DNA of 64,000 nt from Desulfofarcimen acetoxidans DSM 771. Lineage in GTDB: Bacteria; Bacillota; Desulfotomaculia; Desulfotomaculales; Desulfofarciminaceae. This document shows, one piece after another, positions 1 to 64,000 of this stretch (position 1 is the stretch's first letter; the number at the start of each line of letters is the position of its first letter). The stretch covers positions 1,240,001-1,304,000 of the forward strand of contig NC_013216.1 of assembly GCF_000024205.1 (NCBI RefSeq), read 5' to 3'. Both the position numbers and the translations under genes were made by a program. Below the pieces are notes generated by a model. It saw only the letters and a list, made by a program, of their open reading frames with translations. It had not been told where the DNA came from and did not search any database.

Positions 1-597
1 ATAGCGGTATTGGGAAGCGGCTTAAATGTTATCTACCCTAGAGAAAACCGTAAGCTAATGGAGAGAATTGCTGCCTCAGGGGCGGTAATCAGCGAATTTC
101 CGTTGGACTCCCAACCGGAAGCCTGGCATTTTCCCATGCGCAACCGTATTATCAGCGGGCTTTCCCGTGCCGTTGTGGTGATAGAGGCGGGGGAAAAGAG
201 CGGTGCTTTAATTACAGCCGACTTTGCTTTAGAGCAGGGCAGAGATGTTATGGCAGTGCCTGGCAGCATCGGCAGCCCACTGAGTCGCGGGCCACATAAA
301 TTAATCAAACAGGGTGCTAAATTGGTGGAAAATGCAGGTGATATTCTTGATGAATTAGGTATTACCACTTTATTCCCGGTCGAAGAAAGTACCAACGCTT
401 CTGTGGCATTAAACAGGGATGAAGAGACTGTTTTCGGTCTAATCTCTGTTAATCCTGTCCATTTTGATGAGATAGTTGATAAATCTAATCTGCCGGCTCA
501 GAAGGTTTTAGCTTCCTTGATGTTTTTGGAGTTAAAAAACCTGGTACGCCAGCTGCCGGGACGGCAGTATGCCCTGTGTAAGTTTATCAATGGTTAA
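1..597 (+). CDS. dprA: DNA-processing protein DprA (C-terminal part, cut by window start)
   Basis: DprA/Smf loads RecA onto incoming single-stranded DNA during natural transformation. The frame is open from base 1 and has no start in the window, so the N-terminus is missing. Visible are the Rossmann-like DprA core (GSGLNVIYPREN, ISEFPLDSQPE, FPMRNRIISGLS, EAGEKSGALITADFALEQGR) and a C-terminal winged-helix-like tail (about the last 70 residues, DEIVDKSNLPAQKVLASLMFL). It lies 70 bases upstream of topA, the usual dprA-topA order in Firmicutes. The core motifs make the identification secure; only the 5' extent is unknown. Confidence 0.95.
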   Translation: MAVLGSGLNVIYPRENRKLMERIAASGAVISEFPLDSQPEAWHFPMRNRIISGLSRAVVVIEAGEKSGALITADFALEQGRDVMAVPGSIGSPLSRGPHKLIKQGAKLVENAGDILDELGITTLFPVEESTNASVALNRDEETVFGLISVNPVHFDEIVDKSNLPAQKVLASLMFLELKNLVRQLPGRQYALCKFING

Positions 598-667
598 AAA
601 TAAGATTAAAAGTTAATACTAATAGGCAATTGAAATTTCGGTGTAAAGGAAATCGGGGTGGACTATT

Positions 668-2761
668 TTGTCAACAACCTTGGTTATTGTGGAATCACCA
701 GCTAAGGCAAAAAGTATCGGTAAGTTTTTAGGCAAAAAATACACAGTCAAGGCCTCAATGGGGCACGTTCGTGACTTGCCGAAAAGCCAGTTCGGAGTGG
801 ATGTAGAGGCCGGTTTTATGCCTAAGTATATTACCATCAGAGGAAAAGGCGATACTATAAAGGAACTGCGTTCAGCAGTAAAAAAAGCAGATACTGTGCT
901 GCTTGCTTCCGACCCTGATCGTGAAGGGGAAGCTATAGCTTGGCACCTGCAGAAACTATTAAAAATTGAGGATAACCAGCCTTGCCGGATAGAATTTAAC
1001 GAAATAACTAAGCAGGCAATCCAAAATGCGGTAACACACCCGCGTAAGATTGATTACAACAGAGTAAATGCCCAGCAGGCCCGGCGTATTTTGGACCGTC
1101 TGGTTGGGTATAATTTAAGTCCTTTACTTTGGCGGAAGGTAAGAAAAGGTTTAAGCGCAGGTCGTGTGCAATCAGTTGCTGTACGCTTGATCTGTGAGAG
1201 GGAGGAAGAAATTGATTCCTTTGAGCAGGTGGAATATTGGACTTTAACCGGTAAATTTCTCAAGGCTAAAGCCGGGTTTGAGGGAAAACTGCTTAAATAC
1301 CGCGGCGAAAAATTAGAAGTGTCTGATGAAGAGTCGATGCAGAAGATTCTACAGGCATTAGAAGGATCCTCCTATGTGATAGAAAAGGTTAGCCGTCGTG
1401 AGAGAAGTCGTCGTCCTGCCGCTCCCTTTACCACCAGCAGTATGCAACAGGAGGCTTACCGTAAACTAAATTTTACAGCCCGCAAAACGATGGTGGTGGC
1501 TCAGCAGCTCTATGAGGGCCTGGATTTAGGCAAGGAAGGTTCCACCGGTCTGGTTACATATATTAGAACTGATTCAACCAGGGTTTCTGGTACGGCTAAA
1601 GAGGAAGCCAAAGAATATATTGATAAACAATTTGGCCAAGCTTATACCGGTGAACAAGATGGGGAAATCAAAGGGCAGAAGGAAAGGAAAATACAGGACG
1701 CTCATGAGGCAATACGTCCTACTTCAGTATTCAGAGAACCTGACCAGGTAAAAAAATTTTTAACGCCAGAGCAATATAAACTATATCGCCTAATCTGGTC
1801 GCGTTTTGTTGCCAGTCAAATGAGTCCCGCAATCATTGATACAACAAGTGTAGATATAGCTGCAGGTGAGTATACTTTCAGATCTGCCGGTTCCATTGTT
1901 AAATTTTCCGGCTTTATGAAGGTGTATACTGAAGGCAATGATGACGGTCAGAAAGAGGAGATTAAAACATTGCCGGAGCTGGCTGAAGGTGAAAAACTTG
2001 AATTAACGGAGTTATTACCCAAACAGCACTTCACACAGCCGCCTCCTCGTTATACTGATGCGTCTCTAATTAAATTACTGGAGGAGAACGGTATCGGTAG
2101 GCCCAGTACTTATGCTCCAATCGTTGAGACCATTCAGAAACGCGGTTATGTTAGCAGAGAAAATAAGCAATTCTTCCCAACCGAGTTAGGTTTTGTTGTT
2201 GTGGAAATGTTAAAAGAGCATTTTCCTGAGATTATTGATGTAGAGTTTACTGCTGATATGGAAAAAAAGTTAGACCACATAGAAGAGGGAGATACTGACT
2301 GGATTAAAATACTGGAGGAATTTTATGGGCCTTTTCATGAGACGATGGAGAAGGCTGAGGAAGCTATAGGAAAGATAGAACTTCAGGATGAAGTTACAGA
2401 AGAAATCTGCGAACTGTGCGGTAGAAACATGGTAATTAAGTTCGGTCGGTTTGGAAAATTCCTGGCCTGTCCAGGTTTTCCTGATTGCCGTAATACCAAA
2501 CCTTTACTGGAACCCACGGGTGTGACCTGTCCCCTGTGCTCCGGGGAGGTAGTGCTGCGCCGAACTAAGAAGGGAAGAAAATTCTATGGCTGCAGCAGGT
2601 ATCCGGAGTGTGATTTTGTGACCTGGGATTTGCCCACCAATGAGAAATGTCCCTCTTGCAACAGTATGATGGTGAAGAAAAGCTCTAAAAATAAGCAAAT
2701 GCTCAGCTGTGTGAATCAGGAATGCAAGTTGAAAATTGAGATGAGCGAAGATAAAAAATAA
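668..2761 (+). CDS. topA: DNA topoisomerase I (type IA)
   Basis: This enzyme relaxes negative supercoils by transient single-strand cleavage. It is 697 residues long, starting at a TTG preceded by a GGGGTGG ribosome site. It has an N-terminal Toprim domain (VIVESPAKA near residue 8; SDPDREGEA near 81 for Mg binding), the catalytic tyrosine Tyr298 in TYIRTDSTRVS, and three C-terminal four-cysteine zinc ribbons (starting CELCG, CPLCSG and CPSC), the last with its cysteine pairs at the extreme C-terminus. Length and domain order are those of a full-size Firmicute TopA. It sits in the dprA-topA-trmFO block. Confidence 0.97.
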   Translation: MSTTLVIVESPAKAKSIGKFLGKKYTVKASMGHVRDLPKSQFGVDVEAGFMPKYITIRGKGDTIKELRSAVKKADTVLLASDPDREGEAIAWHLQKLLKIEDNQPCRIEFNEITKQAIQNAVTHPRKIDYNRVNAQQARRILDRLVGYNLSPLLWRKVRKGLSAGRVQSVAVRLICEREEEIDSFEQVEYWTLTGKFLKAKAGFEGKLLKYRGEKLEVSDEESMQKILQALEGSSYVIEKVSRRERSRRPAAPFTTSSMQQEAYRKLNFTARKTMVVAQQLYEGLDLGKEGSTGLVTYIRTDSTRVSGTAKEEAKEYIDKQFGQAYTGEQDGEIKGQKERKIQDAHEAIRPTSVFREPDQVKKFLTPEQYKLYRLIWSRFVASQMSPAIIDTTSVDIAAGEYTFRSAGSIVKFSGFMKVYTEGNDDGQKEEIKTLPELAEGEKLELTELLPKQHFTQPPPRYTDASLIKLLEENGIGRPSTYAPIVETIQKRGYVSRENKQFFPTELGFVVVEMLKEHFPEIIDVEFTADMEKKLDHIEEGDTDWIKILEEFYGPFHETMEKAEEAIGKIELQDEVTEEICELCGRNMVIKFGRFGKFLACPGFPDCRNTKPLLEPTGVTCPLCSGEVVLRRTKKGRKFYGCSRYPECDFVTWDLPTNEKCPSCNSMMVKKSSKNKQMLSCVNQECKLKIEMSEDKK

Positions 2762-2788
2762 TGCTAGCCAGCAGTAGAAGGTGGTACT

Positions 2789-4108
2789 TTGACGGGAAGT
2801 AATATAACAGTGATTGGAGCGGGTTTAGCAGGTGCAGAGGCGGCCTGGCAGGCAGCTAAACGCGGTGTGACAGTTGATCTTTATGAGATGAGACCGGAGA
2901 AAAACACTCCGGCACACCATACGGGGGCGTTTGCTGAACTTGTTTGCAGTAACTCTTTGAGGGCTGCCAGCATAGAAAATGCTGTCGGCCTTTTAAAGGA
3001 AGAAATGAGACGCATGAATTCCTTAATCATGAAGTGTGCCGATAGTCATAGTGTCCCCGCCGGGGGCGCCCTGGCAGTAGATCGCCATAACTTTGCCCGC
3101 GCGGTAACGGAGGTATTGGAGAATCACCCGATGGTAACAGTTATACGGGAGGAAGTTAAAGAAATACCTGGAGATGGAATTATTGTTCTGGCTACCGGGC
3201 CCTTGACTTCTGATCATATGGCTGAAAGTATAAAGGCCTTAACCGGCCAGGAATATTTGTATTTTTATGACGCGGTTGCGCCTATTGTAAGTTTGGATTC
3301 GGTAGACCAGTCCAGGGTTTTTCGTTCTTCTCGTTATGATAAAGGTGAAGCTGACTATATAAACTGTCCTATGACCGAGCAAGAGTACGAGGCTTTTTGG
3401 TTAGAGCTGGCATCTGCTGAAAGGGCGCCACGAAAAGAATTTGAAAAGGAGATTAACTTTGAGGGCTGTATGCCGGTGGAGGTGCTGGCTAAAAGAGGGC
3501 GGGAGACGCTTCTTTTTGGGACTATGAAACCTGTAGGCCTGACAGACCCGCGTACCGGAAAAAGGCCTTATGCGGTAGTTCAATTAAGGCAGGACAATGC
3601 TGAAGGAACTCTATACAACCTCGTGGGTTTTCAAACACATCTCAAGTGGGATGAGCAGCGTCGTGTATTCAGTATGATTCCGGGCTTGGAGCAGGCTGAC
3701 TTTGTTCGTATGGGAGTAATGCATCGCAATACCTACATTAATTCTCCAGCTTTGCTTCTTCCGACACTTGAATGTAAAATACGTCCCCAACTCTTTTTTG
3801 CCGGACAAATGACAGGTGTAGAAGGTTATGTTGAATCCGCGGCGGCGGGGCTTCTGGCAGGTATAAACGCAAGCCGTTTAGCTTGCGAAAAAGCACCTCT
3901 GGTATTTCCAGCAGAGACAGCCCATGGCTCTCTTTTTAATTACATAACTGCGGCTGGGAAAGGTAATTTCCAACCTATGAATGTTACTTTTGGTTTAATC
4001 CCACCTTTGCAAGAAAGGGTTAGGGACAAGAAAACCAGGAACAGAATGCTGGCAGAGCGGGCTTTATCGGCGTTGGATGCCTGGCAGGAGAGTATAGTGG
4101 ATTTTTGA
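2789..4108 (+). CDS. trmFO: Methylenetetrahydrofolate-tRNA-(uracil-5-)-methyltransferase TrmFO
   Basis: TrmFO methylates U54 of the tRNA T-loop using methylenetetrahydrofolate and FADH2. The 439-residue protein begins (TTG start, 27 bases after topA) with the FAD-binding motif [14 protein letters not shown]. It carries family signatures [29 protein letters not shown] and [18 protein letters not shown]. Full length, no disruption. TrmFO replaces TrmA in many Gram-positive bacteria, and the position between topA and xerC is the classical one. Confidence 0.96.
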
Positions 4109-4118
4109 AGGTGGGTTT

Positions 4119-5024
4119 ATGTACAGCTTATTAGATAATTTTATCATATATCTGCAGTTGCAGAAAAATGCTTCCCCGAAAACAGTAGAAAGTTATCAGA
4201 AGGACTTATTTGACGGGATAGATTTTTTTAGTGCCGCTTTAAATAAGAAAGACAATGAATTGCTGCCAATGGATGTTAGCCACAACCTGATGCGAAGATA
4301 TCTGGCCCAAATGCAGCAAAAGGGTTTGGCCCGCAGCACTGTGGCCCGCAGGTTAGCCTCCTGGCGTTCCTTTTATAAATATTTATGCAGAGAAGACTAT
4401 CTTCAGCAAAACCATCTGGCCGGCGTAGCAACTCCGAAAGGAAACGGTAAATTGCCGCTTTTTCTGGAAACAGAACAGCTCAAACTTCTTTTGGAGGCGC
4501 CGGACAGTACAACTTCGCTGGGTCAGCGTGATGCGGCACTTTTGGAAATTCTTTATGCCGCCGGCCTCAGGGTATCGGAAGCAGTGAATCTGGATTTAAG
4601 TGCTTTAGACTTTGACAGCCGTATGCTCAAGGCTTACGGCAAGGGTTCTAAGGAACGCATGATACCCTTTGGGACTTATGCCGCGGCAGCTTTAAAGTTA
4701 TATATCAAAGACGGCAGGCATAAGTTGTCGAAAATTTCTCAATCTGAACAGGCAGTGTTTCTCAATAATTCAGGAACTCGTTTATCTGACCGGGGCATAC
4801 GCAAAATTATAGATAAATATATTGAAAAGACGGGTTTGAAATCAGCTATCAGTCCCCACACCTTAAGGCATACTTTTGCTACACATCTCCTGGACAACGG
4901 GGCTGATTTGCGCTCGGTACAGGAGCTTTTGGGCCATGTTCGTCTTTCCACTACACAGATTTATACTCATGTATCAGTGGAAAAGCTTAAAGGTGTTCAC
5001 AAAAAATATCATCCAAGATCATAA
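4119..5024 (+). CDS. xerC: Tyrosine recombinase XerC
   Basis: Site-specific recombinase that with a partner resolves chromosome dimers at dif. It has 301 residues: an N-terminal SAM-like core-binding domain (to about residue 105), then the catalytic domain with a complete active-site set, Arg151, Lys175, His247, Arg250, His273 and nucleophile Tyr282. The start is ATG 10 bases after trmFO, with AAGGTGGG ahead of it. The operon place (trmFO-xerC-hslV-hslU-codY) points to a housekeeping XerC and not a phage integrase. Confidence 0.95.
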   Translation: MYSLLDNFIIYLQLQKNASPKTVESYQKDLFDGIDFFSAALNKKDNELLPMDVSHNLMRRYLAQMQQKGLARSTVARRLASWRSFYKYLCREDYLQQNHLAGVATPKGNGKLPLFLETEQLKLLLEAPDSTTSLGQRDAALLEILYAAGLRVSEAVNLDLSALDFDSRMLKAYGKGSKERMIPFGTYAAAALKLYIKDGRHKLSKISQSEQAVFLNNSGTRLSDRGIRKIIDKYIEKTGLKSAISPHTLRHTFATHLLDNGADLRSVQELLGHVRLSTTQIYTHVSVEKLKGVHKKYHPRS

Positions 5025-5047
5025 TATAAAAAAGGGAGTGGGAAGAA

Positions 5048-5578
5048 TTGTTTCACGCCACAACCATAGTAGCTGTACAAAAAGATGGGAAAACAGCTAT
5101 AGCCGGGGACGGTCAGGTTACTTTTGGTGATAGGACCGTAATTAAACACAAAGCCCGTAAAATACGCCGTTTGTATAACCATAAGATATTGGCGGGTTTT
5201 GCCGGTTCGGTAGCGGATGCTTTTACTTTGTTTGAGAAATTTGAGGCAAAGCTTGAAGAATATAACGGCAATTTACAAAGAGCTGCGGTAGAGTTAGCCA
5301 AGGAATGGCGTATGGATAAAATTTTAAGGCGTTTAGAAGCCTTGCTGATTGTAGCTGACAAAGAGACCATGTTGGTACTGTCAGGGGGAGGCGAAGTAAT
5401 AGAACCTGATGACGGGGTAATAGCAGTGGGCTCCGGTGGCCCTTATGCTCTGGCTGCAGCCAGGGTTCTGGCCAAGCATACCCAATTGGAGCCAAAAGAA
5501 ATCGTACGTGAAGCACTGGCTGTGGCAGCAGATATTTGTGTCTATACTAACAACAACATCATTGTAGAAGAGATATAG
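5048..5578 (+). CDS. hslV: ATP-dependent protease peptidase subunit HslV (ClpQ)
   Basis: Proteolytic ring of the HslVU (ClpQY) protease, a proteasome-beta-type N-terminal threonine hydrolase. It has 176 residues with a TTG start after AAAGGGAGTGG. The N-terminus reads [10 protein letters not shown], so the catalytic Thr is expected to be exposed after removal of the first few residues; GDGQVTFG and the [11 protein letters not shown] segment are family hallmarks. It is followed after 11 bases by hslU, its unfoldase partner. Confidence 0.96.
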
Positions 5579-5589
5579 GAGGGAATATC

Positions 5590-6987
5590 ATGCAGGATCT
5601 TACTCCTCGTCAAACTGTGGCTGAACTGGATAAATATATAGTAGGACAAAATAAGGCCAAAAAGTCAGTGTCTATAGCGCTGCGCAATCGTTACCGTCGC
5701 AGCAAGCTGTCTGAAGATATGCGGGATGAAATACTGCCCAAAAATATTCTTATGATTGGGCCGACAGGTGTAGGTAAAACTGAAATAGCCCGACGTCTCT
5801 CCAGGTTGGTGCAGGCCCCATTTATTAAGATTGAGGCTACCAAATTCACTGAAGTTGGTTATGTGGGAAGAGATGTTGAGTCGATGATTCGTGATTTGCT
5901 GGAGATATCAATCCGTATGGTACGCCGCGAGAAAATGAGTTTAGTAGAAGAACGGGCTCAAAAGATAGCTGAAGAAAGAATTGTGGAACTTTTGGCACCA
6001 ATGCCGGCTCAGGAGAAACAGCCTCGTAATCCGTTGGAGATGCTTTTTGGCGGGAATACACAAAATGAGGAAGAAAGCAAATCGCAGCAGCAATATAAAA
6101 AGCGCATTGGTTTTGAAAGAGAGACCTTGCGGGAAAAGTTAAGCCGCGGTGAACTTGAGCAGGAATTTGTGAATATTGAGGTCGAGGATAACGGTTCTCC
6201 TATGTTGGAGGTATTTTCCGGCAGTGGTATGGAGGAAATCGGGATTAATGTTCAGGATGTGTTAGGTGGATTTTTTCCCAAGAAAAAAAAGAAGCGAAGG
6301 GTTACTGTAGCTGAGGCCAGAAAAATTTTAACTCAACAGGAAGCGCAAAATTTAATCGATATGGATGAAGTAACTTCTCAAGCTATCAAACGAGCCGAGG
6401 AGCAGGGCATTATCTTTTTAGATGAAATTGATAAAATTGCCGGCAAGGATAGCTCAGGTGGTCCGGATGTTTCCAGGGGTGGTGTCCAGAGGGATATACT
6501 TCCAATAGTTGAAGGATCCACAGTGATGACAAAATACGGTCCGGTTAAAACAGACTATATGCTTTTTATTGCAGCCGGAGCCTTTCATATCAGCAAACCA
6601 TCGGATTTGCTGCCGGAATTGCAGGGACGCTTTCCTATCAGGGTTGAGTTGGAGAGTCTATCGGAAGCTGATTTTTTACAGATTCTTACGGAACCTAGAA
6701 ATGCTTTAATTAAACAATATACCGAGCTTTTAGCTACAGAAGGTGTCAAGATAAAATTTTCACAAAATTCACTTGTCGAAATTGCAAAAATCGCTTATAC
6801 TGTTAATATGCAAACTGAAAATATCGGTGCACGTCGTCTTCACACGATATTAGAGAAGCTTTTGGAAGACTACTCCTTTGAGGCACCTGAGATAAGTGGT
6901 CAGAGCATAGAGATAGATGAAGATTATGTGCGGTATAAATTAAAAGATGTTCTGCTCAATGAGGACTTGAGTCGCTACATTTTGTAA
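5590..6987 (+). CDS. hslU: ATP-dependent protease ATPase subunit HslU (ClpY)
   Basis: AAA+ unfoldase that feeds substrates to HslV. It has 465 residues with an ATG start after AGGAGGG. Walker A is GPTGVGKTE near residue 57 and Walker B is [12 protein letters not shown] near residue 275. The pore-type motif [12 protein letters not shown] follows the first Walker region. The inserted I-domain (about residues 110-240) is charged and low in complexity, with a KKKKKRR run. The C-terminal sensor-2 region ([23 protein letters not shown]) and the last residues YIL, which dock into HslV, are intact. Confidence 0.97.
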
Positions 6988-7009
6988 AAGAGGGGAAAGA
7001 GGCGGTAAT

Positions 7010-7795
7010 ATGCGAGCACTGCTTGAAAAAACTAGATCAATCAACAGACTACTTCAAAAATCAGCCGGATACCCTGTAGATTTTAAGGAAATTGCAGCGT
7101 CTCTCAGTGATAATTTAGGTTGCAGCGTTTATATTATCGATCGCAGAGGAAAACCGCTTGGACACTCTTACTTGCAAGGTTTTACTTGTGAAATCATGGT
7201 AGATATAGTGGAAGCCAAGGAAAGTTTTCCAACCGAATACAACGATAATTTGTTGCAGCTTACAGAAACACACTCTAATTTCTGCCAAACAGCCAATGCT
7301 TGTGTATTTGATTATGAATGTAGGTGCAAATTTAATAATAAGGTATCTACCGTTGTTCCCATAGTTGGTGCAGGATCACGTTTAGGCACACTGGTACTGG
7401 CTAAAATTAACGAGAATTTTAATGATGAGGATCTTGTTTTAGCTGAATATGGTGCTACGGTCGTTGGTATGGAGATATTGAGGGCACGGGCAGACAGAAT
7501 GGAAGAAGAAGCTCGTAAGAGAGCTGCCGTGCAGGTAGCGTTAGGGACTCTGTCTTATTCTGAATTAGATGCTGTCCAGCATATTTTTGAACAGCTGGGC
7601 GGTGAAGAAGGCCTTTTGGTGGCTAGTAAAATTGCAGATAGAGTGGGTATTACGAGGTCTGTAATAGTAAATGCGCTTCGAAAATTTGAGAGCGCAGGCG
7701 TTATAGAGTCACGTTCTCTTGGTATGAAGGGGACTTATATCAGGGTACTAAATGATCGATTGCTTGATGAATTGGCAAGATTAAAACAACAGTAG
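7010..7795 (+). CDS. codY: GTP- and branched-chain amino acid-sensing repressor CodY
   Basis: Global regulator that links nutrient state to stationary-phase, transport and sporulation genes in low-GC Gram-positives. It has 261 residues: an N-terminal GAF-like effector domain (SINRLLQ onward, to about 155) and a C-terminal winged helix-turn-helix ([26 protein letters not shown], split by a short turn). It starts 22 bases after hslU with GAGGCGG ahead, and ends just before a strong terminator, so it is the last gene of the operon. Confidence 0.96.
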
Positions 7796-7798
7796 TCT

Positions 7799-7836
7799 AA
7801 AAAACCACAGCTAAAAAACCTGTGGTTTTTTCTTTT
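7799..7836 (+). terminator. Rho-independent terminator after codY
   Basis: AAACCACAG and CTGTGGTTT form a stem around an A-rich loop, followed by TTTTCTTTT. It directly follows the codY stop and ends the dprA-codY operon. Confidence 0.9.
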
Positions 7837-7955
7837 ATTAATTTTTTTATTGTGTTTGCCCGGAAGAGGTTTGGGTAGATAAATATTTTCAGCAGTAGTG
7901 ATTAATTTATTTTTACCGGCATATTGTATATAAAACCCAAAGCCGGGGTGTCGTT

Positions 7956-8540
7956 ATGCAAATTAATATTGATTTCAATAAAGAAGATTTGATTCAATAC
8001 CTGATGCAGCATTTAATTAAACATTTTTCTCTGGAACCTTTGCAAGAAAAGTTCCAGTTAGCTGAATATTGCATGGATATTCTCGCCAGACACCGGAAAT
8101 CCAAAGATTTAGTGGTGTTTTCAGTCCTCAAAGAAGCTGCCGGTGAAGAAGCAATATGCAATGTAATAAAGCAAAGAGAATTAATATCTTATTATTTATT
8201 GAACAAAAGGTTGAAAATTGTACAAGAGGTAAAGAGTATTAACCCTGAGACATTGCGTAATTTACTGAATGCTGCCAATGGGGTAGAAGCAGTAATTATA
8301 GCAGAAAGCTTCCCGGAAAACATACAGGATCAATTTCCTTGGCCATGGTTGCAGTGCTATACATATGCTTTTTCTTCTCTAATCAACCAGACATCTGCTG
8401 CTGATTTATCTATCAGAATGAACTTTTCTTTTAATGAGGTCATCCTTACCAGTAGTACCGAGAGTTTTGGTGAAAAGGATCTGTCGGAGAATGAGTTGCT
8501 CAATCAGTATATTAAGCAAAACTATATCTATGCACGTTAA
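7956..8540 (+). CDS. Hypothetical protein, 194 residues
   Basis: I do not recognise a family. The frame has an ATG preceded by GGGGTG and lies between two terminators, so it is a single-gene unit. The protein is soluble, rich in helix-forming residues, has no signal peptide, membrane segment or obvious motif, and contains only a few scattered cysteines. Its flanks (codY terminator and a shared terminator with clpP) give no functional clue. Codon use resembles the neighbours, so it is probably a real gene. Confidence 0.7.
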   Translation: MQINIDFNKEDLIQYLMQHLIKHFSLEPLQEKFQLAEYCMDILARHRKSKDLVVFSVLKEAAGEEAICNVIKQRELISYYLLNKRLKIVQEVKSINPETLRNLLNAANGVEAVIIAESFPENIQDQFPWPWLQCYTYAFSSLINQTSAADLSIRMNFSFNEVILTSSTESFGEKDLSENELLNQYIKQNYIYAR

Positions 8541-8557
8541 AACCGGAGAAAAATAAA

Positions 8558-8600
8558 AAGGGTGACTTAGAGGCTGCAAGGCCTTCTGAGTCACCTTATT
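8558..8600. terminator. Bidirectional terminator between the 194-residue gene and clpP
   Basis: GGTGACTTAGAGGC and GCCTTCTGAGTCACC form a long hairpin with few mismatches, A-rich on the left and T-rich on the right. It sits between convergent genes and can serve both. Confidence 0.8.
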
Positions 8601-8613
8601 CATTAATTCCAGA

Positions 8614-9198
8614 TTATTTTCTGGTAACTATTTGATCAATAATGCCGTATTCCTTAGCGTCCTCTGCTGACATAAAGAAATCTCGCTCACTATCTCTGGT
8701 TATTTTATCCAAAGGTTGTTTGGTGTGTTTAGATAGTAATTTATTTAATATCTCCTTCATGCGCAATATTTCTTTAGCATGAATACCGATATCAGTGGCC
8801 TGTCCTTGCATACCGCCTGACGGCTGGTGAATCATTATTCTGGCATAGGGAAGAGCAAATCTTTTACCAGGTGCCCCGGCAGCTAACAGGAAAGAACCCA
8901 TACTGGCGGCTTGCCCCAAACAAATTGTAGATACAGGCGGTTTAATGTATTGCATAGTATCATAAATGGCCATACCTGCTGTAACAACCCCGCCCGGTGA
9001 ATTAATATACAGGTGAATATCCTTTTCCGGATCTTCAGCCTCCAAAAATAAAAGCTGAGCAATAATTAAGTTAGCAGTATAATCCTCAATAGGACCGCCG
9101 ATGAAAATAATTCTGTCCTTGAGCAAACGTGAGTATATATCATAAGATCTTTCACCGCGGTTAGTTTGCTCAACTACAATCGGAACCAGAGTAGACAA
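8614..9198 (-). CDS. clpP: ATP-dependent Clp protease proteolytic subunit ClpP
   Basis: Serine protease barrel of the Clp system. It has 194 residues with the complete catalytic triad Ser99 (GQAASMG), His124 (MIHQPSGG) and Asp173 (RDSERD), and the conserved INSPGG loop. It is not next to tig or clpX here. Instead it is the last gene of a minus-strand run that starts with metal-cluster assembly genes, 25 bases after the His-rich NifX-type gene, so it may be co-transcribed with them. The start is ATG after GGGAGGG. Confidence 0.96.
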
Positions 9199-9223
9199 AA
9201 GTTTCCCTCCCTTGAAATATCAC

Positions 9224-9748
9224 TTAGTGGCCGCAACCGCCACCGCATCCGCCTTTTTGGGAATGATCATGATTATGTTTGTGGTCATGGCCTTCTTTAT
9301 GGCCGTGGTCGTGGCTGTGATGATCATGCGGGTGAGAATGTTTTTCATCACCGTGACTATGCTCATGACTGTGGCCGTGTCCGTGCCCGTGATCATGATC
9401 ATGATCACCATGATGATGGTTGCAAACTACATTTTTAGAGGTTAATTCGCCCCTTGCATAAGTTTCAGCAATGGTCATGATGTCTCCGGAAGCCCCGGTA
9501 ATAACTTTCAAGCCTGCTTGTTCCAGTGCTTGCAGAGCATACGGGCCAATACCGCCCAGAATAACCACTTCTACGCTATTGTCTTTCATTAAGCCGGCCA
9601 GACCTTCGTGGTTATGTGCTAACTGGGCAGCGGAAACAGGGGTAGCGGTTTTTACTTTTTGGTTTTCCATTTCTAGAATAATAAATTCTTTGCTGCGCCC
9701 AAAATGCTGGTTGACTTGACCGTTATCATTTGGTATAGCTAATTTCAT
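9224..9748 (-). CDS. NifX/MTH1175-type cofactor-binding protein with long His-rich tail
   Basis: Residues 1-105 form a dinitrogenase iron-molybdenum cofactor (NifX/NifB C-terminal, MTH1175-like) domain: MKLAIPND, QVNQHFGRSKEF, ILGGIGPYALQALEQAG and ISTNG-equivalent GDIMTIAETYARGEL. A tail of about 65 residues follows with roughly 26 histidines in HxHxH patterns, ending in Cys/Gly-rich GGCGGGCGH. Such tails bind Ni, Zn or Cu in metallochaperones (HypB, SlyD, CooJ types). The ATG at 9748 is chosen because an AAAGGGTGA ribosome site lies just upstream, and an in-frame GTG three codons earlier overlaps that site. Metal identity is unknown. Confidence 0.85.
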   Translation of the reverse strand: MKLAIPNDNGQVNQHFGRSKEFIILEMENQKVKTATPVSAAQLAHNHEGLAGLMKDNSVEVVILGGIGPYALQALEQAGLKVITGASGDIMTIAETYARGELTSKNVVCNHHHGDHDHDHGHGHGHSHEHSHGDEKHSHPHDHHSHDHGHKEGHDHKHNHDHSQKGGCGGGCGH

Positions 9749-9836
9749 AAAAATCACCCTTTGTAATATATTATTATATAATAGAAATTATACATAGTAA
9801 CAGATAAAAAGTATAGTTAAGTTTTTCTTATTAATG

Positions 9837-10670
9837 TTAATTTTTTAGCAATGGAGTTATATCATCTAAAAGCTGTTCATATTTCTCAATATCACCCTGG
9901 TCGCATAAAGCGCTTAGCTTGGGATCCAGAGGCAATACCTTGAGCAAGGGGATAGCGTTTTGTTGGGCTGCTTTTTGTGCTGTACTTTCACCGAATATGT
10001 TGAAATGGTCACCGCAATGAGGGCAAACAATACCGCTCATATTTTCAATTAAGCCTATAATCGGGACTTCCTCCATTTTAGCCATTTTAATTGCCTTGCG
10101 GACAACCATATTAGCCAGTTCCTGTGGAGAGGTAACTATGATAATGCCGTCTATGGGCAGAGACTGCATGGCAGTGAGCGGTATATCACCGGTTCCGGGA
10201 GGCATGTCTACTATTAAGTAATCTAAATTGCCCCAGGCAACATCACTCCAGAATTGTTTGACCGCTCCTGCCAGAATCGGCCCCCGCCAAATAACCGGGT
10301 CGTCCTCATTGTCCAAAAGCAGGTTAAGCGACATTATTTTTATATTGAGTTTTTTGCTCCAGATAGGCATTAAAGCTTTTCCGTCAGATACCGGCCGGTC
10401 ACTTATACCAAACATTTTTGGAATACTGGGGCCGGTAATGTCAGCATCTAAAATACCTACTTTATATCCTTGTTTAGCAAGGCTGACCGCCACGAGGCTT
10501 GTTACCGAAGATTTACCGACACCGCCTTTGCCGCTCATTACCGCTACTACACGTTTGATATTGTTTGATGGATTTTGCGGTAATTTTTGGGGTTTGGAGC
10601 AAGTGGTAGAATCACAGGAGCCGCTGTCTTTCTCAGAGCATGACTGGCAGTCAGGGTTTTGCTTAGCCAT
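9837..10670 (-). CDS. Mrp/NBP35-family Fe-S carrier ATPase
   Basis: P-loop scaffold ATPase for iron-sulfur cluster transfer. The deviant Walker A is SGKGGVGKSS near residue 43, and IVDMPPGTGD and the FNIFGE segment are Mrp signatures. The N-terminus is Cys-rich (CQSC, then two more Cys before the P-loop), and CPHCG sits near the C-terminal third, giving possible cluster ligands at both ends. The ATG at 10670 follows a GGGGGGAATTT ribosome site, so the upstream codons of the open frame are not used. It lies in the NifX/MinD directon, as in ORP-type clusters of Desulfovibrio. Confidence 0.93.
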   Translation of the reverse strand: MAKQNPDCQSCSEKDSGSCDSTTCSKPQKLPQNPSNNIKRVVAVMSGKGGVGKSSVTSLVAVSLAKQGYKVGILDADITGPSIPKMFGISDRPVSDGKALMPIWSKKLNIKIMSLNLLLDNEDDPVIWRGPILAGAVKQFWSDVAWGNLDYLIVDMPPGTGDIPLTAMQSLPIDGIIIVTSPQELANMVVRKAIKMAKMEEVPIIGLIENMSGIVCPHCGDHFNIFGESTAQKAAQQNAIPLLKVLPLDPKLSALCDQGDIEKYEQLLDDITPLLKN

Positions 10671-10763
10671 TTTAAATTCCCCCCATCGTCTAAGTGTTAC
10701 TATTATCTGCCAAGCTACATAAAACATGATATTTCATATATGAACTCATGTCAATAATATTTT

Positions 10764-11624
10764 TTATGTTGAGATTTGTCTGTATATTAGATTATACATG
10801 GCATTAATTTGCTGTGAAACATTGAGTTGAGCCAGTTCAATTACAGGTCTTCCGTTAAGCATAGCTTTTGTAACAGAAGGATCAAAAGAAATTTTACCTA
10901 CTACCTGTATATCTTCCTCAGCGCAATATTCTTCTATAGTGCGGGTGTTTTTCTCATCAAGATCGTATTTATTGATACAGACCGCTGTTTTAACCCCAAA
11001 ATGTTTGCATAGGCCAACAACTCTTTTTAAGTCATGAATGCCCGAAAGCGTGGGCTCAGTTACTATCAGAGCCAAATCAATACCGGAAAGAGAGGAGATT
11101 ACCGGGCAACCGATTCCTGGAGGACCGTCAGTTATAATTATTTCTAAATTTTTTTCTTTAGCTGCTTCACGAGCGTTTTTTCTTACTTCTGCTACCAGTT
11201 TTCCGGAGTTATCTTCGGCAATGCCCAGCTTGGCGTGTACCATTGGACCATATCTGGTATTGGAGATGAACCAGTGTCCACATACATTATCCCGAAGGCT
11301 TATTGCTTGTTCCGGACAGATATAAAAGCAAAAAGCGCATCCCTCGCAGAGAAACGGATTTACCATACCCTCAGATATTGCATCGAAGTGGCAAAGCTCT
11401 TGACATAAATTGCAGCCGGTACATTTATCTTTATCTATTGTTGCTTTGGGCAGGCCAAAAAATTCATGTTCTTCTTTAATTTCAGGATTGAGCAGCAGAT
11501 GCAGGTTGGCTGCATCTACGTCGCAATCAACTAAAACCACGGGAGCGGCCAAGGCGGCGAAAGAACCGGCAATACTGGTTTTACCGGTTCCACCTTTACC
11601 GCTTATTATAAGCAGTTCTTTCAA
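10764..11624 (-). CDS. MinD-superfamily ATPase with inserted ferredoxin domain (second of a pair)
   Basis: The 286-residue protein has a deviant Walker A (ISGKGGTGKTS near residue 7) and, between about residues 60 and 115, an inserted 2[4Fe-4S] ferredoxin domain (CTGCNLCQELC, CEGCAFCFYIC). The remainder of the ATPase fold follows (IITDGPPGIGCPVISSLSG). Such proteins occur in pairs next to NifX-type and Mrp genes in anaerobes and are inferred to assemble or deliver a metal cluster with ATP. Its start overlaps the stop of the upstream homologue by four bases, so the two are translationally coupled. Confidence 0.92.
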   Translation of the reverse strand: MKELLIISGKGGTGKTSIAGSFAALAAPVVLVDCDVDAANLHLLLNPEIKEEHEFFGLPKATIDKDKCTGCNLCQELCHFDAISEGMVNPFLCEGCAFCFYICPEQAISLRDNVCGHWFISNTRYGPMVHAKLGIAEDNSGKLVAEVRKNAREAAKEKNLEIIITDGPPGIGCPVISSLSGIDLALIVTEPTLSGIHDLKRVVGLCKHFGVKTAVCINKYDLDEKNTRTIEEYCAEEDIQVVGKISFDPSVTKAMLNGRPVIELAQLNVSQQINAMYNLIYRQIST

Positions 11625-12478
11625 GATTGAACCATCCTTTCAATTTCAAAATATACATTTTGAAACTTTTCGATGTACTCCGGCATCTCGACCACAATAG
11701 GTGTTCCTTTGGCATACAATGAAGCAATTTTTCTATCAAAGGGTATCTGCATGAGCAGAGGAATATTTTCTCTTGTACAGTATCTCAGCACATCGTCATT
11801 GCCAATATCTGCACGATTCACAATTACTCCGCAGGGAACACCGATTTCGCGAAGCATTTCAACAGATAGCTTTAAATCATTGAGTCCAAACGGAGTTGGT
11901 TCCGTTACCAAAATACAAAAATCAGTATCTTTAACTGAAGTTATGACCGGGCAGGAAGTTCCCGGGGGTGCGTCAATGATGGTAGTCTTTTTAGGACTGA
12001 TTTTGGCTTTGACAGCTTTTATTAAAGGGGGGCTCATTGCTTCCCCTATATTCAATTTTCCGTTACTAAAGTCCATATTTTGAGATTTACCGCTTTCAAT
12101 GAGACCAATTTCTTTATCTGTCTGTGTAATGGCCTTTTCCGGACACTGGTACCAACAGCTGCCGCAGGAGTGGCACAACTCGCCAAAAATTAAAACTGTC
12201 TTCTCCAGAACAGCCAGAACATTAAATGCGCATATATCACTGCAATTTTGGCAATAAGTGCATTTGTCGTAATCTATCATTGGTATAGGTCTATGCACTT
12301 TTTCTGTAGTTGCTATAGCAGGTTTTAAAAATATGTGTGCGTTGGGTTCTTCAACATCGCAGTCCAGAAACAGCACAGGCCTAATCCTGTCTAAAGCCAG
12401 GGCTAAAGATGTGGAAACAGTTGTTTTTCCTGTACCGCCCTTGCCGCTGGCTACTGAAATAATCATAATATCACTCAC
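11621..12478 (-). CDS. MinD-superfamily ATPase with inserted ferredoxin domain (first of a pair)
   Basis: Paralogue of the downstream gene: 285 residues, Walker A SGKGGTGKTT near residue 10, inserted cluster-binding cysteines CTYCQNCSDIC and CHSCGSCWYQC, then IIDAPPGTSCPVI. The two copies probably form a heterodimeric ATPase. It begins at an ATG after GGTGAGTGAT and follows the smaller NifX-type gene. The arrangement matches the ATPase pair beside the Desulfovibrio ORP gene; the role in cluster assembly is inferred from that family. Confidence 0.92.
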   Translation of the reverse strand: MSDIMIISVASGKGGTGKTTVSTSLALALDRIRPVLFLDCDVEEPNAHIFLKPAIATTEKVHRPIPMIDYDKCTYCQNCSDICAFNVLAVLEKTVLIFGELCHSCGSCWYQCPEKAITQTDKEIGLIESGKSQNMDFSNGKLNIGEAMSPPLIKAVKAKISPKKTTIIDAPPGTSCPVITSVKDTDFCILVTEPTPFGLNDLKLSVEMLREIGVPCGVIVNRADIGNDDVLRYCTRENIPLLMQIPFDRKIASLYAKGTPIVVEMPEYIEKFQNVYFEIERMVQS

Positions 12479-12542
12479 CTGTAAAAAAATTATTTAAGTG
12501 GGATGTTTAACATCCCACTATCTTTGTAACAAAAAATACATT

Positions 12543-12908
12543 TTACTTCAGACCAAAGTGGGAATCTACGGAAGGTTGGTTTGTTTTGGTTAAAGCACCT
12601 TTTTTATATAAATCAATAGATTCCTGCACAGTACCTGTTATACCTGAATATATGTCTATTTTAGCTGCATTAAGGGTTTCTACTGCGTTTGGACCAACAT
12701 TTCCTACCAGTACGACATCGATTTTTTTGTTGGCCAGAGCCTGTGCAGTTTTTATTCCCGCTCCTCCTGCCCCGCTTGTTCCGGGATTGGCTATAGCTTC
12801 AATACTGCCGGTTTGCTGGTCATAAATTACAAAGTACTCACATCTGCCGAATCGTGGATTTACCGGGGAATTCAATTCTTGACCTTCAGCTGATACAGCA
12901 ATTTTCAT
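12543..12908 (-). CDS. NifX/MTH1175-type dinitrogenase iron-molybdenum cofactor family protein
   Basis: Small single-domain protein of 121 residues (MKIAVSAEGQ, SPVNPRFGRCEYFVIYD, VLVGNVGPNAVETLNAAKI). It belongs to the same family as the N-terminal domain of the His-rich protein in this directon but lacks the tail. Members such as ORP and MTH1175 bind or are suspected to bind Mo/Cu/Fe sulfide clusters. Its single Cys lies in GRCEYF. It starts at an ATG after GGAGGCG, 18 bases after the zinc-ribbon gene. Confidence 0.92.
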   Translation of the reverse strand: MKIAVSAEGQELNSPVNPRFGRCEYFVIYDQQTGSIEAIANPGTSGAGGAGIKTAQALANKKIDVVLVGNVGPNAVETLNAAKIDIYSGITGTVQESIDLYKKGALTKTNQPSVDSHFGLK

Positions 12909-12926
12909 AATTTTAACGCCTCCTGG

Positions 12927-13250
12927 CTAAATATTTTGGTTACTTGTACCTGTATTGTTAATTTGGTTGTTGCTGCCTGCATTATAACGACAGAATCCTT
13001 TGCCCGCTCCCTGGCCTCTTCCGCCGCCGAAACCATTGTTTCCTCCGCGACCACAACCGTTCTTACCCTGATTCTGACCTCCGCCTCTACTGAAAGAGCC
13101 TCCCTGTCCGGTGATCTGAGCGTTTCCTGAACTATGGACTCGCATCACCCGGCTGCTGCATTGGGGGCAGGATATTTGCCAGCCTTTCTGACCGTTGCAC
13201 AAAGCTACAGTAAACTTGTGCCCGCATTGAGTACATATAAACTCTCTCAT
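12927..13250 (-). CDS. Zinc-ribbon protein with Gly/Asn/Gln-rich tail
   Basis: First gene of the minus-strand directon. The N-terminal 40 residues form a zinc ribbon (CTQCGHKF and CPQCSSRV) like small proteins found beside NifX/ORP genes. From about residue 50 the sequence is a low-complexity Gly/Arg/Asn/Gln tail with two further Cys (NGCGRGG, GFCRYN). The 107-residue frame starts at an ATG with AGGGGTGTT upstream. Its function is unknown; context suggests metal handling or regulation of the ATPase/NifX group. Confidence 0.8.
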   Translation of the reverse strand: MREFICTQCGHKFTVALCNGQKGWQISCPQCSSRVMRVHSSGNAQITGQGGSFSRGGGQNQGKNGCGRGGNNGFGGGRGQGAGKGFCRYNAGSNNQINNTGTSNQNI

Positions 13251-13399
13251 AATAATAACACCCCTTTGTTATTAAGCATAATTTTATTATCAGTATATAA
13301 TAGTTATGAACATATGTCAACATGTAAATAAAAAGATCCTTTGCCTATTGTAACTTTTCTTTATATCGGGTAAAATTTCAGCGTGTGAGGTGAAATGGT

Positions 13400-15316
13400 A
13401 TGATTATGTTGCAAGCAGCACACGTCAGCAAAGCCTTTGGTCAGAGTATCATACTTAATGATGTAAATATAAATATTCAGGAAAAAGAAAGGGTAGGTCT
13501 GATCGGGCCAAACGGTGCCGGCAAGTCTACACTGCTGAAGATTTTAACGGGCAGCATGAATTGTGACAGTGGCAATATTATAAAACCCAGGGAAGTTTCC
13601 TTAGGTTATCTGGCGCAGGACGGTGGCTTAGTATCAGAGCGGACAATATGGGATGAAATGATCAGTGTTTTTCAAGAGCTGATTGCAAAAGAACTTGTCT
13701 TGAGAGAGCTGGAAAAGCAGATGGGCAACGGTAGATTATCCGTAGATATCAGAGAGCAGCAGAAGTTTATGGAGGAGTATGCCGGTTTAGCTGAGGAACT
13801 GGAACAAAAAAACTATTATGGCTATGAGGCTTCTGTAAGGGGTGTATTGCACGGCTTGAAATTTACGGTTGATGATTATCATACTCTTGTCAGATCTCTG
13901 AGCGGAGGTCAGAAAACTCGTCTTGCTTTAGGCAAGCTTTTGCTTTCACAACCGGATGTTCTGGTTTTAGACGAGCCTACCAATTACCTGGATATGGAGA
14001 CAATGTCCTGGTTGGAGCAGTATTTGCAAGAATATACGGGTGCCGTTTTAGTAGTCTCTCATGATAGGTACTTTTTGGACTCACTGGTGCGTGTTGTCTA
14101 TGAACTGGTTAATGGCAGAGCGGTCAGGTATGCCGGTAATTACTCGCAGTTTGTTGAGATAAAGGCCGGGCAGGTAGAGCAGCAATTAAAGGAGTACAAA
14201 AAACAAAGTGAGGAGATCACCCGGACCGAGGACTTTATCAGACGTAATATTGTACGTGCATCAACCACCAAGCGGGCTCAAAGCCGTCGCAAACGGTTGG
14301 AGAGTATGGAAAAAGCAGAGAAACCCATGATGCAAAAAAATGTAAGTTTTTCTTTTGGTCTATCTGTAGAAAGCTCGTATGAGGTGCTAAGGGTTAAAAA
14401 CCTTGATATAGGCTATAAAGATAATCCTCTGGCCAGTGGCATAAACTTTGAAATTGAGAAAGGAGAAAGAGTGGCATTGGTTGGGCCAAACGGTGTAGGG
14501 AAAACCACTTTGCTGAAAACTCTTTCGGGTACAATAAAAGCTTTAGATGGTGCTATCTTCACTGGCATAAATGTAAAATTAAACTGTTATGAGCAGGAAC
14601 AAGCTAAAATTATTAGTACCAAGCAGGTTTTGCATGAGTTGTGGGATGAGTATCCTCATCTTGATGAAAAATATGTCAGAACTTTATTAGGCAATTTCTT
14701 ATTCAGGGGTGACGATGTTTTTAAAAATGCGTCTGATTTAAGCGGGGGAGAGAGATCCAGGCTCTCATTGGCTAAATTGGTGTTGAAAAAAGCTAATTTT
14801 TTGCTCCTGGACGAACCCACCAATCATCTGGATGTATATAGTAAAGAGGTGCTGGAAGATTCCTTGGCAGATTATCAGGGAACCTTATTGTTTGTTTCTC
14901 ATGACAGGTATTTTCTAAATAAAATTGCCACACGTGTTCTTGAATTGACTCAATTTGGAATTATTGATTATATCGGCAACTATGATTATTATCTCAAAAA
15001 CAGAAAAAGCCGCAGTATAAATATTGTGGAGCTTGTCAACAGGGAGGAAGAGATAAAGAAAGAAGCGGCCAGGCATAATTACCAGTTCCAAAAAGAGGCG
15101 CAGCGTCAAAAAGAAAAATTAAATCGCCGTAAATATGAACTGGAAGAGTTAATCAGAGAAACAGAGTCAGAAATTGCTCTGCTGGAAAAAGAAATATATT
15201 TACCGGAGGTTAATCAAAACATTTCATTATTGTTGGAAAAAAATAATAATTTGGAGAGCAAGAAGCTGTCCTTGGAAGTATATTTAGATGAATGGATAGA
15301 ATTAGCTGATCAATAG
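13400..15316 (+). CDS. ABC-F family ATP-binding protein
   Basis: Soluble tandem ABC ATPase without membrane domain. This family acts at the ribosome (translation factors such as EttA/YdiF, or antibiotic-protection proteins). It has 638 residues: first Walker A GPNGAGKST near 37, signature LSGGQKTRLALG, DEPTNYLD; a charged linker around residues 250-310; second Walker A GPNGVGKTT, LSGGERSRLSLA, DEPTNHLD; and a C-terminal coiled coil (about 545-638). No tmRNA or resistance context, so a YdiF/Uup-like housekeeping factor is the best guess. Confidence 0.92.
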   Translation: MIMLQAAHVSKAFGQSIILNDVNINIQEKERVGLIGPNGAGKSTLLKILTGSMNCDSGNIIKPREVSLGYLAQDGGLVSERTIWDEMISVFQELIAKELVLRELEKQMGNGRLSVDIREQQKFMEEYAGLAEELEQKNYYGYEASVRGVLHGLKFTVDDYHTLVRSLSGGQKTRLALGKLLLSQPDVLVLDEPTNYLDMETMSWLEQYLQEYTGAVLVVSHDRYFLDSLVRVVYELVNGRAVRYAGNYSQFVEIKAGQVEQQLKEYKKQSEEITRTEDFIRRNIVRASTTKRAQSRRKRLESMEKAEKPMMQKNVSFSFGLSVESSYEVLRVKNLDIGYKDNPLASGINFEIEKGERVALVGPNGVGKTTLLKTLSGTIKALDGAIFTGINVKLNCYEQEQAKIISTKQVLHELWDEYPHLDEKYVRTLLGNFLFRGDDVFKNASDLSGGERSRLSLAKLVLKKANFLLLDEPTNHLDVYSKEVLEDSLADYQGTLLFVSHDRYFLNKIATRVLELTQFGIIDYIGNYDYYLKNRKSRSINIVELVNREEEIKKEAARHNYQFQKEAQRQKEKLNRRKYELEELIRETESEIALLEKEIYLPEVNQNISLLLEKNNNLESKKLSLEVYLDEWIELADQ

Positions 15317-15340
15317 TCATGGAATCTATAAAATATATTG

Positions 15341-15379
15341 ACTAATAAAAAGCCCGGAATTCCCGGGATTTTTATTAGT
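15341..15379. terminator. Bidirectional terminator between ABC-F gene and LysM gene
   Basis: ACTAATAAAAAGCCCGG, a short AATT centre and CCCGGGATTTTTATTAGT form an almost perfect inverted repeat between two convergent genes. Confidence 0.9.
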
Positions 15380-15389
15380 CACATTTGTT

Positions 15390-15929
15390 TTACCTGGGAA
15401 TGCAGATGCTCTGTCCTGTTTGAAGATTGTTCTGATCTACCGTTGGATTGGCTTCTCTGATAGCTCTGACAGTTGTATTAAATCGTTTGGCCAGGCGGAA
15501 GTAAGTATCACCGCTTTGTATGGTGTAGGCAAATGTTCCACTCGGGCATTTTGTCGGGGTTGGAGGAGTGGAAGGAATGCATATTTCCTGGCCGACTGCC
15601 AGTTTATTGAAATCTACTCCTGGATTGGCTGCGATTAAAGAGTCTACAGCAATTCCAAAACGATTTGCAAGATTATAAAAGGTATCCCCAGGTTTGATGC
15701 TGTAGAGAAAACCGCCCTGACATTTTCCGGGAACCGGTTTTACGGGAATACAGATTTGCTGACCAATTTGTAGGTTAGTAGGAACGATGCCTGGATTAGC
15801 ATTAGTGATAGCTTCTACTGTAGTATTAAAACGGCTGGCCAGACTTAGCAAGGAGTCTCCCGGGCGGATAGTATATACCGTTCCGCCGGTGCAAGGCGGT
15901 AACTGGTGATTTAATGTTGTATCATTCAC
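15390..15929 (-). CDS. Protein of three LysM domains
   Basis: The 179-residue protein consists almost only of three LysM peptidoglycan-binding repeats (YTIRPGDSLLSLA, YSIKPGDTFYNLA, YTIQSGDTYFRLA), each ending in a GQ-ICIP motif and separated by short Cys/Pro linkers. There is no signal peptide or catalytic domain. SafA-like LysM proteins of spore formers are made in the mother cell and bind cortex or coat, so a spore-layer role is a fair inference. It is divergent from another LysM gene 200 bases away. Confidence 0.88.
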   Translation of the reverse strand: MNDTTLNHQLPPCTGGTVYTIRPGDSLLSLASRFNTTVEAITNANPGIVPTNLQIGQQICIPVKPVPGKCQGGFLYSIKPGDTFYNLANRFGIAVDSLIAANPGVDFNKLAVGQEICIPSTPPTPTKCPSGTFAYTIQSGDTYFRLAKRFNTTVRAIREANPTVDQNNLQTGQSICIPR

Positions 15930-16128
15930 TTATTGTCACCCCCATAATTATTAATAGATTATGCAAGATGAATCAAGAAGGGAACAGCTAAAATAAAATT
16001 ATATATAAGCGGTTAAAGCCGAATAGATTAAATTAATATCGGTTTAAAATCGTATAAATGTTTAATGACAATAGTTCCCTTCTACAAACACTATGCATAT
16101 TATAAATTAATAGGGGGGTGGAAAATAA

Positions 16129-16599
16129 ATGAATATAAGAAAAGGAATGCGCCAAACGCCGCCTTGCTCTGGCGGTACCATATACTCTGTTCGTTCCGGT
16201 GATACTTTATCAAGTATTGCCCGTCGATTTAATACGACTGTAGATGCAATCATGAGAGCAAATCCCGGGATTGAACCCAATAACCTGCAAATTGGGCAAA
16301 GAATCTGTATTCCTGGTTCGGGATACGGTCCTGGTTCGGGATACGGTCCTGGTCCTGGATACGGTCCTGGTCCTGGATATGGACCTGGTCCTGGGTATGG
16401 GCCTGGTTCGGGATACGGACCTGGTGCAGGTTCCGGGCAATGCCCTAGAGGAACGTTTCCTTATACCATCAGAAGCGGTGATACTTATTATAGTCTGGCC
16501 GACAGATTTAATACTACGGTTAGAGCAATCAGGCAGGCTAATCCCGGAATAAACCCCAGAGAGCTCTATGTCGGTCAAAATATCTGTATTCCTAGGTAA
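16129..16599 (+). CDS. Two-LysM protein with GYGPG repeat linker
   Basis: The 156-residue protein has an N-terminal LysM (YSVRSGDTLSSIARRF near residue 19) and a C-terminal LysM (YTIRSGDTYYSLADRF near 110), each ending in ICIP. They are joined by about 40 residues of repeated GYGPG units encoded by near-identical 18-base repeats. No signal peptide is seen. The start ATG follows GGGGGGTGG. The sequence CATATTATA 30 bases upstream resembles a sigma-K -10 box, which would suit a spore-coat gene, but no matching -35 is clear. Paralogue of the divergent three-LysM gene. Confidence 0.88.
   Translation: MNIRKGMRQTPPCSGGTIYSVRSGDTLSSIARRFNTTVDAIMRANPGIEPNNLQIGQRICIPGSGYGPGSGYGPGPGYGPGPGYGPGPGYGPGSGYGPGAGSGQCPRGTFPYTIRSGDTYYSLADRFNTTVRAIRQANPGINPRELYVGQNICIPR
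16312..16440 (+). repeat. Tandem 18-base repeats coding for GYGPG(P/S) units
   Basis: About seven copies of a unit reading GGATACGGTCCTGGT with small changes (C/T and A/G third positions, GPG or GSG) lie within the LysM gene. They encode a flexible Gly/Pro/Tyr linker and are likely to vary in copy number between strains. Confidence 0.85.
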
Positions 16600-16646
16600 A
16601 TTATTTAATGCGGTTAGTTTGCTTTCCCTGGTTTCTAAAACCTACT

Positions 16647-16667
16647 AAAAACTACAAGTAGTTTTTT
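16647..16667 (+). terminator. Hairpin terminator of the GYGPG LysM gene, at the border of the IS607-type element
   Basis: AAAAACTAC and GTAGTTTTT are separated by two bases and followed by further T, 48 bases after the stop codon. The T-run abuts the structured end of the mobile element. Confidence 0.65.
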
Positions 16668-16890
16668 CACCCGTCCGACAAACGGGTGGCAGTGTCACAG
16701 GATTCAACTGCTAGGCCATAGGCTCTCGCCTATGTTCCGGGTGGTCTCCTCTAAAAGAGTTCCCCGCCACTGCTTAAAGCGAGCGTACTACCCGGAGAAG
16801 GTGTTACCTCCGCCTGGGTTCTGACTTGCGGCAACAGCCTTTCGCTGCGTGTACTGTGCCGCCCGCAAAATTTATAGCAAAGGGATTAAC
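16668..16890 (-). ncRNA. Probable omega-RNA (reRNA) scaffold of TnpB
   Basis: On the minus strand downstream of and overlapping the tnpB end lies a non-coding stretch dense in hairpins, for example CATAGGC/GCCTATG with a GAGA loop and CACCCGT/ACGGGTG near the very end. TnpB elements carry their guide RNA scaffold at exactly this place, with the guide taken from sequence just outside the element. Here that flank is the AAAAAACTACTTG of the LysM terminator. Assignment rests on position and structure. Confidence 0.65.
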
Positions 16891-17771
16891 CTATATCTAA
16901 CACATTTTTCCGGTGAATCTGCCATGAAACCAGGCTATTCACCTTCTTCCTTTTCGTGATTTTTTTAATCTTGGCCAGCACAGACTTTTTAACTGCTGAC
17001 CATTGTTTCCAATTTGTCATTTGTTTAAATTCAGGTTTCTTTTTAACCAGTTTATCAAGCAACATCTTGGGTATCTTCTCATGATCAAAGCCCAAGCCAC
17101 GCCGGGCTATGACATAGCCTGCCGCTTCGTGAACAGCTATGCCGTACATGTGCTGGTATTTTAGGATGCCTATGACCGAAGTAAAAGCCGGTTTTACCTT
17201 TAATATCGGCACTCCCTCACGGGCAGCACACCGGTCAACTGCTTTTAGAAACTTCAACCAGACAAAACTGTGACTCATTCGGTTAAACTTGGCCGTTACG
17301 GACTTGTCATTTTTAAACTTCAAGTCCTCTACCGCCAGGGCGTAACCTTTTTCTTTAGCCTGGAGGATCACTTTCTTAGCCATTTCGCAGGTCCGGTTAT
17401 CTCTCCGGTTTCTTCTGGCATAAGTCCATTCGCCTTGACCCAGCCATTCACTGCCCCGGTATTGCCCCAGACAGTCTACCTGGGTTACGCCTAATCCGTC
17501 CGGGTTGGTGTCTACACCAAACGCACCCTTATGGTTATATGGCATCGGAACTTCTTCTTCAATACTCACATGGACGTAATATTTACCGTCTCTGCGGAGG
17601 ATTTCTACCTGATAGGCACTGCCTGTTTTAAGATAATCCAAAACCATTTGCCGGTAGTTGACATCCGTCCAGCAGTCTTTTAAATGCCCAACGAACTGCG
17701 GCACAGTAACGATCCATGAGGTTATCAATGTATTCTTTCTGTTTAGGTGTCAGTTCCGGGATTATCCCCAT
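16886..17771 (-). pseudogene. tnpB: tnpB (RNA-guided nuclease family), internally deleted and frameshifted
   Basis: The original start is an ATG at 17771 inside the end of the transposase gene (MGIIPELTPKQKEYIDNL), a normal TnpB N-terminus. That frame stops at 17628 after about 47 codons. Homology then resumes in a second frame (from about 17690 to 16886) with YLKTGSAYQVEI, RuvC-I GVDTN, RuvC-II ALAVEDL and a C-terminus PAFTSVIG...VHEAAGYVIARRG. The two parts total under 300 codons, about 100 fewer than a usual TnpB, so an internal deletion plus frameshift is inferred. The C-terminal part lacks the usual zinc ribbon and the DxNAA RuvC-III motif, as in a known TnpB-related subgroup. Confidence 0.8.
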
Positions 17772-18420
17772 CGCCGTTGTCTTCACTGGCAGTCACCTCG
17801 CTTTCAATGACCTTTGACAGCTTTTTTGCTACTCTGCCGCCACGTTTTCCATATATACGAGCAGAAAATGACGTTGTAACAGCAATTAAATCTTCTACCA
17901 ACTCTTGCTGTTCATCGACGTCTTTTTTTTCTATTACTACAATATGCCCGCCAAAGTCGCTAATGTATTTCTCTAAGTAGGCATAACCGAACCGTGCTAA
18001 ACGGTCTTTATGCTCAATAATTACTAAGGCGTTATTAGTCTCCTTTACAGCCTCAAGTAACTTTTGTAGACCTTTACGGTTTTCATTTAAACCACTGGCA
18101 ATATCACGAAAAACAGCCTGAATAGCATATTTGTTATTTGATGCATATTCAGTAAGCCTTCCTATTTGTCGATCCAGATTCCCGGCATCAGCCTGTTTTT
18201 GCGTAGATACCCTGGCGTAGAGAAATACGGTATTTTGAATTCGGCTATATTTTTTGCCCTCAAAGGATTCTACTTGGGATATTTTATAGCGGCGATGGCC
18301 AGTAGGAGTTCTTTCTGGAACTAATATCTTTTTCTTTTCCCAAACACGTAAAGTATTAATACTAACCCCTAAATATTTAGCTGCTTTGCCAATACTTATA
18401 TGGTTTTCCATCCTAATCAC
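17743..18420 (-). CDS. tnpA: IS607-type serine recombinase transposase TnpA
   Basis: The 225-residue protein has a MerR-like helix-turn-helix at the N-terminus (SIGKAAKYLGVSINTLRVWE, TGHRRY) and a small serine-recombinase domain (LYARVSTQKQADAGNLDRQ with the catalytic Ser; IIEHKDRLARFG). This DNA-binding-first order defines IS607 transposases. The frame is intact, so the transposase could still be active although its tnpB is not. Its last 29 bases overlap the tnpB start. No selenium link to the adjacent tRNA-Sec is implied. Confidence 0.93.
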   Translation of the reverse strand: MIRMENHISIGKAAKYLGVSINTLRVWEKKKILVPERTPTGHRRYKISQVESFEGKKYSRIQNTVFLYARVSTQKQADAGNLDRQIGRLTEYASNNKYAIQAVFRDIASGLNENRKGLQKLLEAVKETNNALVIIEHKDRLARFGYAYLEKYISDFGGHIVVIEKKDVDEQQELVEDLIAVTTSFSARIYGKRGGRVAKKLSKVIESEVTASEDNGDGDNPGTDT

Positions 18421-18590
18421 TTGTCAAAATTATATCATATTATGGCAGGTTTTTTGATATTAATTTAGTTTTCTAGTAACAGTTATATCCTCCTCGGGAG
18501 GGTTTATTTATGAGCAAATTTGTTATTTTTTCGGTTTCTCTGCATCGTTATTTTTTATTGTCACATCGTAATCATTTCTTATTGATGCAA

Positions 18591-18621
18591 AACAAAAAGA
18601 CCTCCGCACTTCGGAAGTCTT
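18591..18621 (-). terminator. Terminator after tRNA-Sec
   Basis: On the minus strand AGACTTCCG and CGGAGGTCT pair with one G-U and are followed by TTTTTGTTTTG, just beyond the encoded CCA of tRNA-Sec. Confidence 0.8.
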
Positions 18622-18629
18622 AATATTAT

Positions 18630-18727
18630 TGGCGGGAGTGTGTGAGAATCGAACTCACCATGGACGGGAACGCCGCCCAACGACCGGTTTTGAAGACCGG
18701 GAGCACCACCAGGTACCATCCACCCCC
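18630..18727 (-). tRNA. selC: tRNA-Sec (anticodon TCA)
   Basis: The 98-base gene has an eight-pair acceptor (5' GGGGGTGG with 3' ACACTCCC, G discriminator, encoded CCA), anticodon arm CCGGT-CTTCAAA-ACCGG with anticodon TCA at 18693-18691, a seven-pair variable arm (TGGGCGG/CCGTCCA), and T arm GTGAG-TTCGATT-CTCAC. The long acceptor and variable arms are diagnostic of selenocysteine tRNA. It proves that the host decodes UGA as Sec; selA, selB and selD are not in the window. A UGA-containing gene occurs at 60381-60815. Confidence 0.96.
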
Positions 18728-19114
18728 GTATCTATAGACATTTCCCCGTTTGCATACTATTAAAACGATTGGTTTCGCATATATTGTAATTGATATAAAA
18801 TAAACCTTTCAAACTTTGCATCTATAGCAATGATATTCTACCAAAACTTCGACAATTGTACAAGGTTAAAATTATTTGTGACAAAAATATTATGTGGAGA
18901 CATATGATGAGTTGGCTTAAGTACGAATTTGAAGTTTACGATTAATGCCGCTATGTTGTGTAAAGCCGTATCAAGTACTGCTTCACCGAGAAATTGTGGG
19001 TGTTGTCGTCAATTACCGGCGGCAAATTGATTCTTTTTCACAAAGAAACCCCCTTTTCCCATTATGAATTAGGATGAGAAAAAGAGGCTCAAAATATTTA
19101 GCACTGTGTTAATA
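18728..19114. other. Intergenic stretch without recognised features
   Basis: About 385 bases between tRNA-Sec and the coat gene. It is AT-rich with no open frame preceded by a ribosome site, no repeat and no clear promoter. Part of it must hold the tRNA-Sec promoter (read on the minus strand). Confidence 0.5.
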
Positions 19115-19669
19115 CTATTGTTGCTGTGTATATTGATGCTGAGCATATTGCTGCTGTGAGGGCATGTGATTAATAAATCTTTGCGGTATTTCCGGTAGTT
19201 GGTACCAGCCCTTGTGACTCATAAACTGGAATATTTCGTATGCCATTTCCATGCAAGATCTGGCTGAACCGGCAAGAAGATTTCTCAAATGTGGCTCAGA
19301 ACATTCTAAAGCAGCATTAGTTGAGCGTGTGGCACCACATTTGTGGAACAATAGTGCACCGGCAGCTATTGTTTTGTCATTTAGATGCTTTGTTCCGGTA
19401 TTAGTACTTGGGTATGAATGTGTGTTTTGCCCGGCCCCCATATGCTCCATATTCAGCCGAGATGCTGCTGATACGTCTAACCCGTGACCCTGCATTACAC
19501 TGAGCTTGCGATGATAATCTTCAATCATGTGGCGCTGTTGTCTCTCCAGAATATTTCTTAATTCATGGTCCTGACATTGGCTGGTATACATGCTGTAATG
19601 TTCAATAGTACAGGCTTCGTCATTTAATACTTCATGCATTTCCATGGCTTCGTGAATACCCTTTTTCAT
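19115..19669 (-). CDS. CotF-like spore coat protein
   Basis: Ferritin-like helical protein of the Coat_F family, 184 residues. The N-terminal half has an HEVLNDEACTIEHYSMY helix with acidic/His residues, and the C-terminal half has the coat-F core (NDKTIAAGALLFHKCGATRS, PHLRNLLAGSARSCMEMAYEIF, MSHKGWYQLPE). It ends in a Gln/Tyr/His-rich tail of QYAQHQYTQQQ type. These proteins are made in the mother cell and coat the spore. The start is ATG with a GGGAGGGG site. Single-gene unit. Confidence 0.85.
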   Translation of the reverse strand: MKKGIHEAMEMHEVLNDEACTIEHYSMYTSQCQDHELRNILERQQRHMIEDYHRKLSVMQGHGLDVSAASRLNMEHMGAGQNTHSYPSTNTGTKHLNDKTIAAGALLFHKCGATRSTNAALECSEPHLRNLLAGSARSCMEMAYEIFQFMSHKGWYQLPEIPQRFINHMPSQQQYAQHQYTQQQ

Positions 19670-20044
19670 ATTTCTGCCCCTCCCGATTTATTTTTCATAC
19701 TAGGAATATTGTGTTCTTATTTTAGAAATTTATACAAAATATTGGTTTAAATATTTCCATTATAAATAATTTGAAATAAATACCATCATGGATATGCAAC
19801 ACCTCTGCAGAATATGTAATATAAAACAGCATAGATAAAAAAAAGGAGGTTTTAATAATGAATAACCATGTTAGATAAGTGCTAAGTACTAATTTATTGA
19901 CGAATACTAAGAACATTTATTTTTAAAAGTATCACATATATCTCGTTAACCAGTTATTTATGTTATAAAAATTAACATTTATCCAGGTATTTTTCAGTTC
20001 TTATTGAGTAAAATATATATAAACTTTTTTTGGAGGTTAAATTT
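19670..20044. other. Intergenic region with a six-codon reading frame
   Basis: The stretch between the CotF-like gene and spoVT holds no full gene. At 19858-19878 a frame of six codons (MNNHVR) follows a perfect AAAGGAGG with ideal spacing, and nothing in-frame follows. It may be a leader peptide or the remains of a gene. Promoters of both flanking sporulation genes must lie here. Confidence 0.5.
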
Positions 20045-20563
20045 ATGAAAGCAACGGGAGTTGTCAGACGGATTGACGATTTGGGCCGAGTTGTGATACC
20101 CAAAGAAATCAGACGAACTTTGAGAATAAATAATGCGGATCCCCTGGAAGTATTTGTAGACGGTAAAGGTAAAGTAATATTAAAAAAATATGAACCTATA
20201 CAAGATTTGAGTAAATATGCAAAAGAATATGCTGCCTCTTTATTTGAATCATTGGGACGCAAAACATTTATTTGTGATGAGGAGAATATTATTGCAGCTG
20301 CAGGCATACCGGCTAAGCAGAGTATGAATAAAGACATTTCCGACGATATTAAAAGTTTAATTAAGAGAGATGAACCTACCTTAGAAAGAGATAAAATTGT
20401 TATTGAAGGCGGTGAAAGATTTCCATATATTTTAGTAACCCCGGTTAAATTAAATGAGCACTCGGTTGGAGCGATAATAATGATTGCTGATGAGGAAATG
20501 GGTGGCCTGGAAATAAATCTAACCAAAACTGCTGCTAACTTTTTAGCAAAGCAGCTGCATTAG
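20045..20563 (+). CDS. spoVT: Stage V sporulation protein T, AbrB-family regulator
   Basis: Forespore transcription factor. The N-terminal AbrB/SpoVT swapped-hairpin DNA-binding domain (MKATGVVRRIDDLGRVVIPKE, LRINNADPLEVF) is followed by a GAF-like C-terminal domain (about residues 56-172). The ATG at 20045 is chosen since TTTGGAGGTTAAATTT gives a perfect ribosome site and the upstream TTG lies within it. The length of 172 residues is close to Bacillus SpoVT (178). A terminator follows directly. Confidence 0.95.
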   Translation: MKATGVVRRIDDLGRVVIPKEIRRTLRINNADPLEVFVDGKGKVILKKYEPIQDLSKYAKEYAASLFESLGRKTFICDEENIIAAAGIPAKQSMNKDISDDIKSLIKRDEPTLERDKIVIEGGERFPYILVTPVKLNEHSVGAIIMIADEEMGGLEINLTKTAANFLAKQLH

Positions 20564-20583
20564 TGAATCAAGTATTGGAGTTT

Positions 20584-20625
20584 AACGCCTTTGGCCAAAA
20601 AATTAATGCCACTGGCGTTTTTTTA
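20584..20625 (+). terminator. Terminator after spoVT
   Basis: AACGCC with GGCGTT (and inner GGC/GCC) forms a stem followed by TTTTTTTAT, about 20 bases after the spoVT stop. Confidence 0.8.
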
Positions 20626-20897
20626 TATTCATTATGCTCGCCTTTTTATACTTTAGGAAATTATTTTTATGCTGGATATGTGGATAAGTTATTGTATAAT
20701 GAAATGCAAATTTATATTGCATAAGCGGCGTTAGTACTGTATAATTTCCGACGAGTATGAGTACCTGTGGCTATTATAAAGATTCAAGTTGTAATATTTT
20801 ATATAAATACTTATAAAATGAAGCAGGAAAGACAGTCTATTTGTAGAAAGTTTTATAGTTAAACTTTTCGCAAATATTAATTAAGAGGTGAAGTACA

Positions 20898-22091
20898 ATG
20901 AATGGTTTGTCGAATATAGATTTAAAATATAATGATGCGTTTCACGCATATTTTAACGGAGACAAGATGATTAACAAACTGGAGTTAAGAAGTTTCCTGG
21001 ACAACATAAGCTCTTTAGAAATGCTTGATCAAGCTGTGACCGGTGCTTTTTGGGTAGCACCCAGCGCTAAACAAGCGGAATTTTTAAGCTTTCTTAATCG
21101 GGAAACTGTTATTGAATTGTTGAAAAATGGTTTAAATGGTTTCAGCAGGCAAGCCAGTGCGGCCTTGAAACTTTTAAAAGAAGCCTATCCTGAATTAATT
21201 AACATATTGAGAGAAGATATTTTTGCTGCAGCTCTAAGTGATAGCTTAAAAATATGTAAAGAAGCAGGGATGCTCCTACTGCAAGAAGAGCCTGATTATA
21301 TTAATCAAAGACCATGGTTTTTAAAGCGCTTGGCTTCGATTGCTGAGGCCCCCGAACCGGTTGCTGAAAGATTGTCTCTAATAGTATTATTGTGTAAAGA
21401 GGCCAATAGCTTTAATTTTTTGCAATTAGAACATTATCCGGATAAAGATGAGGTTGTTGCTGAATTTATTTCGCAAGAGCACTACTTGCCGCTGGCACTA
21501 TATCTAAGATCCGCCTTAACCAGGTGGGAGCCTGTTGCCGGAGATCCTGCTCATTTAGCCTGGTTAATTAAAGTTTATACTGAAATGAAAAATTCATCTG
21601 AGCATAACGAAGGAGAACTGACTCTCAAGGGTCAACAGAAAAATATTTCTATACACAGTAAGTTTGTGTTAGAAGCTGCATTATATGAAACTGCAGTAGC
21701 CGGTGCTGACGCAATTATCAGGTGCATTAATGGGCCTGGCGGCGAGCACCTTTGGAATAAATTTTCTGAATACATGTCTGATAAAGATTTGGCTGAGGAA
21801 TTGCTCCTGTCTTTATCACGTGACCCGAGGGCTTTAGCTATACTGGCTGAGGATATGTTATTGGATACCAGCGGATTTAATCTTTTGCCTACAGCAGTTA
21901 TTAAAGTTTTATCCCATGGTGTATTAGCTTCTCAGCACTGCTTAAAAGAGATATTGAAATTATCTATTTCCACTGCACTTCTGAATCAAGAAACAAGCAA
22001 ACTGTTTATGGAAAAAATAGATAAGGATAAGAATAACTTATACCCTTATGCTAAGGATCTTTTTGATAAATTAGTATCGGTGACTAATTAA
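20898..22091 (+). CDS. Hypothetical helical protein, 397 residues
   Basis: I do not recognise a family. The protein is soluble and appears to be all helical, with successive Leu/Ala-rich amphipathic segments (for example ASAALKLLKEAYPELINILRE) as in HEAT-like repeats. No signal peptide, membrane segment or catalytic motif is visible. It begins with ATG after TTAAGAGGTGAAG. The 335 bases before it hold the spoVT terminator and no other gene. It runs 34 bases upstream of a cardiolipin synthase gene on the same strand, so they may be co-transcribed. Confidence 0.75.
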   Translation: MNGLSNIDLKYNDAFHAYFNGDKMINKLELRSFLDNISSLEMLDQAVTGAFWVAPSAKQAEFLSFLNRETVIELLKNGLNGFSRQASAALKLLKEAYPELINILREDIFAAALSDSLKICKEAGMLLLQEEPDYINQRPWFLKRLASIAEAPEPVAERLSLIVLLCKEANSFNFLQLEHYPDKDEVVAEFISQEHYLPLALYLRSALTRWEPVAGDPAHLAWLIKVYTEMKNSSEHNEGELTLKGQQKNISIHSKFVLEAALYETAVAGADAIIRCINGPGGEHLWNKFSEYMSDKDLAEELLLSLSRDPRALAILAEDMLLDTSGFNLLPTAVIKVLSHGVLASQHCLKEILKLSISTALLNQETSKLFMEKIDKDKNNLYPYAKDLFDKLVSVTN

Positions 22092-22134
22092 AGTATTTAA
22101 AGCATTTAATTTTAAAAACAGCATAGTGGTGATT

Positions 22135-23760
22135 ATGAGAAATTTGAAATTACTTCTTGTTGCATGTCTGCTGGTTCTTTTTCTTACGTTGTTGGAAACT
22201 AATGGTTTTGCCTATAGCGTAAGTATTCTTAATACTGGTTATCACTATATAGCAGATACTAATCAAACCGTTAATTTATTCATGCCAAATTATACTAAGT
22301 TCGGTAAAGCGCAGTACTGGAAATTGGCTACCGAATTAGTAGCTGTTTTTTTCGGCTTGTCTAATTTATTAATAGCTATCTTAATAGTTTTTGAAAACCG
22401 CAGTTCGTCCAGAACTGTAGCTTGGTTGCTGGTACTGCTAGCTTTTCCTATATTGGGTTTTGTTTTATATATACTTATTGGGCAAAAACCAAGGAAAAGA
22501 AAAAAAGTTAAGGATCATTTGCAGGCTGACGATTTGCTTCAGTTAAAATCTCTGCTGGACAAACAATTGAAAATGCTTGATGGCCCTGAGCATGCAATAG
22601 ATAAGAATATCTATGCTAAAAAGAGATTGGTAAATTTAATTTTAAATAATTTTGAAGAACCTTTTACTATTCACAATACTTCTCAAGTTTTAACAAACGG
22701 CCAGGAAACTTTTGATGCAATTTGTGAATCTATAAACAAGGCCGAACATCATGTACATCTGGAATATTATACTATACGCCCTGACCGTATCGGCCATAAA
22801 ATCAGAGATTTGTTGATAGAAAAAGCAAAAGCAGGAGTTATGGTAAGGCTGCTTTATGACGCAGTTGGCAGTCGCAGTTTGAATAGAAAATTCCTGGAGC
22901 CTCTTTGGCGAGCAAAAGCCGAGGTGGGTGTATTTCTACCTGTTAAGCTGCCGTTTTTTCATAGTAAGATGAATTATAGAAATCACCGGAAAATACTGGT
23001 CGTTGATGGTAGAACCGGCTATGTAGGCGGCTTAAATATTGGTGACGAGTATTTGAGTAAGGGGGAACTGGGCTTTTGGCGTGATACGCACCTGGAGATT
23101 AAGGGAGAAGCAGTGGCTTTTCTGCAGCGTATATTTCTTTTGGACTGGCATTTTGCTACAGGGAATTCGATTGTTTCGCCGCAATATTTTCCGGTTCAGA
23201 AGTTTCAGGCCAATCAGCCTATTCAAATAGCTTCCGGTGGGCCGGATTCGGAACGAGCCAGCATACAGCAAGTCTATTTTGCCACAATTTCTTCTGCTCA
23301 AGAAAAAATATTTATCACCACACCGTATTTTGTGCCGGATGAGAGCATTATAACGGCTCTTAAAACAGCGGCTTTAAGCGGTATAGATGTAAGGCTTGTT
23401 TTCCCGGCCATTCCCGATAAAAGATTGGTTCACTGGGCTTCTATGTCGTATATTAAAGAGGTATTGGAAGCCGGAGTCAAGGTATATTTATACCAGAAGG
23501 GTTTTATCCATGCTAAAATATTGCTGGTGGATGGGGTAGTGGCTTCTGTAGGTACTGCTAACATGGATATGCGAAGTTTTGCCTTGAATTTTGAGGTGAA
23601 CGCATTAATCTATGACAGGGAAGTGGTCAGTCGTCTGGAAAAGGATTTTATTGCTGATATTTCTTGCAGTCGACTTGTTACGTATGAACAATTTCTAAAT
23701 AAACCTCTTTGGAGTAAATTTAAAGAATCAGGCGCTCGTATATTGTCGCCAATGCTTTAA
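22135..23760 (+). CDS. cls: Cardiolipin synthase (phospholipase D superfamily)
   Basis: Membrane enzyme that joins two phosphatidylglycerols to cardiolipin. It has about 541 residues, with hydrophobic N-terminal segments (about residues 3-30, 60-85 and 95-115), then two HKD catalytic motifs, HRKILVVDG near residue 285 and HAKILLVDG near 460, each followed by GxxN-type residues. The ATG at 22135 is chosen because the in-frame GTG upstream lies within the GTGGTGAT ribosome site. It is followed by an mscS gene after 37 bases. Confidence 0.94.
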   Translation: MRNLKLLLVACLLVLFLTLLETNGFAYSVSILNTGYHYIADTNQTVNLFMPNYTKFGKAQYWKLATELVAVFFGLSNLLIAILIVFENRSSSRTVAWLLVLLAFPILGFVLYILIGQKPRKRKKVKDHLQADDLLQLKSLLDKQLKMLDGPEHAIDKNIYAKKRLVNLILNNFEEPFTIHNTSQVLTNGQETFDAICESINKAEHHVHLEYYTIRPDRIGHKIRDLLIEKAKAGVMVRLLYDAVGSRSLNRKFLEPLWRAKAEVGVFLPVKLPFFHSKMNYRNHRKILVVDGRTGYVGGLNIGDEYLSKGELGFWRDTHLEIKGEAVAFLQRIFLLDWHFATGNSIVSPQYFPVQKFQANQPIQIASGGPDSERASIQQVYFATISSAQEKIFITTPYFVPDESIITALKTAALSGIDVRLVFPAIPDKRLVHWASMSYIKEVLEAGVKVYLYQKGFIHAKILLVDGVVASVGTANMDMRSFALNFEVNALIYDREVVSRLEKDFIADISCSRLVTYEQFLNKPLWSKFKESGARILSPML

Positions 23761-23797
23761 TTTTAATTATGTTGTATTTTACGGTGGTGATTAGGCA

Positions 23798-24910
23798 ATG
23801 TTTAAGCAGTTAAATATTCTTCAGACAAAAATAGAGGCGTTAAGCAAACCAAAGGTAATGGAGGCACTTCTTTTAAATTTAGCGGCTGCTCTATTGGTTA
23901 TCCTGTTCACATATATCCTGATCAAGTTTACCAATAAGCTTTTGGATAAAGTATTAAAAAATAAGGATGAAACCGACGAAAATCAACTAATATCTAATAA
24001 TGTTTTGCAGGCTATGCGTGTTTTATTGAAGTCATTAATCTTTTATGGCGGTATATTAATTGCAACTGTTATTATTTTGGAAATTTTTAATGTAAGAATT
24101 ATAACACCCGAAGACTTGAAAGGGTTGGGTTTTATAGTTCTAAAGATTATCGGGATTATAATAGGTGCGAAACTGATTGTTAATCTGGGTCAGGTGATTA
24201 TAGAACAGGTATTTAATAATAAGGAAATTAGACATGGTTTTTTTGAAAACAGGCGGGCCAAAACGCTAAAGGTATTACTGAAAAGTATTTTAACATATTT
24301 TATATTCTTTATGGCTGGCATAATGATTTTGCAAATCTTTAATGTCAATACTAACGCCATTTTAACCAGTGCCGGGATACTGGGTTTGGCCGTGGGTTTT
24401 GGTGCACAGAACCTGGTTAAAGATATAATAAGCGGTTTTTTCATAATTTTTGAGGATCAGTTTACTGTTGGTGATTATGTTGATGTAGGAGGATCCATAG
24501 GTACTGTGGAGGGTATTGGACTGCGTACTTCAAAAATCCGCAACTGGACGGGCCAGTTGCATATTATACCTAACGGTGAGATTACTAAGGTAACCAACTA
24601 TAACAGGGGAAATATGTATGCTGTCATAATTATTGGTATAGCCTATGAGGAAGATATTGACAGGGCTATAGGAGTCCTTAATCAGGAGTGTGAAAAGGCT
24701 TTTCATGAAGAAGCGGATATTGTGGAAATTCCCACTGTACAGGGTATAATAGAGCTTGCCGATTCTTCGGTTAATGTAAGGATTGTTGCACGAACTGTTG
24801 CCGGCCAGCAGTGGCATATTGAGAGGAATCTAAGACGTCGTTTTAAAATAGAACTGGACCGTGCCGGTATTGAAATACCTTATCCGAGACAAGTTAATTA
24901 CCAGAGATAA
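23798..24910 (+). CDS. MscS-family mechanosensitive ion channel
   Basis: Small-conductance channel that releases osmolytes on hypo-osmotic shock. It has 370 residues with four predicted membrane helices (about residues 25-45, 70-95, 105-130 and 160-180). The pore helix has the small-residue pattern AGILGLAVGFGAQNLVKDIISG, split across the TM3 kink, then the beta domain (QFTVGDYVDVGG, GQLHIIPNGEITKVTNYNRG). The start ATG follows ACGGTGGTGAT. Shares orientation and short spacing with cls, suggesting a membrane-stress operon. Confidence 0.94.
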   Translation: MFKQLNILQTKIEALSKPKVMEALLLNLAAALLVILFTYILIKFTNKLLDKVLKNKDETDENQLISNNVLQAMRVLLKSLIFYGGILIATVIILEIFNVRIITPEDLKGLGFIVLKIIGIIIGAKLIVNLGQVIIEQVFNNKEIRHGFFENRRAKTLKVLLKSILTYFIFFMAGIMILQIFNVNTNAILTSAGILGLAVGFGAQNLVKDIISGFFIIFEDQFTVGDYVDVGGSIGTVEGIGLRTSKIRNWTGQLHIIPNGEITKVTNYNRGNMYAVIIIGIAYEEDIDRAIGVLNQECEKAFHEEADIVEIPTVQGIIELADSSVNVRIVARTVAGQQWHIERNLRRRFKIELDRAGIEIPYPRQVNYQR

Positions 24911-25080
24911 AATTATTTCATATTACTATTGTATTAATTAATCCAGATCATATAAAATAAAAGTTGCGATTAGAAGTAAGGTATTGGAGGAATTTCCCCC
25001 ATACCAGCGAATATTTATTATTTGTTGCATATTTTAAGGAATGGTCTTTAAGTGCAAAAATATTAGTAGGTGAAGAAATA

Positions 25081-26052
25081 ATGCGTCAACTGCTCAAGCT
25101 GTTTAATGAGATAAAAGACGATCTAAAAATTGTAGAACAAGAGCTGTACCAAGTTGTGCAAACACCTGACGCACTGTTGACGGAGACCTCTGTTCATCTC
25201 TTGAATGCCGGAGGTAAGCGGCTTCGCCCGGCTTTTTGTCTTTTAGGCGGTAAGTTTTATAATTATGACATAAAAAAGCTATTGCCGCTGGCTGTTGCTT
25301 TAGAGTTAATTCATATGGCTTCATTGGTGCATGATGATGTGGTGGATGCATCCATGACGCGCAGGGGCATGCCGACTGTGAAAGCTAAATGGGGCAATCG
25401 TATATCTGTGCATGTTGGCGATTACTTGTTTGCCAAGTCGCTTATTTTAATATCTTCTTATAAAGAACCCCTGATAACAAGGGTTCTGTCCGATACCAGT
25501 GTTAAGATGTCTGAGGGTGAAATACAGCAGATTTCCACCTCTTTTAACGTTAATCAATATTTGAAGGATTATTTTTATAGAATTAAGCGCAAAACAGCTT
25601 TGCTGATATCAGCCAGCTGTCAATTGGGTGCCGTTGCCTGCGGTGCTCCTAAGGAAATCTACCTGCCGCTTAATCGATATGGTCACTATATTGGTATGGC
25701 CTTTCAGATTACCGATGATATTTTGGATATGGTAGCCAATAAAAATAAGCTTGGTAAACCTATCGGCGGTGACTTGCGTCAGGGAATCATTACCTTGCCT
25801 GTTATTTACGCTTTAGAAAAAAGCCCCCGCAAAGAACGCCTTAGAGATCTTATTGTTAAAGAGGTTAAATCAGATAAAGAAGTTTATGAAGCTATTGAAA
25901 TCATTAAAAAAAGCGGCGGCATAAAGTACTCTTTTGATATTGCTGATAAATATATTCATAAAGCCAGGATTCATTTAGCCAAGTTACCCGATAATACCAT
26001 TAAATCAACGCTGAACTTAGCAGCTGAGTTTATTAAAGTCAGGAAGTTTTAG
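25081..26052 (+). CDS. Polyprenyl (heptaprenyl-type) diphosphate synthase
   Basis: Trans-isoprenyl diphosphate synthase that makes the side chain of menaquinone. It has 323 residues with first Asp-rich motif DDVVDASMTRRG (near residue 85) and second motif TDDILDM with GGDLRQG ahead of TLPVIYAL. The open frame begins earlier, but ATG 25081 has an AGTAGGTGAAG site and starts at the normal family N-terminus (MRQLLKLFNEIKDDL). It fits HepT/component II; the small subunit HepS is not visible. It precedes the heme operon. Confidence 0.92.
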   Translation: MRQLLKLFNEIKDDLKIVEQELYQVVQTPDALLTETSVHLLNAGGKRLRPAFCLLGGKFYNYDIKKLLPLAVALELIHMASLVHDDVVDASMTRRGMPTVKAKWGNRISVHVGDYLFAKSLILISSYKEPLITRVLSDTSVKMSEGEIQQISTSFNVNQYLKDYFYRIKRKTALLISASCQLGAVACGAPKEIYLPLNRYGHYIGMAFQITDDILDMVANKNKLGKPIGGDLRQGIITLPVIYALEKSPRKERLRDLIVKEVKSDKEVYEAIEIIKKSGGIKYSFDIADKYIHKARIHLAKLPDNTIKSTLNLAAEFIKVRKF

Positions 26053-26096
26053 AATAAGGAAAGAACAATAATATATTTTAGCGAGGAATGGTATTA

Positions 26097-26738
26097 TTGG
26101 ATAAGTGTTATCCGATATCTGTGCGGTTATGTGGTAAAAAGTGTCTGGTTATAGGTGGTGGACGGGTAGCCGAAAGAAAAATTATTTCTCTGCTTGAATG
26201 CAGTGCCAGGGTTACTGTGGTCAGTCCTGAGCTGACAGAAAGACTTGAGAATCTGGTTGCTGCCGGGCACTTGGTGTACAGGCAGGGAGAATACGATACT
26301 GACGACCTGCAAGGTGTTTTTCTTGTTATAGGAGCTACAAACAGTGATCAGGTTAATCAAAAGGTGGCCAAAGACTGTTTTGAACGAAACATCTTGGTTA
26401 ATGTGGTAGATGATCCGCTAAGTGGAAATTTTTTTGTGCCGGCTCAGGTACGCCGCGGTTCTTTAAGTATAGCTGTCTCTACTGACGGTAAGAGTCCTAT
26501 GTTTGCCCGGCGTATACGGGAGGAATTGGAAGGCTTATACCCGCCGGAGTATAGTGAATTAGTTGAACTTGTCGGTGAACTGCGCAGCAAGGTAATTAAT
26601 GAAATCGCCGATGAACAGCAGAAGGCACAGATATTAAAGCAAATGGCAGACGGGGATTTAATGCAATTATTAAGGGAAGGTCAATATGACCGGGCAAAGG
26701 AGCTGGTCAAGGATGCTTATTATCGTAGTAGGGGTTAA
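26097..26738 (+). CDS. Precorrin-2 dehydrogenase (siroheme synthase N-terminal type)
   Basis: NAD-dependent oxidation of precorrin-2 to sirohydrochlorin, on the way to siroheme. About 213 residues: Rossmann motif [11 protein letters not shown] near residue 17, [17 protein letters not shown] and [18 protein letters not shown] as in Met8/CysG-N/SirC. TTG 26097 fits the GCGAGG site better than the ATG three codons earlier, which directly abuts it. The Met8-like fold can also insert iron; no separate chelatase gene is seen in this operon. Its end overlaps the hemA start. Confidence 0.92.
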
Positions 26739-28107
26739 TCACAGGACAGCTCCGGTTGAAATAAGAGAGAGGCTGTCTTTTTCTGAAGGTGCTATTAAAG
26801 AAGCTTTGATAAAGCTCAATGCGCTTCCGGCTATTAGCGGGTGTGTAATAGTTTCAACTTGCAACCGCACTGAGATATATGCGGCCACAATGGAGCTTAA
26901 TGATGGCTTGTATGATATCTGGAGATTTTTATCCAACCGCTCGGGTGTAGATATTTCTGAAATTAAAAATTATACTTATTCACATAGTCTTTATGATACT
27001 GTTCGACATTTGTTCAGGGTGTCATCCGGCTTGGATTCTATGATATTAGGGGAAACTCAAATTTTGGGACAAATTAAGGATGCTTATGAATTATCACGTA
27101 AACAGGGCTCAACCAACCGGGTAATTAACACCCTTTTTCAGCAGGCTCTGGCTGTTGGCAAAAAGGTGCGCAGCGAAACAGGTATTGATCGTCATGCTGT
27201 GTCTATCAGTTATGCAGCGGTTGAATTAGCCAAGCAGAGTATGGGTAGTCTGAACGGTAAGTCTGTCCTGGTTATCGGCGCCGGAAAGATGAGTGAATTG
27301 ACTGTTAAGCATCTGGTGGCTAACGGTGTGTCAGGTGTTGTGGTATCAAACCGTTCTTATGAGAGGGCTATTAGTTTAGCCAGGCAGTTTAACGGGCAGG
27401 CCGTTAACTTTACCGAATTATACAAATATATGACTATGGCTGATATTGTAATAAGTTGTACAGCAGCTTCTCATTATGTGGTCAAGTTGAATCAGTTTCG
27501 CTCAGTAATGGAAAAGCGGATCGAACAAAAAATTTTTATTATTGATATTGCAGTTCCCCGCGACATTGACCCGAATATTGCTAATTTACCCGGCGTTACC
27601 TTGTATGACGTGGATGATTTGCAAAATGTAGTGGACAGCAATTTGGCTGAGCGAAAACTGGCAGCTGTAGCTGCAGAAGAAATAATTGAGGACAAGCTGG
27701 ATGAATTTATGAAATGGTTGTCTACGCAGTTTGTGGTGCCTACTATTATTGCTCTTAAAAATAAAACTGAAGCGATTAAAGAAAGTGAATTACAAAAAGC
27801 TTTTAACCGCTTGGGTAAGTTATCGGAACATGATAAGAAAATAATCAACACTTTAGCCGGAGCTATTGTCAGTCAGATTCTGCATGAGCCGGTTACCCAG
27901 TTGAAGGCCTATGCTGTTACTCCTCAGGGACATTTATATGCGGAAATTCTACAAAATCTATTTAGCCTGAATGTTGAAGGCAAGCGTTCTGAAAATAATA
28001 TCTGGCCTTCTAATCAAATGTTAGCTGCTGCAGCAAGTGATATTAATTGCGATTTTTTACGGGAGGATATCAATAATGAGAGAAATTGTAGTCGGAACCA
28101 GGGATAG
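26713..28107 (+). CDS. hemA: Glutamyl-tRNA reductase
   Basis: First committed step of tetrapyrrole synthesis in the C5 route: reduces Glu-tRNA to glutamate-1-semialdehyde with NADPH. About 464 residues, catalytic Cys in [10 protein letters not shown] near residue 50, [15 protein letters not shown] at the N-terminus, [17 protein letters not shown] motif VIGAGKMSE near 190. The ATG at 26713 follows AAAGGAGC; it overlaps the upstream gene by 26 bases, indicating coupling. It ends in an extended C-terminal tail of about 40 residues past the dimerisation domain. Confidence 0.96.
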
Positions 28108-29005
28108 TCAACTGGCTCTCTGGCAGGCTAACTGGGTTGTGGACAGATTGCGTGAGCGTAACCCCGGTTATAGTTTTCGCATTCAGGGTATTAAAACCCA
28201 TGGTGATAATATTCTTGATGTGGCCCTGGCCAAAATAGGCGATAAGGGTCTTTTTACTAAAGAGCTGGAAGTGGCGTTACTGAGTGATGAAATTGATTTA
28301 GCGGTTCATAGCATGAAGGATCTGCCCACAGATCTTCCTGGCGGGCTTGCTGTAGGCGCAGTTTGTGAAAGGGAATATCCGGGTGACGTTTTGGTATCAT
28401 CACAGGGTTATGTTCTGGATAAGTTGCCTGAAGGAGCTGTTATTGGTACCAGTAGTTTGAGACGTACAGCCCAACTGCTTCACTACAGGCAGGATTTAAG
28501 AATAGTTAATATCAGAGGCAACCTGAATACCCGTTTAAGAAAAATGGATGAAGAAAAGCTGGATGGTGTTGTACTGGCTTATGCCGGGATTCAGAGACTT
28601 GGTTTGAAGGATAGAATCACAGAGCGGATTCCTATGGAAATATGTTTGCCCGCAGTGGGTCAGGGTTCCATAGGCATTGAAATTCGTCATTTAGATGAGG
28701 AAATTATGGATATTGTGGAAACTATAGAGCACAGACCGTCTAGGATCGCTGTTAGTGCTGAAAGAAATTTTCTGAAAAGATTAGAAGGCGGCTGTCAGGT
28801 GCCAATCGGGGCATATGGCCTGGTAATCGGTAATGAAATTAAATTCGAAGGTTTGATTGCCAGTTTAGATGGCAAGCATCTGGTTCGTGATGTTATAGCC
28901 GGGCCTGTTAATGAAGCTGCCAAGATTGGAGTTAAGCTGGCGGAGAGCCTGTTGAAAAAAGGCGGCAGGGAAATATTGCGGGCTGTACGACAGGAGAATT
29001 GTTAA
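28076..29005 (+). CDS. hemC: Porphobilinogen deaminase (hydroxymethylbilane synthase)
   Basis: Polymerises four porphobilinogens to hydroxymethylbilane. It has 309 residues with [12 protein letters not shown] at the N-terminus, [31 protein letters not shown], and the dipyrromethane-cofactor Cys in EGGCQVPIG. The ATG 28076 has a GGGAGGAT site and lies within the end of hemA (32-base overlap). The stop overlaps the start of the next gene (TAATG). Confidence 0.97.
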
Positions 29006-30522
29006 TGAAAAAAGGTATTGTTTATTTAATCGGTGCCGGGCCTGGAGATCCCAAGTTAATCACAGTTAGAGGCGTGGAATGTATAAAAAAAGCTGATGTG
29101 GTAGTTTATGATCGCCTGGCCGGTTCCAGGCTGTTGGGTTATGCAGCTCCACACGCGGAAATGATTTATGTAGGCAAATCACCCGACCGGCATACTTTGA
29201 GACAAGAGGAAATTAATCAGCTGCTGGTGAAAAAGGCAGCACAAGGACTGGTGGTAGCCCGCTTAAAAGGGGGCGACCCCTTTGTTTTTGGACGGGGAGG
29301 GGAAGAAGCGGAGGTTCTGGTGCAAAACAGTATTCCGTTTGAAGTTGTTCCCGGTATTACTTCAGCTATAGCTGTTCCTGCTTATGCCGGCATACCGGTT
29401 ACACATAGAGATTGTACTTCAACTCTGGCCATTATCACCGGCAATGAAGATCCTGCAAAAGAGGATTCCAGTATTGCCTGGGATAAAATTGCTACTGCTG
29501 CCGGCACATTGGTTTTCTTAATGGGCATGGGTAATCTGCCTAAAATTACGGACAGGCTTATGGGAGCGGGCAGACCGGCTTCGACACCTGTTGCACTGAT
29601 TCGCTGGGGTACCAGACCGGAACAACGTACTTTGACAGGAACACTGGAGGATATAGCAGACCTGGCCAAACAGGATGATTTTAAAAACCCGGCCATAATC
29701 ATAGTAGGTGAGGTAGTCAAACTCAGGGAAAAGCTGGCCTGGTTTGAAAATAAACCGTTGTTCGGGAAACGAATTGTGGTTACACGTTCCAGGGAGCAAG
29801 CCAGCGTACTGTCTGAGGCGATTGAGGCTTTAGGTGGTGAATCATGGGAATTTCCCGCCATAAAAATTGAGGAGCCGGAAGATTATACAGCCATGGACTC
29901 TTCTATTGAAAATATAGTGCAATTTGATTGGTTAATATTTACAAGTGTTAATGGCGTAAAATATTACATGGATAGGCTTAAGCAACATAAAAAAGACATC
30001 CGGGAATTAAAAGGTATCCGGCTTTGTGCTATTGGGCCGAAAACAAAAGAATCGCTAGAGCAATACGGCCTGCTGGTGGACTATGTTCCCGGCGAGTACC
30101 GAGCCGAACAGATTATAGAAGGCCTGAAAGATAAGGTCTCTCCCGGCACAAAAGTACTGCTGGCCAGAGCGGATATAGCAAGAAAGGTTTTGCCGGAAGC
30201 ACTGAGAGAATTGAAGGCAGACGTAACGGAGGTAGTTGCCTATAGAACTCTGCAGGGCAGCAGCAGCTCGGAATTGCTTAAACAGATGCTGGTGGATAAA
30301 GAAATCGACGCAGTGACCTTTACCAGTTCTTCAACAGTGCGTAACTTTGTGGATTTGCTGGGTAAAGAAAACCGGGTTGAGCTGTTAAATGGTGTAGTAC
30401 TGGCCAGTATTGGCCCGGTTACTTCACAAACCGCCGTTGAGATGGGTCTTAATATAGATATTGAAGCAAAAGAATATACTATTAACGGTCTTGTGCAGGA
30501 ATTATTAGCATATTTTCAGTAG
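29005..30522 (+). CDS. cobA-hemD: Fused uroporphyrinogen-III C-methyltransferase / uroporphyrinogen-III synthase
   Basis: Two enzymes in one 505-residue chain. Residues 1 to about 245: SAM-dependent uroporphyrinogen-III methyltransferase making precorrin-2 (YLIGAGPGDPKLIT, RLKGGDPFVFGRGGEEAE, PGITSAIAVPAYAGIPVTHR). Residues about 255-505: HemD, closing hydroxymethylbilane to uroporphyrinogen III (VVTRSREQASVLSE, FTSVNGVKYY, TFTSSSTVRNF). This fusion is common in Clostridia. It commits the operon product to siroheme. The start is ATG at the TAATG overlap, after CAGGAGAA. Confidence 0.96.
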   Translation: MKKGIVYLIGAGPGDPKLITVRGVECIKKADVVVYDRLAGSRLLGYAAPHAEMIYVGKSPDRHTLRQEEINQLLVKKAAQGLVVARLKGGDPFVFGRGGEEAEVLVQNSIPFEVVPGITSAIAVPAYAGIPVTHRDCTSTLAIITGNEDPAKEDSSIAWDKIATAAGTLVFLMGMGNLPKITDRLMGAGRPASTPVALIRWGTRPEQRTLTGTLEDIADLAKQDDFKNPAIIIVGEVVKLREKLAWFENKPLFGKRIVVTRSREQASVLSEAIEALGGESWEFPAIKIEEPEDYTAMDSSIENIVQFDWLIFTSVNGVKYYMDRLKQHKKDIRELKGIRLCAIGPKTKESLEQYGLLVDYVPGEYRAEQIIEGLKDKVSPGTKVLLARADIARKVLPEALRELKADVTEVVAYRTLQGSSSSELLKQMLVDKEIDAVTFTSSSTVRNFVDLLGKENRVELLNGVVLASIGPVTSQTAVEMGLNIDIEAKEYTINGLVQELLAYFQ

Positions 30523-30567
30523 TTGATCATAAACTCCAAAATACCATGTAGAAAGTGTGGGCTGCAG

Positions 30568-31758
30568 ATGATCAGTATAACTAAGCTTTTATGCGATTCG
30601 GAAAACTTTGGAGACAGCCTGCGCTACAGCAGTGGTTCACGGGGACAAATACACGGGGCTGCGGCGGGGCACGGGCCGGTGGTAGTCTGGAATATAACAC
30701 GTACCTGCAATCTAAAATGCATTCATTGCTATTCAAATTCTGATAATAAAAAATATGAGGGCGAGCTCACTACAGCTGAGGCCAAAAATTTTATCAAAGA
30801 TTTAGCCGAGTTCAAAGTACCGGTGATTCTATTTTCCGGTGGTGAACCTTTAATTCGCAAAGACTTTTTTGAATTAGCCGCCTGTGCGAGTGATTTAGGT
30901 ATACGCTGTACCATATCTACCAATGGAACCTTGATTACCGGAGACGTTGCTCAAAAAATAAAGGATATAGGGGTAGGCTATGTAGGCATCAGCTTGGATG
31001 GCATAGGTGAAAATAATGACCGGTTTCGAGGCAGGAGCGGGGCCTATGAGGCTGCTCTCAAGGGTATCAGAAATTGTTTGGCGGTAGGCCAAAAAGTAGG
31101 CCTGCGTTTTACAATTAATAAACATAATTACCTGGAGTTAAACGATATTTTTGATTTAATTGAGAGAGAAAATATACCAAGGGTATGCTTTTATCATCTG
31201 GTTTATTCCGGGCGCGGGGAGGAAATGATTGATCAGGATATATCCCACCTGCAAACCAGGGCTGCTCTTGATTTAATTATGGAAAGAGCCCTTGATTTTA
31301 AAAGAAGAGGACTGGAGAAAGAAATCCTTACAGTAGACAATCATGCAGATGCAGTCTATATATATTTGAGGCTTTTAGAAAAAGACCCTGACAGGGCTGA
31401 AAAAGTTATGGAATTGCTGCAGCGAAATGGTGGCAACCGTACAGGTATTGCAATAGGAGAAGTGGACTGGCATGGTTATGTGCATCCTGACCAATTTACT
31501 CAGAATCACAGTTTTGGCAGTGTGCGTGAACGCAAATTCGGGGATATCTGGACTGATATGAGCCAACCGGTGCTGGCTGGGTTGAAGGATCGCAAGCCGC
31601 TGCTTAAAGGGCGCTGTGCCGGCTGCCGTTGGCTGCAGGTTTGCAATGGTAATTTCCGGGCAAGGGCAGAGGCTGTTACAGGGGATTTCTGGGCATCTGA
31701 TCCGGCCTGCTATTTATCAGATGAGGAAATAGGTTTAAAATCTGGGGGGAGCATTTAA
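30568..31758 (+). CDS. ahbC: Radical SAM protein NirJ1/AhbC-like (Fe-coproporphyrin III synthase)
   Basis: Radical SAM enzyme that removes the acetate side chains of didecarboxysiroheme to give Fe-coproporphyrin III. About 396 residues: CNLKCIHC [4Fe-4S]-SAM motif near residue 52, GGEP motif ([12 protein letters not shown]), ISLDGIG, and a C-terminal SPASM-like Cys set ([12 protein letters not shown], then DPACY). The N-terminus [16 protein letters not shown] is typical of NirJ1, so ATG 30568 is preferred over upstream in-frame TTG. Position between cobA-hemD and hemB in a siroheme-to-heme operon supports the AhbC role. Confidence 0.9.
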
Positions 31759-32735
31759 TGTCTTTTCCGATTACACGTTTTCGACGCTTGCGGGCTTCAG
31801 ACGGTATACGCGGTTTGGTGAGGGAAAACCGGATTCATTCAGCAGACTTAATATACCCACTCTTTGCAACTTATGGGCAGGGCATAAAAAGGCCTGTGGG
31901 AGCTATGCCGGGGGTATATAATTTTTCTATTGATATGCTTCTGGAAGAAATTAAAGAGGTCGTTGAACTGGGCATACCTGCGGTAATTCTCTTTGGTGTA
32001 CCGGAAATCAAAGATGCCTCAGGCAGCGGGGCTTATGCTGAGGAGGGAATTGTTCAGCAGGCTGTCCGGGCTATCAAGCGGTCATACCCTGATTTGTTGG
32101 TTGTCACAGATGTCTGTCTCTGCGAATATACGGATCACGGCCATTGCGGCATTATTCAAAACGGCCGGATTTTAAACGACCCGACACTGGAATTACTGGC
32201 CCGTACAGCTGTCTCTCATGCCCGTGCCGGTGCTGACATCGTGGCACCCTCCGATATGATGGACGGCAGGGTGGCAGCTATCCGTAGGTCTCTCGATGAT
32301 TCGGGGTATTGCCATATTCCTATTATGGCTTATTCCGCTAAGTACGCTTCTGCCTATTACGGGCCTTTTAGAGAAGCCGCCGGTTCTGCTCCTCAGTTCG
32401 GCGATCGTAAAACTTACCAAATGGACCCGGCCAATGCTCTTGAAGCTATCCGTGAAACTGCACTTGATATTGAAGAAGGGGCTGACATAGTAATGGTAAA
32501 GCCTGCCCTGGCATATATGGATATCATACGCAGGGTTAAAGATGAGTTTCCTTATCCTTTGGCTGCCTATAATGTCAGCGGCGAGTATTCTATGGTTAAA
32601 GCTGCAGCTGAAAAAGGCTGGATTGATGAGAAAAAAATTGTGCTGGAAACGCTGACCGGTCTAAAGCGGGCCGGAGCAGATATTATTATCACCTATCACG
32701 CTAAAGATGCAGCGAGGTGGTTAAAGGAGGGGTAG
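31758..32735 (+). CDS. hemB: Delta-aminolevulinic acid dehydratase (porphobilinogen synthase)
   Basis: Condenses two aminolevulinates to porphobilinogen. It has 325 residues with RLRRLR-type N-terminus ([15 protein letters not shown]), metal-binding region [14 protein letters not shown], first Schiff-base lysine in [18 protein letters not shown] and second in [12 protein letters not shown]. The metal site carries the Cys/Cys/Cys pattern of Zn-dependent enzymes. The ATG overlaps the stop of ahbC (TAATG). Confidence 0.97.
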
Positions 32736-32738
32736 CCA

Positions 32739-33731
32739 ATGCTGGTCTCTTGGAATACCACTAATGCTTGTAATATGTACTGTAAGCACTGCTACCGCGA
32801 CGCCGGCGCGGCAGTTGAAGAAGAATTGAATACAACTGAAGGTAAGAGCCTGATTGATGAGATAGTAAAAGCTGGTTTTAAGATAATGATTTTTAGCGGC
32901 GGTGAGCCGCTAATGCGCCCGGATATATTTGAATTGGTAGAATATGCTGCTTCTCAAGGTCTGCGTCCTGTTTTCGGCACCAACGGTTCCCTGATTACCG
33001 GGGAAACAGCCGAAAAACTAAAGGCTTGCGGTGCCTTGGGCATGGGTATCAGTCTGGACAGTATAAAACAGGCTGAACATGACCGGTTTAGGGCAACTCC
33101 GGGAGCCTGGGAATCTGCCGTAGAAGGAATGAGAAATTGCCGTGCTGCCGGGTTGCCTTTTCAAATCCACACCACCGTTATGGATTGGAATTATGATCAG
33201 GTAGAGACTCTCACTGATTTTGCTGTGAACGAGGGAGCTGTCGCGCACCATATATTTTTTATGGTGCCTACCGGTCGTGCAGTCAATATAGAAGCAGAGT
33301 CCCTGAAAGCAGAACAATACGAGAAACTGCTGCACAGAATTATGAAAAAGCAGCAGGAGGTTAATATTGAGCTAAAGCCTACCTGTGCTCCTCAGTTTAT
33401 GCGCATAGCAGGACAGATGGGACTTAAACTTCGTTTTCAGCGAGGCTGTCTGGCCGGAACCGGCTATTGCATAATCAGTCCCAAGGGTGATGTTCAGCCC
33501 TGTGCCTATCTTAACTTACCTCTTGGCAATGTTAGAGAAACTCCATTTAGTGAAATTTGGCACAACAATGAGGTCTTGAAAAAGTTAAGAACTATGGAAT
33601 ACAGCGGCGGATGCGGCGTCTGTGAATATAAAAGGGTATGCGGCGGGTGCAGGGCCAGAGCTTACTTTTACCATGGTGACTATATGGCGGAAGAACCCTG
33701 GTGCCTTTATCACGGACGAAAGGGCTATTAA
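32739..33731 (+). CDS. ahbD: Radical SAM protein NirJ2/AhbD-like (heme synthase of the siroheme route)
   Basis: Final step of the alternative pathway: oxidative decarboxylation of the two propionates of Fe-coproporphyrin III to the vinyls of heme b. It has 330 residues with CNMYCKHC radical SAM motif near residue 11, IFSGGEPLMR, GTNGSLITGE, and a C-terminal auxiliary-cluster region (GCLAGTGYC, CAYLNLPLG, GGCGVCEYKRVCGGCRARA) typical of NirJ2/AhbD. It starts three bases after hemB with AAAGGAGGGG and is followed at one base by ahbA. Confidence 0.9.
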   Translation: MLVSWNTTNACNMYCKHCYRDAGAAVEEELNTTEGKSLIDEIVKAGFKIMIFSGGEPLMRPDIFELVEYAASQGLRPVFGTNGSLITGETAEKLKACGALGMGISLDSIKQAEHDRFRATPGAWESAVEGMRNCRAAGLPFQIHTTVMDWNYDQVETLTDFAVNEGAVAHHIFFMVPTGRAVNIEAESLKAEQYEKLLHRIMKKQQEVNIELKPTCAPQFMRIAGQMGLKLRFQRGCLAGTGYCIISPKGDVQPCAYLNLPLGNVRETPFSEIWHNNEVLKKLRTMEYSGGCGVCEYKRVCGGCRARAYFYHGDYMAEEPWCLYHGRKGY

Positions 33732-33732
33732 C

Positions 33733-34200
33733 ATGGATTTAGAAAAACTCGATCAATTGGATAAAAAATTGCTCAATATTATTCAAACCGGTTTTCCTAT
33801 TACAACCAGGCCATATCGGGAATTGGCTGAAAAGCTGGCTACCTCGGAAGCCGATATAATTAACCGTATTGAGCGCCTGCAAAAAATAGGTGTAATCCGT
33901 CGTCTGGGCGGTATATTTGATTCCCGCAGTTTAGGTTATACCGGTACCTTATGTGCTATGCAGGTGCCTGAGGATAGGATTGATGAAGTAGCGGCGGTCA
34001 TTAACTCCTATCCCGGGATTACTCATAATTATTTGAGAGAACATAAATATAATATGTGGTTTACCTTGCTGGCGGAATCTAAAGAGCGGATTCAGGAAAT
34101 ATTGTTGGAAATTAAAGATGTTACCGCTATTAAACAATTAATCGTTCTGCCCGCCGAGAATATTTTTAAGATAAAGGTGAATTTTGACACTGAGGTGTGA
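33733..34200 (+). CDS. ahbA: Siroheme decarboxylase subunit AhbA (NirD/L-like, Lrp-type fold)
   Basis: With AhbB decarboxylates siroheme at C12 and C18. The 155-residue protein resembles an AsnC/Lrp regulator: N-terminal winged helix (DQLDKKLLNIIQTGFPITTRPYRELAEKLA, given here in parts) and RAM-like alpha/beta domain with IRRLGGIFDSRSLGYTG and HNYLREHKYNMWFTLLAE. ATG 33733 starts just after ahbD; the longer open frame inside ahbD is not used. The Lrp look is structural, and operon context makes the enzyme the better call. Confidence 0.9.
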   Translation: MDLEKLDQLDKKLLNIIQTGFPITTRPYRELAEKLATSEADIINRIERLQKIGVIRRLGGIFDSRSLGYTGTLCAMQVPEDRIDEVAAVINSYPGITHNYLREHKYNMWFTLLAESKERIQEILLEIKDVTAIKQLIVLPAENIFKIKVNFDTEV

Positions 34201-34203
34201 ATT

Positions 34204-34671
34204 ATGCTTACAGAGTTAGAAAAACAAATCGTGCGGGAATTGCAAAAGGGTTTGCCTCTGGTCAGCCAGCCCTACTTAGAGCTGTCCGGTCGATTGGGTA
34301 TGAGTGAAACTGAGCTAATGGAAAAAATTAAAGAGTTTCTGGAGCGAGGTTTGCTCCGTCGTCTTGGCGCGGCTGTACGTCACCAGGATTTGGGTTATGT
34401 TGCTAATGCCATGATTGTCTGGGAAGTGCCCGGAGAGCAAGTATTGCAGGCAGGTCAGACTATGTCCGATTTTGCGGAAGTAAGCCATTGTTATCAAAGA
34501 CCGGTTTATGCCGACTGGCCGTATAACTTATTTACTATGGTTCACGGGCAGGATGAAGCAGCTTGTCAAAAAATAGCTGAAAGGCTCTCTCAAGCTACCG
34601 GTATAAAAAAATATAAGTTATTGTTCAGTACGGCGGAATTGAAGAAAAGTACTATGAAGTATTTTGTTTAA
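34204..34671 (+). CDS. ahbB: Siroheme decarboxylase subunit AhbB (NirG/H-like, Lrp-type fold)
   Basis: Partner of AhbA, 155 residues, same fold: LTELEKQIVRELQKG N-terminal helix-turn-helix, LLRRLGAAVRHQDLGY, then SHCYQRP-VYADWPYN with the His likely in the active site, and LFTMVHGQ. Paralogue of the preceding gene, three bases apart. Together with cobA-hemD, ahbC and ahbD it completes the siroheme-dependent heme route; hemE, hemN and hemH are absent from the operon. Confidence 0.9.
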   Translation: MLTELEKQIVRELQKGLPLVSQPYLELSGRLGMSETELMEKIKEFLERGLLRRLGAAVRHQDLGYVANAMIVWEVPGEQVLQAGQTMSDFAEVSHCYQRPVYADWPYNLFTMVHGQDEAACQKIAERLSQATGIKKYKLLFSTAELKKSTMKYFV

Positions 34672-34703
34672 TAGATTAATAATCTTTAAAGGCCGGTGAT
34701 CCC

Positions 34704-35996
34704 ATGCACAAAGGTTTTGACAAATCAAAAGCTATGTTTGAAGATGCAAAGAAATATATTCCCGGTGGAGTGAACAGCCCCGTAAGAGCTTTTAAATCAG
34801 TTAATTTAGATCCACCCTTTATAGAGCGAGGCAATGGCTCAAAAATAACTGATGCAGACGGGAATATCTATATAGACTATGTTGGCTCCTGGGGCCCTCT
34901 AATTCTGGGACACCGTCACCCGGAAGTCATTAACGCGCTGCGTGATTATCTCGAGTCGGGCACCAGCTATGGAGCGCCTACAGAATTAGAAACAGAGCTG
35001 GCAAAAATGATTATAGAGGCTGTTCCTTCAGTGGAAATGGTGCGCATGGTCAATTCCGGCACTGAGGCTACCATGAGTGCCTTGCGCCTGGCCCGCGGCT
35101 ACACAGGCAGAGATAAGATTGTTAAATTTGAAGGCAGCTATCACGGTCATGCTGACTTCCTGCTGATTAAAGCAGGTTCCGGAGCTTTGACTCTGGGCGT
35201 GCCTACAAGTCCCGGGGTACCCGCTAACACCGCCGCTAATACCATAACGGCTGCTTTTAATAATACAGATATGCTAAAAGAGATATTTGCTCTGGAAGGA
35301 AAAAATATTGCTGCAGTAATTGTTGAACCGGTTGCCGGAAATATGGGAGTCGTATCTCCACAGCCGGGTTTTTTGGAGAGCCTTAGGGATATAACTATGT
35401 CTTATGGCAGTCTTTTAATTTTTGATGAGGTTATGACTGGTTTTAGGGTGGCTTACGGGGGTGCGCAGTCTCTTTATGGCATTGAACCTGATTTGACTTG
35501 TTTTGGCAAGGTTATTGGCGGTGGCTTACCGGTAGGCGCTTATGGCGGGAAAAAGCAAATCATGGAGATGATATCACCGGCAGGTCCGGTTTATCAAGCC
35601 GGTACACTTTCCGGTAATCCACTGGCAGTTACTGCCGGTATAGCAACGTTGAGGGTGTTGCAGAGGCCGGGTGTTTATGAAATGCTGGAAAAAAAGTCAG
35701 CTGCTTTAGCTGCCGGTTTGGCCGAAGCCGCTGCGGATTGCGGCGCCAGGGTAAACTTCAACAGGGTAGGTTCCATGCTTTGCGGCTTTTTTACGGATCA
35801 AAAGGTAACTGACTATGCTACCGCGGCAACAGCGGATACCGGCAAGTATGCTAAATTCTTTAGGGCTATGCTGCAGGAAGGAATTTATTTGGCCCCGTCA
35901 CAATTTGAAGCTGCCTTTATGTCATTAGTCCATAGTGAAGAGGACATAGCCAAAACTGTTGAAGCAGCCAGTAAGGCCTTCAGAACAGCAATTTAG
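34704..35996 (+). CDS. hemL: Glutamate-1-semialdehyde 2,1-aminomutase
   Basis: PLP enzyme converting glutamate-1-semialdehyde to 5-aminolevulinate, directly after HemA in the pathway. It has 430 residues: [13 protein letters not shown] at the N-terminus, [51 protein letters not shown], and the PLP lysine in [17 protein letters not shown]. It is the last gene of the heme operon and starts after GGCCGGTGAT. Full length and intact. Confidence 0.97.
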
Positions 35997-36090
35997 AGGT
36001 TTCTTCATGCAAAGTAACTATGAGGTTAATGCTTAAGAATGGGTGTTGCGTGTTTTTGGATTTACATATGTCTTCAGCCAGGGTGAAATT

Positions 36091-36738
36091 ATGAAAAAAA
36101 TATATGACATATCTTTACCTGTGTGTGAGGATACAGTTATTTATCCGGGGGATCCGCCGGTTACCGTCAGGCGGGTATCGGATATAAATAAAAGTGATTT
36201 GATAAATATATCAGAGATAACCTTAAGCACGCATACGGCTACTCATATAGATGCTCCCAAGCATCTTTTCAGTCATGCACAGGGAATAGACAGAATCCCT
36301 TTAGAAGTTCTTATTGGGCCGGTAACAGTATATGAGTTTCTGAAATTGCGGCGGATTGAGGTAAGTCATCTGCAAAATTTACCTTTAAAAGCAGGTGATA
36401 GGGTATTATTTAAAACCGATAATTCATTTTTACCCAGGGATAAATTTTGCCCGGATTATACCTGTTTATCTCCGGAAGCAGCGGGGTATATAGCCGAAGT
36501 AGGATTAATACTGGTTGGTATTGATTATTTTTCTGTTGATCCCTTTGTTGGCAGTGATGAAAATTATGCTGTAGATAGCCTGGCAGTGCATAAAACTTTG
36601 CTAAGTAAAGGAATAATCATATTGGAAGGTATAGATTTAAGCCAGATCAAGCCTGCTTGTTATGAGCTTATCTGCTTGCCTCTTAATTTGGTTAACGCTG
36701 ACGGTTCACCGGTGAGGGCAATATTAAGAGATCTGTGA
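36091..36738 (+). CDS. Cyclase-family (kynurenine formamidase-like) metal hydrolase
   Basis: The 215-residue protein belongs to the cyclase / KynB family, metal-dependent amide hydrolases: YDISLPVCEDTVIYPGDPP at the N-terminus and the metal-site motif HTATHIDAPKHLF (family HxxTHxDxPxH), then GIDYFSVDP and LEGIDLS. The ATG 36091 has a CAGGGTGAAATT site; the longer open frame has none. There is no tryptophan-degradation gene nearby, so substrate is unknown. Confidence 0.88.
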   Translation: MKKIYDISLPVCEDTVIYPGDPPVTVRRVSDINKSDLINISEITLSTHTATHIDAPKHLFSHAQGIDRIPLEVLIGPVTVYEFLKLRRIEVSHLQNLPLKAGDRVLFKTDNSFLPRDKFCPDYTCLSPEAAGYIAEVGLILVGIDYFSVDPFVGSDENYAVDSLAVHKTLLSKGIIILEGIDLSQIKPACYELICLPLNLVNADGSPVRAILRDL

Positions 36739-36840
36739 TACTTTATAGATGGATATTTTTATTAGTATAGCACTATAATTAATTAATTGTAACATGAAGG
36801 AATTTGTAGTATGTCAAAGCTACTTCTTATTCTAACCTAA

Positions 36841-36862
36841 TTTTTTCATCAATCGATGAAAA
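36841..36862. repeat. Inverted repeat upstream of the rex promoter
   Basis: TTTTTCATC, four bases, GATGAAAAA: a 9-bp perfect stem eight bases before the -35 box. It could be a terminator of the cyclase gene (100 bases after its stop, weak T tail) or an operator. Confidence 0.6.
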
Positions 36863-36869
36863 AGTGTGT

Positions 36870-36898
36870 TTGACATAGGTTGCGACAAATGATATATA
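36870..36898 (+). promoter_or_regulatory. Sigma-A promoter of rex
   Basis: TTGACA, 17 bases, TATATA. A near-consensus vegetative promoter 74 bases ahead of the rex start codon. Confidence 0.8.
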
Positions 36899-36911
36899 TC
36901 TATGTAGGATT

Positions 36912-36929
36912 TTGTGAAATGAATAACGA
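36912..36929. promoter_or_regulatory. Possible Rex operator (autoregulation)
   Basis: TTGTGAA, four bases, ATAACGA. The left half is the exact Rex half-site TTGTGAA; the right half matches TTCACAA at four of seven positions. It lies just after the expected transcription start of rex. The weak right half makes this tentative. Confidence 0.35.
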
Positions 36930-36971
36930 TACGTCGAAGCTATATACAGAGAGAGTGAGGAGGGGCTGGAG

Positions 36972-37619
36972 GTGAAGAGTTTAAGAGTTCCGGAAGCAAC
37001 TGTTACCAGACTGTCAGTGTACTCAAGATTTTTGGAACGATTGGACAGAAAAGGAATTACAACTGTTTCTTCAGGAGATATAGCTGAAGGTGTTGGGGTT
37101 AGCCCAGCCCAGGTTCGTAAGGATTTGGCTTACTTTGGCGAGTTTGGCACCAGAGGAGTAGGCTATAATGTGAAAGATTTAATGCGTTATACCCAAAAAA
37201 TACTGGGTCTTGATCATAACTGGTCCTTAATCCTGGTCGGTGCCGGAAATCTGGGTTATGCCTTGTGTACACACAAGGGTTTTAATGCCAGAGGTTTCAC
37301 TATAGTCGGAGTCTTTGATAACGATTTAAGCAAAATCGGTAAGCAAATTCAAGATTTAGAAGTTTACCCGCTGGAAAAAATGCCTGAAATTATTGAGAAG
37401 TATAGTGCCAGGATTGGTGTTATTGCAGTACCTTCTAGAAATGCGCAGGAGACTGCCGATATAATGGTGAAAAATAAGCTGGAAGCTATATTGAATTTCG
37501 CACCTGTAACTATTAATGTTCCTGAGCATATAGAGTTGCGTAATGTCGATCTTTCGGTTAAACTGGAAATACTTACCTTTAATTTGGGGCTAAGATCGGA
37601 AAAAAATAGCAGTATATAA
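36972..37619 (+). CDS. rex: Redox-sensing transcriptional repressor Rex
   Basis: NAD+/NADH-responsive repressor controlling fermentation, hydrogenase and respiratory genes in Gram-positives. It has 215 residues: N-terminal winged helix ([34 protein letters not shown]) and NAD-binding Rossmann domain ([20 protein letters not shown]). The start is GTG after a GAGGAGG-rich leader. In sulfate reducers and acetogens Rex often controls energy genes such as hdr/flx sets, but no Rex box was found by eye before those genes here. Confidence 0.96.
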
Positions 37620-37634
37620 GAAGGAGGTTTGGTT

Positions 37635-38066
37635 TTGCAGCAGGACCAGTCAGCAAAGACGGGTAGTATGCACGTTCTGGAACTTAAAACCTCGCAGCAA
37701 ATTCAGTTTTTAGATATTACTTCTCAGATCAATACGATTATCAATGAACAAACTATTAGTGAAGGCATTTGCTACATATTTGTGCCCCATACAACAGCCG
37801 GCATTACAATTAATGAGCATGCAGATCCATCGGTTGTAAAGGATATGATCAGGGAATTAAATAAAGTGATTCCCTTTAACGATAACTACAGTCATCTGGA
37901 AGGCAATTCAGCCGCTCATATTAAGGCCAGTCTCATGGGGGCATCTCAGACAGTATTTATTTACGGAGGCAGGCTTATCCTGGGTTCCTGGCAAGGTATT
38001 TATTTCTGTGAATTTGACGGCCCGCGCCAGCGCAAGATTTTATTAAAAATCACAGGCCAAAATTAA
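37635..38066 (+). CDS. YjbQ/UPF0047 family protein
   Basis: Conserved small trimeric protein (secondary thiamine-phosphate synthase enzyme family), 143 residues: FLDITSQINTII, GICYIFVPHTTAGITINEHAD, HLEGNSAAHIKASLMG, and LGSWQGIYFCEFDGPRQRKI. The His and Glu/Asp-rich centre forms a metal site in structures of the family. TTG 37635 gives best spacing to AAGGAGG; an ATG 11 codons later is the alternative. It sits 15 bases after rex and is probably co-transcribed. Confidence 0.9.
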   Translation: MQQDQSAKTGSMHVLELKTSQQIQFLDITSQINTIINEQTISEGICYIFVPHTTAGITINEHADPSVVKDMIRELNKVIPFNDNYSHLEGNSAAHIKASLMGASQTVFIYGGRLILGSWQGIYFCEFDGPRQRKILLKITGQN

Positions 38067-38099
38067 CAAATAAAAAGATATACTTAAATAAAAATATAA

Positions 38100-39065
38100 T
38101 CAAAATTCAAAGCGGGACAGCCATTCTGGTTGCTCGTGTTTTTTTTCATTAACAGGCGGTTCTTCTGCAAAAGCCTCATCTTCTTCTGTGTCGGGGTTGT
38201 CAGGCAGCAAGCTGTCTAATTTTTTTTCCACCGTAGCTACATCCTGTTCGTATTTAAGTAATACGCTTAAGGAAATAGCGACAGCCTTACGATCCATTTC
38301 GCTGTTGAGTAGAATTAGGGTTTTTGCCCAATCCAGAGTTTCGGCTATACTGGGTGTCTTTTTTAAAGGCATCTTCCGTAAGGTTTGAATAAATTCGACC
38401 ATCCTGGCAGCTAGTTTTTTCTTTATTTGTGGAATTTTCATTAAAATGATGGCTATCTCCTGGTCAATAGTTGGATAAGGTATATAGAGATGCAAGCAGC
38501 GCCTTTTCATAGCATCACTGAAATCTCTGGTGTTGTTGCTGGTAAGTATTACAAGGGGGATATGCCTTGCCTTTACTGTACCTAATTCGGGTATAGAAAC
38601 CTGGTAGTCGGAAAGTGCCTCCAAAAGAAAGCTCTCCAATTCGTCGTCGCTCTTATCTAATTCGTCTATCAGCATAACCACATGTTTTTTAGCCATAAAT
38701 GCCTTTAATAATGGCCTTGACAGCAAAAACTCGGCAGAAAAAATATCTTTTTGAACCTCTTGCCAAAATTTACCCTCCTGTCGGTTGGATTGAATGTACA
38801 ATAATTGTTTTTGATAATGCCACTCATACAGTGTTTTAGCCTCATCCAAACCCGGATAACATTGCAATCGCACCAGTTCTGTTTGCATAGCCTGGGCAAT
38901 TGCTCTTGCTAGTTCCGTTTTACCCACTCCCGCGGGTCCTTCAACTAAAAGAGGTTTTCGCAGGTGCCAGGCTAAGTAAACGGCAACAGCAGTTTTTTCG
39001 CTGGCAAGATAGGACTGGCGAGCCAGGCTGTCCCTAATTAAATCATGATTCTGAAACAATTCCAT
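38100..39065 (-). CDS. MoxR-family AAA+ ATPase
   Basis: Chaperone-like ATPase of the MoxR/CoxD type that usually works with a VWA-domain partner to insert metal or activate a protein complex. It has 321 residues: Walker A EGPAGVGKTE near residue 40, Walker B VVMLIDELDKSDDE near 115, sensor TSNNTRDFSDAMKRRCLHLYIPYP, and an acidic C-terminal tail. It is divergent from, and 106 bases away from, a two-gene unit whose second gene has the VWA domain, so the three likely cooperate. The target is not evident. Confidence 0.92.
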   Translation of the reverse strand: MELFQNHDLIRDSLARQSYLASEKTAVAVYLAWHLRKPLLVEGPAGVGKTELARAIAQAMQTELVRLQCYPGLDEAKTLYEWHYQKQLLYIQSNRQEGKFWQEVQKDIFSAEFLLSRPLLKAFMAKKHVVMLIDELDKSDDELESFLLEALSDYQVSIPELGTVKARHIPLVILTSNNTRDFSDAMKRRCLHLYIPYPTIDQEIAIILMKIPQIKKKLAARMVEFIQTLRKMPLKKTPSIAETLDWAKTLILLNSEMDRKAVAISLSVLLKYEQDVATVEKKLDSLLPDNPDTEEDEAFAEEPPVNEKKHEQPEWLSRFEF

Positions 39066-39171
39066 CTTCCTACACCCCCTTCTTTATGATAACATAAATT
39101 TGTGAATATTGTGGCAACAAAGATTTTATATCATAAAATCAATCATGTAATAAAACCAGTAGGGAGAGAGA

Positions 39172-40263
39172 TTGTTGAAGATTGAATTGCTGACCAGAAA
39201 TGTAAGTAAAAAAGCCGATATATTAACCTTCTTGGCCAATCAGTCAGGTGTGCAGGCAAGTGGGACAGTTGTGGAAGTACCTGGTTTGAGATTAGAAATA
39301 AGCAATGATTATTTGCTCTTTGAAATTCGTTCATGGGATCGAGCTGATCAAATAGTCCCGCTATTGTTTTCAATCAGACCGAATGTTTATTCTCCTACTT
39401 ACTATGAGCCCTACTCAGAGCAAAAATTATTGATTACGACCCGGGCTAGACCCATAACTGATATTATCCCGGAGCTTTCGGCTATTGAGCATTTGAATCT
39501 AGAAAATTCTGAGCTGGCGGGTAATTTTGAAGTTAAATGGCGTTCTCGCGATGTAGCAGTATTGGCAAGGTGCTATTTAATGGTTGAGGGTGAGGTGGCA
39601 GTTTGCCGGGTCAAATTTGAAACTATAAATAGGGAAACTGAATATTATGCCCGTGAATGTATTGAAAATATTGTCTTTCATCATGTTTTAATGCCCTTTT
39701 GCGCAGATTTTATAAGGATGGAAGAGCCTTCAGTAAGCGGGCCGTATATTGAGTCCTCAGGAAAAATTAGTTTACTGAGATGTTCTCAACTCATAAATAA
39801 TGTTAATATTCAGGCCAATTTGGAATATTTGCCTGAAACAGATGAAATTAAACTGGTCTTCAGCCAAAACAATTATATTTCTTTCAGAGAACAAAGCGGT
39901 GAAAGCAGTTATAATGTTTATTTTTTTGAAGCCAGGGTTCTGACTTCTGAGCTTCTTAGCTTATTGTGCGAATTTCTTGATTTGACCACTCTGGAAATCA
40001 AAGCACAAATGCAAAATATCATTATTGATCCTAACCAATTGGTTAAAGAACTGGGTTTTCAAAAAGATCATGAGTTTTATCATTTCTCAAGGAACAATGG
40101 TTTCCGAGTTGTTTACAATATTAAATTAGGCCTTTTGCAGTTAGAAAAAAATATTGATCTGACTGAATTAAATGTGGATAGGGAGTTTGTTGTTAATTCT
40201 ATCATAGCTATTCACGGTCAGATGCGAGAATTTTTAAGCAAGGTGAAAGACTGTGCTGTATAA
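39172..40263 (+). CDS. Unknown protein in MoxR/VWA module, 363 residues
   Basis: I do not recognise a family. The protein is soluble, acidic, with mixed alpha/beta pattern and no signal peptide, and has few cysteines. The start is TTG after AGGGAGAGAG. It overlaps the VWA gene by 11 bases, showing tight coupling, and lies divergent from the moxR gene. By position it is either the substrate or an adaptor of the MoxR/VWA pair. Confidence 0.75.
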   Translation: MLKIELLTRNVSKKADILTFLANQSGVQASGTVVEVPGLRLEISNDYLLFEIRSWDRADQIVPLLFSIRPNVYSPTYYEPYSEQKLLITTRARPITDIIPELSAIEHLNLENSELAGNFEVKWRSRDVAVLARCYLMVEGEVAVCRVKFETINRETEYYARECIENIVFHHVLMPFCADFIRMEEPSVSGPYIESSGKISLLRCSQLINNVNIQANLEYLPETDEIKLVFSQNNYISFREQSGESSYNVYFFEARVLTSELLSLLCEFLDLTTLEIKAQMQNIIIDPNQLVKELGFQKDHEFYHFSRNNGFRVVYNIKLGLLQLEKNIDLTELNVDREFVVNSIIAIHGQMREFLSKVKDCAV

Positions 40264-41731
40264 AATAACGCAGTTCATACATTTATGCCGTTCCGCAGGT
40301 CTTACAATAGCCTCCAGTGAAATTGTAGATTTGTTGACTTCCATTGAGCTGTTAGGCTGGCAGAAGGAAAGGCTTTTTTTTAACATGTCAGCAACTATAG
40401 TAAAAGAGGAAAAGGATCTTGCAGCTTTAAAAAAACTATTTAATTTATTCTTTTATACTCGGCTTGAGCAGGAAGACGCTGTGGTTTTTCAAAGGGAAGA
40501 AATGATGAATAAGCCTCCTTGCTGGGAACCGGGTAAATTTATTGAGAATTTTATCAAACTAAAAAATACTATAACTATTGAGAAGGCCCAATATCAGGAA
40601 AAATGCAATAGTTTGGGTGGCCAGGGGATGGGCGGATCCGGCAGCGGCCGGCCACTAAAACCTGCTCTTTCAACTGCTGATCAGTTGCTATTATTACTGA
40701 AGAAGGGTGAACCAGATTTTCTTAAAGCTTTTATTAAAGGGCAGGTTGATCAGCTGAAAGCTCTTAAGGAACAGAATTTACCGAAGTTTTCAGTTGCTTT
40801 GCAAGAACTGAAAGTCATCATTGGATTGGCGGAAGTGCGGCACCGGTTGTCTAAACAAAAAGAATTATCAAAGGATTCAGAATCAATTGTTTGGCAGGAA
40901 AATGAAAAGCTGCTGAAAAAAATAATGCGTAGGGAACTTGAAGAGGCATTGATGAAAAAATGGCCACAGGAGAGTATCCAAGAGGTGGCCAGGCATGTTA
41001 ATGCAAAAGAAATGGATTTTAACCTGCTCGATGAAGAGCAGGTAGAAGAAATAAGAAACAGTTTGAGGAGATTGGCACACAGGTTAGCAACACGAAATAG
41101 CTATCGATATGCCAGAGCACGCCGGGGTATGATTGATTTAAGGCGTACCGCATCAAAGGCTGTGCAGACCGGAGGAGTACCGCTGCTGCTCTGCTGCAGA
41201 CAGCGGATACCGGATAGGCCGGAAATAGTAGTAATTTATGATTTGTCCGGTTCTGTGGCGCTTTTTAGTGAATTCATTTTGCAATTGGTTTATGCGCTGC
41301 ACAAGAGTTTTAACAAGGTCTATTCCTTTGCTTTTATTGATTGCATAGCAGAAACCACCTCGTTTATAAAAGGAGAAAATATTAACTGGGAAATAAGACA
41401 AATATTAGAAAAAACCAAAATAGCAAAAACTAATTTCTCAAATTACGGACAAGTATGGCAGCAGTTTGCACGACAATATATTAATATAATTACACGCGAA
41501 ACTATTGTATTGGTGCTTGGGGATGCCCGCAATAATTGGAACCCAGCAAACGAGGAATACTTTGCTCAAATAAGTGAAGTTTGCCGGAAACTAATCTGGT
41601 TGAATCCTTCACCCAAGGAAAAATGGTCTACAGAAGACTGTATAATCAATATTTATGAGCCCTATTGCCAGTATGTGTTTGAGTGTCGCAATCTTAAACA
41701 GTTAGAATCGGCAATGCAGAGAATATTTTAA
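40253..41731 (+). CDS. VWA domain protein (CoxE-like), MoxR partner
   Basis: The 492-residue protein has a helical N-terminal two-thirds (with Gly-rich GGQGMGGSGSGRP near residue 125) and a C-terminal von Willebrand A domain from about residue 320. The MIDAS motif is DLSGSV, with a further conserved Asp in LVLGDARNNW. CoxE/YeiN-type proteins pair with MoxR ATPases. GTG start inside the previous gene with AAGGTGAAAG ahead. Function of the pair in this organism is unknown. Confidence 0.88.
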   Translation: MLYKITQFIHLCRSAGLTIASSEIVDLLTSIELLGWQKERLFFNMSATIVKEEKDLAALKKLFNLFFYTRLEQEDAVVFQREEMMNKPPCWEPGKFIENFIKLKNTITIEKAQYQEKCNSLGGQGMGGSGSGRPLKPALSTADQLLLLLKKGEPDFLKAFIKGQVDQLKALKEQNLPKFSVALQELKVIIGLAEVRHRLSKQKELSKDSESIVWQENEKLLKKIMRRELEEALMKKWPQESIQEVARHVNAKEMDFNLLDEEQVEEIRNSLRRLAHRLATRNSYRYARARRGMIDLRRTASKAVQTGGVPLLLCCRQRIPDRPEIVVIYDLSGSVALFSEFILQLVYALHKSFNKVYSFAFIDCIAETTSFIKGENINWEIRQILEKTKIAKTNFSNYGQVWQQFARQYINIITRETIVLVLGDARNNWNPANEEYFAQISEVCRKLIWLNPSPKEKWSTEDCIINIYEPYCQYVFECRNLKQLESAMQRIF

Positions 41732-41748
41732 AAAATTTTTGGCTGCAG

Positions 41749-41967
41749 CTAATCTATGACGGCATTTAAATATTTGTCATCATCGCCGTCGTTTAGATTA
41801 GTTGTTTCGTTTATAGTTCTTGAAGGTAGATTGCAGCCATTTTTCAAGTAATTTTCCAGTGCCAGGTTTACTATTTCATCAATTGATTTACCGCTTTCTT
41901 GTATCAATATATCCAACTTTTCTTTGATAGTTGATGAAGTAGATAACCGTACATAAGTTATACTCAT
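41749..41967 (-). CDS. Small ribbon-helix-helix-like protein
   Basis: The 72-residue protein starts MSITYVRLSTSSTIKEKLDI and continues with ESGKSIDEIVNLALENYLK, the strand-helix-helix layout of CopG/MetJ-like DNA-binding proteins, then an acidic Asn/Asp-rich tail. ATG is preceded by AGGAGGTGTT, an excellent ribosome site. No toxin gene is adjacent, so an antitoxin role is unsupported. It is convergent with the VWA gene. Confidence 0.75.
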   Translation of the reverse strand: MSITYVRLSTSSTIKEKLDILIQESGKSIDEIVNLALENYLKNGCNLPSRTINETTNLNDGDDDKYLNAVID

Positions 41968-42081
41968 TCTAACACCTCCTGAAAGAATTATATGTATCTG
42001 AGTTAGGTATTATGTCTGATATTGGCAGAAGTAAATATAGAAAGTAAGTTAAAAATTTATCTGGATGGGATAATTTATTTA

Positions 42082-42110
42082 TTGTCAAGGTTGCTTTTTA
42101 GGATTATAAT
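42082..42110 (+). promoter_or_regulatory. Sigma-A promoter upstream of the probable 6S RNA
   Basis: TTGTCA, 17 bases, TATAAT. Very close to consensus; drives the non-coding region before the tRNA cluster. Confidence 0.8.
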
Positions 42111-42159
42111 TCATATTGTAAGATAAATAAAAAAATTTAATAAACTTATAGACTGTAAA

Positions 42160-42345
42160 CATCCTGCTCTGTGCGTGATCTTGTTAGTTTTTAACCTACA
42201 GAAAACAAAAGGGAGCCTTGGTCTGATAAAGTATGTCGGGCCTTGTGGTTTTGAGGAAGACAAAGGAAATCAGCCAGGCACCCACCTATGAGGGTGGGTT
42301 TTCTAAAAACAATAAGAGTTAACGGCAAGGTGGGAGTCTTTTAAA
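42160..42345 (+). ncRNA. ssrS: Probable 6S RNA
   Basis: An intergenic transcript bounded by a strong promoter and a strong terminator. It contains CACCCACCTATGAGGGTGGGTTTTC (hairpin CCCACC/GGTGGG) followed by GTTAACGGCAAGG, which match the conserved 3' half of Firmicute 6S RNA. The 5' CCTGCTCTGTGCG and the complementary CCTTG/CAAGG and AAAAG/CTTTT segments fit the long closing stem with a central bulge. 6S RNA binds the sigma-70-type holoenzyme. The ends are approximate; call is from recollection of the family consensus. Confidence 0.62.
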
Positions 42346-42376
42346 GATCCCGGGTTCTACTGCCCGGGATCTTTTG
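42342..42376 (+). terminator. Terminator after the probable 6S RNA
   Basis: AAAGATCCCGGG and CCCGGGATCTTTT form a perfect stem with a T-run, ahead of the tRNA cluster. Confidence 0.92.
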
Positions 42377-42499
42377 CATTGCAATAATAATGAAATGTAA
42401 CTATAAAAATTATTTAGAAAAACAAATTTGGTGTTGCTTTAAATAAAATAATATGTTAACATAATAAATGTCGCTGCATTGAGAAGAAATACTTATTAT

Positions 42500-42575
42500 G
42501 ACCTATTAGCTCAGTTGGTAGAGCACCTGACTTTTAATCAGGGTGTCCCGCGTTCGAGTCGCGGATGGGTCACCA
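42500..42575 (+). tRNA. tRNA-Lys (TTT)
   Basis: Acceptor GACCTAT/ATGGGTC, anticodon loop CTTTTAA, T arm with GTTCGAGTC, encoded CCA. First of five adjacent tRNAs. Confidence 0.96.
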
Positions 42576-42578
42576 AGC

Positions 42579-42654
42579 GGCCCCATGGTCAAGCGGTCTA
42601 AGACACCGCCCTTTCACGGCGGTAACCCGGGTTCGAATCCCGGTGGGGTCACCA
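42579..42654 (+). tRNA. tRNA-Glu (TTC)
   Basis: Acceptor GGCCCCA/TGGGGTC, anticodon loop CTTTCAC between CCGCC and GGCGG, GTTCGAATC T loop, encoded CCA. It supplies Glu-tRNA, also the substrate of HemA. Confidence 0.96.
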
Positions 42655-42659
42655 TTCTT

Positions 42660-42745
42660 GGAGGAGTTCCCGAGCGGCCAAAGGGAGCAGACTGTAAATC
42701 TGCCGGTAGACACCTTCGTAGGTTCGAATCCTACCTCCTCCACCA
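42660..42745 (+). tRNA. tRNA-Tyr (GTA)
   Basis: Acceptor GGAGGAG/CTCCTCC, anticodon GTA in CTGTAAA, long variable arm, GTTCGAATC, encoded CCA; 86 bases. Confidence 0.96.
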
Positions 42746-42755
42746 CCACTATTAA

Positions 42756-42830
42756 TGGGGTGTAGCCAAGCGGTAAGGCAGCGGTCTTTGGAATCGCCAT
42801 TCGTTGGTTCGAATCCAGCCACCCCAGCCA
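42756..42830 (+). tRNA. tRNA-Gln (TTG), copy 1
   Basis: Acceptor TGGGGTG/CACCCCA, anticodon loop CTTTGGA, G discriminator, encoded CCA. Identical over 75 bases to the inverted copy at 44734-44808. Confidence 0.96.
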
Positions 42831-42837
42831 ATTGCCC

Positions 42838-42912
42838 GGCGGCATAGCCAAGTGGTAAGGCAGAGGACTGCAAATCCTCCATTCCCCAGTTCAAATCTGG
42901 GTGCCGCCTCCA
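42838..42912 (+). tRNA. tRNA-Cys (GCA)
   Basis: Acceptor GGCGGCA/TGCCGCC, anticodon loop CTGCAAA, U discriminator as usual for tRNA-Cys, encoded CCA. Confidence 0.96.
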
Positions 42913-42923
42913 AATCAATAAGA

Positions 42924-42961
42924 AAATTTTAATCACCTGTGAAAACCGGGTGATTTTGCTG
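42924..42961 (+). terminator. Terminator of the five-tRNA operon
   Basis: AATCACC and GGTGATT pair, followed by TTGCTGTTT, about 20 bases after tRNA-Cys. Confidence 0.75.
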
Positions 42962-43060
42962 TTTAGTAAAGAATTTGATTTTTTAGCGCCCGGTTCACGG
43001 AATACAAGAGGTATTTGTGATTCGGCATAGAAGATATTAAGAAAAAGAGGAGTGAAAATT

Positions 43061-43801
43061 TTGCATCTAACAAAAATTGAAATTTATAACGGTATTGGCT
43101 TTGCTGATGAAAACCAGGTTTTTAAAGCTCTAGAAGAGGTATATAATGAAATACCTTCGTTAAAATGCGGCAGGTGCGGTCAATGTTGCGCAGATAATCC
43201 CAGAATTTCCTTGCTTGAATACATTAATATTTATAAGTATGTCAGAGACAGTTTAAAATTTCATTGGGCAGAAATCGTAGATAAATGTATTACAAATTAT
43301 TTTCTTGATCTGGTTGAACCTTCTCTCAATTGCCCGTTTTTAGGTGAGGATAATCAATGCATGATTTATCAGATAAGACCTTTTAATTGTAGAGTCTTTG
43401 GTCATAAATCAAAGGAAGAATTTGAAATGGATTTCACAAAAGGTATTTTTGAACAAGTAAAAAATTACTGGCGGCAGCATGGAATAATAATTCCTGATGA
43501 GGTTATGAAGTTTAAGCCATATTATTGTGAAGAAGTACAACCCTTGCAAGGTAAAAAACTTGGTTTAAAAAACATTACTTCAATTATGAATAAATTAATT
43601 GCTGTAGAAAGGAGAATGTTCTCACTGGAAATTATTATGGATAATGATAACTACATACCTTTCTACAAGCATTTTACCGATACAGTTATTGGTTTGAGAG
43701 CAAATAAAAAGAAACCGGATGTTATGAAAGAGTATTTGGAGAACAAGCAAAGTGATTTATTGAAAGAATTTTTAGAAAAAGGAAAGAAGTTTGAGTTTTA
43801 A
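43061..43801 (+). CDS. YkgJ-type Cys-cluster (Zn/Fe-chelating) domain protein
   Basis: Protein of 246 residues with the UPF0153 / YkgJ cysteine pattern: CGRCGQCCADNP near residue 32 and CPFLGEDNQCMIYQIRPFNCRVFG near 95 (given in parts of the motif), coordinating Zn or an Fe-S cluster. The C-terminal half is helical and charged. TTG 43061 is preferred since AAGAGGAG has correct spacing to it, while an in-frame GTG three codons earlier overlaps that site. The function of the family is not established. Confidence 0.82.
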   Translation: MHLTKIEIYNGIGFADENQVFKALEEVYNEIPSLKCGRCGQCCADNPRISLLEYINIYKYVRDSLKFHWAEIVDKCITNYFLDLVEPSLNCPFLGEDNQCMIYQIRPFNCRVFGHKSKEEFEMDFTKGIFEQVKNYWRQHGIIIPDEVMKFKPYYCEEVQPLQGKKLGLKNITSIMNKLIAVERRMFSLEIIMDNDNYIPFYKHFTDTVIGLRANKKKPDVMKEYLENKQSDLLKEFLEKGKKFEF

Positions 43802-43826
43802 AGTGCTTAATCCAATCTTAAAAAGT

Positions 43827-43871
43827 AAAAAGAGAACGACTCCCTTAGCCTAAGGGAGTCGTTCTCTTTTT
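43827..43871. terminator. Bidirectional terminator between YkgJ-type gene and tRNA-Leu
   Basis: AAAAAGAGAACGACTCCC and its exact complement flank a short TTAGCCTAA centre, a very long perfect hairpin with A and T runs on both sides. Confidence 0.95.
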
Positions 43872-43957
43872 GGTGCGGTAGAGAGGACTTGAACCTCCAT
43901 GAGCTTTTGCTCACTAGATCCTGAATCTAGCGCGTCTGCCGATTCCGCCACTACCGC
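43871..43957 (-). tRNA. tRNA-Leu (CAG)
   Basis: Minus strand: acceptor GCGGTAG/CTACCGC, anticodon loop TTCAGGA between CTAGA and TCTAG, long variable arm (TGAGCAAAAGCTCA), encoded CCA. Confidence 0.95.
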
Positions 43958-44047
43958 AAACTCTTAATCAACGATCATAATTATAACTCAGCTACTTGTG
44001 TTTTGCAAGAAAAAGTTATATCAAAATTAAAAATTATAAATGTAGAA

Positions 44048-44074
44048 CAGGCTTACGTTTTTACCGTAAGCCTG
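44048..44074 (-). terminator. Hairpin after the ferredoxin gene
   Basis: CAGGCTTACG and CGTAAGCCTG form a perfect 10-bp stem 26 bases past the ferredoxin stop; the T tail on the minus strand is weak. Confidence 0.6.
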
Positions 44075-44099
44075 CCATGCTAAAAATGAAGATGCCTAA

Positions 44100-44309
44100 T
44101 TATTTTTTTACCCGGGCGATAGCACCTACCGGGCATGCTCTGAAACACTTACCGCAGCGCACACAGCTATTACTGTTAATAGCATAGTTTGCATTGTCGT
44201 CAACGTACACGCTGTTGTCAGCGCATTCCATTTCGCAGGCGGCGCAGGCCCAGCAATCAGCAGCATTGATAACATAATCAAACTTGTAGGTCTTTTTTTC
44301 AGCAGTCAT
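44100..44309 (-). CDS. Two-cluster [4Fe-4S] ferredoxin-like protein
   Basis: The 69-residue protein has two Cys sets: CWACAACEMEC (near residue 19) and CVRCGKCFRACPVG (near residue 49), the second fully canonical for [4Fe-4S]. This matches small ferredoxin subunits of oxidoreductases. It is a single-gene unit with an AGGAGGTTAC site and its own hairpin terminator. Partner enzyme not evident. Confidence 0.88.
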   Translation of the reverse strand: MTAEKKTYKFDYVINAADCWACAACEMECADNSVYVDDNANYAINSNSCVRCGKCFRACPVGAIARVKK

Positions 44310-44465
44310 GAGTGTAACCTCCTCAATCTTTTAAATTTATTAATATACAGTCAATTCTACAGACAGCACTAAAATCCTGCCTAATTTTTTAAAAATAAAA
44401 TGTTTTCTGATAACACAAAATATATAAAGAAAAACAAATATAAAAAGACCAGGAGGTAATAATAA

Positions 44466-44615
44466 ATGGCTAAACGCGTGCAAGGTTTTCTTCGCGAAGA
44501 GCAGGAAACACGAAACCCTTCAACTGCCGGATATAGACCGGTATGGAAGACTGGGAGAGCTCCTGACAATAAAAAGAGACAACTTTTAAACGGTCCTAAC
44601 AGGCCTAGTGTTTAA
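44466..44615 (+). CDS. Small basic protein of 49 residues
   Basis: A frame of 49 residues (MAKRVQGFLREEQETRNPS at the start, PNRPSV at the end) behind a perfect AGGAGGTAATAATAA ribosome site, and followed by a terminator. It is basic, rich in Arg, Lys, Asn and Pro, with no Cys and no membrane segment. I do not recognise it. The ribosome site and isolated placement argue for a true gene; the character would suit a nucleic acid- or spore-associated small protein, but this is only a guess. Confidence 0.65.
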   Translation: MAKRVQGFLREEQETRNPSTAGYRPVWKTGRAPDNKKRQLLNGPNRPSV

Positions 44616-44702
44616 AATATTATTTTTTAAAATAGTTTTGGATAAAGAGAACCCGGGTAAGGCTTTAGAACCAATACAAGCTTTAGTTTAGATAAGCTAA
44701 AA

Positions 44703-44734
44703 TAAAAATGAGAGGCGTATGCCTCTCATTTTTT
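44703..44734. terminator. Bidirectional terminator between the small gene and tRNA-Gln/Pro
   Basis: AAAAATGAGAGGC, GTAT loop, GCCTCTCATTTTTT. Confidence 0.92.
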
Positions 44735-44808
44735 GGCTGGGGTGGCTGGATTCGAACCAACGAATGGCGATTCCAAAGACCGCTGCCTTACCGCTTGGCT
44801 ACACCCCA
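44734..44808 (-). tRNA. tRNA-Gln (TTG), copy 2
   Basis: Exact reverse complement of the tRNA-Gln at 42756-42830, including encoded CCA; flanks differ. Confidence 0.96.
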
Positions 44809-44809
44809 A

Positions 44810-44887
44810 TGGTCGGGATGAAGGGACTCGAACCCCCGACCTCCTGCTCCCAAGGCAGGCGCGCTAGCCAAACTGCGCTACATCCCG
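44810..44887 (-). tRNA. tRNA-Pro (TGG)
   Basis: Minus strand: acceptor CGGGATG/CATCCCG, anticodon loop CTTGGGA between CCTGC and GCAGG, GTTCGAGTC, encoded CCA. One base upstream of tRNA-Gln copy 2, so co-transcribed. Confidence 0.95.
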
Positions 44888-45647
44888 TTTATTTGATGCA
44901 AGAAATATTATAACTAAAATATGTCTCTAAGTCAAGGTTTAATGGAATAAGTATTAAAAAAAATGTCCAGCAGTACAGCTGGACGGGGAGAGATAGAACT
45001 CACCAAAGCGGAGTATTACAATTATTCCCGAAGAAATATAATATATACATCGAAACATATTAAAACTGTGTATAATGGTAAATTTTCCATACTATTTGTT
45101 TTATTGTGTTTTACTTTTTTTTCACTCAGAGGCATTAAAGAGAAAAATAGTCTGTTTTGGCCAACTCTTCTTATTTTAACATGTGGGTTAAGATTTTGAA
45201 CTATAAGATTCAGTTAATAATGAGCTTTTGATGAAAACCACCATATTTAGTGATATCTTAATAGCAAATATCTATATGTAGAGATCCGGCTGCTGATTCT
45301 TATATTAAGTTTCTCGAGAATAATTTTCATAATTTCAAATTGCGTAAGATATATATATTGTAATGTTCAAGCAAATAAGCTACAATAATATTTGGAAAAG
45401 CTATATTCAGAATTATTTACAAATTTGCAATTTCAGTTTTATCAGATTTTTTAAACTTTTTCTTAAACTTAAGAAGGATTTTTTATAGGCTTTGTAGAAA
45501 CATTAAAATCAAAATTCTTATAATGCTATAAGATGTTTTTCATTGACTCCTACCTATAAGATAAAATGTCCCACCGGGGTAATTGTTTTTAATAAACTCT
45601 GCAAAAAATACTGACTAATTAATATAACACTATAAGAGGTGATAATA
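44888..45647. other. Long intergenic region before the CODH/ACS cluster
   Basis: About 760 AT-rich bases with no credible gene. It holds one hairpin of terminator shape for the minus strand (44955-44984: GTCCAGC/GCTGGAC with an A8 run on the plus strand, so T8 on the minus) that has no gene to terminate, and presumably the tRNA-Pro and acs promoters. No clear -35/-10 pair with good spacing was found for the acs side. Confidence 0.5.
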
Positions 45648-46409
45648 TTGAAACTAGCAATCTCAGGCAAAGGCGGAGTAGGAAAGACAACCATATCCTC
45701 GGCCCTGGTCAAATTATTTTCCAAGACTCATCAGAATGTTTATGCCATTGATGCTGATCCGGACGCTTGTTTAGCTGCTGCTGTGGGAATTCCGGATGAG
45801 GCTATTAATAACCTTAAGCCTATGGTGGAAATGAAAGATGTGATAACATCGAAAACGGGAGAAGGGGTTTTTTATAATCTTAATCCCAAGGTTGATGATG
45901 TAATAGACGACTACAGCATTAAACACAATAATATAAGATTTTTGAGAATGGGAGGAATAAAGAAAGGCGGTTCTTCCTGTTATTGTAGAGAAAATACCTT
46001 TTTGTATGCTATTGTTACCTCACTTCTTCTGGATCATAACGATGTTGTAATCTTAGATATGAGTGCTGGAATTGAACATCTTTCCCGTGGTACTGCCAAA
46101 GGTGTGGACATGATGCTGGTGGTGGTAGAGCCCAGCAGAAACAGTGTCAACACAGCCAAATCTGTGCAGAAGATGGCTTCTGATTTGGGAATTAAGAGGG
46201 TTATGATTATCGGTAATAAGATTAGAACAGAAAAAGACAAGGAGTTTATTGCCGGTAGTTTTACAAATAATGAAATACTTGGATTTATTGAGTTTGACGA
46301 AAATGTTTGGGACAATGCCATGCAAGAGCAAGTTAGTGTTTCATCCCAAAAGCTGCTTTCTGATATGGAAAAAATTCAACAAAAAATAATTAAAGAAGTA
46401 GCTGGGTAA
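45648..46409 (+). CDS. cooC: CooC-type nickel-insertion ATPase (first copy)
   Basis: MinD-like dimeric ATPase that loads Ni into carbon monoxide dehydrogenase. About 253 residues: deviant Walker A SGKGGVGKTT near residue 5, the CooC dimer-interface CxC (SSCYCREN) near 112, VVILDMSAGIEHLSRG. TTG 45648 is preferred over in-frame GTG three codons earlier, which overlaps the AGAGGTGAT site. It opens the CODH/ACS cluster. A paralogue follows six genes later. Confidence 0.93.
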   Translation: MKLAISGKGGVGKTTISSALVKLFSKTHQNVYAIDADPDACLAAAVGIPDEAINNLKPMVEMKDVITSKTGEGVFYNLNPKVDDVIDDYSIKHNNIRFLRMGGIKKGGSSCYCRENTFLYAIVTSLLLDHNDVVILDMSAGIEHLSRGTAKGVDMMLVVVEPSRNSVNTAKSVQKMASDLGIKRVMIIGNKIRTEKDKEFIAGSFTNNEILGFIEFDENVWDNAMQEQVSVSSQKLLSDMEKIQQKIIKEVAG

Positions 46410-46536
46410 GGATTGTCCTTAAACTTTTAAATTTTAGTGTGGATTATCAATAAGTTTTTGCCCAGAACCTTATTATCATCCATCACTAGCAGCATGTATT
46501 GTTTACTTAACTCTATATTTAAGGAGGTTAAAGCTA

Positions 46537-48558
46537 ATGCCAAGGTTTAAAGACACCAGTCTTACTTGTCGGCCGTCAGACAAAGCGCCGAGGGTTGTTG
46601 ACCCCAAGAATTTTAGGCGGTCCGTTGATCCGGCAGTTTTGGAAATGTTTGATGTAGCTAAAGAAAAAGGCGTCATTACTGCTTTTGACCGGGTTGTAGC
46701 CCAGCAGCCCCAATGCCAATTTGGTTACAAAGGTATTTGCTGCCGCATTTGTATGATGGGTCCCTGCCGTATTAAATCAGATGAGGGTCCCGGAAGCAGA
46801 GGTATTTGCGGTGCCAGTTCCTGGACAATTGTTGCTCGTAGTGTAGGTGTTATGATCTTAACCGGTTGTGCATCTCATGGACAACATGGTAATCATATTT
46901 CTCATACTGTGCATATGGTAGCCGAAGGCCATGCCCCGGATTATAGCATTAAAGATTCTGCTAAATTACGTAGACTCTGCGAAAGATATGGTATCGCTCT
47001 TGAAAGTAAAGACGATATGCAACTGGCCAAAGAGCTTTCTGAACTGGCTCTGGAAGAGTTCAGTAGGCTTAAAGGTGAAGGCGACAGTCTCTGGTTAACT
47101 AAAAACTTAACTGCAGCACGTATTAATAAATATAAAACCCACAATGTTATGCCTCATGGTGTTCATGCATGTATTTCTGATTTGGTAACTCAGGCTCACG
47201 TAGGTATGGACAATGATCCTATTAACCTGGTATTCAGCGCGGTTCGTGTTGGATTAGCCGACCTGCAAGGCAAATGGGTTTGCACAGATATGTCCGATAT
47301 TCTTTTCGGAACTCCTAAACCGGTGCTAAGTGAAGCCAATATGGGTGTGCTTAACAAAAATAAAGTTAATATTATTCTCCATGGCCACAACCCGTTACTG
47401 AGTGAAATGATTGTTGCTGCAGCACGTGAGATGGAAGGTGAAGCTAAGGCTGCCGGTGCTGAAGGTATTCAGCTTTCAGGTATTTGTTGTACAGGTAACG
47501 AGGTTCTGATGCGTCAGGGAGTTCCTATTTGTACTTCCTTCTCATCTCAAGAATTAGCTATTTGCACCGGTGCTGTTGATGCTATGATAGTAGACGTACA
47601 GTGCATTATGCCTGGTTTAGCTCCAGTAGCTGAATGTTTCCATACAAAATTAATCACAACAACTGATCTTGTTAAGATTCCTGGTACTGCTCATATTGAA
47701 CTAAGAGAAGAATCGGCTATGGAAGATGCCAAAGTAATTATTGCAATGGCAATCGAAGCTTTTAACGAGCGTGCCGATCGTCCGGTTAATATTCCTCAGT
47801 TTAAGCAAAAAGTTGTTGCTGGTTGGAGTTTGGAAGCTATATTAGATGTATTTGCCAGTGTTAATCCGGAAAATCCAATTCGTGTTTTAAATGATGCTAT
47901 TCTGAGTGGTGAAATTAAAGGTGTAGCCGCTGTAATTGGTTGCAGTAACTTAAAAACCATGCAAGATGAGGCACATATTGAAATAGTCAAGCAAATGCTT
48001 AAAAATGACGTATTTGTAGTCTCAGGTGGATGTAACGCTCAAGCTTGTGCGAAGTTTGGATTAATGGATCCGGCTTGCATTGATGAATATTGTGGAGATG
48101 GCTTAAAGAGCTTCTTCAAGCGTATAACTGAGAAGGCTAATTTGCAGTATGGTATGCCTCCGGTACTGCATATGGGTTCTTGTGTGGATTATTCACGTAT
48201 GGCTGAAATGGTATGTAGGATGGCTGATGATCTTGGTGTCGATGTGCCGAAGGTTCCGTTTATTGGTTCTGCGCCGGAAGCCATGAGTGGTAAGGCTACC
48301 AGTATCGGTACCTGGTGTGTGGCACTTGGCTTACCGACTCAAGTTGGTACAATGCCGCCGGTTGAAGGTTGTGACTTAATTTACAGCGTTCTCACCCAGG
48401 TTGCCGGTGATGTATTCGGTGGATACTTCATCCTGGAAACGGATATTGAAGCTTCTTGGAAGAAGATGCTTGCTGCATTAGAATACAGAACCTGGAAACT
48501 TCGTTTGCACAAGAGTGTTGCAGAAGACCTTGAAACAGAGCTTTGTCAGCTTTATTAA
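46537..48558 (+). CDS. acsA: Ni-Fe carbon monoxide dehydrogenase catalytic subunit
   Basis: Reduces CO2 to CO for acetyl-CoA synthesis, or the reverse. It has 673 residues, the length of the acetogen AcsA/CooS. Near residue 64 the B/D-cluster region contains CQFGYKGICCRICMMGPCRI (in its motif form Cx6CCxxCxxxxC). Further C-cluster ligands appear in SGICCTGNE, SGGCNAQACAKFG, HMGSCVDYSR. ATG follows AAGGAGG. It forms a complex with AcsB, passing CO through an internal tunnel. Fifteen-base type spacing to acsB. Confidence 0.97.
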   Translation: MPRFKDTSLTCRPSDKAPRVVDPKNFRRSVDPAVLEMFDVAKEKGVITAFDRVVAQQPQCQFGYKGICCRICMMGPCRIKSDEGPGSRGICGASSWTIVARSVGVMILTGCASHGQHGNHISHTVHMVAEGHAPDYSIKDSAKLRRLCERYGIALESKDDMQLAKELSELALEEFSRLKGEGDSLWLTKNLTAARINKYKTHNVMPHGVHACISDLVTQAHVGMDNDPINLVFSAVRVGLADLQGKWVCTDMSDILFGTPKPVLSEANMGVLNKNKVNIILHGHNPLLSEMIVAAAREMEGEAKAAGAEGIQLSGICCTGNEVLMRQGVPICTSFSSQELAICTGAVDAMIVDVQCIMPGLAPVAECFHTKLITTTDLVKIPGTAHIELREESAMEDAKVIIAMAIEAFNERADRPVNIPQFKQKVVAGWSLEAILDVFASVNPENPIRVLNDAILSGEIKGVAAVIGCSNLKTMQDEAHIEIVKQMLKNDVFVVSGGCNAQACAKFGLMDPACIDEYCGDGLKSFFKRITEKANLQYGMPPVLHMGSCVDYSRMAEMVCRMADDLGVDVPKVPFIGSAPEAMSGKATSIGTWCVALGLPTQVGTMPPVEGCDLIYSVLTQVAGDVFGGYFILETDIEASWKKMLAALEYRTWKLRLHKSVAEDLETELCQLY

Positions 48559-48591
48559 ATATATATCTCTAAATTGAAAGGAGGATTCAGA

Positions 48592-50787
48592 ATGTCTGAA
48601 GCGATCAATTTTGATCAAATCTTTGAAGGCGCTATAGAGCCGGGAAAGGAACCTAAAAAGCTTTTCAAAGAGGCTTATGAAGGTACAATTACTGCACTTA
48701 GTTATGCTGAGATTCTTTTGAATCAGGCTATTCGGACATATGGGAAGGATAAGCAGATAGGCTATCCCGATACTGCCTACTATCTCCCGGTAATTCGCTG
48801 CTTAAGCGGTGAGGAAATTAAAACTCTGGGTGACTGTGTCCCCGTATTAAACAGAATGCGGGCCAAAATTAAAGAGGCCAAAACCTTTGAAAATGCCCGT
48901 TTCTGGGGTGAGGCTACTTGGTATGCGGCTGATATCATTGAAGCAGTTCGTTATATCCAAAATACACCGGAAAGCCCCTTGCACGTTAAGCCTTGGACTG
49001 GCTTTGTCGGTGACCCGGTAGTTCGTTCCTACGGTACCAAGATGGTTGACTGGACCATTCCCGGTGAAGCAGTTATACTGGGTCGTGCTAAAGACAGTGC
49101 CTCAGCTAAAAAAATCGTTACAAGTTTAATGGCTAAAGGCCTGATGCTCTTCCTCAGCGATGAAATCATCGAACAGTGTATGGAAGAAAATGTAAAGTTG
49201 GGTATTGACTATATTGCCTACCCTCTGGGCAACTTCACCCAGGTTGTACATGCTGCTAACTATGCTCTGCGTGCAGGTATGATGTTCGGCGGCATTAAGC
49301 CGGGCGATTATGAAGCTCAAAAAGATTACCAGCGCCGCCGTGTTTTGGCCTTTATTCTATATCTCGGTGAGCATGACATGGTTAAAACGGCAGCCGCTAT
49401 GGGTGCCATCAACGTTGGTTTCCCGGTTATTACCGACCAGGTATTGCCGGAAGACAAGCAAATTCCTGAATGGTTTATTTCAGAACCAGATTATGATAAA
49501 ATTGTTCAAGTTGCACTGGAAGTTCGCGGCGTCAAAATTACAGCTATTGATATTGATGTGCCGATTATGGTTGGTCCCGCCTTTGAAGGTGAGAGCCTGC
49601 GTAAGAAAGATATGTTCGTTGAATTCGGCGGACAGAGAACACCTGGCTTTGAACTGGTGCGTATGGCCGGAGATGACATCGAAGACGGAACTATTGAACT
49701 AATCGGTCCTGATATTGACGGGCTGGAGCCGGGAACTCAACTGCCTATAGGTATTGTAGTTGATGTATACGGCCGTAAAATGCAGGAAGACTTCGAGCCT
49801 GTTCTGGAACGCCGGGTACACTACTTTACCAACTACGGTGAAGGACTCTGGCACGTGGCCCAGCGTGATTTGATGTGGGTCAGGATCAGTAAAGATGCTT
49901 ATGCTAAAGGTTTCCGCATGAGACATATCGGAGATATCCTTTATGCCAAGTTTAAGTCCGAGTTCTCCGCTATTGTAGACAGGATTAAGATAACCCTTAT
50001 CACCGATGAAGCAAAAGTTTTGGAAATGCGTGATGTAGCCCGCGGTTACTATGCTAAGCGTGACGCACGTCTTAAAGAATTAACTGACGAAGGCGTTGAC
50101 ACCTTCTACTCCTGCCTGCTCTGCCAGACCTTTGCTCCGACCCACGTTTGCGTGGTAGCTCCTGAGCGTGTTGGTCTTTGCGGTGCAGTAAGCTGGCTAG
50201 ACGGTAAGGCTGCCTATGAAATTAACCCGCATGGCGCTAACCAGCCGATTCCTAAAGGCGCGGTTATCGATCCGGTTAAGGGTCAATGGGAATCCTTTAA
50301 CGAGTATACTTTCTCAAATTCACAGCGCAGCGTAGAGAAGGTTAATTTCTATACCATTATGGAATACCCGATGACCTCCTGCGGTTGCTTTGAAGCTATC
50401 ATGGCCATGGTGCCCGAGTGCAACGGCTTTATGGTGGTGCCTCGTGAGCACAGCGGAATGACTCCGTCCGGCATGACCTTCTCCACCTTAGCAGGTATGA
50501 TGGGTGGCGGCGCTCAAATGCCCGGTTTCATGGGTATCGGTAAATCCTATCTGCTCTCCAAGAAATTTGTACCGGCTGACGGCGGAATGGCTCGCCTTGT
50601 TTGGATGCCTAAGGCCTTAAAGGATTTATTACGCGAAGGCCTCACCGAAAGAGCTATAGAAGAAGGACTTGGTGAAGATTTCGTTGATAAGATTGCAGAT
50701 GAAACCATTGGTTCATCCGGTGAAGAAATCCTGCCGTTTCTTGAAGAAAAAGGACACCCGGCATTAACAATGGATTCACTCTTTTAA
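48592..50787 (+). CDS. acsB: Acetyl-CoA synthase (CODH/ACS complex alpha/beta component)
   Basis: Joins CO, the methyl from the corrinoid protein and CoA. It has 731 residues: N-terminal CODH-binding and CO-tunnel domain, central domain, and the C-terminal A-cluster domain with Ni-Ni-[4Fe-4S] ligands CLLCQ, HVCVVAPERVGLCG, and the CGC motif (MTSCGCFEAI) holding the distal nickel. ATG 48592 has AAAGGAGG; the in-frame TTG six codons earlier precedes that site. It is a bacterial-type AcsB carrying the extra N-terminal domain. Confidence 0.97.
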   Translation: MSEAINFDQIFEGAIEPGKEPKKLFKEAYEGTITALSYAEILLNQAIRTYGKDKQIGYPDTAYYLPVIRCLSGEEIKTLGDCVPVLNRMRAKIKEAKTFENARFWGEATWYAADIIEAVRYIQNTPESPLHVKPWTGFVGDPVVRSYGTKMVDWTIPGEAVILGRAKDSASAKKIVTSLMAKGLMLFLSDEIIEQCMEENVKLGIDYIAYPLGNFTQVVHAANYALRAGMMFGGIKPGDYEAQKDYQRRRVLAFILYLGEHDMVKTAAAMGAINVGFPVITDQVLPEDKQIPEWFISEPDYDKIVQVALEVRGVKITAIDIDVPIMVGPAFEGESLRKKDMFVEFGGQRTPGFELVRMAGDDIEDGTIELIGPDIDGLEPGTQLPIGIVVDVYGRKMQEDFEPVLERRVHYFTNYGEGLWHVAQRDLMWVRISKDAYAKGFRMRHIGDILYAKFKSEFSAIVDRIKITLITDEAKVLEMRDVARGYYAKRDARLKELTDEGVDTFYSCLLCQTFAPTHVCVVAPERVGLCGAVSWLDGKAAYEINPHGANQPIPKGAVIDPVKGQWESFNEYTFSNSQRSVEKVNFYTIMEYPMTSCGCFEAIMAMVPECNGFMVVPREHSGMTPSGMTFSTLAGMMGGGAQMPGFMGIGKSYLLSKKFVPADGGMARLVWMPKALKDLLREGLTERAIEEGLGEDFVDKIADETIGSSGEEILPFLEEKGHPALTMDSLF

Positions 50788-50821
50788 ATAATATTTATAT
50801 AAATTAATCAGTTATATATTT

Positions 50822-50870
50822 GTCGGAAAGATACTCTGTAATAAATAAAAACGCAGAGTGTCTTTCTGAC
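50822..50870 (+). promoter_or_regulatory. Large intercistronic hairpin between acsB and acsC
   Basis: GTCGGAAAGATACTCTG and CAGAGTGTCTTTCTGAC pair over 17 positions with about two or three mismatches around an A-rich 15-base loop. No U-run follows, so it is more likely an mRNA-processing or stability element than a full terminator. Confidence 0.6.
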
Positions 50871-50919
50871 ATAACTATAAAACCGTAACTGTATATTAAT
50901 CACGAAAGGAGACGGGAAA

Positions 50920-52248
50920 ATGGGTTTAACAGGTTTAGACATTTTTAAACAATTACCAAAAACGAACTGTAAGGATTGTGGTCAGGCTACCTGCTTGGCT
51001 TTTGCCATGCAAATTGCTGCAGGTAAAGCGGGATTAGACGGATGTCCTCATGTAAGTTCAGCTGCCAAAGAGGCTTTGGAAGCTGCTTCAGCACCGCCGG
51101 TTGCACTGGTTAAGATTGGTACCGGTGAAAAAGAGATTCAGCTAGGTAATGAAACTGTACTGTTCCGTCATGACAAGCGTTTTGAACATCCGACAGCTAT
51201 AACTATTTCCGTAAATGATACTGAAGATGTTGCTGCTAAGGTTCAAGCTGTTAATAAGCTTGTATTTGACCGCGTAGGCATGTTATTCAGCGTTAACATG
51301 GTTGCTGTTATAAATGCTTCCGGTGATGCTGCTAAGTTTGCAGATGCAGTAAAAACAGCACAAGAAAACACTGAGTTCCCTCTGGCTCTTTGCACTGAAG
51401 ACGCTGCAGCAATGGGAGCGGCTCTGGAAGTTGCCGGTTCTAAGAAACCTTTAATTTATGCTGCTACAGCTGCTAACTATGAAGCTATGGCTGAATTGGC
51501 TAAGAAATATGAATGTCCGTTAGCTGTGAAAGGCGCTGACATAAATGAATTAGCTGACCTTTCTGAAAAGGTAAGTGCTCTGGGTTGCAAGCAATTAATC
51601 TTAGATTCAGGTGCTCGTGAAGTTAATAAAATGTTGGCTGACCAAACACAAATCAGGCGTCTTGCTATTAATAAGCGTTTCCGCCCGTTTGGTTACCCAA
51701 CTATCGCTATCGTTACCAGCGAAGATCCGGTTCAAGCTGTTTTGGATGCCAGTGTGTATATTTCCAAGTATGCAGGTGTAGTTGTGCTGTCAACTGCTGA
51801 TCCGGCTGAAATCTTACCGTTAATTACACTGCGCCTGAATATTTATACTGACCCGCAAAAGCCGATTGCTGTTGAGTCCAAGCTCTACGCAGTTGGTGAA
51901 CCGGGACCGGATGCTCCTGTATTTGTTACAACGAACTTCTCATTAACCTATTTCTGTGTACAGGGTGATGTTGAAGCTGCCAGAATCCCGGCCTATATAT
52001 TGCCGGTTGACTCTGACGGTACCTCAGTATTGACTGCTTGGGCAGCTGGTAAACTTACTCCGGATTCAATCACAGAATTAATTAAGAAGAGTGGCATTGA
52101 AGATAAAGTTAATCATAAGAAGCTTATCCTCCCCGGTGGTGTAGCAGTTTTGAGCGGTAAACTTGCTGAGATATCCGGTTGGGAAGTGTTGGTAGGTCCA
52201 TATGATTCCGGCGGGATTCCCTCATTCCTGAAGCAACGCTGGGTGTAA
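50920..52248 (+). CDS. acsC: Corrinoid iron-sulfur protein, large subunit
   Basis: Carries the methyl group as methylcobamide from methyl-tetrahydrofolate to acetyl-CoA synthase. It has 442 residues: N-terminal [4Fe-4S] domain TNCKDCGQATCLAFAMQ with the fourth ligand at DGCP, then a TIM-barrel domain and a C-terminal corrinoid-binding domain. It heterodimerises with AcsD, encoded three genes downstream. ATG after GAAAGGAGACGG. Confidence 0.96.
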   Translation: MGLTGLDIFKQLPKTNCKDCGQATCLAFAMQIAAGKAGLDGCPHVSSAAKEALEAASAPPVALVKIGTGEKEIQLGNETVLFRHDKRFEHPTAITISVNDTEDVAAKVQAVNKLVFDRVGMLFSVNMVAVINASGDAAKFADAVKTAQENTEFPLALCTEDAAAMGAALEVAGSKKPLIYAATAANYEAMAELAKKYECPLAVKGADINELADLSEKVSALGCKQLILDSGAREVNKMLADQTQIRRLAINKRFRPFGYPTIAIVTSEDPVQAVLDASVYISKYAGVVVLSTADPAEILPLITLRLNIYTDPQKPIAVESKLYAVGEPGPDAPVFVTTNFSLTYFCVQGDVEAARIPAYILPVDSDGTSVLTAWAAGKLTPDSITELIKKSGIEDKVNHKKLILPGGVAVLSGKLAEISGWEVLVGPYDSGGIPSFLKQRWV

Positions 52249-52281
52249 GCTTTAATTTTATTGATGAAAGGGTCCGATAAC

Positions 52282-54165
52282 ATGCAAAAATTTAATATTA
52301 GCTTTCTTCCTGATAAAAAGAAGGTTTTTATTACAGAAGAAGTTAATCTTTTGCAAGCTGCTGCCGAAGCAGGAATTTTAGTAAAAGGTTCCTGTGGAGG
52401 AGACGGAACCTGCGGGCGCTGCAAGGTAATTATCAAGGAAGGCAATTATACAACAAAGCAGACCGGCAAGTTGACAAAGGAACAATTAGCCGGGGGATAT
52501 GTTCTGGCATGCCAGACTACCGCAGAGAGTGATCTTGTTGTTGAGGTTCCTGAAGCATCAAGACTGAGTGAACATCAGGTGCTTTTAGAAGAAGAAACAG
52601 TGGGTGAGGCTGTTAGCCAGACAAGCGTTGATCCCTTGTTTAAAAAGATTAAAGTAGAGCTTCCTGAACCTAGCCTTACTGATAGTATGGATGATATTGA
52701 GAGATTAAAAATGGCTGTCCGCAAAGAGACCGGGATTGAAAATTTGCGTGTAAGTTTAAATACTGTCAGCAATATACCGGGAATACTAAGGAAAGAAAAG
52801 TGGAAGGTTACAGTGTCTCTGGCCGATGTTTTAGGCTATACAGAAATTGCTGCTGTTGAATCTGGTTGGGACTATCAGAAATATTATGGCCTGGCTATAG
52901 ATATAGGTACAACAACCATTGTGGTAAATCTGGTTGACCTGGAAAGCGGTCAGACTATAGCTCAAAAAGGCAGCTATAACCAGCAAGCTGTTTACGGTGA
53001 TGATATTATATCCAGAATAGTACATGCCACGGAAGAGAAGAATGGTATGGAAGATTTGAGAAATGCTGTTCTCAAATCGTTGAATGAGCTTATTTCTCAA
53101 TTGGCATCGGAAAATCATATTGATATAAATGTCATTAACTATGCGGTTTGTGCAGGTAATACAACTATGGTGCATCTCTTCTTGGGTATTGACCCCAAGT
53201 ATATTAGATTGGAACCTTATACCCCGGCAATCAATATACCTGAGCCGATTAGAGCAGAAGAGGTCGGACTGCAAATTTGTAAAACTGCGTGGGTCTACTG
53301 TATACCTGGTATTGCCAGTTATGTTGGCGGGGATATTACTTCAGGAGCACAGGTTATCGGGATTGATAAAACAGAAAAAGTTACTCTGTTTATTGATGTC
53401 GGCACCAATGGAGAAATGGTTTTGGGTAACCAGGACTGGTTGATGGCTTGTGCTTGTTCTGCCGGACCCGCTTTTGAGGGCGGTGGAATTAAATGTGGTA
53501 TGAGGGCTATGCGCGGGGCCATTGAACGATTAGATGTGATAAGCGATACACTTGATGTGGAGTATTCAACTGTTGGAGGAGCCAAACCCGTGGGTGTATG
53601 TGGTTCGGGTTTGATAGACTGTATCGCAGGTATGCATAAAGCAGGTATAATTGATCGTACAGGTCAATTTTCATCCAACTTAACAAACCAGCGTATCCGT
53701 AATGGTGACGACGGACCCGAATATGTTATAGTTTCAAAAGAGAATTCCGGTAACGGTCAGGATATTGCATTATCGGAAGTTGATATTAAAAACCTTATAC
53801 GTTCAAAAGGTGCTGTTTTTGCAGGTATCCGTACCATGCTGAGAAAAATGGATCTGCCAATTGAGATCATTGAAGAAATTATAATCGCCGGTGGTTTTGG
53901 TCGACATATAAGCATCAAGGACGCTATAAGCATTGGCTTGTTGCCGGATGCGGAATTCGAAAAATATAAATATATCGGTAACAGTTCAGTCAAAGGTGCC
54001 AAGATGGTGCTTTTATCAAAAACGGCACGTGATGAGGCTGTGCAGTTAGCTACAAAAATGACTTATCTGGAACTTAGTATAGGCAATGATTTTATGGACG
54101 AGTATGTTTCTGCATTATTTATACCACATACAGATATGACACTATTTCCTTCACTGAGCGAATAA
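52282..54165 (+). CDS. Reductive activator of the corrinoid protein (RACo-like ASKHA ATPase)
   Basis: Restores inactive Co(II) corrinoid to Co(I) with ATP. It has 627 residues: N-terminal [2Fe-2S] ferredoxin domain (CGGDGTCGRCKV near residue 37, with further Cys in LACQTT), a linker, and from about residue 205 an ASKHA domain with phosphate loops DIGTTTIVVNL, DVGTNGEM and an AGGFG loop. It corresponds to orf7 of the Moorella acs cluster. ATG 52282 is taken, where the ferredoxin domain begins; in-frame starts six and seven codons earlier are possible. Confidence 0.93.
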   Translation: MQKFNISFLPDKKKVFITEEVNLLQAAAEAGILVKGSCGGDGTCGRCKVIIKEGNYTTKQTGKLTKEQLAGGYVLACQTTAESDLVVEVPEASRLSEHQVLLEEETVGEAVSQTSVDPLFKKIKVELPEPSLTDSMDDIERLKMAVRKETGIENLRVSLNTVSNIPGILRKEKWKVTVSLADVLGYTEIAAVESGWDYQKYYGLAIDIGTTTIVVNLVDLESGQTIAQKGSYNQQAVYGDDIISRIVHATEEKNGMEDLRNAVLKSLNELISQLASENHIDINVINYAVCAGNTTMVHLFLGIDPKYIRLEPYTPAINIPEPIRAEEVGLQICKTAWVYCIPGIASYVGGDITSGAQVIGIDKTEKVTLFIDVGTNGEMVLGNQDWLMACACSAGPAFEGGGIKCGMRAMRGAIERLDVISDTLDVEYSTVGGAKPVGVCGSGLIDCIAGMHKAGIIDRTGQFSSNLTNQRIRNGDDGPEYVIVSKENSGNGQDIALSEVDIKNLIRSKGAVFAGIRTMLRKMDLPIEIIEEIIIAGGFGRHISIKDAISIGLLPDAEFEKYKYIGNSSVKGAKMVLLSKTARDEAVQLATKMTYLELSIGNDFMDEYVSALFIPHTDMTLFPSLSE

Positions 54166-54200
54166 TAACTGCAGTAAACGTTTTGAGAGGATGTGGGATA

Positions 54201-54959
54201 ATGGCATTTCAAATCGCAGTAGCCGGCAAGGGCGGTACAGGAAAGACTACATTTTCATCACTGGTTATCCGACAGTTGATAAAAAACGGCAAGGGTCCAG
54301 TATTGGCTGTTGATGCCGATGCTAATGCAAATCTGGGTGAGGCCTTAGGGTTGAATGTGAAAGATACCCTGTCAGAGTTACTGGCTAGAATTAATAATAA
54401 CTTGGAGCCTATGCCAGCCGGCATGACCAAAGATCAATTTGTTGAATATAAGGTGCATCAATCACTGAGTGAAGGTGATGATGTGGATTTAATGGTTATG
54501 GGCGGACCGGAAGGCCCAGGGTGTTATTGTTTTGCTAATAACCTGGTAAAGGGTTTTACTGCGGAACTTAGCAAAGATTATGATTACGTGGTAATGGATA
54601 ACGAGGCCGGTTTGGAGCATTTGAGCCGTCGTACCACACAAAATATAGATGTTTTATTTGTAGTTAGTGATTCAAGTGCGCGTGGAATTAGATCAGCAAA
54701 ACGTGTTAAGGATTTGGTGGATTCAATAAAATTGACTGTTAAAAAAATGTATCTGATTGTTACCAAAGTTGAAGAAGGTTCTATTGAGGCCTTGCAGTCA
54801 GAAATTGATCGCACAGGCATTGAGTTAATAGGCACAATTCCTCTGGATGCACAGGTACGTGAGTATGATTTACACAGTAAAGCGCTTGTATCCTTGCCGG
54901 ATGATTCACCGGTAGTAGCTGCCGTTACTGATATATTAAAAAAAGCCAGTATACTTTAA
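54201..54959 (+). CDS. acsF: CooC/AcsF-type nickel-insertion ATPase (second copy)
   Basis: Second MinD-like ATPase of the cluster, 252 residues: AGKGGTGKTTFSS near residue 8, VDADANANLGEALG, CxC in GCYCFAN near residue 110, VVMDNEAGLEHLSRR. It is more similar in position to acetogen AcsF, which matures acetyl-CoA synthase, while the first copy may serve CODH; that split is inferred. ATG 54201 follows GGATGTGGG. It lies between the reactivase gene and acsD. Confidence 0.93.
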   Translation: MAFQIAVAGKGGTGKTTFSSLVIRQLIKNGKGPVLAVDADANANLGEALGLNVKDTLSELLARINNNLEPMPAGMTKDQFVEYKVHQSLSEGDDVDLMVMGGPEGPGCYCFANNLVKGFTAELSKDYDYVVMDNEAGLEHLSRRTTQNIDVLFVVSDSSARGIRSAKRVKDLVDSIKLTVKKMYLIVTKVEEGSIEALQSEIDRTGIELIGTIPLDAQVREYDLHSKALVSLPDDSPVVAAVTDILKKASIL

Positions 54960-54999
54960 ACCCCATATTATGGTTAACTAACGGAAAGGAGCGGGAGAC

Positions 55000-55950
55000 A
55001 TGGCTGTTAATATCGTTAAAGATAGCTATAAAAGTAAAGTCGTAGAAATAACCGTAGGTACAGAAGCAAATGCCATAAAAATTGGTGGAGATTCTACATT
55101 ACCGTTTTTGCACTTTGAAGGCGAAATGCCGAATAAGCAGGTTCTTTGTTTAGAAGTATTCGATATGGTACCGGAAGGATGGCCGGAAAACCTTACTGCT
55201 GCATATGAGGGTGTAATGAGCGATCCTGTTGCCTGGGCTAAAAAGTGTGTGGAATATGGTGCTGATATGGTAGCTCTGCGTTTAATGAGCGCTCATCCTG
55301 ACAACAGTGATACATCTCCTGAAGATGCCGCTAAAACAGCTAAGGCTGTAGCTGACGCTATAAGTGTTCCCATGATTGTTGTGGGTTGTGGTGTTGAAGA
55401 GAAAGATGCAAAAGTTCTGGAAGCAGTAGCCGAAGCATTAGCAGGTAAGACCTGTATACTCGGTAATGCAACTAATGAAAATTTCAAGTCAATAACCGGT
55501 GCTTGCATGGTTTACGGTCACAGTGTAGTATCTCAAAGTCCTTTGGATATTAACTTGGCCAAGCAAATGAACATTTTGATGACTGAAATGGGTCTTCCCA
55601 ATGAGCGTATTGTAATGGATCCGCTGAGCGGTGCTGTTGGCTACGGTATTGAATATGCTTACTCTATCATGGAAAGAGCGCGCCTTGGTGCTCTTATGGG
55701 CGACAAAATGCTTGGCAACCCTGTAATAGCTTATGTAGGCCAAGAAACCTGGAAGGCTAAAGAATCAAAAGCTTCTGTAGAAGAGTTTCCTGAGTGGGGC
55801 GAGCAGGCTAAACGCTCTATTCTCTGGGAAGTTGTTACCGCATGTACTTTAGCACAAGCAGGTGCTGCAATATTTGTATTGCGTCACCCTGAGTCCTTAA
55901 AACAGTTGAGGGTACATTTTGCTAAAATGATGGAATCAAACGCTTATTAA
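55000..55950 (+). CDS. acsD: Corrinoid iron-sulfur protein, small subunit
   Basis: TIM-barrel partner of AcsC; together they hold the cobamide between barrel and corrinoid domain. It has 316 residues with VVGCGVEEKDAKVLEAVAEAL, LGNATNENFKSI, MDPLSGAVGYGIEY, GNPVIAYVGQETWKAKE. ATG after AAAGGAGCGGG. Intact and of usual length. It is followed by the methyltransferase that charges it. Confidence 0.96.
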   Translation: MAVNIVKDSYKSKVVEITVGTEANAIKIGGDSTLPFLHFEGEMPNKQVLCLEVFDMVPEGWPENLTAAYEGVMSDPVAWAKKCVEYGADMVALRLMSAHPDNSDTSPEDAAKTAKAVADAISVPMIVVGCGVEEKDAKVLEAVAEALAGKTCILGNATNENFKSITGACMVYGHSVVSQSPLDINLAKQMNILMTEMGLPNERIVMDPLSGAVGYGIEYAYSIMERARLGALMGDKMLGNPVIAYVGQETWKAKESKASVEEFPEWGEQAKRSILWEVVTACTLAQAGAAIFVLRHPESLKQLRVHFAKMMESNAY

Positions 55951-55971
55951 AATATTATATTTAGAAAATAA

Positions 55972-56790
<819 letters not shown>

Positions 56791-56813
56791 TCATTATTAA
56801 GATTTTATGTTCT

Positions 56814-56850
56814 CCATTAAAGGCGGTAACTACAGTTACCGCCTTTAATG
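56814..56850 (+). terminator. Terminator after acsE
   Basis: CATTAAAGGCGGTAAC, TACA loop, GTTACCGCCTTTAATG: a 16-bp perfect stem with a short T-containing tail, 24 bases after acsE. Confidence 0.85.
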
Positions 56851-57170
56851 TTTAAAATTATAAGCAATTGACAGCTATTATGATAAATATTATACTAATG
56901 CCTAGGTATGTCCCCCTTAAGAGTCGGCAAATAAATACTCATTAATTATAAGTATAACTTATTGACAAAATAGTCAATAATTATTTATTGCTTGAAAGGA
57001 TAACATTTTTCTAAAATATTTCATCATAAAAATTTATAATTTTTTAAAAATAAATGAAGGAAAAGCTTTGACATTTAGAGAATTCTTAAGGGGATTTTAG
57101 TTTAAGACGGAGGTGAAACGGCTAAAAGACCCTAAACAGTCAGCTAGGGGTTGTGTGCTGCTGGACTTAA

Positions 57171-57216
57171 TTTAAATTATTCTAAGTAAAAAGTTTAAAT
57201 TATTCTAAGTAAAAAG
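57171..57216 (+). repeat. Two perfect 23-base tandem copies
   Basis: The unit TTTAAATTATTCTAAGTAAAAAG occurs twice head to tail in the leader region before hdrA (57171-57193 and 57194-57216). It may be a regulator-binding array or slippage product. Confidence 0.9.
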
Positions 57217-57253
57217 TGTCAAAAGATATTATAGTAATAAAAAGTTTGGCTGT

Positions 57254-57300
57254 CCGGTTATGTCTCTTAAATATGAGATAGCCGGTAACCAAAATTATCT
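57254..57300 (+). promoter_or_regulatory. Leader hairpin before hdrA
   Basis: CCGGTTAT..CTC pairs with GAG.ATAGCCGG around an AT-rich loop, followed within 15 bases by ATCTTTTTT. The shape of an attenuator or weak terminator, 45 bases before the hdrA start. The 554 bases between acsE and hdrA hold otherwise only the acsE terminator, the 23-base repeats and no credible gene. Confidence 0.5.
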
Positions 57301-57344
57301 TTTTTATGAGACGCTGATACTAGGAGGACGGATGTGATGCTTAC

Positions 57345-60300
57345 ATGAGTACATCAAAACCAGTAACCGGGTCTGTATTAGTAGTGGGTGGCGGTATCGC
57401 CGGGATTCAGGCGTCGCTTGATTTGGCTGAGTCAGGCTTTTATGTCTACTTAGTTGAGAAAACACCTGCTATCGGTGGGGTTATGCCTATGCTGGATAAG
57501 ACCTTCCCGACCAACGATTGTTCAATGTGTATTCTCTCACCCAAACTGGTTGAGTGTGGTGGGCACTTGAATGTGGATGTAATGACCACCTCAGTAGTTC
57601 AAGACATTAAAGGTGAACCGGGTAATTTTACAGTTACTATCTTAAAAAAGGCAAGATTCATTGATCCATTAAAATGTACCGGTTGTGGATCTTGTGTTGA
57701 GGTATGCCCGAAGAAAGTTACTGACGAATTTGATCAAGGATTACGTGATCGCAGATCAATTTACAAACCTTATGCGCAAGCATTTCCAAATGCTTTTGCA
57801 ATTGATGGCAGCAGTTGTTTGAAGATTAAAAAACCAAAAGCTTGCGGTAAATGTCTGGAAGTATGTCAGGCTGGGGCTATTGACCACACAATGCAAGACG
57901 AAATAGTAGAAATTAATGTCGGTTCCGTTATTTTATGCCCTGGTTTTGAAAAGTTTGATGCCAAACTTTTATCCTACTATGGTTATGGAAAATTTGCCGG
58001 TGTTGTTACAAGTTTGGAGTTTGAGCGTTTGCTCAGTGCTTCTGGTCCTTTCGGCGGTCATTTAATCAGACCTGCTGATGAAAGGGAACCTAAAAAGGTT
58101 GCCTGGATCCAGTGTGTTGGATCCAGAAATGAAAAAGAAGGTTGCGGCTACTGTTCTGCAGTTTGCTGTATGTATGCTATTAAAGAAGCTGTAATTGCCA
58201 AAGAGCATGCTCATTATCCGTTGGATACTACAATATTCTTTATGGATATGCGTACCTATGGTAAGGATTTCGAAAAATACTATAACAGAGCTAAAGAAGA
58301 GCATGGCGTAAAATTTGTTCGCTCCAGAATTTATGAAGTTACCGAAAATGAAGACAAAAACTTAGTTATCAGATATTCTAATGAAGATGGTACTATTACC
58401 ACTGACGTTTTTGATATGGTAGTTCTTTCAATTGGACTAAAACCAAATTCAGATATGGTGGAACTGGCTAATAAAGTTGGTATTGAGCTTAACAAGTACA
58501 ATTTCTGTGAGGCAAAAGAACTTACCGGAGTCGAAACATCTAAAGAAGGTATCTATGTAGCCGGTGCTTTCAGTGGCCCCAGAGATATTCCGGAGACAGT
58601 TATTGAAGCCAGTGCTGCTGCAGGAGCATGCGCAGTTCAACTTGCATCAGCCCGTGGTACATTGATTAAAACTATGGAATATCCAGAGGAAATAAATGTA
58701 TATGGTGAGATACCTAGAACCGGTGTATTTATTTGCCACTGCGGTATTAACATAGGTGGCGTGGTAAATGTTCCGAGTGCTGTTGAATATGCCAAAACAC
58801 TACCTGGTGTAGTTTATGCTCAGGAGAGTCTGTATGTTTGTTCACAAGATGCTCAGGTGCAGATAAAAGAAAAGATTGCAGAATATAATTTAAACCGTGT
58901 TGTTGTAGCTTCTTGCACTCCGAGAACTCATGAGCCGCTTTTCCAAAAAACCTTACATGAAGCTGGTCTTAACCCGTATTTATTCGAAATGGCCAACATT
59001 CGTGATCAGTGTTCCTGGGTACACATGCATGAGCCGGAAAAAGCTACTGTAAAAGCCAAAGACTTGGTGAAAATGGCTGTAGCTAAAGCCCAATTGCTAA
59101 CACCGTTATATGAGCAAGAACTTGATATGGATCACGGTGCTCTTGTTATCGGTGGCGGTGTTTCTGGAATGACTAACGCGTTAAATCTGGCTGAGCAAGG
59201 TTATAAAGTAAGCATAGTGGAAAGAACTGAAAAGCTGGGTGGCATAGCAAATCGTATAACCACTGGTTTTAAAGGCGAGGATATTAAAGGCTTTGTGGCT
59301 AATCTTGCAAGTAAGGTAAACAACCACGCAAATATAGATGTTTATCTGAACAGTGATTTAGCTGATGTTCATGGTTATCTGGGTAATTATTTGACTAAAC
59401 TGACCGATGGACAGGAAATTAAACACGGCGTAACTATTATTGCCAACGGTGGTATGGAATACAAACCTACAGAGTATCTGTATGGTGAAAATGATAGAGT
59501 TATTACGCAGTTGGAACTGGAAGAAGCTATGGTTTCCGGCGATGCTAAGGTGAAAGATGCCAAAAACTTTGTTCTGATCAACTGTGTTGGTTCACGTGAT
59601 AATGAAAGACCATATTGCAGTCGTGTTTGCTGTAATAAATCTATTAAATTAGCTCTGAAGATTAAAGAAAAGAACCCTGATGCCAATGTCTTTGTTTTGT
59701 ACCGTGACATCAGATCTTATGGTTTCTTTGAAGATAATTATCGTGAAGCAAGATGCAAAGGAGTTATCTTCATTCGTTATTCTGTTGACAATAAACCTGT
59801 AGTAGAGGCTGTCGGTGACGTTATAAAAGTTACTGTAACTGATCATGTACTAGGACAGCCGCTTGAAATAGAAGCTGATATTATCTGTTTAGCAGCTGCT
59901 ATAGTGCCGCAAAAGGATAACGGAAAATTATCTCAGTTCTTTAAGGTGCCTTTAAATGCTGATGGCTTCTTCCTTGAAGCACATTTAAAGCTTCGTCCGG
60001 TTGATTTTAGTACTGACGGTGTGTTTATGTGTGGTTTGTGCCATGGACCGAAATCAACTGAAGAAAACGTTGCTCAGGCCAAGGCTGCTGCTGCCAGAGC
60101 CGGTACTGCTTTAAGCAAAGAAAATGTACAGGCAGAAGGTAAAATTGCCAATATTAATAATAAAAAATGTGCAGGCTGCGGAGTTTGTGAATTGGTATGC
60201 CCGTCGAAGGCCATTGCCGTTGACACTGAGAAAATGATTGCCGTGGTTAACGAAGCTTTGTGTAAAGGTTGTGGAGCATGTGCTTCCTCCTGCCGTTGCG

Positions 60301-60362
60301 GTGCATTAAATATTAAGGGATTTACTAATGAGCAAATCGTAGCTATGATCAGTGCGCTTTAG
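57345..60362 (+). CDS. hdrA: HdrA-type flavoprotein, long (double FAD) form
   Basis: Electron-bifurcating flavin subunit of a heterodisulfide-reductase-like complex. It has 1005 residues with FAD motif VVGGGIAGIQASLDLAESG near residue 12, DCSMCILSPK, a ferredoxin set CTGCGSCVEVCPKK near 110 and CGKCLEVC near 165, FICHCGINIGG near 465, a second Rossmann motif VIGGGVSGMTNALNLAEQG near 600, and two C-terminal [4Fe-4S] motifs (CAGCGVCELVCPSKAI, CKGCGACASSCRCG). All conserved positions are Cys, none Sec. First gene of the Flx/Hdr unit. Confidence 0.93.
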   Translation: MSTSKPVTGSVLVVGGGIAGIQASLDLAESGFYVYLVEKTPAIGGVMPMLDKTFPTNDCSMCILSPKLVECGGHLNVDVMTTSVVQDIKGEPGNFTVTILKKARFIDPLKCTGCGSCVEVCPKKVTDEFDQGLRDRRSIYKPYAQAFPNAFAIDGSSCLKIKKPKACGKCLEVCQAGAIDHTMQDEIVEINVGSVILCPGFEKFDAKLLSYYGYGKFAGVVTSLEFERLLSASGPFGGHLIRPADEREPKKVAWIQCVGSRNEKEGCGYCSAVCCMYAIKEAVIAKEHAHYPLDTTIFFMDMRTYGKDFEKYYNRAKEEHGVKFVRSRIYEVTENEDKNLVIRYSNEDGTITTDVFDMVVLSIGLKPNSDMVELANKVGIELNKYNFCEAKELTGVETSKEGIYVAGAFSGPRDIPETVIEASAAAGACAVQLASARGTLIKTMEYPEEINVYGEIPRTGVFICHCGINIGGVVNVPSAVEYAKTLPGVVYAQESLYVCSQDAQVQIKEKIAEYNLNRVVVASCTPRTHEPLFQKTLHEAGLNPYLFEMANIRDQCSWVHMHEPEKATVKAKDLVKMAVAKAQLLTPLYEQELDMDHGALVIGGGVSGMTNALNLAEQGYKVSIVERTEKLGGIANRITTGFKGEDIKGFVANLASKVNNHANIDVYLNSDLADVHGYLGNYLTKLTDGQEIKHGVTIIANGGMEYKPTEYLYGENDRVITQLELEEAMVSGDAKVKDAKNFVLINCVGSRDNERPYCSRVCCNKSIKLALKIKEKNPDANVFVLYRDIRSYGFFEDNYREARCKGVIFIRYSVDNKPVVEAVGDVIKVTVTDHVLGQPLEIEADIICLAAAIVPQKDNGKLSQFFKVPLNADGFFLEAHLKLRPVDFSTDGVFMCGLCHGPKSTEENVAQAKAAAARAGTALSKENVQAEGKIANINNKKCAGCGVCELVCPSKAIAVDTEKMIAVVNEALCKGCGACASSCRCGALNIKGFTNEQIVAMISAL

Positions 60363-60380
60363 TTAAAGGGGGTTATGTAA

Positions 60381-60815
60381 ATGGAGTCAAAGGAATTTGA
60401 ACCCAAAATAATTGCCTTTCTCTGCAACTGGTGTAGTTACGCCGGTGCAGATTTGGCTGGTGTTGGCAGAATTCAGTATCCTCCCAACATTCGTGTAATT
60501 CGTATACCTTGTTCCGGTAGAATTAATCCCCTCTTCATTTTTGCCGGGTTAAGAAGCGGAGCAGACGCGATTTTAACATCTGGGTGACACCCTGGTGACT
60601 GTCACTATGTTAGTGGCAATCTTGTAGCACGTAGGAAATTTGCGCTTATGAAAAGCCTTTTGGATTTCATGGGTGTTGAAGAAGATAGGGTGAACTTCTC
60701 CTGGGTATCTGCGGCAGAAGGTGGAAGATTTGCTGAGTTGGTTACTAAAGTTACCGACAGGGTAAAAGAAATTGGTCCCAATAACGGGATAATGAAAAAG
60801 CGGATTGAGGTGTAG
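60381..60815 (+). CDS. mvhD: MvhD/FlxD-type [2Fe-2S] electron-transfer subunit, selenoprotein with in-frame UGA
   Basis: Conducts electrons between the flavin oxidoreductase and HdrA. The 144-residue product needs readthrough of UGA at 60585-60587 (residue 69): before it KIIAFLCNWCSYAGADLAGVGRI in parts and VIRIPCSGR; after it HPGDCHYVSGNLVARRK, i.e. GUHPGDCHY where the family has GCHPGDCHY. The downstream frame stays open to TAG at 60815, three bases before the next gene. A hairpin (60601-60617) follows the UGA and tRNA-Sec is encoded at 18630-18727. Archaeal VhuD has Sec in this family. Not a pseudogene. Confidence 0.92.
60595..60620 (+). promoter_or_regulatory. Bacterial SECIS-like hairpin downstream of the UGA
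   Basis: GTCACTA (60601-60607) and TAGTGGC (60611-60617) pair with one G-U around the loop TGT; one more T-A extends it. The loop starts 20 bases after the UGA and has a G among its first two bases, in line with the known bacterial SECIS pattern. It overlaps codons for the conserved CHYVSG. Confidence 0.65.
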
Positions 60816-60818
60816 CGG

Positions 60819-61772
60819 ATGCAAAATTTATCAAATAAAATTCAAGACGCTGCCAAGAAACTGTTGGAGGAGAAAAAAGTAGACGTGGTTATTGGCTTTG
60901 AGCAAGGTAGTCTACCTCTCCGCAGCACCCCTTATTTCGCTAGGACACCGGAAGAAACTGCAAATTTGATTTGGAACAGTGGTTGTGAGAATAACCTAGC
61001 GAATTATCTTCGCAAAAGAAGCGACAAAGTTGCTGTTGTTGCTAAAGGGTGCGATGTAAGATCAATAGTTGTTCTGGTAAAAGAAAACCAGATTAATAGG
61101 GATAATTTATATATTATAGGTATCCCCTGCAGCGGCATGATTGATCAAAATAAAGTTAACGCAGCGGTAAATGGGAAAGAAATCAGCGAGGCTGCTGTAA
61201 ACGGTGATCAAGTGGTAATTAAGGGCGAGGGGTTTGAAACGACTGTTGCTCTTGCTGATATGATTCATGATTTTTGTAATGACTGCAAATATCCTACTCC
61301 GGTTATTTTCGACGAATTAATAGGTGAAAAAATTGTCGGCAAGGATAATGTCAGCTATGCTGAAATAGATGAGTTTGAAGCAAAGTCTCCTGCTGAGCGT
61401 CAGGCTTATCTGGCTGCTGAAATGAGCAAGTGTATCCGTTGTTATGCCTGTCGGAATGCTTGTCCTATGTGTTATTGCAGCGAGTGTTTTGTTGACTGCA
61501 ACACTCCTGAGTGGATCAGCAAGAGTATTGATGCAGGCGACAATTTGATTTTCCACGCTGTACGTGCACTTCACTTAGGTGGTCGCTGTGTTGATTGTGG
61601 TGCTTGTACAAGAGCTTGTCCCATGGGTGTAGATATCGGTAAATTAACCAGAAAGCTTGCCAAAGATGTTAAAGTGCTGTTTGACTATGAAGCAGGTGTA
61701 AGTCTGGAAGAGAAATGCGCTTTAAGCACATTTACCGGGGATGATTCGGAAGAATTCTTGGTGAAGGAATGA
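60819..61772 (+). CDS. Fe-S subunit FlxC-like (F420-hydrogenase-beta-type plus 2[4Fe-4S])
   Basis: The 317-residue protein has an N-terminal domain like the beta subunits of F420-reducing enzymes (VVAKGCDVRSIVVLVKENQI, IGIPCSGMID), and two C-terminal ferredoxin sets: CIRCYACRNACPMCYCSECFVDC near residue 206 and CVDCGACTRACPMG near 262. In Flx/Hdr complexes such a subunit carries electrons between FlxB/FlxA and HdrABC. The start is three bases after mvhD. Assignment to FlxC rests on position and cluster content. Confidence 0.8.
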   Translation: MQNLSNKIQDAAKKLLEEKKVDVVIGFEQGSLPLRSTPYFARTPEETANLIWNSGCENNLANYLRKRSDKVAVVAKGCDVRSIVVLVKENQINRDNLYIIGIPCSGMIDQNKVNAAVNGKEISEAAVNGDQVVIKGEGFETTVALADMIHDFCNDCKYPTPVIFDELIGEKIVGKDNVSYAEIDEFEAKSPAERQAYLAAEMSKCIRCYACRNACPMCYCSECFVDCNTPEWISKSIDAGDNLIFHAVRALHLGGRCVDCGACTRACPMGVDIGKLTRKLAKDVKVLFDYEAGVSLEEKCALSTFTGDDSEEFLVKE

Positions 61773-61782
61773 GGTGAAAAGG

Positions 61783-62814
61783 ATGAAAATTAGCAAAAAC
61801 GGGGTTGCCAGTTTATTGGACAGCTTGCTAGGTGACTATCTTGTGTTTGCTCCTGTTGATGAGTTGGGTAATATGCGTTTTTTACCGATCAAATCAGGTG
61901 CTGATGCCAAATTAGATTACAGTAATACTAAAAAGCCACCCAAAGAAATCCTTTTTCCTCAGTCCGAAAAACTATTTAGTTATGCTGTGGTAAATGACGG
62001 TGTAAGGGTGGAAGAGAATTTTGCCGATAAGAAGATTGTTGCTTTCGGTGTGCGTCCCTGTGATGCCAAAAGCATTTCCTTATTAGATAAAGTGTTTGAT
62101 AATGATAAGTATCAAGATCCTTATTATTTCAATAAGCGTAACAATTTGATTGTAGTAGGTTTAGCCTGTAACGATCCGGCAAGTACATGTTTTTGTACTT
62201 CCTTCGGTATCGGGCCTTTCTCTACTGATGGCAGCGATGTTATGCTGGTGGATATCGGTGATGATTATATTGTGCAAACAGTTACCGAAAAGGGCAAAGA
62301 ATTTGTAGCTAAGCTTTCTCTTACCGAAGAATGCGATGCCGATAAGGATGCAATTGTGAAGGCCAGTGCTGCTGCAAACGCTAAGATCACCAGCAAGGTG
62401 GAAATTTCCGGTCTTAAGGAAAAACTCGACAATATGTTTGAAGACAGCATCTGGAGTTCTATTCACGAGAAATGTCTGGGCTGCGGAACCTGTACTTATT
62501 TCTGCCCGACCTGCCACTGCTTTGATCTAATTGACGAGGCAGTTGATGTAAACGGTTGTCGCGTAAGAAACTGGGATTCCTGCATGTTCCCGCTCTTTAC
62601 TTTACATGGATCAGGTCATAACCCAAGAACCTCAGGTAAGGAACGCTATCGCCAGCGTGTTATGCACAAGTTCAGGTATTTCGTAGAAAACGTAAATGAA
62701 ACTGCTTGTGTTGGCTGTGGCAGATGCATTAAGAACTGTCCTGTTAATCTGGATATCCGTCAAGTAATAAGTTCAATTCAAGCTAAGAACATTGAAGCGG
62801 GGGTGGCAAAATAA
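61783..62814 (+). CDS. Fe-S subunit FlxB-like (AsrA/HydB family)
   Basis: The 343-residue protein is of the anaerobic sulfite reductase subunit A / hydrogenase beta family: VFAPVDELGNMRF, IVAFGVRPCDAKSISLLDKVF, CNDPASTCFCTSFG, and two [4Fe-4S] motifs CLGCGTCTYFCPTCHCFD and CVGCGRCIKNCPVNLD with RNWDSCMFPLFTLH between. It pairs with the FAD/NAD subunit downstream (TAATG overlap). ATG 61783 has a GAGGTGAAAAGG site. FlxB of the FlxABCD-HdrABC complex is the best match of context; a free sulfite reductase subunit is less likely without asrC. Confidence 0.85.
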   Translation: MKISKNGVASLLDSLLGDYLVFAPVDELGNMRFLPIKSGADAKLDYSNTKKPPKEILFPQSEKLFSYAVVNDGVRVEENFADKKIVAFGVRPCDAKSISLLDKVFDNDKYQDPYYFNKRNNLIVVGLACNDPASTCFCTSFGIGPFSTDGSDVMLVDIGDDYIVQTVTEKGKEFVAKLSLTEECDADKDAIVKASAAANAKITSKVEISGLKEKLDNMFEDSIWSSIHEKCLGCGTCTYFCPTCHCFDLIDEAVDVNGCRVRNWDSCMFPLFTLHGSGHNPRTSGKERYRQRVMHKFRYFVENVNETACVGCGRCIKNCPVNLDIRQVISSIQAKNIEAGVAK

Positions 62815-63653
62815 TGAATAATCCTTATCTGCCGCTGCCGATGAGGCTGGAGAAAAACTTCATTGAAACCGAAGATAAAAATATTCGTACCTTTACATTA
62901 ACTTTTGTTAATAAAGAGGATGAGGAAAAATTCCAGTATATGCCCGGTCAATTTGCTGAAGTTTGTGTATATGGCAAGGGCGAAGCACCATTCGGTATTG
63001 CCAGTTCGCCGACAGAACCCGGCAAGCTAGTTTTTTCTGTTATGAAGGTAGGTAAAGTTACTACTGCTCTTCATGATATGCCTGAAGGAACTCTTTTGGG
63101 TGTGCGTGGCCCATTAGGTAATTATTATCCCCTAGAGGAAATTGAGGGGAAGGATTTGGTTATTGTCGGCGGTGGTTTTGCATATACCACTCTTCGTTCA
63201 ACAATAGCTTATATACTCAATGAAAAAAACAGAGCGCGTTTTGGTAAGTTGACTGTTATTTATGGTGCCAGAAACCCTGGCTTATTCCTCTATAAAGATG
63301 AAATAGCCGAGTGGCAAAAGCGGGATGACATTGAGTTTATTACCACTATTGACCGTGAAGTTCCCGGTTGGACAGGTCGGGTTGGTTTTATACCCGCAGT
63401 TACCGAACAGGTAGCACCCAGCTCGGAAAACTCCTACGCAATTGTTTGCGGCCCGCCGGTTATGATTAAGTTTACTTTGCCGGTATTGGAAAAGCTAGGT
63501 TTCCCCCCAGAGAGAATTGTCAACTCGCTGGAAAACAGAATGAAATGCGGTATCGGAATGTGCGGCCGTTGTAATGTCGGAAATAAGTTTGTTTGCAAAG
63601 ACGGTCCGGTATTTACACTGGCACAATTACAAAAACTGCCGGGCGAATATTAA
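62814..63653 (+). CDS. FAD/NAD(P)-binding oxidoreductase FlxA-like (AsrB/HydG family)
   Basis: NAD(P)H-oxidising entry subunit, 279 residues of ferredoxin-NADP reductase type: FAD-binding MPGQFAEVCVYGKGEAPFGIASSP, pyridine-nucleotide domain VIVGGGFAYTTLRS, VCGPPVMIKF, and C-terminal [2Fe-2S] ligands CGIGMCGRCNVGNKFVCKDGP. These motifs equal FlxA of sulfate reducers. With FlxB, FlxC, FlxD/MvhD and HdrA it suggests NAD(P)H-coupled electron bifurcation. It overlaps the flxB stop. Confidence 0.9.
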   Translation: MNNPYLPLPMRLEKNFIETEDKNIRTFTLTFVNKEDEEKFQYMPGQFAEVCVYGKGEAPFGIASSPTEPGKLVFSVMKVGKVTTALHDMPEGTLLGVRGPLGNYYPLEEIEGKDLVIVGGGFAYTTLRSTIAYILNEKNRARFGKLTVIYGARNPGLFLYKDEIAEWQKRDDIEFITTIDREVPGWTGRVGFIPAVTEQVAPSSENSYAIVCGPPVMIKFTLPVLEKLGFPPERIVNSLENRMKCGIGMCGRCNVGNKFVCKDGPVFTLAQLQKLPGEY

Positions 63654-63715
63654 AATTCGCCCCGGTTCTAAAATAAAAGTTTAATTGGCTTTAGAAGGGA
63701 GGAGTAATCCCGAAT

Positions 63716-64000
63716 ATGAGTACAGAAGTTATTAAGGCAGCAAAATTTGATCCTGCATTCAGAGCCGAGGTTGCCAATTTAGTTAAGGGTTTTGATTTCG
63801 GAAATTGCCTTGCCTGCGGTATGTGTACTGCCGGTTGTGCTTATTCTGATGTTCATGCGAACAATGATCCACGCAAGTTTTTGCGCAAACTTATCTTAGG
63901 CATGCGCGAGGAAGCAATGAATGATCCTTATTACTGGCTGTGTACAATGTGTGAGCGCTGCACAATTGAATGTCCGATGGGTATTAATGTAGCTGCTATA
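63716..64000 (+). CDS. hdrC: HdrC-type [4Fe-4S] subunit (N-terminal part, cut by window end)
   Basis: The frame starts at ATG 63716 after GAAGGGAGGAG and is open to the window end (95 codons seen). Two cluster motifs are visible, CLACGMCTAGCAYSD near residue 34 and CTMCERCTIECPMGI near 80, the standard HdrC pattern. HdrC transfers electrons between HdrA and HdrB; hdrB would be expected just to the right. Its presence shows that the HdrA here belongs to a full HdrABC. Confidence 0.9.
   Translation, partial: MSTEVIKAAKFDPAFRAEVANLVKGFDFGNCLACGMCTAGCAYSDVHANNDPRKFLRKLILGMREEAMNDPYYWLCTMCERCTIECPMGINVAAI

Follow-up and report, generated by a model that had tools for sequence, protein, structure and literature searches.

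What would a NifX-type protein do with 26 histidines at its C-terminal end, and which metals would they serve? The question is raised by a gene of the sulfate reducer Desulfofarcimen acetoxidans DSM 771, whose genome of 4,545,624 bases forms one contig, and it is addressed here in a window of 64,000 nucleotides (NC_013216.1, positions 1,240,001 to 1,304,000), to which all coordinates below refer unless a locus is named. In the original prediction the tailed protein could be a nickel or zinc buffer, linked to the CODH and ACS of this organism, a combination not seen described before. We put the probability at about 0.55 that it is a transition-metal-binding tail on an Mrp-partner protein of the NifX/ORP/IssA type, where it would buffer metal and supply it for the assembly of metalloclusters.

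A Nitro_FeMo-Co domain with a histidine-rich tail

The gene lies on the minus strand at 9748-9224 and encodes 174 amino acids; the range first assigned to it, 9224-9440, spans the tail only. Its start is the ATG at 9748, which is preceded by a ribosome-binding site (AAAGGGTG), an alternative GTG at 9757 being less likely. Pfam PF02579 (Nitro_FeMo-Co) covers residues 8-97 with an E-value of 4e-20 and a score of 72.4 bits against a cut-off of 26.3. With the curated cut-off passed and the family fold present, the protein is a member of the Nitro_FeMo-Co/NifX-ORP family (PF02579, IPR003731). The Pfam match, alignment, AlphaFold2 and Foldseek support a globular domain of residues 1-108 (9425..9748, minus strand), after which comes a tail of residues 109-174 (9424-9227) with Cys109 at its base. 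This tail, CNHHHGDHDHDHGHGHGHSHEHSHGDEKHSHPHDHHSHDHGHKEGHDHKHNHDHSQKGGCGGGCGH, comprises 66 residues with 26 His, 13 Gly, 8 Asp and 3 Cys, contains 19 overlapping HxH motifs and ends in GGCGGGCGH, so that the fusion of a NifX domain to a tail of about 26 histidines is confirmed as predicted. It has a pI of 6.4, a net charge of -5.9 at pH 7.2, no aromatic residues and one proline.

In an AlphaFold2 model built with a 62-sequence alignment, pLDDT is about 95 across the domain and about 48 across the tail, which is predicted to be disordered. Foldseek matched the domain to PH0822 (2yx6), TM1816 (1o13), MJ0327, MTH1175, ORP (2wfb), NifX bound to NifEN (9ian) and NafY, and no match to the tail sequence was found among solved structures. 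TM1816 (1o13/1t3v) and PH0822 (2yx6) are the nearest solved domains in both sequence and fold. It is worth noting that TM1816 of Thermotoga ends in HDHHHHEHH, like a small His tail, although this stretch is short and its tail, unlike that of the window protein, has no Cys. Identity with NifX proper, the nitrogenase cofactor carrier, was rejected, no NifX model being among the NCBIfam matches; nor were nif genes found among the window neighbours read.

Given its composition, the chance of such a tail is about 1e-24. Its His codons are mixed (15 CAT and 11 CAC) and Tandem Repeats Finder reports minimal arrays only, so the tail is not the product of simple triplet slippage, and chance is ruled out as its origin as well. 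The Met/Val-rich open frames that run opposite the tail on the plus strand (9166-9445) mirror its His codons and are not genes. Close by, a 194-aa protein without a Pfam match is encoded at 7956-8540 (plus strand), between codY and a ClpP-type gene at 8614-9198 (minus strand).

Tails are common to the family

Scanning 84,980 species genomes with an alignment of the domain without its tail yielded 80 loci, and a second set of 80 relatives of the same order was searched for orthologues. At nearly all loci of the scan a Cys directly behind the domain leads into a stretch of His, Cys and Gly residues, save for L088, which is unreadable, and L057, whose tail (CSCGG) has no His. The orthologues found among the 80 relatives carry a Cys/His-rich stretch at the C-terminal end. 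Throughout the alignment of 62 sequences, His15 (9706-9704, minus strand), Gly17, Phe22, the three glycines of GGxG, Gly85 and Cys109 are invariant. Because His15 and Cys109 are absent from the search motifs, their invariance is not built in; His47 (9610-9608, minus strand) is near-invariant, with a conservation that is partly built into the retrieval motif. Since some of the records derive from metagenome bins, individual organism names may be wrong (e.g. the 'Actinobacteria' bin L035).

The usual tail of the relatives is a Cys/His stretch of about 15-40 residues, whose composition is kept while its length varies. Among about 140 relatives examined in all for tail length, the tail in the window is the longest, with 26 His against 14 in the next and a median of 5; the nearest orthologue, 77% identical, has 8. 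We therefore regard the window protein as an extreme, His-dominated form of a presumably metal-binding tail that the family has in common, and not as a nickel-specific invention. Uniqueness of the fusion was rejected, since tails are family-wide, and IssA is a known NifX-family protein with a disordered storage tail (PMC5524996). The open literature searched yielded no paper that describes a NifX tail rich in His or a fusion of NifX with SlyD.

Fusions to SlyD-like and SseB domains

Gut Clostridia have homologues in which the NifX domain and a Cys/His linker run on, in one chain, into an FKBP domain (L085, L093, L095, L100, L108, L110, L112 and L113). The fused FKBP aligns over its full length, insert region included, to SlyD structures, and the fusion occurs in 29 of 400 genomes of one gut clostridial family. 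At L086 (7992-8867) and L089, the NifX domain and Cys/His linker continue into an SseB N-terminal domain, as tested for L086. The C/H tails of SlyD bind Ni, Zn and Co, and in E. coli and Helicobacter SlyD proteins make contact with IscS/IscU/SufS (PMC10653786); the fusion thus fits a function in metal and iron-sulfur handling, and by itself does not single out nickel. The tails of SlyD, HypB and CooJ are likewise disordered, terminal, His/Cys-rich, metal-binding segments. However, the window protein has neither the insert-in-flap FKBP domain of SlyD, which is present only in the fused gut homologues, nor, unlike HypB and CooJ, a GTPase or CooJ domain. Neither the Cys that is invariant across the family nor the fusion to SlyD appears to have been described in the open papers searched, and both seem to us of greater interest than one long tail.

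A putative operon with an Mrp/NBP35-type ATPase

The tailed gene is the last of six minus-strand genes that form a putative operon. An FmdB-like zinc ribbon with a Gly-rich end comes first (12927..13250; TIGR02605, E 5e-7, slightly under the cut-off), with a promoter-like site of 11/12 matches ahead of it (13320-13292, minus strand). It is followed by a second NifX/ORP-type protein of 121 aa without a His tail (12543..12908; PF02579, E 4e-25), a MinD-type ATPase with ferredoxin motifs (11621..12478; PF10609/PF01656 and Fer4), a further, Orp3/Orp4-like MinD-type ATPase with inserted 4Fe-4S ferredoxin motifs (10764..11624; PF01656 and Fer4), and, directly upstream of the tailed gene, an Mrp/NBP35-type iron-sulfur carrier ATPase (9837..10727; PF10609, E 6e-94), whose start may be an internal ATG.

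This arrangement resembles the ORP/MrpORP cluster of Desulfovibrio, in which an Mrp/NBP35 with a Di-Nase domain, two MinD-ferredoxin ATPases (Orp3/4) and ORP-type proteins are likewise found together. MrpORP (Orp9, DVU2109) is one chain, whereas the Mrp and NifX domains of the window are encoded by two adjacent genes, which score 332.9 and 63.8 bits against the MrpORP model NF041136 of NCBIfam (cut-off 450 bits). The NTPase half of MrpORP is the best NCBIfam match of the Mrp/NBP35 gene, under that model's whole-protein cut-off. Both domains of MrpORP bind Fe-S clusters, and the ligands proposed in its Di-Nase domain are the C/H motifs CXHFGHCE, at the start, and CDH, at the end (PMC6345978). 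In the tailed protein the former reads NQHFGRSKE, with both Cys missing, and CNH (Cys109-X-His) stands in place of the latter; the long His tail is an addition. Identity with MrpORP was therefore rejected, on the separate genes and the divergent motifs. Lacking the two Cys of CXHFGHCE, the tailed protein may hold no Fe-S cluster at all.

Mrp, MinD and NifX-like genes adjoin the tailed gene in several relatives too, but many Desulfotomaculales orthologues are not adjacent to Mrp, indicating that a partnership with Mrp is not universal. This, the missing Cys of CXHFGHCE and the partly built-in conservation of His47 speak against the reading we favour. The same-strand neighbours counted were DsrC (5), DUF134 (5), FmdB-type ribbons (3), CxxCxxCC proteins (3) and CbiQ (2). 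At two loci (L056:437-8402 and L062:192-10165), an Mrp/MinD/NifX/DUF134 cluster adjoins genes for a cbiQO-type Co/Ni ECF transporter and a cbiJ-like gene; these transporter assignments were read from the sequence, with family models run only for the CbiQ beside the tailed gene. Across the relatives, sulfur, iron-sulfur and cobalt/nickel contexts all occur. The DsrC sulfur-carrier gene lies upstream of the tailed NifX gene at L046, L050, L052, L054 and L059, which belong to several Desulfotomaculales.

Nickel and the other explanations

If the tail stored nickel and delivered it to CODH/ACS in place of CooJ or HypB, several features of the host would fall into place, and yet we consider such a nickel-specific protein unlikely. 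The host genome has four full-length CODHs and no HypB above the cut-off, the window contains CODH and ACS genes, and CooJ, with 16 C-terminal His and four bound Ni (PMC6006190), is a precedent for the His-rich C-terminus. However, the tailed gene is not in a CODH operon as a CooJ would be: the CODH and ACS genes form a separate cluster at 46.5-50.8 kb, about 36 kb away. The two ATPases that had been named CooC stand beside CODH/ACS in that cluster; their NCBIfam matches are to general MinD-type models only, so the name CooC rests on position. CODH is common among the 80 relatives of the same order (65 over the cut-off), where the His number of the tail correlates weakly with CODH copy number (rho 0.26, p 0.09); against this, Pelotomaculum-type relatives without CODH keep their tails, and the sister genome has three CODHs yet an 8-His tail. 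TM1816, too, has its terminal His stretch. As to whether tails occur mostly in genomes without nickel enzymes, 47 distant tailed genomes include about 12 with CODH, 14 with HypB and about 12 with a clear LarA, together about half. Within one gut clostridial family, the tailed gene showed no dependence on HypB or CODH across 120 genomes (OR 1.34, p 0.46), nor on CODH across 400 (OR 1.30, p 0.32). HypB or CODH is present in 7 of 8 SlyD-fused genomes (nominal p 0.026), but for CODH the trend did not hold among the 29 fusions of the 400 genomes (11/29 vs 107/371, p 0.30), and a tie between the fusion and CODH was rejected. All of these tests are uncorrected for kinship and bin completeness. The cbiQO-type transporter genes beside two of the clusters would suit nickel. 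Given the independence in the co-occurrence tests, nickel may be among the ligands, but the tailed family does not seem to follow it. Of the proposal as a whole, the metal-binding storage or delivery tail is upheld by composition, the invariant Cys at its base and the SlyD-like fusions, whereas the link to nickel and CODH is not supported, given a family-wide tail, many carriers without CODH or HypB, and an Mrp/ORP-type context.

The closest known anatomy is that of IssA (Pyrococcus furiosus PF2025), a NifX-family iron-sulfur storage protein with a disordered tail of about 70 residues (PMC5524996). Both proteins have one Nitro_FeMo-Co domain (IPR003731) and are of similar length (174 vs 179 aa, with tails of 66 vs 70), the host is sulfidogenic, DsrC genes adjoin the tailed gene in five relatives, and a role as metal store for cluster assembly is proposed for both. 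The IssA tail, however, is cationic and rich in Arg, aromatic residues, Gly and Pro (pI 10.7), with the single Cys of the protein, whereas the window tail is made of His, Gly and Asp, with three Cys framing the His run. Its low pI and negative charge make electrostatic binding of thioferrate unexpected, so that a thioferrate storage particle in a sulfide-producing bacterium seems improbable, and IssA membership was rejected on the chemistry of the tail, its long disorder notwithstanding. A buffer or detoxifier of zinc or toxic metals, with no part in cluster assembly, is a little harder still to credit: HxH/Cys tails do bind Zn and Co besides Ni, the putative operon includes an FmdB-like zinc ribbon and gene presence does not seem to follow nickel enzymes, but metal-resistance transporters and regulators (MerR, ArsR, P-type ATPase) are absent from the most frequent neighbour families, the steady companions being Mrp and MinD. 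That the long tail arose by neutral lengthening of a short C/H motif, itself conserved, and that its extra His have no function, would fit the occurrence of the long form in the host genome only, the sister having 8 His; the mixed His codons, the regular HxH spacing and the lack of DNA repeats make it very improbable. The same anatomy as IssA with a different tail chemistry thus leads us to favour a NifX-type partner of Mrp whose tail would chelate metal.

A proposed role beside the Mrp carrier

On the favoured reading of a metal-chelating tail, the protein would work beside the Mrp/NBP35 iron-sulfur carrier, and its folded domain would hold either a metal or an iron-sulfur species close to the HFG motif with its invariant His15. 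From Cys109 on, the tail would be a flexible His/Cys chelator that gathers divalent transition metal ions, the candidates being Fe(II), Zn, Ni and Co. By keeping these ions close to the domain and to the partner ATPases, the tail would serve as buffer and donor for cluster assembly, and its presumed growth in the host from the usual 15-40 to 66 residues would provide a higher capacity.

Anaerobes very commonly encode NifX/ORP-type proteins to which no role has been assigned, and the invariant base Cys together with the SlyD-like fusion offers a testable hint that the class handles transition metals beside the Mrp carrier. One may speculate, as a rather unlikely extension, that NifX/ORP proteins with an invariant Cys at the base of a His/Cys tail make up a widespread class, not yet described, that donates metal to Mrp/NBP35-linked cluster assembly in anaerobes, loading Ni, Co or Zn besides iron-sulfur species and joined in one chain to a SlyD chaperone in gut Clostridia. 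The tail protein of the window would be a handy high-capacity model for identifying the metal. If that metal were nickel, the gap left by the missing HypB in a CODH-rich host would be filled.

Two further features of the window may be recorded. A LysM-domain protein at 16129-16599 (plus strand) has a repeated GPGYGP linker between its two LysM motifs, and an IS607-type-looking element at 16886-18420 (minus strand) consists of an HTH and serine recombinase gene followed by a TnpB-like gene.
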